From Deltaproteobacteria bacterium (GTDB taxonomy: Bacteria > Desulfobacterota > Syntrophobacteria > Syntrophobacterales > Syntrophobacteraceae), in the NCBI GenBank assembly GCA_021793275.1, contig JAJYTC010000033.1:1-32792 (forward strand): a DNA stretch of 32,792 nt, read 5' to 3'. Position 1 is the first letter of the stretch, and each line of letters starts with the position of its first letter. The notes below the pieces were generated by a model. That model saw only the letters and a program-made list of their open reading frames with translations. It was not told the DNA's origin and did no database searches. Positions 1-32,792 of the stretch are shown here, one piece after another. Position numbers and translations under genes: made by a program.

Positions 1-1
1 G

Positions 2-1708
2 AAATACCAGGACGATTCCCAGGTGCTCGATCACCTTAAACAGGTCCAGGAGGATGTGCTCGAAAACATCGACGACTTCAAAAAGAAGCCCGAGGCTCAG
101 CAGATGCCCGGCCAGCCTGTAGCGCCCTTTGCAGGCCCCCCCAGGGAGATGAATCTGCGCAAATACGATGTCAACGTGCTCATCGATAACTCTGAGACCA
201 AGGGGGCGCCGGTCATCATTGAATCCAACCCGGCATATCCCAACCTCTTCGGTTCCATAGAGAGGCAGGCGTGGTTCGGGGCGCTGTTCACCGACCATAC
301 AATGATCAAGCCGGGCTCGCTCCATAAGGCCAACGGCGGCTATCTGGTAATGAAGGCCCTCGATCTGCTCAAGTGGTTCATATCCTACGAGGCCCTCAAA
401 AGGGCGCTGCGCGACAAGGAAATCAGGGTCGAGGACCTTGGCGAACTCTATGGGATTTTCAGCACCAGAACGATCCGTCCCGAGCCTATCCCGCTCGATG
501 TCAAAATCGTTCTCACCGGCGACCCGTACATCTACCAGCTGCTCTATAGCTACGACGAGCGCTTCCAGAAGCTGTTCAAGGTCAAAGCCCACATGAGCGA
601 CCAGATGGACAGAAAGCAGGACAAGGTCCTGGAATGCTCGAAGATGATCGCACGCTATTGCAACGAACACAAAATCAGGCATCTGGACAGGACCGGTGTC
701 GCTCGTGTGCTTGAATACAGCGTCGAGCTCACCGAGGACAGGGACAAACTCACCCTCGAGTTTGGAACAATCGCCGATCTGCTCAAGGAAGCCAATTATT
801 TCGCCGGTATCGAGGAGAGCGAGATTGTCGGCAGAAGGCACGTCGATGAGGCGATAAAGAAGCGCAAATATCGCTCCAACCTCATCGAAGAACGCGTCAA
901 GGAAATAATGGAAAGGGACATCATATGGGTCGAGACCGAAGGCGAAAAAGTCGGGCAGGTTAACGGTCTCGCCGTGCTGATGACCGGCGATCACGTCTTT
1001 GGCAAGCCCAACAGGATAACGGCTACCGTCTCGGTTGGACGCGAGGGAATGGTTTCGATCGACCGGGAATCGAAAATGAGCGGCGCTACCCACACCAAGG
1101 GGCTGATGATCCTTAGCAGCCTTTTCCGCGAAAGGTTTGCCCACAATAAGCCCATAGCCTTTTCAGCTTCCGTATGCTTCGAGCAAAGCTATGGAATGAT
1201 CGACGGAGACAGCGCGTCGAGTACCGAATACTACGTGCTTGTCAGCGCTATAAGCGGGACGCCCTTGAAGCAGGGTGTCGCCGTGACCGGCTCGGTCAGC
1301 CAGAAGGGCGAGATCCAGCCCATTGGAGGCGTCAATCACAAGATAAAAGGCTTTTTCGATATCTGCAAAGCCAAGGGACTGACTGGGGATCAGGGCGTCA
1401 TGATTCCGCACAAAAACATTACCAACCTCATGCTCGAACAGGAAGTGGTGGATGCGGTCGCCGAAGGCAAATTCCATATCTGGCCGGTGGCCACGGTGGA
1501 AGAAGGCCTTAAGATCCTCACGGGAGTCGATGCGGGTGTCGTCGGGGTCGACGGGACTTATTCCGAGGGCACCATCTACAGGAAAGTTGACGACAGGTTG
1601 AAGGAGATCTCGGAAATAGTACGCAAATTCGGCAAGGAAAGCGAAGAGGGCGCCGGCGGAAAAAAAGAGGAAAATGAAGGCGGCGGTTGCCCGCACTGCG
1701 GCCATTGA
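2..1708 (+). CDS. Lon-like ATP-dependent protease, 3' part (5' end outside window)
   Basis: The reading frame is open from base 2, so the gene starts before the window; the GTG at 23 is internal. About 568 residues are visible, against roughly 800 for the family of Lon-related proteases with an AAA-like N-terminal part. The C-terminal half is the Lon proteolytic domain. The catalytic serine lies in a GDSAS motif (codon 1211-1213) and the paired lysine in GGVNHK (codon 1340-1342). The upstream part resembles the AAA-type ATPase portion, with segments such as GSLHKANGGYLV and LTGDPYIYQLL. It should act as a soluble cytoplasmic protease degrading damaged or regulatory proteins. The C-terminus is unusual: a charged Lys/Glu/Gly linker ends in CPHCGH, a possible metal-binding or redox CxxC. 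A strong terminator follows, so the gene ends its transcription unit. Confidence 0.9.
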   Translation, partial: KYQDDSQVLDHLKQVQEDVLENIDDFKKKPEAQQMPGQPVAPFAGPPREMNLRKYDVNVLIDNSETKGAPVIIESNPAYPNLFGSIERQAWFGALFTDHTMIKPGSLHKANGGYLVMKALDLLKWFISYEALKRALRDKEIRVEDLGELYGIFSTRTIRPEPIPLDVKIVLTGDPYIYQLLYSYDERFQKLFKVKAHMSDQMDRKQDKVLECSKMIARYCNEHKIRHLDRTGVARVLEYSVELTEDRDKLTLEFGTIADLLKEANYFAGIEESEIVGRRHVDEAIKKRKYRSNLIEERVKEIMERDIIWVETEGEKVGQVNGLAVLMTGDHVFGKPNRITATVSVGREGMVSIDRESKMSGATHTKGLMILSSLFRERFAHNKPIAFSASVCFEQSYGMIDGDSASSTEYYVLVSAISGTPLKQGVAVTGSVSQKGEIQPIGGVNHKIKGFFDICKAKGLTGDQGVMIPHKNITNLMLEQEVVDAVAEGKFHIWPVATVEEGLKILTGVDAGVVGVDGTYSEGTIYRKVDDRLKEISEIVRKFGKESEEGAGGKKEENEGGGCPHCGH

Positions 1709-1761
1709 GGACGCCGCTTTTGGCGGAGCTTTCCAAAACCAGGTTTGAACCGATTTAAAAA

Positions 1762-1787
1762 GGGCGGCTGAGAGCCGCCCTTTTTTT
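1762..1787 (+). terminator. Rho-independent terminator after the Lon-like gene
   Basis: A perfect 8-bp GC-rich stem (GGGCGGCT with AGCCGCCC) encloses a 3-nt loop and is followed directly by seven T. It lies 54 bp after the protease stop codon and separates that gene from the response regulator. Confidence 0.93.
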
Positions 1788-1841
1788 GGCCTCTCATGGC
1801 AAATCCTCATGGGCACCTTATAAGGAGAGCTGACAACCCCG

Positions 1842-3188
1842 GTGAATTTCCCCCAAGCCCTTTCCATCCTGGTCGTAGATGATGAGCCCAATATTCGAAA
1901 GACGCTCGGCATCGTGCTTGAATCCGAAGGCCATTATGTTATCGCGGCAGGCAACCCCAAAGATGCCCTTGCTGAGGCCGGTGAACGCTATTTCGATCTC
2001 GCGCTGGTTGACCTTCGCCTTGGTTCGGAATCGGGGTTGGACCTGATCGGAGACCTTCAGTCGCTGTGCCCGTGGATCAAGTGCATAGTGATCACCGCCT
2101 ATGCTTCGATTGACACGGCGGTCGAAGCGATGCGCAGAGGCGCCTTTGACTACCTGCCTAAGCCTTTCACAAACGATCAGGTTTCCGCTCTCGTCGGCAA
2201 GGTCTTAGAGATCAGGACGCTGGAACAGAAAGTTGCCGCTCTTCAGGAAAGATTGAAAGAGCTTGTCCCCGAGGCGATTATCGAAAGCAGGAGCCCAGCC
2301 ATGCAGCGGGCCCTGGCCATGGCGCGCCAAGTTGCCGACAGCGAAGCCACCATCCTCATTTGTGGTGAAAGCGGGACCGGAAAAACCATCCTTGCCCGCG
2401 CGCTCCACTCCTGGAGCAGCAGGTCGGCAAAGCCGTTTGGCGAAATATCTTGTCCGTCGCTTTCTTCCGAACTGCTCGAAAGCGAACTTTTCGGCCATGC
2501 CAAAGGGGCCTATACCGGGGCGTTGCGCGATTATCCCGGACGCATCGCCGCCTGCGAGGGCGGTACCCTCTTTCTGGATGAAATCGGTGACCTGCCGTTG
2601 CCGATCCAGGCCAAGCTGCTTCGGGTCCTCCAGGAAAAGGCCTACGAACGCGTTGGCGAACTGAAAACCCGCAAAGCCGATGTAAGGATCATAACGGCTA
2701 CCAATATCGACCTCGAATCTGCGATCGGAGCGGGAAGGTTTCGTGAGGACCTTTTCTACAGGCTGGATGTGGTCACGATCGTGCTGCCCCCCCTTAGAGA
2801 GCGCCGCGAGGATATTGTCGCGCTGGCCGAGTCTCTTCTCGCTTTTTTCGCACGACAAAACAACAGGCGGATTCTGGGATTTTCGAAAGATGCTCGCGAA
2901 ATTCTCGAAAACTACGAATGGCCGGGCAATGTGAGGGAACTGCGTAATGCCGTCGAACGCTCGGTGCTGTTGTGCAAGGAATCGCTGGTCGGCATTCATC
3001 ATTTGCCCGTCAAGCTCAAGTCCGTCAATCGCGGGCCGGAAGCCGGAGACTTCGTTACGATGGAAGAGCTGGAGAGGACCCACATCAGACGGGTGTTGGC
3101 ATCGAGCAGATCAATCGAGGAGGCCTGCCGCATTCTGGGGATGGATTCGGTCACTCTTTGGCGCAAGCGTAAAAGATATGGACTCTAG
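1842..3188 (+). CDS. AlgB-like sigma-54-dependent response regulator (NtrC family)
   Basis: This 448-residue protein starts at GTG 1842, with a Shine-Dalgarno-like AAGGAG at 1822-1827. Residues about 7-125 are a receiver domain with acidic residues D13/D14, phosphoacceptor D57 and a late lysine in LPKPF. Residues about 150-390 are a sigma-54 AAA+ domain with Walker A GESGTGKT, the sigma-54 contact loop GAYTGA and Walker B GGTLFLDE. The last 40 residues form a Fis-type helix-turn-helix. The receiver wording (LRLG...GLDLI, PWIK..VITAYASIDTAVEAM) resembles Pseudomonas AlgB more than NtrC. It should hydrolyse ATP to open sigma-54 promoters when phosphorylated, probably by the kinase encoded next. 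The intergenic region downstream carries sites such a protein could bind. The partner and targets are inferred. Confidence 0.93.
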   Translation: MNFPQALSILVVDDEPNIRKTLGIVLESEGHYVIAAGNPKDALAEAGERYFDLALVDLRLGSESGLDLIGDLQSLCPWIKCIVITAYASIDTAVEAMRRGAFDYLPKPFTNDQVSALVGKVLEIRTLEQKVAALQERLKELVPEAIIESRSPAMQRALAMARQVADSEATILICGESGTGKTILARALHSWSSRSAKPFGEISCPSLSSELLESELFGHAKGAYTGALRDYPGRIAACEGGTLFLDEIGDLPLPIQAKLLRVLQEKAYERVGELKTRKADVRIITATNIDLESAIGAGRFREDLFYRLDVVTIVLPPLRERREDIVALAESLLAFFARQNNRRILGFSKDAREILENYEWPGNVRELRNAVERSVLLCKESLVGIHHLPVKLKSVNRGPEAGDFVTMEELERTHIRRVLASSRSIEEACRILGMDSVTLWRKRKRYGL

Positions 3189-3224
3189 TCTCGCGTCTCG
3201 AAAACGACGTGAGGGTGCTTAATA

Positions 3225-3250
3225 CGTCCTATCCGTCCTATCCGTCCTAT
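3225..3250. repeat. 9-bp tandem repeat, three copies (CGTCCTATC)
   Basis: The unit CGTCCTATC occurs three times in a row, with only the last base of the third copy changed. It lies in the gap between the response regulator and the kinase. The core GTCCTAT recurs with the same 9-nt period inside the MepA/LysM gene near 22.05 kb. Confidence 0.9.
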
Positions 3251-3276
3251 ATTATTATTATGAGTGTCGCGGAACA

Positions 3277-3320
3277 TTTCATTTTGAAACTCTGAGGATT
3301 CTCTATCTTTCATTTTGAAA
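3277..3320. promoter_or_regulatory. Two identical 13-bp operator-like sites (candidate enhancer)
   Basis: TTTCATTTTGAAA occurs at 3277-3289 and again at 3308-3320, exactly 31 bp apart (about three helical turns). Each site has inverted TTTCA/TGAAA arms. They lie about 100-145 bp upstream of the expected start of transcription from the -24/-12 element at 3395. Tandem dyad sites at that distance are the usual enhancer layout for NtrC-family activators, so the adjacent AlgB-like regulator is the natural candidate. The binding protein is an inference. Confidence 0.6.
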
Positions 3321-3394
3321 TCCCATATGCGCCCCCGCTCCGGCTGTCATCAACCAATACATTGAAATTCCCGGACTTTGCCTTACTATGCTCT

Positions 3395-3410
3395 TGGTAT
3401 ATGATTTGCC
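3395..3410 (+). promoter_or_regulatory. Candidate sigma-54 (-24/-12) promoter of the sensor kinase
   Basis: TGGTATATGATTTGCC fits the sigma-54 consensus TGGCACRNNNNTTGCW. The invariant GG (3396-3397) and GC (3408-3409) are exactly 10 bp apart, and the TTGC block is intact. The predicted start of transcription is near 3421, just before the kinase start codon at 3439. A sigma-70 reading (TTGCCT at 3378, 16 bp, TATGAT at 3400) overlaps it and cannot be excluded. Confidence 0.6.
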
Positions 3411-3438
3411 ATAGAGAGCCTGATGAAGGACATACGGA

Positions 3439-5277
3439 ATGAGACTGAGAACTAAACTTGTCATGGCTTCCTGTGGCCCGCTTCTGATGCTTCTGGTGGT
3501 CGGCATTATCACCGTCAGGACCGTCGGGAAATCGAGCAGGCAGCTCCATGCGCTTTTCCTCAAGGGTCGCCACAGCGTGGCCGCCTGCATGAACATGAAG
3601 CAGGCGATTGAGCAAATCCAGCGAAGCGCTCAGGCTTATGTTTGGGCGGACAATGTTGCGATGTCCGATATAAACTCGGCCGTTGTCAAGTTCTCCAACA
3701 ATCTCGAACGTGAGCGGAGCAATGCCTCTTTCCCGGGCGAGCCTGAGCTTGTCCGACGACTGGCGCAATCGTGGGAAGCCTTAAGAAAAGAGCTCGAAAG
3801 CTTTCAGAAGTTGTCCGGTACAACCGCTCGCCGGGATTTCTATGTGACCCGGTTGTTGCCGCGATCGAGCGCTATTCTCGATCTGGCGCAGCAGATCATC
3901 GAAATAAACTTGAACAATATGGTCTACAGCGATAGTCAGTTCCGCCAGCAGGTCGCGGCGATCAATCGCGAAGTCATGGTCCTCATCGTGGCGGGAATCG
4001 TCCTGGGGTTGATATTCATCATAATTACGGGACCCTCCATAGTCAGGCCCATATCCAATCTAACCCGCTCGGTGAAGGAAATTCAGCAGGGAAACCTGGA
4101 TCTTGTGGTAAAGGCCGGATCGGGGGATGAAATCGGCCAGCTTGCCTCCGCTTTTAACGATATGACTTCCACACTCCGCGAGTTCAGGCGGACGAGTCGC
4201 GCCCGGCTCATCCGATCTCAAAAAGGCACCCTCTCGGCCCTGAACTCCCTTCCCGACGCTGTTATCATCTGCAATCCCACGGGCCATATCGAGATTTCAA
4301 ACGAATTTGCCCAAAGCCTGTTTAATCTCAAAACGGGAACAACCATTGAGTCGGTCGAAAACGAAAAGATCCGCGAACTCTTTGAGCGCGTGCTTGTCGA
4401 ACGCCGTCCCGTTCTACTGAAAACATACGACTCGGCTATCCAAATTTTTAAAGACGGTGAGGAACATTTCTTCCTTCCCGAGGCTGTCCCCATACTCGAT
4501 GAAGAAAGACGGCTTATCGGGGTCACCCTCATCCTCTCCGACGTCACCCGGCTAAGACGGATCGATGAACTCAAAAGCGGCCTGATATCGACTGTTTCGC
4601 ATGAACTCAAGACTCCTCTGACCTCCATCAGGCTTGCAACCCATGTGCTTCTTACCGAAAAGCTCGGGCCGCTAAGCCCGAAGCAGGCCGAACTGGTCGT
4701 GGCCGCCCGGGATGACAGCGACCGGCTCTACCATATAATCGAGAACCTGCTCGATATCCACAAACTGGAGTCCGGGGCGTCGCGAATCGAAATTGTCCCC
4801 ATGAGTCCCGAGCAGTTTCTGCTGAGTGTTATCGAGGAAATGAGGCCCGCTTATGCGGACAGAGGAGTTTCGCTCGTCCTCGACCTTCCGGGCGATATCC
4901 CCGAAGTCCTCGCCGACAAGCTGAGAATGGAGATCGTTTTTTCCAACCTCCTCAGCAACGGGCTCAAATTTACCTCGCCGGGCGGACAGGTGAGAGTTTC
5001 CGTCGCAATCGACAAGGAGCTTGTCCTTTTCACCGTCGAGGATACCGGCTTGGGAATATCTGAAGAGTACCTTCCGCACATCTTCGAAAAATTTTTCCGG
5101 GTGCCGGGACAGGGCAGGGAGAGCACCACCGGATTGGGCCTCGCGATAGTCAAAGAAATAATCGAGACCCACGGCAGCAGGATCGAGGTGAGCAGCAAGC
5201 CGGGGGAAGGCACCAGGTTTTCATTCACTCTTAAACCGGCCGATGGCGCTTCGCACCATTTATCGGTTGCAAGCTAG
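3439..5277 (+). CDS. KinB-like membrane sensor histidine kinase
   Basis: The product has 612 residues and starts at ATG 3439 after a GAAGGA ribosome-binding site. Two transmembrane segments (about 7-28 and 177-200) bracket a roughly 145-residue, probably periplasmic, helical sensor region. A HAMP domain follows (about 200-250), then a PAS domain (about 270-370). The HisKA domain has the phosphorylated histidine H388 in SHELKTPL. The ATPase domain has N-box NLLSNGLKF, G1 DTGLGIS and G2 TGLGLAI. Architecture and pairing with the upstream AlgB-like regulator resemble Pseudomonas KinB. The kinase is followed after 110 bp by the kdp genes, which suggests a link to potassium or osmotic sensing. The ligand is unknown. 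Confidence 0.93.
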   Translation: MRLRTKLVMASCGPLLMLLVVGIITVRTVGKSSRQLHALFLKGRHSVAACMNMKQAIEQIQRSAQAYVWADNVAMSDINSAVVKFSNNLERERSNASFPGEPELVRRLAQSWEALRKELESFQKLSGTTARRDFYVTRLLPRSSAILDLAQQIIEINLNNMVYSDSQFRQQVAAINREVMVLIVAGIVLGLIFIIITGPSIVRPISNLTRSVKEIQQGNLDLVVKAGSGDEIGQLASAFNDMTSTLREFRRTSRARLIRSQKGTLSALNSLPDAVIICNPTGHIEISNEFAQSLFNLKTGTTIESVENEKIRELFERVLVERRPVLLKTYDSAIQIFKDGEEHFFLPEAVPILDEERRLIGVTLILSDVTRLRRIDELKSGLISTVSHELKTPLTSIRLATHVLLTEKLGPLSPKQAELVVAARDDSDRLYHIIENLLDIHKLESGASRIEIVPMSPEQFLLSVIEEMRPAYADRGVSLVLDLPGDIPEVLADKLRMEIVFSNLLSNGLKFTSPGGQVRVSVAIDKELVLFTVEDTGLGISEEYLPHIFEKFFRVPGQGRESTTGLGLAIVKEIIETHGSRIEVSSKPGEGTRFSFTLKPADGASHHLSVAS

Positions 5278-5312
5278 CCGGAAGGGCATGTCGGAAAAGA
5301 GTGGTATTTTGT

Positions 5313-5336
5313 AGCGCAGCCCTTCGGGGCCGCGCT
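5313..5336. other. Stem-loop with a C(UUCG)G tetraloop between kinase and kdp genes
   Basis: AGCGC-A-GCCC, loop TTCG, GGGC-C-GCGCT gives nine base pairs with one A/C mismatch and a very stable UUCG tetraloop. No T-run follows, so it is not a standard terminator. It could stabilise the kdp mRNA, act as a processing site, or attenuate read-through from the kinase gene. Confidence 0.6.
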
Positions 5337-5387
5337 CCGGCCACCCTGTGCTCCGAATCCGACAAACCTGCGGCGAGGAGGATCATT

Positions 5388-5480
5388 GTGTTTACGGACG
5401 CATTATACGTTGGCATTTTTATCGGGTTTTTCATTCTTTCCGGATTGTACGTGCTTTTTTTGGAGACTGAGAGAAGATGA
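5388..5480 (+). CDS. 30-residue membrane micro-protein at the head of the kdp operon
   Basis: A GTG at 5388 sits 6 bp after a perfect AGGAGG (5376-5381) and opens a 30-codon frame ending TGA 5478-5480. The product starts MFTDALYVGIF and ends LFLETERR. It is essentially one transmembrane helix with a charged C-terminal end. Its stop overlaps the kdpF start codon in an ATGA, which indicates translational coupling. Short single-helix ORFs directly upstream of kdpF occur in other bacteria to my knowledge, but I cannot name a family for this one. A role in assembly or stability of the Kdp complex is inference. The strong ribosome-binding site and coupling make it more likely real than chance. Confidence 0.68.
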   Translation: MFTDALYVGIFIGFFILSGLYVLFLETERR

Positions 5481-5563
5481 TCGCAGACATAATCGTAGGG
5501 ATCATAGTAGTCGCCCTGATCGTTTATCTTTTCTGGGTGCTCATACGACCTGAAGACTTTTAA
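5477..5563 (+). CDS. kdpF: KdpF, small stabilising subunit of the K+-transporting ATPase
   Basis: The product has 28 residues with a single hydrophobic helix and ends RPEDF, the usual kind of KdpF ending. It overlaps the preceding micro-ORF (ATGA at 5477-5480) and stops 11 bp before kdpA, whose ribosome-binding site AAGGAGG overlaps the kdpF stop. KdpF is a peripheral lipid-like stabiliser of the KdpABC complex in the inner membrane. The length matches the E. coli protein (29 residues). Confidence 0.85.
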   Translation: MIADIIVGIIVVALIVYLFWVLIRPEDF

Positions 5564-5574
5564 GGAGGATTTGA

Positions 5575-7350
5575 ATGCATGCCATGGGCTGGATTCAACT
5601 GGCAGTATTCACTGTCGTTCTGTTGGCTGTCACCAAGCCGCTCGGACTCTACCTCGTGCGGGTGCTCGACCCCGAGGGGCGAACATATCTCGAACCGGTT
5701 TTAAAGCCGGTGGAAAGGCTCGTCTATACCTGCATTGGCGCTGAAAGGACCAGGGAGCAGGACTGGAAAGGCTATGCCGCTTCAGTCATCGTGTTCAGTC
5801 TGATAGGGGCGCTTTTCACCTATGCCCTCCTCAGGCTGCAGCAATTCCTGCCCCTCAATCCTCAGCACTTCGGCGCCGTTTCGCCCGATCTTTCCTTCAA
5901 CACGGCTTCGAGCTTCACCACCAATACCAACTGGCAAAACTACGGCGGCGAAACCACCATGTCCTATTTGTCGCAGATGGTGGCCCTCGCTTCGCATAAT
6001 TTCTTTTCGGCCGCCATCGGCATTTCGGTTGCCGCCGCGCTCGTGCGCGGAATAGCAAGGCAGAAAACAAAGCTTCTGGGAAATTTCTGGGTCGATCTCA
6101 CCCGGGTTTGCCTCTACCTGTTGCTGCCGATCTGCCTGGTTTACGCTGTTTTCCTGGTTTCACAGGGCGCTATCCAGAATTTTAAGCCTTATGCGACGGC
6201 CCACGTTGTGGATCCTTATTCCGTGCAGATCCCGGAGAAAACCGCGGGAAAAACCGCCATGGTGAAAAAAGAAATAGCGACTCAGTCGATCGCCATGGGT
6301 CCGGTCGCCTCGCAGGAAGCGATTAAGGATTTGGGCACCAACGGAGGCGGGTTCATGAATGCCAATTCCGCGCACCCCTATGAAAACCCCACACCCCTGT
6401 CCAACTTTATCGAAATGCTTTCGATAGTTGCGATCGGAAGCGGCCTTACTTACTACCTTGGCCGCATGGTGGGAAACCAGAAGCACGGCTGGTCGCTCTG
6501 GTCCGCCATGTTCATATTGTTTCTTGCCGGCGTAATGATCTGCTGGTGGTCCGAATCCCGTGGCAATCCGCGCCTGACCGCCCTTGGCGTGTCCTCGCAC
6601 CAGGGCAATATGGAGGGCAAGGAGGCCCGCTTCGGAGTCTTCAATTCCGCCCTCTTTGCGACGGTTACAACCGATACCTCCTGCGGCGCGGTTAACTCGA
6701 TGTTCGATTCCTATCTGCCGATCGGTGGTTTGGTGCCGCTCTTTAACATGCACATGGGATGCAATGTCTTTGGCGGTGTAGGGTCCGGTCTTTACGGCAT
6801 GCTCATCTTTGTCGTGCTTGCCATCTTTCTCGCGGGTCTTATGATCGGGCGAACGCCGGAGTATCTGGGCAAAAAACTCGAATCATATGATGTGAAGGTC
6901 TCGGTGCTGGCTATTCTCATTCCTTCAGCGCTCGCTCTCGGATTTACGGCCCTTGCATGTGTGACCAAATGGGGGCTGGCGGGGCGCGGTAACTTCGGCC
7001 CGCACGGCTTTAGCGAAATCCTCTACGCCTTTACCTCGTGCATCAATAACAACGGCAGTGCTTTCGCCGGGCTGAACGGAAACACTCCGCCCTATAACAC
7101 CACCCTTGGCCTGACAATGCTTGTCGGTCGTTACTTTGTGATGGTCCCGGTATTGGCGCTCGCAGGAAACCTTGCCCAAAAGAAGGCTGTCCCGGTGAGC
7201 AGCGGAAGCATGCCTGTCTCGGGTGTAACCTTTACCCTGCTGATTATCGGCACCCTGGTCATTATCGGGGCGCTTACCTTCTTTCCCGCAGTGAGCCTCG
7301 GCCCGATTGTGGAACACTTCCTGATGGTGAATTCGACCAAGCTTTTTTGA
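5575..7350 (+). CDS. kdpA: KdpA, potassium-translocating subunit of the Kdp ATPase
   Basis: The product has 591 residues (E. coli KdpA 557) and starts at ATG 5575, 6 bp after AAGGAGG. It is highly hydrophobic, with about ten membrane helices, and belongs to the superfamily of K+ transporters with four pseudo-repeated pore loops. The four selectivity-filter regions are recognisable: SFTTNTNWQNYGGE, KDLGTNGGGFMNANSAHP, TDTSCGAVNSM and NNNGSAFAGL. It binds K+ from the periplasm with high affinity and passes it towards KdpB. It is the first large gene of a tight kdpFABCD operon, with 12 bp to kdpB. Confidence 0.98.
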   Translation: MHAMGWIQLAVFTVVLLAVTKPLGLYLVRVLDPEGRTYLEPVLKPVERLVYTCIGAERTREQDWKGYAASVIVFSLIGALFTYALLRLQQFLPLNPQHFGAVSPDLSFNTASSFTTNTNWQNYGGETTMSYLSQMVALASHNFFSAAIGISVAAALVRGIARQKTKLLGNFWVDLTRVCLYLLLPICLVYAVFLVSQGAIQNFKPYATAHVVDPYSVQIPEKTAGKTAMVKKEIATQSIAMGPVASQEAIKDLGTNGGGFMNANSAHPYENPTPLSNFIEMLSIVAIGSGLTYYLGRMVGNQKHGWSLWSAMFILFLAGVMICWWSESRGNPRLTALGVSSHQGNMEGKEARFGVFNSALFATVTTDTSCGAVNSMFDSYLPIGGLVPLFNMHMGCNVFGGVGSGLYGMLIFVVLAIFLAGLMIGRTPEYLGKKLESYDVKVSVLAILIPSALALGFTALACVTKWGLAGRGNFGPHGFSEILYAFTSCINNNGSAFAGLNGNTPPYNTTLGLTMLVGRYFVMVPVLALAGNLAQKKAVPVSSGSMPVSGVTFTLLIIGTLVIIGALTFFPAVSLGPIVEHFLMVNSTKLF

Positions 7351-7362
7351 GGGGTAGACGAG

Positions 7363-9387
<2,025 letters not shown>

Positions 9388-9398
9388 GAGGACGAATT

Positions 9399-10055
9399 AT
9401 GAACATAAAATCGTTGATTCAGGAAATGAGGGCCTCGGTCGCCGTGATATTCATCCTGGGACTGGTGCTGTGCGGGGCCTATCCGCTCGTCGTGTGGGGA
9501 ATTGGACAGATCGCGTTCCATAACCGGGCGAACGGCTCGCTTATCGAGGTGAACGGAAAAGTAGTGGGCAGCAGCCTCCTGGCGCAGAATTTTACCGGCA
9601 AGCAGTACTTTCACCCGCGTCCTTCGGCTGCCGGCACTTACGGCTATGACGCCGCCGATTCCGGCGGAAGCAACCTGGGACCGCTTTCAAAAGAACTCTA
9701 TGACGAGGTGAAGGCGCGGGTTAAGGCTTATAGGGCCGAAAACAACCTTGCGCCGTCCGTAAAGGTCCCCGCGGATGCGGTCACCGCCTCGGCAAGCGGT
9801 CTCGATCCGAACATCTCCGTGAGAAATGCCGAGCTGCAGGCGCCCAGGGTGGCGCAGGCAAGGGGAATGCCGGTAGCTGAGCTCCGAAACTACATCAGCA
9901 AATTTACGACAGGCCGACAACTGGGTTTTTTAGGTGAGCCTCGGGTCAATGTTTTAAGGCTCAACCTGGCACTCGACCAAAGCAATAAACAAAAAACCGG
10001 AAATTCAATCGGCACTGAAGCGGGAGGTCCCAATGGCCGAAGACAAGGCCCTTAG
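9399..10055 (+). CDS. kdpC: KdpC, K+-transporting ATPase subunit C
   Basis: The product has 218 residues, longer than the usual 190 or so. A single N-terminal membrane anchor (about 12-38) is followed by the periplasmic KdpC domain with the conserved regions GSxLxAQNFT, YFHPRPSAA, ASGLDPNIS and VNVLRLNLALD. KdpC stabilises the complex and raises K+/ATP affinity. The normal family end falls at the LNLALD segment. A further 24 or so polar residues follow, and the last codons overlap the kdpD start by 23 bp, so this tail may be partly a by-product of the overlapping kdpD ribosome-binding and start region. An AGGAGG sits 7 bp before the ATG. Confidence 0.97.
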   Translation: MNIKSLIQEMRASVAVIFILGLVLCGAYPLVVWGIGQIAFHNRANGSLIEVNGKVVGSSLLAQNFTGKQYFHPRPSAAGTYGYDAADSGGSNLGPLSKELYDEVKARVKAYRAENNLAPSVKVPADAVTASASGLDPNISVRNAELQAPRVAQARGMPVAELRNYISKFTTGRQLGFLGEPRVNVLRLNLALDQSNKQKTGNSIGTEAGGPNGRRQGP

Positions 10056-11217
10056 CTTTCTCCAGTTGATCCGCCGCGCTCAACGCGGCAAACTCAAGGT
10101 TTATCTTGGCTACGGACCCGGAGTCGGCAAAACCTGGCAGATGCTCTTGGAGGGGCATCGCCTCAGGGAAGCGGGCGTCGATGTCGTTGTCGGTCTGGTG
10201 GAAACTCATGGGAGGGCCGAAACCGCTAAGCTGGTCGAAGGTCTGGAAGTCGTCCCGAGAAAGCAGATTAACTACCGGGGGATACTGCTGGAGGAAATGG
10301 ACCTCGACGCCCTGCTGGCTCGGCATCCCGAAGTGGCGCTGGTCGATGAACTGGCCCATACGAACGTTCCCGGAGGCGAGAACGCAAAAAGGTATCAGGA
10401 CGTGCAGGATCTGCTCGCGGCCGGCATTCACGTTATCACCACCATGAATGTTCAGCACCTGGAAAGCCTGTACGATACGGTGGAGAAGTTGGTCGGCGTT
10501 AAAGTGCACGAGCGGCTGCCCGATTCGATTCTCGCCGAAGCAGACGAGATAGTAAACGTCGACCTTGCGCCCGAAGACCTTCATCAGCGTATGAAAGAGG
10601 GGAGAATCTATCCCGGGGAAAGAGTGTCCACGGCCCTGGAAAATTTCTTCAAGCGCAATAACTTGAATGAGTTGCGCGAACTGGCTTTCCGGGAGCTTGC
10701 ATCTCAGATCGACCTCAAGCGCCGGAGCACTCCCCAGGAGGAGCAGTCGACCGCCCCCGACCAGGTGATGGTATGTCTCAGTTCGCGCGGCCCTAACAGC
10801 GCAGGTCTTTTGCGCTACGGATCGAGGCTTGCCGGTCGCTTGAACCGCAACTGGTACGCCGTTTATGTGCAGCGGCCTTCCGAATCTCCTACGGCCATCG
10901 ATGCCACCACCCAGCGCTATCTCTCCGAGACCCTTACTCTGGCCAACGCCCTTGGCGCCATTGTCTTTACCTATAAGGGCGAGGATATTGTCGACACCAT
11001 CCTCCATTTCGCAGCCGAATACCGTGTGGGGCATATCGTGATCGGCAGGCCGGGTCCTCTTTCGTTATGGAAACGGCTGCTCGGACGAAAAACGGTCGTC
11101 GAACGGTTGATTCTAAAAGCGCACGGATTGACCGTAGTCGTGGTGGACGCCAAAGCCGAACCAAAAGCGGCAGGTATCGACAAACAGCAACAGTCGCTCG
11201 ATTATGCGGCGGCTTAA
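10033..11217 (+). CDS. kdpD: Truncated KdpD: sensor/ATP-binding domain plus universal stress domain, no kinase
   Basis: The product has 394 residues, whereas full KdpD is about 890. Residues 18-230 form the KdpD N-terminal domain with Walker A GPGVGKT (28-34) and Walker B-like LVDELAHTN. Residues about 250-375 form a universal-stress-protein-like domain with an IVIGRPG segment. The four-helix membrane region, histidine phosphotransfer domain and ATPase domain are all absent. No remnants follow the TAA at 11215, because a convergent gene begins within 45 bp. Such short KdpD proteins are known in several lineages and are thought to modulate another kinase or the pump. With no kdpE here, the KinB-like kinase upstream is the obvious possible partner (inference). 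Confidence 0.92.
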   Translation: MAEDKALSFLQLIRRAQRGKLKVYLGYGPGVGKTWQMLLEGHRLREAGVDVVVGLVETHGRAETAKLVEGLEVVPRKQINYRGILLEEMDLDALLARHPEVALVDELAHTNVPGGENAKRYQDVQDLLAAGIHVITTMNVQHLESLYDTVEKLVGVKVHERLPDSILAEADEIVNVDLAPEDLHQRMKEGRIYPGERVSTALENFFKRNNLNELRELAFRELASQIDLKRRSTPQEEQSTAPDQVMVCLSSRGPNSAGLLRYGSRLAGRLNRNWYAVYVQRPSESPTAIDATTQRYLSETLTLANALGAIVFTYKGEDIVDTILHFAAEYRVGHIVIGRPGPLSLWKRLLGRKTVVERLILKAHGLTVVVVDAKAEPKAAGIDKQQQSLDYAAA

Positions 11218-11259
11218 TGGCCTCGACTATTGTAACGTGATCGCTAACCCGTTCACCAA

Positions 11260-11610
11260 TCAAGGTTTTATATAGGCAAATCCATCCTGCTGGAGACGAA
11301 CCAGTTCCACAATTCCCGCGGGTACCACCTCACAGCCTTCGATCAGCTCATCGCGCCCGATGTGAAGGCCGGTAAGGGAGTTGTTACAGAGCAGCAAGCG
11401 CAGGCCTTTGTCGCGCAATTCCGCGATCCGGGCATCTGTGGAGAGCGCGGAACGCTTTTCGAAAAGCCTGACTGCCTGCCCGTTGGCCAGCACGCAGACC
11501 TGGGCGTCTTTCCCGAAAGGGTCTTTTAGCAGGTTTAAAATGTTATTAAGCGCCATGTTCATTCGATCGGGATCATTCCAGTCAAGATGGAAAACGACTT
11601 TACAACCCAT
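11260..11610 (-). CDS. DsrE-like small protein
   Basis: The best start is the ATG at 11610, just after AGGAG (11616-11620), giving 116 residues. A longer frame to 11775 lacks such support. The sequence has the alternating strand/helix pattern of DsrE/DsrF-like proteins (HLDWNDPDRMNMALNNI near the N-terminus, GIVELVRLQQDGFAYIKP at the end), with a conserved-looking cysteine in LLLCNNSL. These are cytoplasmic proteins related to sulfur-relay subunits, and single stand-alone members have no firm function. It is convergent with kdpD (42 bp apart) and divergent from the hybrid kinase gene, so it is probably monocistronic. Confidence 0.85.
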   Translation of the reverse strand: MGCKVVFHLDWNDPDRMNMALNNILNLLKDPFGKDAQVCVLANGQAVRLFEKRSALSTDARIAELRDKGLRLLLCNNSLTGLHIGRDELIEGCEVVPAGIVELVRLQQDGFAYIKP

Positions 11611-11760
11611 GGAAGCTCCTTTCTCGCATGTTGATAATTCTCTCCTGTTACAAATTGATTTTTCGGCGTATTTTTTATCATAAAGTAACTTTTTGACGAT
11701 ATTGAAAAGTAAGGTTGCCGGTCCTCGGGATCGCCTGCGCCCGAACGGGGGGCGCGAAGG

Positions 11761-14382
11761 GTGTGTAGCGTGCAAATGAAGCGTAACTCACAAAACCCTA
11801 TGTTGAAGCAGAGAAAAAGGCTTTCGCTTAAAGTCAGCCTGGTCTACGCCGTATTGGGATCGATCTGGATTTTTTTATCCGATAAATTGACGGCAATGAT
11901 CTCACCTGACCCTGCATTCCTTGTGCGCATCTCCATAATAAAAGGGTTGGCGTTCGTCCTGTTCACGGCAATCCTTCTCTACATCATGATCCGTAGGGAC
12001 ATTTTCCGGCTCATGGATATAGAGGCTGCGCTGCGCGAGAGCGAGGCTGAATATAGAGAACTGGTTGAAAATGCCGACAGCATTATCCTGAGGATGGACA
12101 CCGAAGGCAATCTGACTTTTGTCAACGAGTACGGCCTGCGTTTTTTCGGCTATCGCCAGGAAGAATTACTTGGCAGAAACGTTGTAGGCGCCATCGTTCG
12201 GGAAAGGCAATCCACGACCTCCGTGGACCCGAAAGTGAAGATCGAGCAGATCTGTGTGGACCCGGAGCGCCATGCTAAAAATGTTTGCGAAAATATGCTG
12301 CGCAGCGGTGAAAGTGTTTGGATCGCATGGACCAATAAGCCTGTTCGTAAAAATGGGCGGGTCGAAGAAATCCTCAGCGTAGGAATTGATCTCACCGAGC
12401 GAAAACAGGCTGAGGATGCACTCAAACGTGCAAACATCCTGCTGCGAACTCTACAGGAAGCTTCGATCGGCGGTATCCTGGCGATCGATGAAAACGAAGT
12501 TATCATATCTTCAAACCAGCGGCTTCCTGCCATGTGGGGTTTTCCCGGAGTACTGGCGGCCGAAGGGCTCAACTGCCGTCCTGTGCTCGAAGCGATTGCT
12601 GAAAAAGTGAGAGGATCGGAGGAGTTTTTCGAACCTATGCTCCGCGTTGATTCAGACGGGGGCGAAACCAGCCTGGAGGAGATGGATCTCAAAGACGGGA
12701 GGGTCTTTGAAGGCTACTCTGCGCCGATCAATGGTGCGGATGGAAAGTACTATGGGCGGGTGTGGCATTTTCGCGACATTACCGAGCGCAATCTCATGGA
12801 AAGAGCCGCCGCGGAGGCCGAGGAGAAATACAGGCACATATTTGAGAATTCCATAATCGGCATATTCCAGATCAGCCGGGAGGGACATTTCCTGAGCCTC
12901 AATCACGCCATGGCCCGTGGTATGGGGTATGAATCACCGCAGGCTGCCTTGAGAGAAATCGGCAATGTAAAAGGGCTCTTCGTGCGCCCGGAACGCCATG
13001 TGGATCTTCTCAGCCTTACAAAAAAGCACGGATTGGTCGAGCAATTCGAGGTCGAGCTTTTCAGGAAGGACAAAAGCGTCATTTGGGGCAGCCTGAACCT
13101 TAGCATCGTTAAAGGAACAGACGGAAGGACCGCTTACCTGGAGGGAGCGATGCAGGACATTACCGACAGTAAGCTCCTCAGGGCACGACTGGACCAGGCG
13201 CAGAGAATGGAGGCCATCGGCACGCTGGCCGGAGGCATCGCTCACGATTTCAACAATATCCTTACGCCGATAATCGGCTACACCGAACTTTCTCTCATGT
13301 CGACCCCCGAAGACAGCAGGCTGGCCCACAACATGAGACAGGTCCTGCTTTCCGCCAATCGGGCAAGGGACCTCGTAAAGCGCATTCTAACCTTCAGCCG
13401 CGAGGCCGGGCATGAGCGAAAGCCCGTGCAGGTCAGCCTCGTCATAAGAGAAGTCCTTGATCTGCTCAGGTCTTCGCTGCCGGCCACCATCGAGATCCGT
13501 GAGGCCGTAGAAAAGAACGCGATCCACAGCACGATCATGGCCGAACCAGCCCAGATCCACCAGGTGCTCATGAACCTTTGTACAAATGCCGCGCATGCCA
13601 TGCGCGCAAAAGGCGGCACGCTCACCGTGGGCCTGGCCAACACCGAGGTTGGGCGGCCCGCCCAAAGAGGGGCGCCGGATATCGAGCCCGGACCTTACCT
13701 CAGGTTGACGGTTGCAGACACGGGTCACGGAATGGACGAGGCGGTAAGGGAGCGGATTTTCGACCCCTACTTTACCACTAAAGGCCCCGATGAAGGGACC
13801 GGACTCGGCCTCGCCGTTGTCTACGGGATCATAAAGAACCTCCGCGGGACAATCACGGTTTCAAGCAAGCCAGGACAAGGCGCCGCCTTTGACGTCTACT
13901 TCCCCGGGACCGAAACGATTCAGGCCTCTCAGTCGCTCTTGCCTGTGCCATCGCAGGCAGAATCGGGCCTGGTGCTCCTGGTCGATGACGAAAAGGCAAT
14001 AGTGGATATGACCAGGCAGATGCTCGAAACTCTTGGCTACGAAGTGGTCACCAGGCACAACGGCGCCGATGCCCTCGATGCTTTCCGGTCCGATCCGCAA
14101 GGCTTCGATGCGGTAATTACCGACATGACCATGCCTAACATGACGGGCGCCGACCTTGCCAGGGAAATGCTCGCGATCCGCAGCGATATTCCGATAATTC
14201 TTTCCACGGGATTTAGCGAGGGCTTTGACGAGAATAGTGCAAAAGCTTTGGGGATAAAGGCTTTTCTCATGAAACCCGTCGCCATGCGCGATCTCGCCTT
14301 CGTTTTGGGCAACGTTGTGGCCGGCGGCAAAAAACAAAAAGGCAAAGTAGACATGATAAGCGCGAACAGGCTGATTGCCTGA
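11761..14382 (+). CDS. PAS-rich hybrid sensor histidine kinase with C-terminal receiver
   Basis: The product has up to 873 residues. The frame opens with GTG 11761, but GTG 11770 or ATG 11776 fit the GAAGG at 11756-11760 better. Two membrane helices (about 25-47 and 58-80) have almost no loop between them, so sensing is probably cytoplasmic or within the membrane. Three PAS domains follow (about 90-215, 220-345, 350-475). The HisKA domain has H495 in GGIAHDFNN. The ATPase domain carries NLCTNAAHAM, DTGHGMDE and GTGLGLAV, and a receiver domain with D788 (VITDMTMPN) completes the protein. The kinase core is NtrB-like. No dedicated output gene is adjacent, so its target is unknown. It has its own intergenic upstream region. 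Confidence 0.92.
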   Translation: MCSVQMKRNSQNPMLKQRKRLSLKVSLVYAVLGSIWIFLSDKLTAMISPDPAFLVRISIIKGLAFVLFTAILLYIMIRRDIFRLMDIEAALRESEAEYRELVENADSIILRMDTEGNLTFVNEYGLRFFGYRQEELLGRNVVGAIVRERQSTTSVDPKVKIEQICVDPERHAKNVCENMLRSGESVWIAWTNKPVRKNGRVEEILSVGIDLTERKQAEDALKRANILLRTLQEASIGGILAIDENEVIISSNQRLPAMWGFPGVLAAEGLNCRPVLEAIAEKVRGSEEFFEPMLRVDSDGGETSLEEMDLKDGRVFEGYSAPINGADGKYYGRVWHFRDITERNLMERAAAEAEEKYRHIFENSIIGIFQISREGHFLSLNHAMARGMGYESPQAALREIGNVKGLFVRPERHVDLLSLTKKHGLVEQFEVELFRKDKSVIWGSLNLSIVKGTDGRTAYLEGAMQDITDSKLLRARLDQAQRMEAIGTLAGGIAHDFNNILTPIIGYTELSLMSTPEDSRLAHNMRQVLLSANRARDLVKRILTFSREAGHERKPVQVSLVIREVLDLLRSSLPATIEIREAVEKNAIHSTIMAEPAQIHQVLMNLCTNAAHAMRAKGGTLTVGLANTEVGRPAQRGAPDIEPGPYLRLTVADTGHGMDEAVRERIFDPYFTTKGPDEGTGLGLAVVYGIIKNLRGTITVSSKPGQGAAFDVYFPGTETIQASQSLLPVPSQAESGLVLLVDDEKAIVDMTRQMLETLGYEVVTRHNGADALDAFRSDPQGFDAVITDMTMPNMTGADLAREMLAIRSDIPIILSTGFSEGFDENSAKALGIKAFLMKPVAMRDLAFVLGNVVAGGKKQKGKVDMISANRLIA

Positions 14383-14967
14383 TTACCTGTTTTCTTAAAC
14401 TTTTGCCTTTTTACTCTTGCCTTCCCCATAAAGCCCTTCAGCCCGCCGGCGCGATGCGATGCCCGTTTACTTTCCCATCGAATTCAAATGCAACCTCGAT
14501 TTGCGGGAGTAGCTACCGAAAAACCCGAATACATCCCTTCTAGAAACATTTCTGTGAGCAACTCTTTGTTTTCTTCCTGTTATCGATTCCACAACGGCTG
14601 GCGCGCGTGCTGAAAAACCTCGTACGGTAAATCCGGACATAATAGTCAGGTCGCTCAAAAATACTGTTCCCACCCAATTTCAAAAGAGGACGAATTTGTC
14701 TAATTTTCCCTATAGATTATCCCACCTGTTTGATTCTTCGTTTTACGTGCTTACCTACCTGCCCCGGAAAGCCAGGCCCCCCGCCCTGGCTTTCTTTTTT
14801 CTTTTTTTGGCCCTGATCCAAAAAGATGGAGAGAAAATCCCGCAAAGCCTGCTGCCCATCTTTGCTTTTTCCTGTGGACGCGACTTCGAAAAAGGGCCTC
14901 CGGGGGTTGCTGGCAGGCGGGAAAAGCTTTATAAAGAGCGCTCATTTTCGGTGAGAAAAGGTGTGAA
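14383..14967. other. 585-bp region without a convincing gene
   Basis: The stretch between the hybrid kinase and the zinc-ribbon gene holds one strong terminator (14767-14800). A second, weaker hairpin (GCAAAG 14842-14847 with CTTTGC 14860-14865) is followed by five T. Frames on both strands in this region have no recognisable protein character. A non-coding RNA ending at the strong terminator is possible, but I found no clear promoter for it. Confidence 0.6.
14767..14800 (+). terminator. Strong rho-independent terminator 385 bp downstream of the hybrid kinase
   Basis: A perfect 10-bp stem (GAAAGCCAGG with CCTGGCTTTC) encloses an 8-nt loop and is followed by TTTTTTC and seven more T. It faces right. 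The nearest upstream gene end is at 14382, so it terminates either a long 3' UTR or an unrecognised short transcript. Confidence 0.88.
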
Positions 14968-15213
14968 ATGAAGATTATCTGCCCATCATGTCAATACGTT
15001 GGAGAAAGCAAGGCAATTGCCAAAGGCTCCAGGAAAATCGAGATTGCGCTCTGGTGCTGCTTACTTTTGCCGGGTATACTGTATACCATGTGGCGACAGT
15101 CGCAGGAAGGCCGCTACGAGGGGTGTCCGGAGTGCCTGGAATCTAAAGTCAGGGTGCTGAAAAGAAAAGACTGGAAGCTCTATGAGCGCAGCGGCAGATT
15201 GCCGTCAAACTAG
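14968..15213 (+). CDS. Small zinc-ribbon membrane protein
   Basis: This 81-residue protein has CPSC near the N-terminus (C5, C8) and CPEC at about 54-57, a split zinc ribbon. Between them is one hydrophobic helix (LWCCLLLPGILYTMWRQ). The arrangement resembles the many small bacterial proteins with a GxxYxxWR hydrophobic motif next to a zinc ribbon, and no function is established for them. The gene starts at ATG 14968 after AAAAGG. It lies 30 bp before the Fe-S/DUF3786-like gene and is likely co-transcribed with it. Confidence 0.78.
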   Translation: MKIICPSCQYVGESKAIAKGSRKIEIALWCCLLLPGILYTMWRQSQEGRYEGCPECLESKVRVLKRKDWKLYERSGRLPSN

Positions 15214-15243
15214 GAGTTTAAACCGGGCCGGGAGATTCGGACC

Positions 15244-16080
15244 ATGGATCGGGATGTATTGAAGACCAGGGTGGCGCCCCTGGAGCTGTACAAATGTACG
15301 CCCCGGACCAACTGCGGGGAATGCGGCAGCAAGACTTGTCTTGCTTTCGCAACTCTCGTCGTTACCGGACAGGAGAAGATTACCGCCTGCCCCTACCTGG
15401 ATGAAGAGCAGGTCAAACCCCTGCGGGACCGGCTTGAAGAACAGCTCGCAGCGGGTGTCGGAGTTAGCCGTGAGGGTTTCGAAAAGACAATGGAATTTCT
15501 ATCCGGGGAAATCAAAAAGTGCGATTTCCGCGTGCAGGCCGAGACCATCGGGGCTGAGGTGAAAGAAGGGCAGGGCGGCTTCGACCTTATTTTGCCCTAT
15601 TTCAACGAAGTCGTTCTGGTTACGAAGTCCGATATAGAAAACCTGTCCGGCGGCGCGTTATCGGCTTGGGAAAAAATTCTCATCTTCAATTACGTCATCG
15701 CCGGGGGAACCGAGCCTTCCACCGTATGGGTGGGGATGGAAAGCCTGCCCAATTCGGTTTCCAAGATCAAAAGTTTGAAGGCCCACTGCGAAGAGCCGTT
15801 GGCCCGACTCTACGGTGGCAGAATCGATGCCTTTTCAAAAGCGGTTCTTCCCCGGGGGCGCGAGATTTGTCTCAAGGACCAGGGGGTGGATTTTGCCGCC
15901 GAATTTGCCGTCTTCCCCAAGCTTGCAATCCGCTTGCTCTTCTGGGATGAAGTCAGGGATGAGGGCTATGCGTGCCGGGTCAAATTCCTTTTCGACAGCA
16001 GGGTCCTGCAGGTGCTCGACCTGGAGTCGCTCCTTTTTGCTTGCGAGCAGATTACGGACCGTCTTAGCGGTAAGGTGTAG
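15244..16080 (+). CDS. Fe-S cluster protein with C-terminal DUF3786-like region
   Basis: The product has 278 residues. The N-terminal 45 residues carry a CxxC-x4-C-x16-C motif (NCGECGSKTC, later ACPYL). This matches the Fe-S domain of the large corrinoid Fe-S protein/acetyl-CoA synthase gamma subunit. The remaining 220 residues look like DUF3786, a family seen mainly in anaerobes, with a conserved IFNYVIAGG-like core. The function is unknown; a cytoplasmic role in one-carbon, corrinoid or redox metabolism is a guess from the Fe-S motif. The start is ATG 15244. It sits between the zinc-ribbon gene and the permease, all on the same strand. Confidence 0.82.
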   Translation: MDRDVLKTRVAPLELYKCTPRTNCGECGSKTCLAFATLVVTGQEKITACPYLDEEQVKPLRDRLEEQLAAGVGVSREGFEKTMEFLSGEIKKCDFRVQAETIGAEVKEGQGGFDLILPYFNEVVLVTKSDIENLSGGALSAWEKILIFNYVIAGGTEPSTVWVGMESLPNSVSKIKSLKAHCEEPLARLYGGRIDAFSKAVLPRGREICLKDQGVDFAAEFAVFPKLAIRLLFWDEVRDEGYACRVKFLFDSRVLQVLDLESLLFACEQITDRLSGKV

Positions 16081-16095
16081 ACATTTCCTCACGTA

Positions 16096-16115
16096 AAAGG
16101 AGGACTCAAGCCACG
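16096..16115 (+). promoter_or_regulatory. Perfect ribosome-binding site in front of an ACG start codon
   Basis: AAAGGAGG at 16096-16103 is followed nine bases later by ACG at 16113-16115, in frame with the permease. No ATG, GTG or TTG is in frame between the previous stop and the TTG at 16152. The spacing fits initiation at the ACG. Confidence 0.65.
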
Positions 16116-17741
16116 GCAAAAGGACTTAAACGCGAGCTGAATCTGCTCGATTTGACAATGGTGGGGCTTGGCGCAATAATCGGCTCCGGCTGGCTTTTCG
16201 CTTCCCAGAAGGCAGCCAACCTGGCCGGCCCGGCGGCTATCATCGCCTGGATTATCGGCGGTGCGGCAATCACATTTATCGCTCTTGTCTACGCGGAAAT
16301 GGGCGCCATGCTTCCGGTGGCGGGCGGCCTGGTCCGTTATCCCCAGTATTCTCACGGCAATTTTGTGGGATACATAATGGGGTTTGCATGTATAACGGCC
16401 TATTCCACCGTAATAGCTATCGAGGCCGAGGCGGTGGTTCAGTACATGAGCGCCTATATCCCGCCGCTTTATGTCCACAATGCCATGACCCTGGCCGGCT
16501 GGCTTGTTACCCTCTTATTCATTGTCCTGTTTTTTTTGCTCAATTACTTCAGTGTCAGAATTTTTGCCAAGGTCAATACCATTGTTACACTCCTGAAATT
16601 TATCACGCCGCTCCTTGTGGTATTCGTCTTTTTCACCAGGTTTCATGCGGCAAATTTTCATTTCGGAGGCGGTTTCGCTCCCTTCGGCCTGTCGGGCATT
16701 TTCTCGGCGGTCTCCTCGGGCGGCGTGGTGTTTGCCTTTCTTGGCTTCCGGATAGCGGTCGATTTGGGGGGCGAGGCAAAAAACCCCGGGCGCGACGTCC
16801 CGCTGTCCATCATTATTGGGCTCGCCATCGGCATTGTCCTCTTTGCCCTGCTGCAGACCTGCTTTGTCGGGGCGCTCACTCCGGCCTCTTTGAGCAAAGG
16901 TTGGGGCCATTTCGGTTTCAAGGCGCCATTCGCCGACCTGGCTTTGCTGCTGGGTTTCACCTGGCTGGCGCCTGTCCTTTTTGCCGATGCTTTGATTTCA
17001 CCTGCCGGTACAGGCAATATCTTCACCGCCTCGACCGCCCGGCTCATCCTCGTCCAGGCAAACAATGGTCTTTGGTGGAATATCTTCAGGGGTATAGACG
17101 AAAAGTCGGGTGTGCCTCGGGCGGCCCTGTGGCTGACTCTTATTTTGTCCATAATCTGGACCGCTCCTTTTCCGAGCTGGAATCAGCTGGTCGGCTTAGT
17201 CTCCGGCGCGGTCGTGTTCACCTACATGGTCGGACCGGTGTCGGTGCTCGCGTTCCGCACAACCGCGGCCGATATGCACCGGCCGCTTCCGCTTAAAGGA
17301 CTGCCGGTGATCGCCCTCGCAGCATTCATCGTCGGGACCCTTCTCATTTACTGGAACGGATGGGAGACCGACTGGGTGGTTGTAACGGTCGATCTGTGCA
17401 GCCTGGTGCTTTACGCCTATTTTATGGTAGCTCACGAGAACCTGCGAAAGGACCTCGGCAAGAACATCAGGGCCGGTATCTGGCTGGTGGCTTATATGCT
17501 CTTCCTGCTGGCCGTTTCCTACGCAGGGTCCAGGCGCTTCGGCGGCCACAATCTGATAAAATATCCCGAAGACCTGCTGGTGGTTGTGATCGGCGCAATC
17601 GGCTTCTTTTTCTGGGGTCTCGCTTCAGCCTTCGTAACTCCCGAGATAGAAGCGGCGCTGCTCGCTCAGGAAAAGAGCGAAAAGGTGCTTGCGGAACAAT
17701 TGCACGAGGAGGTGACTGTCCAGCCTGTAGGCGGCCTGTGA
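16113..17741 (+). CDS. APC-family amino-acid permease
   Basis: A start at ACG 16113 gives 542 residues with about 12 membrane helices. The frame's first ordinary start, TTG 16152, would cut into helix 1. The N-terminal segment KGLKRELNLLDLTMVGLGAI and the glycine-rich IGSGWLF motif are typical of the APC (amino acid-polyamine-organocation) superfamily. Further segments (GAMLPVAGG.VRYPQYSHG, FAFLGFR.AVDLGGEAKNP) look most like the Bacillus YveA-type aspartate:proton symporters. It should import an amino acid with protons across the inner membrane. The substrate is not determined. It starts 32 bp after the DUF3786-like gene and is convergent with the M48 protease gene. Confidence 0.92.
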   Translation, partial: TAKGLKRELNLLDLTMVGLGAIIGSGWLFASQKAANLAGPAAIIAWIIGGAAITFIALVYAEMGAMLPVAGGLVRYPQYSHGNFVGYIMGFACITAYSTVIAIEAEAVVQYMSAYIPPLYVHNAMTLAGWLVTLLFIVLFFLLNYFSVRIFAKVNTIVTLLKFITPLLVVFVFFTRFHAANFHFGGGFAPFGLSGIFSAVSSGGVVFAFLGFRIAVDLGGEAKNPGRDVPLSIIIGLAIGIVLFALLQTCFVGALTPASLSKGWGHFGFKAPFADLALLLGFTWLAPVLFADALISPAGTGNIFTASTARLILVQANNGLWWNIFRGIDEKSGVPRAALWLTLILSIIWTAPFPSWNQLVGLVSGAVVFTYMVGPVSVLAFRTTAADMHRPLPLKGLPVIALAAFIVGTLLIYWNGWETDWVVVTVDLCSLVLYAYFMVAHENLRKDLGKNIRAGIWLVAYMLFLLAVSYAGSRRFGGHNLIKYPEDLLVVVIGAIGFFFWGLASAFVTPEIEAALLAQEKSEKVLAEQLHEEVTVQPVGGL

Positions 17742-17753
17742 TGCGAACCCCGT

Positions 17754-17770
17754 GGGGGGCACAGCTCCCC
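17754..17770. terminator. Weak hairpin between the convergent permease and protease genes
   Basis: GGGGGGC and GCTCCCC form a 7-bp stem (one G-T wobble) with a 3-nt loop in the 50-bp gap between two convergent genes. The T-run is poor on both sides, so termination is only suggested by position. Confidence 0.35.
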
Positions 17771-17791
17771 GCGCCTTTGCCCCTTGCTCTT

Positions 17792-19054
17792 TTATGAGAT
17801 TCCGGCGCTCCGCTCCAGTGCGGCCACTCTTTGTACGACGGGCGGATGGGAGTAGTGAAACCGCACGTAGAGAGGATGCGGGTTGAGATTGGACAGGTTA
17901 TCGGCGGCAATCCGTTTGAGGGCTTTTGCCATGGCCTCGCCGCTTCCAAGCATTCCGGTCGCGAACATGTCCGCTTGTCTTTCAAATCGCCTCGATATCG
18001 CCATGTAGAGCGGCTGGAGGAAAAAACCGGCCTTGCTCCAGAACACCCAGGCCAGAAATAGTCCTGCGTAAGGCGGCATCGTACTGAATCCGAAGGTCGA
18101 AAAAAGAAGAGGCCACTTAATGAACAACCATGTGGCATAAAATGCCGCGAGCGAAAAGCCGGCGAATAGGACAAGCTGCTTGGGGACGTGCTTTTTCCTG
18201 AAATGCCCGGCTTCGTGTGCGAGCACTGCAAGAATTTCTTCATGGGTGTGGGCTTCGATCAGGGTGTCGAAGAGCACGATCTGCTTGGTTTTCCCGATCC
18301 CCGTGAAATAGGCGTTTGTGTGCCGGCTCCTGATTCCTGCGTTCATCTGCAGAATTTTCTTCACCCGAATGCCGCTTTTTTCCATCTCGGCTCTGATTTT
18401 GGCGGCAAGTTCATCGTCACGGACCGGTTCGAATTTGTTAAAGAGCGGGGCGAGGAGCACCGGATAAAGAATCGCCATCACCAATTGCACGGCTGAGAGA
18501 AGCAAAAAGCCCCATAACCACCACAAACGCGGCGACCACTCGATAAATAGCAGAAGCAGGGAAAAAACGGCGGCGAAAAGGCAGGTCCCGACCAATCCTC
18601 CCTTTATGTGGTCAACTATCCACAGCTTCAGGGTAGACTTGTTAAAGCCGAATTTTTCCTCTACGACGAAGGTCTTGTAGTAATCGAAGGGAAGCTCGAC
18701 CAGAAACAGAATAAGTCCTGGAACGAAAAAGAAGAAAAGTCCTGCCGGCACCATCGATAGACCCATCCTGCCGGACAACCGGACAAGGATGGGCAGAAAT
18801 CCTGAGAGCAGGATAGCGAGCAGGATGGCTTCCGAGACGATTTCCTCGACAATGCCCGTACCGGTTTTTGCCCGTTCGTACCTGGCGGTTTGGGCAAGTT
18901 TGGACTTGTCGATGAACTCCTCAAACCCCGCCGGGGCACTGCCGGACCGCTGCTCGGAATAGACCTGGTTCAACCGATCGAGCCAGATGTTGAAAGCGTT
19001 CTGAGCTGCATATAGAAGGAGGAAACAAAGCAAAAACCAGTTTGACTCGACCAT
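17792..19054 (-). CDS. M48 family (Ste24-like) membrane zinc metalloprotease
   Basis: The product has 420 residues with several membrane helices. The zinc-binding HEAGH is at residues 280-284, and the third ligand glutamate lies in RRFERQADMFA. Length and layout match Ste24/CAAX prenyl protease 1 homologues, which in bacteria cleave membrane or misfolded proteins, since prenylation is absent. The start is ATG 19054 after a GGAGGGGG. It begins 33 bp downstream of the elongation factor G gene on the same strand, so the two are probably co-transcribed. Confidence 0.93.
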   Translation of the reverse strand: MVESNWFLLCFLLLYAAQNAFNIWLDRLNQVYSEQRSGSAPAGFEEFIDKSKLAQTARYERAKTGTGIVEEIVSEAILLAILLSGFLPILVRLSGRMGLSMVPAGLFFFFVPGLILFLVELPFDYYKTFVVEEKFGFNKSTLKLWIVDHIKGGLVGTCLFAAVFSLLLLFIEWSPRLWWLWGFLLLSAVQLVMAILYPVLLAPLFNKFEPVRDDELAAKIRAEMEKSGIRVKKILQMNAGIRSRHTNAYFTGIGKTKQIVLFDTLIEAHTHEEILAVLAHEAGHFRKKHVPKQLVLFAGFSLAAFYATWLFIKWPLLFSTFGFSTMPPYAGLFLAWVFWSKAGFFLQPLYMAISRRFERQADMFATGMLGSGEAMAKALKRIAADNLSNLNPHPLYVRFHYSHPPVVQRVAALERSAGIS

Positions 19055-19087
19055 CCCGAACCCCCTCCGCGGCTGCCAATGGAGAAT

Positions 19088-21178
19088 CTACTTTCGGTTT
19101 TCCTTCTCTTTTTTGATGATCTCCTCCGCCAGTGCCCTCGGAACCGTGTTATAGCGGGAGAATTCCATCGTGAATTCGGCTTTGCCCTGGGTTGACGACC
19201 GAAGGATGGTCGAATAGCCAAACATCTCGGAAAGCGGGACCTCGGCCTCCACAGCGGAAAAAGCGCCGTCTTCGGAGGTGGAAAGGATTATTCCGCGCCT
19301 CTGGTTAAGACTGCCGAGCACCGCCCCCTGAAACTCGGAAGGGGTTTCGACCACCACGCGCATGATGGGTTCTAAAAGCACCGGCTTGGATTTTTCGTAA
19401 GCCTCACGGAAAGCCCCGATCGCCGCCTGCTGGAAGGCAATGTCTGAGGAATCGACCGAGTGGGCGGCGCCGTCGTTTATGGTCATTCGGACTCCGACGA
19501 CCGGAAATCCGGCGTAGCCTCCTTTTGCCAGACAAGCCTTGAATCCCTTTTCGCAGGAAGGAATGAATTCGGTTGGAATTGCTCCGCCAACGACTTTATT
19601 GACGAAATCGAACTCGCCTTCCGCAAAGGGCTCCATAAAACCGGCAACCCGTCCGAACTGGCCGGCGCCTCCGGTCTGCTTCTTATGGGTGTAGTTGAAT
19701 TCAGACCTGGAGGTGGGGGATTCGCGATAGGCGACCTTCGGCATCCCGGTTTCTATTTCGGCGTTATACTCGCGCCTCATCCGCTCCACATAGACATCGA
19801 GGTGAAGCTCTCCCATCCCGCAGATAATTGTCTCGGAGGTTTCCGCATCGAGATAGACCTTGAAGGTCGGGTCCTCCTTGGTAAAGCGGGCGAGCGCCTT
19901 GCTGAGGTTCATCTCGGCCTTTTTGTCCTTGGGCTTTACGGCAAGCGAAATAACGGGCGCCGGCACGTGCATCGAGGTCATCGCGTAGCGCACTCGCCCG
20001 TCGGTGAAGGTGTCTCCGGAGGCGCAGTCAATGCCGAAAAGGGCCACGATATCGCCCGCCGAGGCGGAATCGATTTCCTCCATCTCGTCGGCGTGCATCC
20101 GGACCAGACGCCCGGCCTTCACCTCTTTGCCCGTTCTCGTGTTGACTATGGTGTCGCCCTTATTCAAACGTCCCTGGTAGATGCGAACGTAAGTGAGCTG
20201 GCCGTAGCGGCTCACCTCGAGCTTGAACGCAAGCATCACCAGAGGCAGCTCCGGTTCGCCCGCCAAAACGACAGGTTCTTCGTCCTTGTCCAGGTCGAGG
20301 GCGTCGTTTCGGATGTCGAGCGGGCTGGGCAGATACTTCACTATAGAGTCGAGAAGCGGCTGGACGCCCTTGTTCTTGTAAGCCGAACCCATAAGAACCG
20401 GGGTCATTTCGAGGGCGAGGGTGCCCCGCCTGATCGCCTCTTCCACCAATTCCACGGGGATGGCCTCCTCAGCCAGGATCGCCTCCGTCAAATCGTCGGA
20501 AAACAAAGAGAGAGCATCGAGCATTTCATCTCTTTTTTCCTGCGCAAGCTCGGCATATTCGGCCGGAATTTCAGTTTCCTGCAACTCCTCGCCGTGATCG
20601 CCATCGAAGATCAGCGCTTTCATTGACACAAGATCGATCACCCCGGCGTGGTCCTTTTCAAGGCCCATGGGCACCTGGAGCATAACGGCGTTATGATTCA
20701 GCTTCTCCTTGAGCTGCCGGACCACGCGGAAAGGATCCGCCCCCGTTCTATCGCATTTGTTTATGAAAGCGATCCGCGGCACCCGGTAGCGAACCATCTG
20801 CCGGTCTACTGTGACTGACTGGGACTGGACCCCTCCCACGGCGCAAAGAACAAGCACGGCGCCGTCGAGGACCCTCAGAGCGCGTTCCACTTCGATCGTG
20901 AAATCAACGTGGCCCGGCGTATCGATGATGTTGATCGGGTGGTCGTCCCACGAGCAAAATGTTGCAGCGGACTGGATGGTGATGCCGCGTTCCTTTTCGA
21001 GCTCCATAAAATCCATGGTTGCCCCGACGCCGTCCTTGCCCTTCACATCGTGAATGGCATGAATACGCCTGGTATAGAACAGGATTCTCTCCGTAAGAGT
21101 GGTCTTGCCCGAATCTATGTGTGCACTGATGCCGATGTTTCTCAGCCGTGCGATCTTTTCCGAGATTGTGCTGGCCAT
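19088..21178 (-). CDS. fusA: Elongation factor G (mitochondrial/spd type)
   Basis: The best start is the ATG at 21178 after GGAG, giving 696 residues. An in-frame ATG at 21208 would add ten residues with no homology to the family. GTPase motifs: P-loop AHIDSGKT (19-26), switch [10 protein letters not shown], and NKCD. Domains II-V follow in normal order (E. coli EF-G 704 residues). It catalyses ribosomal translocation. The wording of the P-loop region ([21 protein letters not shown]-type) resembles mitochondrial EF-G1 and the spd-type EF-G of spirochaetes, planctomycetes and deltaproteobacteria rather than the enterobacterial form. It is not beside rpsL/rpsG/tuf, so it may be an additional copy. 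Confidence 0.96.
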
Positions 21179-21211
21179 TTGGACTCCAAAATTAGTAACA
21201 CCTGACATTAC

Positions 21212-21240
21212 AAAAAAGAACGGGCACCAAAAGTGCCCGT
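21212..21240 (-). terminator. Rho-independent terminator of the MepA/LysM gene, also in front of fusA
   Basis: The 8-bp stem ACGGGCAC/GTGCCCGT with a 5-nt loop is followed, reading leftwards, by TTCTTTTTTG. It lies about 90 bp after the stop of the MepA/LysM gene and only 34 bp before the fusA start codon. It may therefore double as an attenuator in the EF-G leader. Confidence 0.85.
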
Positions 21241-21331
21241 TTGAGCCTCTCTGTATAACTCAATCTTCAAAAAAAGAAAAGGCCCTTGCAGGAAAGTTTT
21301 TACTCACATTCCCTGTAAAAGGCCCGGCAAC

Positions 21332-23209
21332 CTACCTTTTTGCAAGTCTATACCTGCTATGCCGCCTCGCCGCGGTTTTCGCCTTCGTCCTGGAATGCAC
21401 GGCCCGTTTCCGGTATGTTTTAACCGCTTCAACTCGCCTGCGGATAGCTGGACGGCGTATTAAAGATCGCGAGGCAGCGACCGGCTTGCGACGAAATTTC
21501 GCCTTGGCCGATTTCAAAAATCTTTTCCGGTATTTTTCGTGCCTTCCAGCAAAGGTTTTCCGGACGGGGTACTTGATCCCGCATGCAGACCTTCCCAGGG
21601 CGGGTCTGACCGGAAGGTTCGCTTGGGCCAACTTTATCAGTTGGCCGCGCCTTAGGGGGGCGTTGCTGCTTAGCCTATTCAACCGGCAAAGCGAGCTGAG
21701 GGGAATCCCGGTCCTCATGGCGACGTCTTTCAATGTGCCGCCATTAGCCACTCGATAATACGCAGCGGTCATGCCGGCCTTTCCGGATTCGGATGCAAAA
21801 CAGATAGGGGAAGATCCCCCTCTGTACGTGTTCCTGATTGCGCCCACCGAAACCGCATCTGCCAGCCTGACTTCGTAGCCTGGTCGCAGAGGAGCGTTTA
21901 TGGAAAGCCCATGATTAAGCCGGGAAAGAGTATAAAGGGACATTCCGGTTTCTCTGGCAACATCCTTCAGGGTCCCGCCGTGTTTCACAGTGTAATAAAG
22001 GGCAGGCCGGACGCTGGCTCGCGCTTCAGCCCGATGCGCCTCATGCGTCCTATCTGCCTCATAGGTCCTATCGGGCTTATAGGTCCTATCTGCCTTATAG
22101 GTCCTATTAGTCCTATACGCCCTGCCGGAATGCCCCGATGCGCTCGCCTGTTGGGGCGGGGCCTGCGCCTGATTGGAAATCTGATCGTCGTTGACCGAAT
22201 CCGACATGACGGTCGGCGCGGACTGCGGTTCTATGGAAGCCACCCTTACAGGAGGGGCTGCGGCCTGGGCAATGTAGCCCGGTTGGAGAGAATTCGCCAG
22301 AAGCACCGGGCCGCTCTCGAAACTCCTCTTATAGAAAACGAGGCAACTGCCTGGAACAAGTACGCTGAAAGGAGTGATATGGTTCCACGCGCAAAGTTCC
22401 CCCACCGAAACCCCGAAGCTCTTGGCCAGTTGGGCGATTCCTTTTTCGTGGCCGCTTACGAAGTAGTCAACCTTTCTGGGCATATACGACGCCTGGGCGA
22501 TCGCGATAATCGATCTCATTTTGGTGGCATCAGGCCCTATATTCGCCGCAAGAGTCGACCACGGAGTGAAGAACCGCACGTGCATATGCGTCAAATGCCC
22601 GGGGATGTCCTCCACAAGGGCGCCGGGCACGTCTCCGAAAAGACGGTTCAGGTAGGCCCGGCTGTAGCCGTGGGACAGCCCGTAATCATAGAGTATCTTC
22701 TGTATGCTCCTGTCGAGAAAGATATACTGGACACGCTGGGAGGCCACAAGATTTGCAATCAGGCAAAGTGTCTTTGCGGGATCCAGGTTGTCCCTGTTCA
22801 TCGGAATGAGGCTGTGAAGCTCCTGGTTGTCCTTGGCATAGAGACCGACATCGACGTCCCTGCCGTTCTGGTGGGAAACATGACCTCCGAAAGGGCCGCC
22901 CCCTTTTTTTGAAAAATCTCCGATGAAAACATCACAACTCCCGGGAAACTGCCTCTTTACGGCTTCTATCGCATCGAGCAAAGCTCCTGCAAGCTCCGGG
23001 GTGGTATAAGCCGCGTTATAGTCCCGGACATCGTAGCCCGGAAACATATCTGGAAAGACGACACCATTTACGAGATAACCGTGGTACGGTTGACCGTAAG
23101 AAGCTGTAAGAGCATGACATGTCTGGAGAAAAACCAAAGAAGAGATGGCGAATACAGCCGGCAGAATTAAGGTATAATACAATACCCGTCGAGAGCTCGC
23201 TCCCTCCAT
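21332..23209 (-). CDS. MepA-type murein endopeptidase fused to LysM modules and a basic tail
   Basis: The product has 625 residues and a hydrophobic signal/anchor (about 8-32). Residues 35-220 are a penicillin-insensitive murein endopeptidase (M74) domain. The zinc-binding pattern is H113, D120 (SHQNGRDVD) and H208/H210 (HLTHMH). H113 and D120 even keep the E. coli MepA numbering. Three LysM-like modules follow (about 250-300, 405-455, 490-535), then about 75 residues that are mostly Arg/Lys. A 33-residue array of a 3-residue unit (RTY, KAD, KPD) lies between LysM 1 and 2. It should cut peptide cross-links in periplasmic peptidoglycan, held there by the LysM modules. E. coli MepA has 274 residues and no LysM, so this is an enlarged form. 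The gene stands beside an L,D-transpeptidase gene. Confidence 0.9.
   Translation of the reverse strand: MEGASSRRVLYYTLILPAVFAISSLVFLQTCHALTASYGQPYHGYLVNGVVFPDMFPGYDVRDYNAAYTTPELAGALLDAIEAVKRQFPGSCDVFIGDFSKKGGGPFGGHVSHQNGRDVDVGLYAKDNQELHSLIPMNRDNLDPAKTLCLIANLVASQRVQYIFLDRSIQKILYDYGLSHGYSRAYLNRLFGDVPGALVEDIPGHLTHMHVRFFTPWSTLAANIGPDATKMRSIIAIAQASYMPRKVDYFVSGHEKGIAQLAKSFGVSVGELCAWNHITPFSVLVPGSCLVFYKRSFESGPVLLANSLQPGYIAQAAAPPVRVASIEPQSAPTVMSDSVNDDQISNQAQAPPQQASASGHSGRAYRTNRTYKADRTYKPDRTYEADRTHEAHRAEARASVRPALYYTVKHGGTLKDVARETGMSLYTLSRLNHGLSINAPLRPGYEVRLADAVSVGAIRNTYRGGSSPICFASESGKAGMTAAYYRVANGGTLKDVAMRTGIPLSSLCRLNRLSSNAPLRRGQLIKLAQANLPVRPALGRSACGIKYPVRKTFAGRHEKYRKRFLKSAKAKFRRKPVAASRSLIRRPAIRRRVEAVKTYRKRAVHSRTKAKTAARRHSRYRLAKR
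22029..22127. repeat. 9-nt periodic repeat array inside the MepA/LysM gene
   Basis: About eleven 9-nt units run from 22029 with alternating forms GTCCTATCN and GCCTTATAG-like. Exact GTCCTAT copies stand at 22047, 22065, 22083, 22101 and 22110 (steps 18, 18, 18, 9). Because 9 is a multiple of 3, the array stays in frame on the minus strand and encodes RTY/KAD-type triplets. Confidence 0.88.
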
Positions 23210-23249
23210 AACCCCCCCATGTTTTAGCTTAGCGGTGTCCCTAACTTTT

Positions 23250-23269
23250 TGCCGAAGTACTACTTGGCA
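23250..23269 (-). promoter_or_regulatory. Inverted repeat in the leader of the MepA/LysM gene
   Basis: TGCC-G-AAGTA-C-TACTTGGCA has two 9-bp arms with one bulged base. It lies about 40-60 bp upstream of the ATG at 23209. It could be an operator or a small leader hairpin. Confidence 0.4.
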
Positions 23270-23291
23270 ATTATCCTGAAAAGATAGACTT

Positions 23292-23320
23292 CCCTATCAA
23301 AACATAGACGTTGATGTCAA
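23292..23320 (-). promoter_or_regulatory. Candidate sigma-70 promoter of the MepA/LysM gene
   Basis: On the minus strand, a perfect -35 TTGACA (23315-23320) is followed after 17 bp by ATAGGG, a poor -10. A GATAG-N6-CTATC inverted repeat (23283-23298) overlaps the -10. The rest of the 291-bp gap (23210-23500) shows no gene. Confidence 0.4.
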
Positions 23321-23500
23321 ACGGTTTTTTGATCAATGGCCTGATTTATTTCAGAAACAACTGTAAGTCGTGTTAATTACAGGGCAAAACCAATCAATGA
23401 AATTGCATGTGGTAATCGTGGATAAGGGTACAGACAGATATCCTTTTTAAAAATAATAATTTAAAGCGAATCCGAAATCCTTTGTACAACGAAAATTATT

Positions 23501-25345
23501 TCAGGATCTCTTCCGAATTGGCCGCTTTTGGGCTATTTGACTCGGTTCGGAAACAAGCCCGTAAGGATCGCCGGCGAAAAGTATCTGCCCCTTGTCTCGG
23601 ACAACCACAGGAATGTAGTCCACACATATGGGAACGGGTTTTGAGAGTTTAATGAATGTCGTGCGGGTCCCTTCAAGGATCGTGTGGATCTGGTTGACGT
23701 AGGGGTTTCGATCGTCCTGCAGCAGAATGCGAGCAAGTGTGAGCGCATTGTCGACTCGAATGCACCCATGGGAAAAATCGCGGCGCGACCTGGCAAACAG
23801 GTATCTTTGGTTGGTATCGTGCAGGTAAACGACGTAGGGATTTGGAAAATCGAATTTGACACGGCCAAGAGCGTTTTTGGGGCCGGATTTTTGAAAAATC
23901 CTGTGTTCGCCAAATCGGTACTTCGATTCCATTTTCACGTAGCCGTGTTCTTGAAACCAGTCGGGATTGGATTTGGCCACAGCGTTCAATTCACGCCTGA
24001 TACGGCCGTCGACATACCATCGAGGGTTGAATATGATCTGGTAGATCTGACTGACCATGGTGGGAGTCTGGTTTTCTCCGACTAATCTGCCTTGACGGAA
24101 CACCTTCTTGCCTCTGGCCATTCCTACGATGACCTTCTCGGCTTTGGCGAGTTTGCCGTTTTTATAATAGCCAAGCATAAATTGGGGAATATTGACCAGG
24201 ATGAACCGCTTGTACCGGCGTGAAGGACTGTTGCGAATAGCCCTCAGGGAGAAAGCGATCATCGCCGCCTTTTGATCAAAAGGTAGATTGAGCCGTGCCT
24301 GGGTCCACCTGCCTATGACCGCGTCGGGTGTAAGCATGTTGGCGGTCTGAAAACGCCTGACCGCGCGTTGTGTTGCCCTGTTATAGACACCTGTGATACG
24401 GCCGGAATAGAACCCTTCCTGCCCGAGCCTTTCCTGCAGGAGCCGGATATCTTTTCCCGAAGCGCCCGGATGTACCGGGGAAGGGAAATAGACGAAGATC
24501 TGGCCGCCTCGGGTTGCGAGTTCCTGGTACTTCTTATAAGCAGAAAGCAGCACCTGGTAGCCGAATCCTTTCGGCTGCAGTTGCGCGAAGTACTTCGAAA
24601 TCGGCTCGTTGCCCAAAAGGACTTTCACGCCGTCTGCAACCGGTGAGAAGGGATCCATATCCTTTGTAAAGAGGAAAAAGTCGGTAGTGAGGCGGATATC
24701 GGCTTCACTGGCCGCCTGGAAACAACGACGGTAGTCCTTCGCGACGACTTCGAGGTTTGTTGTCCCGCTCATCGACGCTTCATTGGAATGAGATGCGTCG
24801 GCAGCGGGGGCAGTCGACCGTTGCAAATCCAAAAACGATTGCGCCGTGGCGGCATCGTATTGTGGATATACGGCGCACAGGGCCGACCGGCATCTTTTGA
24901 GATTTTCGAGAACTTCAGACAACCTGTGGAGTTCGAACGGGTCGGGGTCGATGGCGTCTTTATCAAGAGTGCGCAGACTGACAAGCAGACTCTTCGCTTT
25001 ACTGTTCAACCCGAACCTGGAGTTTATGAAAACGGGTTGCCAGTTATTCGCCTGATAAGCTCTGCTAAGAGGGCTGGGTGTAAGGCTTCCCAGGGCACGA
25101 ACCGGAATGGAGTGCCAAATATAGTCGGACCAGAGTGTCTGCAATGCAATGTTGCTGCTTTGATTTTGCGTGGAGACCTTCGAAGGCCCGGCGGAATTTG
25201 CGCTGTTCCGGGCCGCCTGCGGCGAGTCGCCGAAGCCTGGCGTTTGCCCCGCGCCAATCCCTGGAAGGGCTGTGACCAATAGCGCGGCTATCGCCGTGAG
25301 AATGGAAAGTCTCCTTATCCCTGACAAGGCTCGTATCGAACTCAT
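23501..25345 (-). CDS. L,D-transpeptidase, YcbB/LdtD-like
   Basis: The product has 614 residues with a signal peptide (about 11-33). A large N-terminal scaffold region is followed by a peptidoglycan-binding (PGB_1) domain around residues 305-360 (DIRLLQERLG, AVRRFQ). The YkuD catalytic domain has SHGCIRV with the nucleophile C528 and H526. This layout matches E. coli LdtD (YcbB, 615 residues). LdtD makes 3-3 cross-links in peptidoglycan in the periplasm and is insensitive to most penicillins. The start is ATG 25345. The gene lies upstream of the MepA/LysM gene on the same strand, with a 291-bp gap, and is divergent from tadA. Confidence 0.95.
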   Translation of the reverse strand: MSSIRALSGIRRLSILTAIAALLVTALPGIGAGQTPGFGDSPQAARNSANSAGPSKVSTQNQSSNIALQTLWSDYIWHSIPVRALGSLTPSPLSRAYQANNWQPVFINSRFGLNSKAKSLLVSLRTLDKDAIDPDPFELHRLSEVLENLKRCRSALCAVYPQYDAATAQSFLDLQRSTAPAADASHSNEASMSGTTNLEVVAKDYRRCFQAASEADIRLTTDFFLFTKDMDPFSPVADGVKVLLGNEPISKYFAQLQPKGFGYQVLLSAYKKYQELATRGGQIFVYFPSPVHPGASGKDIRLLQERLGQEGFYSGRITGVYNRATQRAVRRFQTANMLTPDAVIGRWTQARLNLPFDQKAAMIAFSLRAIRNSPSRRYKRFILVNIPQFMLGYYKNGKLAKAEKVIVGMARGKKVFRQGRLVGENQTPTMVSQIYQIIFNPRWYVDGRIRRELNAVAKSNPDWFQEHGYVKMESKYRFGEHRIFQKSGPKNALGRVKFDFPNPYVVYLHDTNQRYLFARSRRDFSHGCIRVDNALTLARILLQDDRNPYVNQIHTILEGTRTTFIKLSKPVPICVDYIPVVVRDKGQILFAGDPYGLVSEPSQIAQKRPIRKRS

Positions 25346-25527
25346 CTAACACTTTTCCCCAAACAATAATGTCTCTAACCTGCATTATTTAAAAATAAAA
25401 TCGGATTCGCTCACCTGCTCGCGGCCCGTTTACCCGCCAAAGCCGCATGCACCGAAAGGTCTTTCCTATATAACAAAACTGTGCTATTGGCAATCGGCAT
25501 GCGATAAAGGATGGATAAAGAGCGGTT

Positions 25528-25989
25528 TTGGAAACAGATGATTTTTTCATGGGCCTTGCCGTGGAAGAGGCCGAGAAGGGCTACCGGCTGGACGAAGTTC
25601 CGGTCGGAGCGGTGCTGGTCGCTGCCGATGGGCTGGTGCTCTCAAGAGCCCACAACATGCCGATCAGCTCCAATGACTCGACGGCGCATGCCGAGGTGGT
25701 GGCAATCAGGAAAGCTTGCGCGAGCCTTGGCAACTATAGATTGAGCGGGACCGTCCTGTATGTCACCCTGGAGCCGTGCGCCATGTGCGTTGGTGCAATG
25801 CTTCACGCCAGGGTCGGGCGCCTGGTTTTCGGCGCTCGCGATCCTCGAAGCGGTGCTGCGGGGAGCGTGCTGGACCTCACCAACGTTGCTCGTTTCAACC
25901 ATCGCATAGAGGTAACCGGAGGCGTCCTGGCCGAGAAGTGTGCTGAGATGTTGCGCACATTCTTTAAGGACCGCAGGTCCGCAAAATAA
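25528..25989 (+). CDS. tadA: tRNA-specific adenosine deaminase TadA
   Basis: The product has 153 residues from TTG 25528 (AAAGAG 5 bp upstream); ATG 25549 is an alternative that would shorten helix 1. Zinc deaminase motifs are H54-A-E56 and P-C84-AM-C87. The sequence context (EVPVGAVLV, LEPCAMCVGA, RVGRLVFGARDPRSGAAGS) is typical of TadA. It converts adenosine 34 of tRNA-Arg(ACG) to inosine. It is directly upstream of two serine tRNA genes and dnaX. Confidence 0.94.
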   Translation: METDDFFMGLAVEEAEKGYRLDEVPVGAVLVAADGLVLSRAHNMPISSNDSTAHAEVVAIRKACASLGNYRLSGTVLYVTLEPCAMCVGAMLHARVGRLVFGARDPRSGAAGSVLDLTNVARFNHRIEVTGGVLAEKCAEMLRTFFKDRRSAK

Positions 25990-26018
25990 ATGAAAAGTCT
26001 TTTTGGGGCGATTGCCAT

Positions 26019-26046
26019 TTGCATTCTTTTGCGCTTGCGTTAAAAT
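26019..26046 (+). promoter_or_regulatory. Candidate sigma-70 promoter of the tRNA-Ser pair
   Basis: TTGCAT (26019-26024), 16 bp, TAAAAT (26041-26046), about 50 bp before the first tRNA. Distance and quality fit a tRNA promoter. dnaX, 43 bp after the second tRNA, may be read from it as well. Confidence 0.5.
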
Positions 26047-26095
26047 TGCGTTTTGTCTTTCGTCCCGTATTGAGGTAAAGAAGGGTTGCTGTTGC

Positions 26096-26191
26096 GGAGA
26101 GGTACCGAAGAGGCCGTACCGGGCTCGACTCGAAATCGAGTTGTCCTGTGAAGAGCAGGGCACGTGGGTTCGAATCCCACCCTCTCCGCCA
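26096..26191 (+). tRNA. tRNA-Ser (anticodon CGA)
   Basis: The acceptor stem GGAGAGG pairs with CCTCTCC, and CCA is encoded (26189-26191). The anticodon loop CT-CGA-AA is closed by CTCGA/TCGAG, with anticodon CGA at 26131-26133. A long variable arm and a GGTTCGAATCC T-arm are present, as expected for a class II serine tRNA. It reads UCG codons. Confidence 0.97.
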
Positions 26192-26238
26192 TTTTTCGCG
26201 CCCGGCCCTGTGTGCGCAAACCGGTGAAAGTACCTTGC

Positions 26239-26331
26239 GGAGAGATGTCCGAGAGGCTGAAGGAGCACGACTGGAAATCGTGTGTACGCCCAAAAGGTGT
26301 ACCGAGGGTTCGAATCCCTCTCTCTCCGCCA
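26239..26331 (+). tRNA. tRNA-Ser (anticodon GGA)
   Basis: The acceptor stem GGAGAGA pairs with TCTCTCC, followed by an encoded CCA. The anticodon loop CT-GGA-AA is closed by CACGA/TCGTG, with anticodon GGA at 26273-26275. A long variable arm is present. It reads UCC/UCU codons. It lies 47 bp after the tRNA-Ser(CGA). Confidence 0.97.
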
Positions 26332-26374
26332 TCCTGCCTGCTGGCCCACTGCCTTCAGGCCGTCGTAGTCATTT

Positions 26375-28162
26375 ATGTCCTATCAAGTCATAGCCCGCAG
26401 ATGCCGGCCCGAGATCTTCGAGGATGTCATCGGCCAGCCGCATGCGACACGGACGCTTCAAAATGCGATCCGCCTCGGTCGTATTGCCCACGCCTATCTG
26501 TTTTCGGGCGCCAGGGGAGTCGGCAAAACTTCGGTTGCCCGCATCGTGGCTAAAGCCCTTAATTGCGAAAAAGGGCCCACCCCATCGCCGTGTAATCACT
26601 GTTCGAACTGCCGGGAAATATCCCATACCAACTCGGTTGACGTTATCGAGATAGACGGCGCCTCCAACCGCGGAATCGACAGTATTCGCGAGTTGAGGGA
26701 AACCGCGCGCTACAAGCCGGCCAAAGGACGCTATAAGGTTTACATAATCGATGAAGTCCACCAGTTGTCCACTGATGCCTTCAACGCTCTACTCAAGATT
26801 CTCGAAGAGCCCCCGGCCCATGTCGTTTTTATCTTCGCCACCACCGAACCTCACAAGATACCTGCTACGGTCCTTAGCAGGTGCCAAAGGTTTGATTTCC
26901 GTCGCCTGAGCCTGCAACTCATTGTGGAGCATCTGAAAAAGATCGTCTCGCAGGAAGGAGCGAATTTTTCGGAGTCCATTCTATACGCCATAGCCCGTGA
27001 AGCCGATGGAAGCATGCGCGATGCGCAAAGCTTGCTTGAACAGCTCCTGGCCTTTAGCGGCGACGATCTTGCGGAATCCGAAATTCTCGATATCCTGGGA
27101 GTTATCGACAGGCAGAGCGTAATGCGCACCGCCGAAGCGATCCTGTCGGGAGACGCCCGGGCCTGCCTGGACCTGGCCTCGGATGTGTACCGCAGGGGAT
27201 TGGACAGCAGACGCTTCTGCCAGCACTTGTGCGACCATTTCCGAAATCTTCTCTTTGTGGCCCTTTCCGAGGGAACTGAAGCGCGGATCGATCTGCCCCG
27301 GGACGAAAATGAGCTTCTAAGGCAACTGGCGGCCAAGACCACTGCCGAATCCCTCCATGTTTATTTCCAGATGCTCCTGCGCGGCGAGGAGGACATCCGC
27401 CGTTCGAGCATGCCGAAAATCGTGCTCGAGATGCTTCTTTTGCGCATGTCCCGCCTGCCCAAGATTGAATCGATCGATCTCCTGCTGGACAGGCTCTTGA
27501 CGATCGAGCAAAGTCTTAAAAGTGGGCGGTTCGCTTCAGATTGCATCCTTTCGGAAAGCAGGCCCGCCTTCGGGACGAGGGAAGGGGCGCCGAAGACCGA
27601 AGATAGGGGCGAGTCAAAACCAATCGCTCCGGCCTCCGGGTCTGCCGCCGATTCCGGGCAGCCAATAGCCGCACCCGACGCCCCCCTTCCATCCGCAGGA
27701 GCGGCTTCCAGCCGCGACCCGGCTTTTCCAGGCCCTGGCGCCTCTCCGCCATCGGCTTCGCAAGCCGTAGCCAATTGGCCGATGTTCGTCTCTTTCCTTC
27801 AAGACCACAATCCCATTTTGTGGGCAAAAGTTTCCCATTCCACCGTCAGGGTTTCGGGGGAATCGATCGAGCTGGAAGTCCCGGACATCTTTGAGAACAG
27901 CGCCAACGGGCCTGAGTTTATCAGCAAGCTCGAAGAGGCCTCGCAGGCTTTTTTTGGCGCCAGGCTGCAATGGACCATAACGAAGAGGCAGGCCGCAAGT
28001 CCGCGAGGCCCCGGGGCAAAGGCCGGTAAAGCGGGGAAAACATCGGGCGCAAAACAGGTTGCCGCCCATCCGGCTGTTCAGCAGGCCATAGAGATATTGG
28101 GGGCTGAACTGATCGAGGTTAAATCCTCAGGGGGCGATCCGGAGCAACGTCGCAGAAAATAA
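26375..28162 (+). CDS. dnaX: DNA polymerase III subunit gamma/tau
   Basis: The product has 595 residues. Walker A is GARGVGKT (45-52), and the zinc-binding cysteines are C64, C73, C76 and C79. The Walker B/sensor region is YIIDEVHQLS...LLKILEEPP. The clamp-loader core runs to about residue 370, followed by a Pro/Ala/Ser-rich linker (about 400-460) and a C-terminal domain. It loads the sliding clamp at the replication fork. The N-terminal family motif, usually xRKWRPxxF, reads ARRCRPEIF here. Start ATG 26375. It heads the classical dnaX-ybaB-recR cluster. I see no evident frameshift site that would make a separate gamma form. Confidence 0.97.
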   Translation: MSYQVIARRCRPEIFEDVIGQPHATRTLQNAIRLGRIAHAYLFSGARGVGKTSVARIVAKALNCEKGPTPSPCNHCSNCREISHTNSVDVIEIDGASNRGIDSIRELRETARYKPAKGRYKVYIIDEVHQLSTDAFNALLKILEEPPAHVVFIFATTEPHKIPATVLSRCQRFDFRRLSLQLIVEHLKKIVSQEGANFSESILYAIAREADGSMRDAQSLLEQLLAFSGDDLAESEILDILGVIDRQSVMRTAEAILSGDARACLDLASDVYRRGLDSRRFCQHLCDHFRNLLFVALSEGTEARIDLPRDENELLRQLAAKTTAESLHVYFQMLLRGEEDIRRSSMPKIVLEMLLLRMSRLPKIESIDLLLDRLLTIEQSLKSGRFASDCILSESRPAFGTREGAPKTEDRGESKPIAPASGSAADSGQPIAAPDAPLPSAGAASSRDPAFPGPGASPPSASQAVANWPMFVSFLQDHNPILWAKVSHSTVRVSGESIELEVPDIFENSANGPEFISKLEEASQAFFGARLQWTITKRQAASPRGPGAKAGKAGKTSGAKQVAAHPAVQQAIEILGAELIEVKSSGGDPEQRRRK

Positions 28163-28290
28163 ATTGTTTCGGTGTCGGGCCGTGGTTTAAGGTTATAAAC
28201 CCGAGAGCGGGAAACCGGCATGCCGTCGGCGCCGTGGTGTGTTATCTTAAGATCCGGGTATATGATTTGGACCGGAGGAAAAGGACAACT

Positions 28291-28325
28291 GTAGGATGGG
28301 TGGAGCAAGGCGCAACCCATCAAAT
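28291..28325. repeat. Palindromic dispersed-repeat-like element between dnaX and ybaB
   Basis: GTAGGATGGGTGGAGCAAGG is followed by CGCAACCCATCA. The arms GATGGGT (28295-28301) and ACCCATC (28315-28321) are a perfect inverted repeat around a 13-nt loop. I know very similar sequences as repeats scattered through many bacterial genomes. Read through in frame, they give the peptide VGWVEQ, as here. Only this copy is in the window. Confidence 0.6.
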
Positions 28326-28372
28326 TAATCTGATTCGCAAAAGTATTCGATTTTCATCGGAGGAAAAAGACA

Positions 28373-28699
28373 ATGGCGAAGGGATTCAATCCGTTGCAGC
28401 AGGTAAAGGTGCTGCAGGAGAAAATGGCCAAGATGCAGGAGGAGCTGGCTCTAAAGAAAGTGGAAGCGAGCGCGGGCGGGGGCATGGTGACCGTCGAGGT
28501 CAACGGCAGGCAGGAAGTTTTGAGCATTAAGATAGACCGGCAGGTTGTTGACCCGGAAGATATTGAGATGTTGCAGGATCTTATCGTTGCTGCGGTTAAC
28601 GACGGTTTGCGGCGTGCCCAGGAAATGGCCGCTTCTGAAATGGGAAAGCTCGCCGGTGGGCTCAATATCCCGGGGTTGAACATACCGGGGCTTTTTTGA
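28373..28699 (+). CDS. ybaB: YbaB/EbfC family nucleoid-associated protein
   Basis: The product has 108 residues and starts at ATG 28373, 9 bp after GGAGG. The helical N-terminal part (QVKVLQEKMAKMQEEL) is followed by the conserved GMVTVEVNG core and a C-terminal Gly/Leu/Pro-rich end. It binds DNA as a dimer. It stands between dnaX and recR as in most bacteria, with 6 bp to recR. Confidence 0.95.
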   Translation: MAKGFNPLQQVKVLQEKMAKMQEELALKKVEASAGGGMVTVEVNGRQEVLSIKIDRQVVDPEDIEMLQDLIVAAVNDGLRRAQEMAASEMGKLAGGLNIPGLNIPGLF

Positions 28700-28705
28700 C
28701 CGTTT

Positions 28706-29305
28706 ATGAATCCCTATCCACCGATATTGAGCGACCTCATCCGCAAACTGAGCAGGCTCCCCGGGCTTGGGGAGAAAAGCGCCACGCGGATCGCCATGTA
28801 TCTTCTCAAGGCGCCGGACAAGGATGTTCAAGCGCTTGCGGAAAACATCCGGCAACTTCGAACCAGTATACGAACCTGTTCGATCTGCTTTAATTTTACC
28901 GACGAGCCGGTTTGCTCCATTTGCAGCGATCCGGCCCGAAACATCGGGCAAGTCTGTATCGTCGAAGGTACGGCCGATCTATTGGCAATCGAGCAATCCG
29001 GGGCTTTCAAAGGCCGATACCATGTCCTGCAGGGCGTATTGGCGCCCCTTGACGGGATCGGCCCCGATCAAATCCGCATAAAAGAGCTTTTTGCCCGGTT
29101 AAAGTCCGAGGAAATCAACGAAATCATCATAGCGACCAACCCGAGCAGCGAAGGGGAGGCGACCGCGCATTACCTTCTTCAAATACTGAAAGACCATCAG
29201 GTGCGCGTAACGCGGATAGCTTACGGAATACCCATGGGAGGAGACCTCAAATACACCGACCGCGTGACTTTGGAAAGAGCGCTGAAAGGACGGCAGGCGT
29301 TTTAG
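28706..29305 (+). CDS. recR: Recombination protein RecR
   Basis: The product has 199 residues, the family length. A helix-hairpin-helix (about 8-30, SRLPGLGEKSATRIA) is followed by a four-cysteine zinc finger (C58, C61, C70, C73) and a Toprim domain from about residue 81 (CIVEGTADLLAIE). The conserved G(IP)MGGDLKYTD segment stands near the end. It acts with RecF/RecO to load RecA at gaps. It is the last gene of the dnaX-ybaB-recR unit. Confidence 0.97.
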   Translation: MNPYPPILSDLIRKLSRLPGLGEKSATRIAMYLLKAPDKDVQALAENIRQLRTSIRTCSICFNFTDEPVCSICSDPARNIGQVCIVEGTADLLAIEQSGAFKGRYHVLQGVLAPLDGIGPDQIRIKELFARLKSEEINEIIIATNPSSEGEATAHYLLQILKDHQVRVTRIAYGIPMGGDLKYTDRVTLERALKGRQAF

Positions 29306-29382
29306 GTCACGCCCGGGTTGGGGCTCGATCGATAGGCAGGAAGTGATGTCGCGATATTGGTCTTTTCTTTAAAAATCCCGCC

Positions 29383-29396
29383 CGGTTAATTAACCG
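29383..29396. promoter_or_regulatory. Perfect 14-bp palindrome upstream of the por operon
   Basis: CGGTTAATTAACCG is a perfect palindrome located 68 bp upstream of the por -35 box. It is a candidate binding site for a dimeric regulator. The factor is unknown. Confidence 0.45.
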
Positions 29397-29463
29397 CCGG
29401 AAGCAATGGCTCGGCAACCGATGCCTGCACAGTCGGCTTTAAATGATAAATGCTTGAAAATTA

Positions 29464-29491
29464 TTGACATTTGTTCGTAAATAAAGATAAT
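29464..29491 (+). promoter_or_regulatory. Sigma-70 promoter of the por operon
   Basis: TTGACA (29464-29469), 16 bp, GATAAT (29486-29491): perfect -35 and 5/6 -10 in an AT-rich patch 70 bp before porG. Confidence 0.7.
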
Positions 29492-29506
29492 CAAACATTT
29501 GTTTCG
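29467..29506. promoter_or_regulatory. Direct repeats overlapping the por promoter
   Basis: ACATTTGTTCG (29467-29477) and ACATTTGTTTCG (29495-29506) stand 28 bp apart. One overlaps the -35 and the other the expected start of transcription. That is a typical position for a repressor. Confidence 0.45.
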
Positions 29507-29560
29507 AAAATGTGATGCTCGCTGTCCGGTTGATCTGCAAGGCCGGTGTGGAGAAAAATC

Positions 29561-30112
29561 ATGATTGAGATTCGATTTCATGGGCGTGGCGGCCAGGGGG
29601 CTGTGACTTCAGCCGAACTTACCGCGCAGGCCGCCATTGAGGAAGGAAAATTTGCCCAGGCCTTCCCGAGCTTCGGTCCGGAACGGCGTGGCGCCCCGGT
29701 TATGGCTTTCGTGCGGGTTGGCGAGGCGCCGATCGTTACGCGGGAAAAGGTTTACGAACCGGACATAGTCATCGTTTTGGACCCGACGTTGCTAAAGATC
29801 GTCAATGTCGAAGATGGCCTTAAAAATGGCGGGATCGTGATCCTCAATACGCCGAAGGATGCGAGCGAGGTTCGAAGGGAAAGCGGAATCAAGGCCAGGC
29901 TCGCGACCGTCGACGGCTCGAGGATAGCAGTGGAGACCATGCGCGTTCCCATCGCCAATACGACCATGTTGGGCGCTTTGGTAAAAGTCACCGGGATCAT
30001 CTCGATGAGCTGCCTGCAAGGCCCGATCAAGCGCCGTTTTGGACCGATCGGCGAAAAGAACCTCAGTGCATGTTCGCGGGCCTTCGAAGAGACTCGGATA
30101 GTGGAGGAATAG
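29561..30112 (+). CDS. porG: Pyruvate:ferredoxin oxidoreductase, gamma subunit
   Basis: The product has 183 residues from ATG 29561 (GGAG 8 bp upstream); an in-frame GTG at 29546 lies before that site and is rejected. The N-terminal motif [13 protein letters not shown] is characteristic of the gamma domain of 2-oxoacid:ferredoxin oxidoreductases, which helps bind CoA. It is the first gene of a four-gene operon. The stop is 2 bp before the porD start. The enzyme interconverts pyruvate + CoA and acetyl-CoA + CO2 with reduced ferredoxin in the cytoplasm. Confidence 0.93.
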
Positions 30113-30114
30113 CC

Positions 30115-30408
30115 GTGGCCAGGGAGAGCGGAATCATTAGCTGGAAAGAACTGAACCCCGGTACGGCCATTACCGAGCCGGGAAACGCGGCGGAGCTTAA
30201 AACCGGTGACTGGCGTTCGATGCATCCGGAAACGGACCGCGGCAAGTGCATCAAGTGCGGGCAATGCTATATCTTTTGTCCCGACATGGTTTATGCGAAG
30301 GACGAAGAAGGCTATTACGTGCAGAACTATTACTGGTGTAAAGGCTGTGGAATCTGCGCCAGGGAATGCCCGGTCGCGGCGATAAAGATGATCGAGGAGG
30401 TCGACTGA
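30115..30408 (+). CDS. porD: Pyruvate:ferredoxin oxidoreductase, delta (2x[4Fe-4S]) subunit
   Basis: The product has 97 residues from GTG 30115, 7 bp after GGAGG. A longer frame to 30070 would run back into porG and lacks a site. Two ferredoxin motifs, CIKCGQCYIFCP and CKGCGICARECP, hold two [4Fe-4S] clusters that pass electrons from the TPP site to external ferredoxin. The length fits PorD. It is followed after 1 bp by porA. Confidence 0.94.
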   Translation: MARESGIISWKELNPGTAITEPGNAAELKTGDWRSMHPETDRGKCIKCGQCYIFCPDMVYAKDEEGYYVQNYYWCKGCGICARECPVAAIKMIEEVD

Positions 30409-30409
30409 G

Positions 30410-31588
30410 ATGTCCGAACGAGTTGGTATCGAGGTCTCGCTGGCGGTTGCCGAAGCGGTAGGACTGTGCGATGTGGACGTTGTGGCGGCTTACCCGATCA
30501 CTCCCCAGACGCATATTGTCGAGCACCTGTCCGAGCTTGTGGCGGAGGGGCGGCTCGATGCGGAGTTCATTCCCGTCGAGTCCGAACACAGTGCGATGAG
30601 CGCCTGCGTAGGCTCTTCGGCCGCCGGGGCGCGCACGTTTACCTCAACGAGTTCCCAGGGCTACGCCCTGATGTCCGAGGTCTGCTTTATAGCCTCCACA
30701 CTCAGGCTTCCGATCGTAATGGCGGTGGCAAATCGGGCGCTGAGCGCTCCGATCAGCATCTGGAACGATCATGCGGACCTCATGTTCGCCCGGGACTCGG
30801 GCTGGATCCAATTGGTCGCCACAAGCGGTCAGCAAGCCGTCGATTTGTCCGTTATGGCCTTCCGGATCGCTGAAGACAAAAGGGTGTCGCTGCCCGTTCA
30901 GGTGAACCTCGACGGCTTCATCATGAGCCACGTGATCGAGCCGTTGTTTTTGCCCGATGCGGAGGAAATAAAAAGGTTCCTTCCGCCCTTCCAGCCGCTT
31001 TTGCGCCTGGATCCGGCCAGGCCGATCACAATCGGTCCGGTGGGCATGCCCGATGTTTACACCGAAGCCCGCAAGGCCCACGATGAAGTGCTGAAGGCCT
31101 CCAAGGCGGTAATCCTCGAAGTCTTCGACGAGTTTGCAAAGCAGTTCGGACGCCGGTACGAACTTATAGAGACCTACCGGGTCGAGGATGCGGATACCAT
31201 AATAGTTGCGATGGGGAGCATTTCTCAAACGGCCTCGACGGCGGTCGATGCGATGCGTGAAAAAGGCCTCCGGGTCGGCATGGCAAGCATTTGCCTCTTC
31301 AGACCTTTTCCCGCAGCCGAGTTGGCGGGTGTGATCGGCAGGGCCAAAAACCTCGTCCTGCTCGACAGGGCCACGGTGTTTGCCGGCGGAGAAATATCCG
31401 GACCGGTCGCCCTGGAGGTAAAATCCGCCCTCTTCGACAGGGGGCTTTCTCCCAAGGTCGCAAATTTCCTGGTCGGTCTGGGCGGTCGTGACGTTACGCA
31501 ACAGAACTTCGAGGAAATGGTCGAAAGGGTGGTCACGGCGAAAAACGGCGATCTTCCACCATACGAATTCATCAATGTGAGGGAATAA
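30410..31588 (+). CDS. porA: Pyruvate:ferredoxin oxidoreductase, alpha subunit
   Basis: The product has 392 residues. The alpha-subunit signature AAYPITPQTHI is near the N-terminus, with VESEHSAMSACVGSSAAGARTFTSTSSQG downstream as typical segments split by variable residues. A C-terminal transketolase-like part has GRAKNLVLLDR. It forms part of the active site next to the TPP-binding beta subunit. The stop TAA directly abuts the porB ATG, which indicates translational coupling. Confidence 0.95.
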   Translation: MSERVGIEVSLAVAEAVGLCDVDVVAAYPITPQTHIVEHLSELVAEGRLDAEFIPVESEHSAMSACVGSSAAGARTFTSTSSQGYALMSEVCFIASTLRLPIVMAVANRALSAPISIWNDHADLMFARDSGWIQLVATSGQQAVDLSVMAFRIAEDKRVSLPVQVNLDGFIMSHVIEPLFLPDAEEIKRFLPPFQPLLRLDPARPITIGPVGMPDVYTEARKAHDEVLKASKAVILEVFDEFAKQFGRRYELIETYRVEDADTIIVAMGSISQTASTAVDAMREKGLRVGMASICLFRPFPAAELAGVIGRAKNLVLLDRATVFAGGEISGPVALEVKSALFDRGLSPKVANFLVGLGGRDVTQQNFEEMVERVVTAKNGDLPPYEFINVRE

Positions 31589-32542
31589 ATGGGAACTGCA
31601 ACCGAGGCCTTGAAGGATTTTAAGGGATTCAGCCTTAAGAATATGCCCGAGGTGGAACCGCTCTCGCCCGGTCATCGCGCATGCCAGGGCTGCGGGGAAG
31701 TGCTGGCTTTGCGCCAGGCGATGAAGGCGATCGGCACGAACGTGGTGGTATGCAGCGCTACGGGGTGCATGGAAATAATCTCCTCTCCTTTTCCGCAGAC
31801 CGCGTGGCGGGTGCCGTGGATTCACGTAGCGTTCGAAAATGCGGCTGCCGTGGTGAGCGGCGTCGAGGCGGCCTATAAGGCGATGAACCGCAAGAAGAAA
31901 ATCGACCGGCCCGATGTGACCTTTCTTGCTTACGGCGGTGACGGCGCAACGGCGGACATCGGATTGCAGTCGCTTTCGGGGGCGCTCGAGCGCGGCCACA
32001 ACTTCATCTATTTGTGCCTGGATAACGAAGCGTACATGAATACGGGAATCCAGCGTTCCTCTGCGACGCCTTTCGGGGCTTCGACCACCACATCGCCTCC
32101 GGGCAGAAAAAGTTCGGGGCAGGCGACCTGGAAGAAGAACGTGGCCGAGATTGCCGTCGCCCACGGAATACCCTACGTGGCCACGGCCGCGCCGGCCTTT
32201 CCGGTGGATCTTATGAACAAGGTAAAGAAGGCTTCACTGGTCCCCGGGCCTGCTTACATCCATATCTATTCACCCTGTCCCACCGGATGGCGGTGCGCGG
32301 TCGATGAGAGCATCGAAGTGGCGAGGCTTGCTGTCCAGTCGAAAGTCTTTCCGCTCTACGAGGTGATCGACGGCCAATATATCCTCTCGCGAAAGCTTGC
32401 CAGGCCCAAGCCTGTTTCCGAGTATTTCAAGCCCCAGCGCCGGTTCCGTCATTTGACCGATAGTGAGATCGACTTTATCCAGCAAAGGGTGGACGAGGAG
32501 TACGAAAAGCTTCTTAAAAAGTGCGGAGTCGAGGCCGGCTGA
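31589..32542 (+). CDS. porB: Pyruvate:ferredoxin oxidoreductase, beta subunit (TPP-binding)
   Basis: The product has 317 residues. The iron-sulfur ligands are C32 and C35 (ACQGCGE), C60 and a later cysteine in YSPCPTGW. The TPP/Mg motif runs from GGDGAT (117-122) to DNEAYMNTG (145-153). The segment TGIQRSSATPFG is typical of pyruvate-specific enzymes rather than indolepyruvate or 2-oxoglutarate ones, so pyruvate is the most likely substrate. It is the last gene of porGDAB. Confidence 0.95.
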   Translation: MGTATEALKDFKGFSLKNMPEVEPLSPGHRACQGCGEVLALRQAMKAIGTNVVVCSATGCMEIISSPFPQTAWRVPWIHVAFENAAAVVSGVEAAYKAMNRKKKIDRPDVTFLAYGGDGATADIGLQSLSGALERGHNFIYLCLDNEAYMNTGIQRSSATPFGASTTTSPPGRKSSGQATWKKNVAEIAVAHGIPYVATAAPAFPVDLMNKVKKASLVPGPAYIHIYSPCPTGWRCAVDESIEVARLAVQSKVFPLYEVIDGQYILSRKLARPKPVSEYFKPQRRFRHLTDSEIDFIQQRVDEEYEKLLKKCGVEAG

Positions 32543-32563
32543 TAGAGTTCTGGAAATGTCCGG

Positions 32564-32590
32564 GCGGACGGGAACAAAAACGCCGTCCGC
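32564..32590 (+). terminator. Hairpin after porB, probable end of the por operon
   Basis: A perfect 8-bp stem GCGGACGG/CCGTCCGC with an 11-nt loop lies 22 bp after the porB stop. The following TCCTTCGTTG is a weak T-tract. Confidence 0.5.
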
Positions 32591-32674
32591 TCCTTCGTTG
32601 TCGGATGGAAGAATTTCCTTCCTCTCTCTTCGGGTTTGGCCACAAAACGCTCCTCTGCTTTTGACCTGCGGTTG

Positions 32675-32792
32675 CACTCCCTCCGCGACTCTGCGCCTCT
32701 GCGTGAGAAACTTTTCCAAGCCGTGAAGGCGGGCTAGGCATGGCAGTTTTGCACGTCCCCCTCGGCCTGCCCTGAGTTCCACTCCCTCCGCG
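32675..32792. repeat. Dispersed-repeat-like sequence at the right edge, with the start of a second copy
   Basis: CACTCCCTCCGCG (32675-32687) leads into CTCTGCGCCTCTGCGTGAGAAA, a low-complexity motif of about 9-nt units that I know from intergenic repeats of many genomes. The same 13-mer recurs at 32780-32792 where the window ends. The 250 bases after porB hold no convincing gene. Confidence 0.6.

Follow-up and report, generated by a model that had tools for sequence, protein, structure and literature searches.

A short reading frame at positions 5388-5480 of the plus strand in the window (the whole stretch of DNA that was analysed, 32,792 nucleotides) can, on the sequence evidence given below, be taken with near certainty as a protein-coding gene directly upstream of kdpF. 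Its predicted product, called X here, is a membrane protein of 30 amino acids with one hydrophobic stretch (MFTDALYVGIFIGFFILSGLYVLFLETERR, the translation of window 5388-5480). The computed results concern the frame itself, its conservation, the selection acting on it and its linkage to kdp genes, and the reading that we prefer, with a probability of roughly 60%, is that X serves the Kdp pump as an accessory subunit or a partner. The features involved are as follows.

5376..5381, plus strand: Shine-Dalgarno AGGAGG, with a 6-base spacer to the GTG of X
5388..5480, plus strand: X (KdpZ-like), 30-aa single-helix membrane protein, GTG start and TGA stop, kept in relatives, pN/pS 0.31
5477..5480, plus strand: ATGA overlap between the stop of X (TGA, 5478-5480) and the ATG of kdpF (5477-5479)
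5477..5563, plus strand: kdpF, 28 aa (PF09604, E 6.6e-9, above cut-off; TIGR02115, E 6.1e-8)
5575..7350, plus strand: kdpA, K+-binding subunit (PF03814, E 2.7e-230)
7363..9387, plus strand: kdpB, P-type ATPase subunit (TIGR01497)
9399..10055, plus strand: kdpC (TIGR00681)

An earlier sequence-only reading had described a GTG properly spaced from an AGGAGG and a stop codon overlapping the kdpF ATG, and both are present in the sequence at these coordinates. Signals resembling a Shine-Dalgarno sequence (AGGAGG or GGGAGG) can also be found 5' of the X start in several relatives. The frame stays open further 5', where a GTG at 5301 would give a 59-aa version; this longer form was rejected because the leader 5' of X is not conserved among the same-genus loci and similarity in the relatives starts in the region of 5388. 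Searches for a sigma-70 promoter or a sigma-54 site near X gave none on the plus strand there, and Rfam reported two tRNAs only over the whole window.

The same small frame can be found directly 5' of kdpF in other members of the genus and of the family (MDALYIGIFIGFFILAGVYTLFLESERK, MFWDVLYVGILIGFFILSGLYALFFESERK and others), and orthologues of X occupy this position in nearly all same-family kdp loci; X is absent from one same-family genome, L014. Over six same-genus loci, 28 codons align without a single insertion or deletion, 17 of the 35 variable columns are third codon positions (p = 0.012), and the pooled pN/pS, a Ka/Ks-type measure, is 0.31 for X versus 0.15 for kdpF. The X frame is under protein-level purifying selection. 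Conservation, selection and the lack of frame-breaking indels in these six loci support the earlier claim of a real small membrane protein beside kdpF.

Regarding the distribution of X beyond the family, regions upstream of kdpA were taken from named genome contigs, from drawn genomes of four phyla and from plasmids. X was recognized in 160 of the 200 KdpF-positive loci, a non-random sample whose named genomes were picked by KdpA similarity, so that this fraction is not an unbiased rate. By draw, X was present in 29/42 loci of Pseudomonadota, 16/19 of Chloroflexota, 8/10 of the window's own phylum and 6/23 of Bacteroidota, with further weak Bacteroidota homologues below threshold; it was absent from E. 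coli, from several other Pseudomonadota loci and from many Bacteroidota loci. A similar small frame occupies the same slot in Bacillota plasmid loci (Niallia, Listeria, Bacillus badius, Subdoligranulum). The seed profile gave a median of 24.8 bits on the gene strand and at most 5.6 bits on the opposite strand of the same regions. Since this profile was built from the surveyed loci themselves, a stricter held-out profile was built with Verrucomicrobiota and Acidobacteriota as its sole training groups; it matched in Pseudomonadota, Desulfobacterota, Chloroflexota, Bacteroidota, Deinococcota and others, with no opposite-strand match at 8 bits. With it, X was placed first among the 906 frames of the window (E = 9.5e-6; next frame 0.97), which takes X beyond chance. 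Single-helix frames of this kind, which the sequence-only reading had suggested looking for 5' of kdpF, therefore exist as homologues beside kdp genes in many phyla.

The shortness of X might suggest a frame open by chance, or an RNA element without protein product, but the peptide is conserved across phyla, its pN/pS and the strand control speak for a protein, and folding of the leader is no better than that of shuffled sequences (z -0.81), for which reason an RNA-structure leader was also rejected; such explanations are very unlikely. Mapped onto a 217-row tree of KdpA, X switches between present and absent 15 times, versus 57 times when shuffled, as expected of old inheritance with scattered losses and long retention with the pump. 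Since X is missing from E. coli, from L014 and from other loci, the pump can work without it.

Two roles had been proposed for the small frame, an additional small subunit or a coupling leader of kdpF. According to the second, ribosomes that finish X would start again on kdpF, and the X peptide would be inert. In the window, kdpF lacks a well-spaced Shine-Dalgarno sequence (a GGAG lies 11 bases away and a run of purines directly adjoins the ATG), and its start codon overlaps the stop of X, which makes coupling plausible; kdpF translation is probably coupled to X through the ATGA, as a local feature. Among 159 family loci, in which start codons were chosen by rule, X and kdpF overlap in 40, by 4 bases in 32 of these, whereas 119 have no overlap; gaps of 0-30 bases are seen in 111 of the 159. 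It is the amino acids that are conserved and not the junction. Moreover, X persists in loci that do not have it in front of kdpF or have the two far apart: the two small genes are swapped in L185 (463-661; kdpF-X-kdpA), X lies two kilobases from kdpF in L280 (2563-4957; kdpF-kdpB-X-kdpA, in a genome from the cyanobacterial/Melainabacterial draw), and it is far from kdpF in L030. In Deinococcus radiodurans, plasmid pMP1 (L112:401-687) has the order kdpB-X-kdpF-kdpA; the annotation table of the plasmid lists neither X nor kdpF, and the operon has been published as kdpBACD-N. X thus stays with the pump genes whichever gene comes next, as the orders in L185, L280 and D. radiodurans indicate, and because the overlap is not conserved and the orders are rearranged, leading kdpF is not the general role of X. 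An inert leader is accordingly a distinctly unlikely account of X, locally plausible as coupling may be, and of the two proposed roles we favour that of an additional small subunit.

Family members are short and their sequences weakly conserved, at a mean column identity of 27%; the consensus is made of an M-x-D start, FF, Y and a C-[ED]-[RK]-L end. Column frequencies over 159 members are 95% for D3, 78% for F13, 87% for F14, 67% for Y20 (F in 15%), 79% for C24, 89% for E/D25, 75% for R/K26 and 75% for L27. The window X shows the M-x-D start, a hydrophobic helix with FF and Y, and the C/F/L-[ED]-[RK] end; its genus lacks the common Cys24, position 24 being the one that deviates. It adjoins kdpF with a 4-base overlap, and adjacency to kdpF or kdpA is typical of the family. 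Conservation follows a helix period and concentrates on one face (p = 0.0085), which would fit a transmembrane helix packing that face onto a partner, and the charge of the two ends, acidic at the N-terminus and basic at the C-terminus, suggests an N-out/C-in topology.

In the accessory subunit reading, X would be made together with KdpF and KdpABC, and would probably have its N-terminus outside and its positively charged C-terminus inside. It would bind the membrane part of Kdp via the conserved face, formed by F6, F13/F14, the small residue 17, Y20 and C24 in family numbering, and would stabilise or tune the complex alongside KdpF. Translation, topology, binding and function are what we infer for X in this scheme. 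A bolder extension, to which we give somewhat less than even odds, is that the Kdp pump of most bacterial lineages is a five-protein complex, whose second one-helix subunit would have been lost in E. coli and some others.

X could also be imagined as a second copy of KdpF that arose by duplication, both being single helices of 25-35 aa, probably in the same orientation, and lying side by side. However, profile comparison gave no meaningful alignment (5 columns, probability 9.5%), and the C-terminal motifs differ (C-[ED]-R-L in X, R-P-E-K-F in KdpF). Homology was rejected on the profile comparison, and paralogy is very unlikely.

The surroundings of the kdp genes in the window include several regulatory genes.

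1842..3188, plus strand: NtrC-type sigma-54 response regulator (Pfam)
3439..5277, plus strand: HAMP-PAS histidine kinase, directly 5' of X (Pfam)
10033..11217, plus strand: KdpN-like protein, the N-terminal part of KdpD without histidine kinase, Walker A GYGPGVGKT in the translation (NF038185, E 2.2e-105, below the curated cut-off)

The KdpN-like gene overlaps kdpC by 23 bases (10033-10055) and a hybrid kinase gene lies 3' of it; over 1842-5277 and 10033-14382, the operon has no adjoining KdpDE pair. In several same-genus loci, the frames 5' of X resemble the end of the same HAMP-PAS kinase. In Rhizobium brockwellii (L108:2502-2657), a 51-aa hypothetical protein is encoded between kdpA and kdpB.

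That regulators flank the operon of the window lends some weight to another explanation, namely that X is a small membrane regulator, not a lasting subunit, with a sensor kinase, the KdpN serine-kinase protein or the turnover of the pump as its target. Membrane peptides of this size can act so, and KdpF has been reported as a regulatory peptide in mycobacteria (PMC3618439). However, X can be found beside kdp operons with very different neighbours, and it still adjoins pump genes where the operon is rearranged. We therefore regard a purely regulatory peptide as unlikely, albeit the strongest competitor of a pump subunit or partner.

Nearly all that is known of KdpFABC, a model P-type ATPase, comes from E. 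coli, which has kdpF and no X. Solved structures contain three distinct KdpA sequences, each a 557-aa chain, which we take to be those of E. coli; since E. coli lacks X, no solved KdpFABC structure could show it, and comparison of X with PDB chains gave no match. Searches of Pfam and NCBIfam with X and its family gave no family match, only scattered weak matches of one or two members, and X has no match to the KdpF models PF09604 and TIGR02115. A companion gene in many phyla for which these collections hold no model, X is a candidate missing component of the pump, and if the five-protein complex is true, a conserved component is missing from all structural and mechanistic models of KdpFABC. 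Furthermore, what is presumed to be 5' UTR before kdpF may be coding. The kdp leader of Caulobacter is about 100 nt long (PMC8552747), a length that may suffice for X.

With regard to annotation, most records leave X unannotated, including most Rhizobium records, and to this extent X was indeed overlooked. The description does not hold throughout: Burkholderiales records carry it under the name "potassium ABC transporter ATPase", and kdpZ was named long ago in Clostridium acetobutylicum. One such Burkholderiales protein (WP_338861741.1) belongs to the X family, with 25.7 bits to the profile, the same place and the same 4-base overlap with kdpF; its name is a misnomer for a protein of 34 residues, which is no ATPase and does not belong to the ABC proteins.

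Among known systems, KdpF resembles X in having about 30 residues, one helix, a place in the kdp operon beside kdpA and probably the same orientation; it differs in that the profiles reveal no sequence relation, the conserved motifs are not the same, and E. coli has KdpF and lacks X. The other comparison is with KdpZ. A 1997 report on C. acetobutylicum is said to have described two small hydrophobic ORFs, Z and Y, and a 2006 report reportedly named the operon of Alicyclobacillus acidocaldarius kdpZFABC-N. The C. acetobutylicum transcript is cited as kdpZYABCXDE in a Frontiers paper (PMC5401905). A literature search for a fifth subunit of Kdp, or for a homologue of X that bears a name, returned only kdpZ, within an operon name. 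Like X, KdpZ of C. acetobutylicum is the first small gene before a KdpF-type gene and kdpA, and loci of Clostridia and Bacilli (L278, L279, L271, L272) have an X-like ORF in the KdpZ slot. X is thus probably the little-studied KdpZ of C. acetobutylicum, an identity that rests on gene order, and what is usefully added to it here is a broad definition of the family, evidence of its independence from kdpF and the finding that the model organism lacks it.
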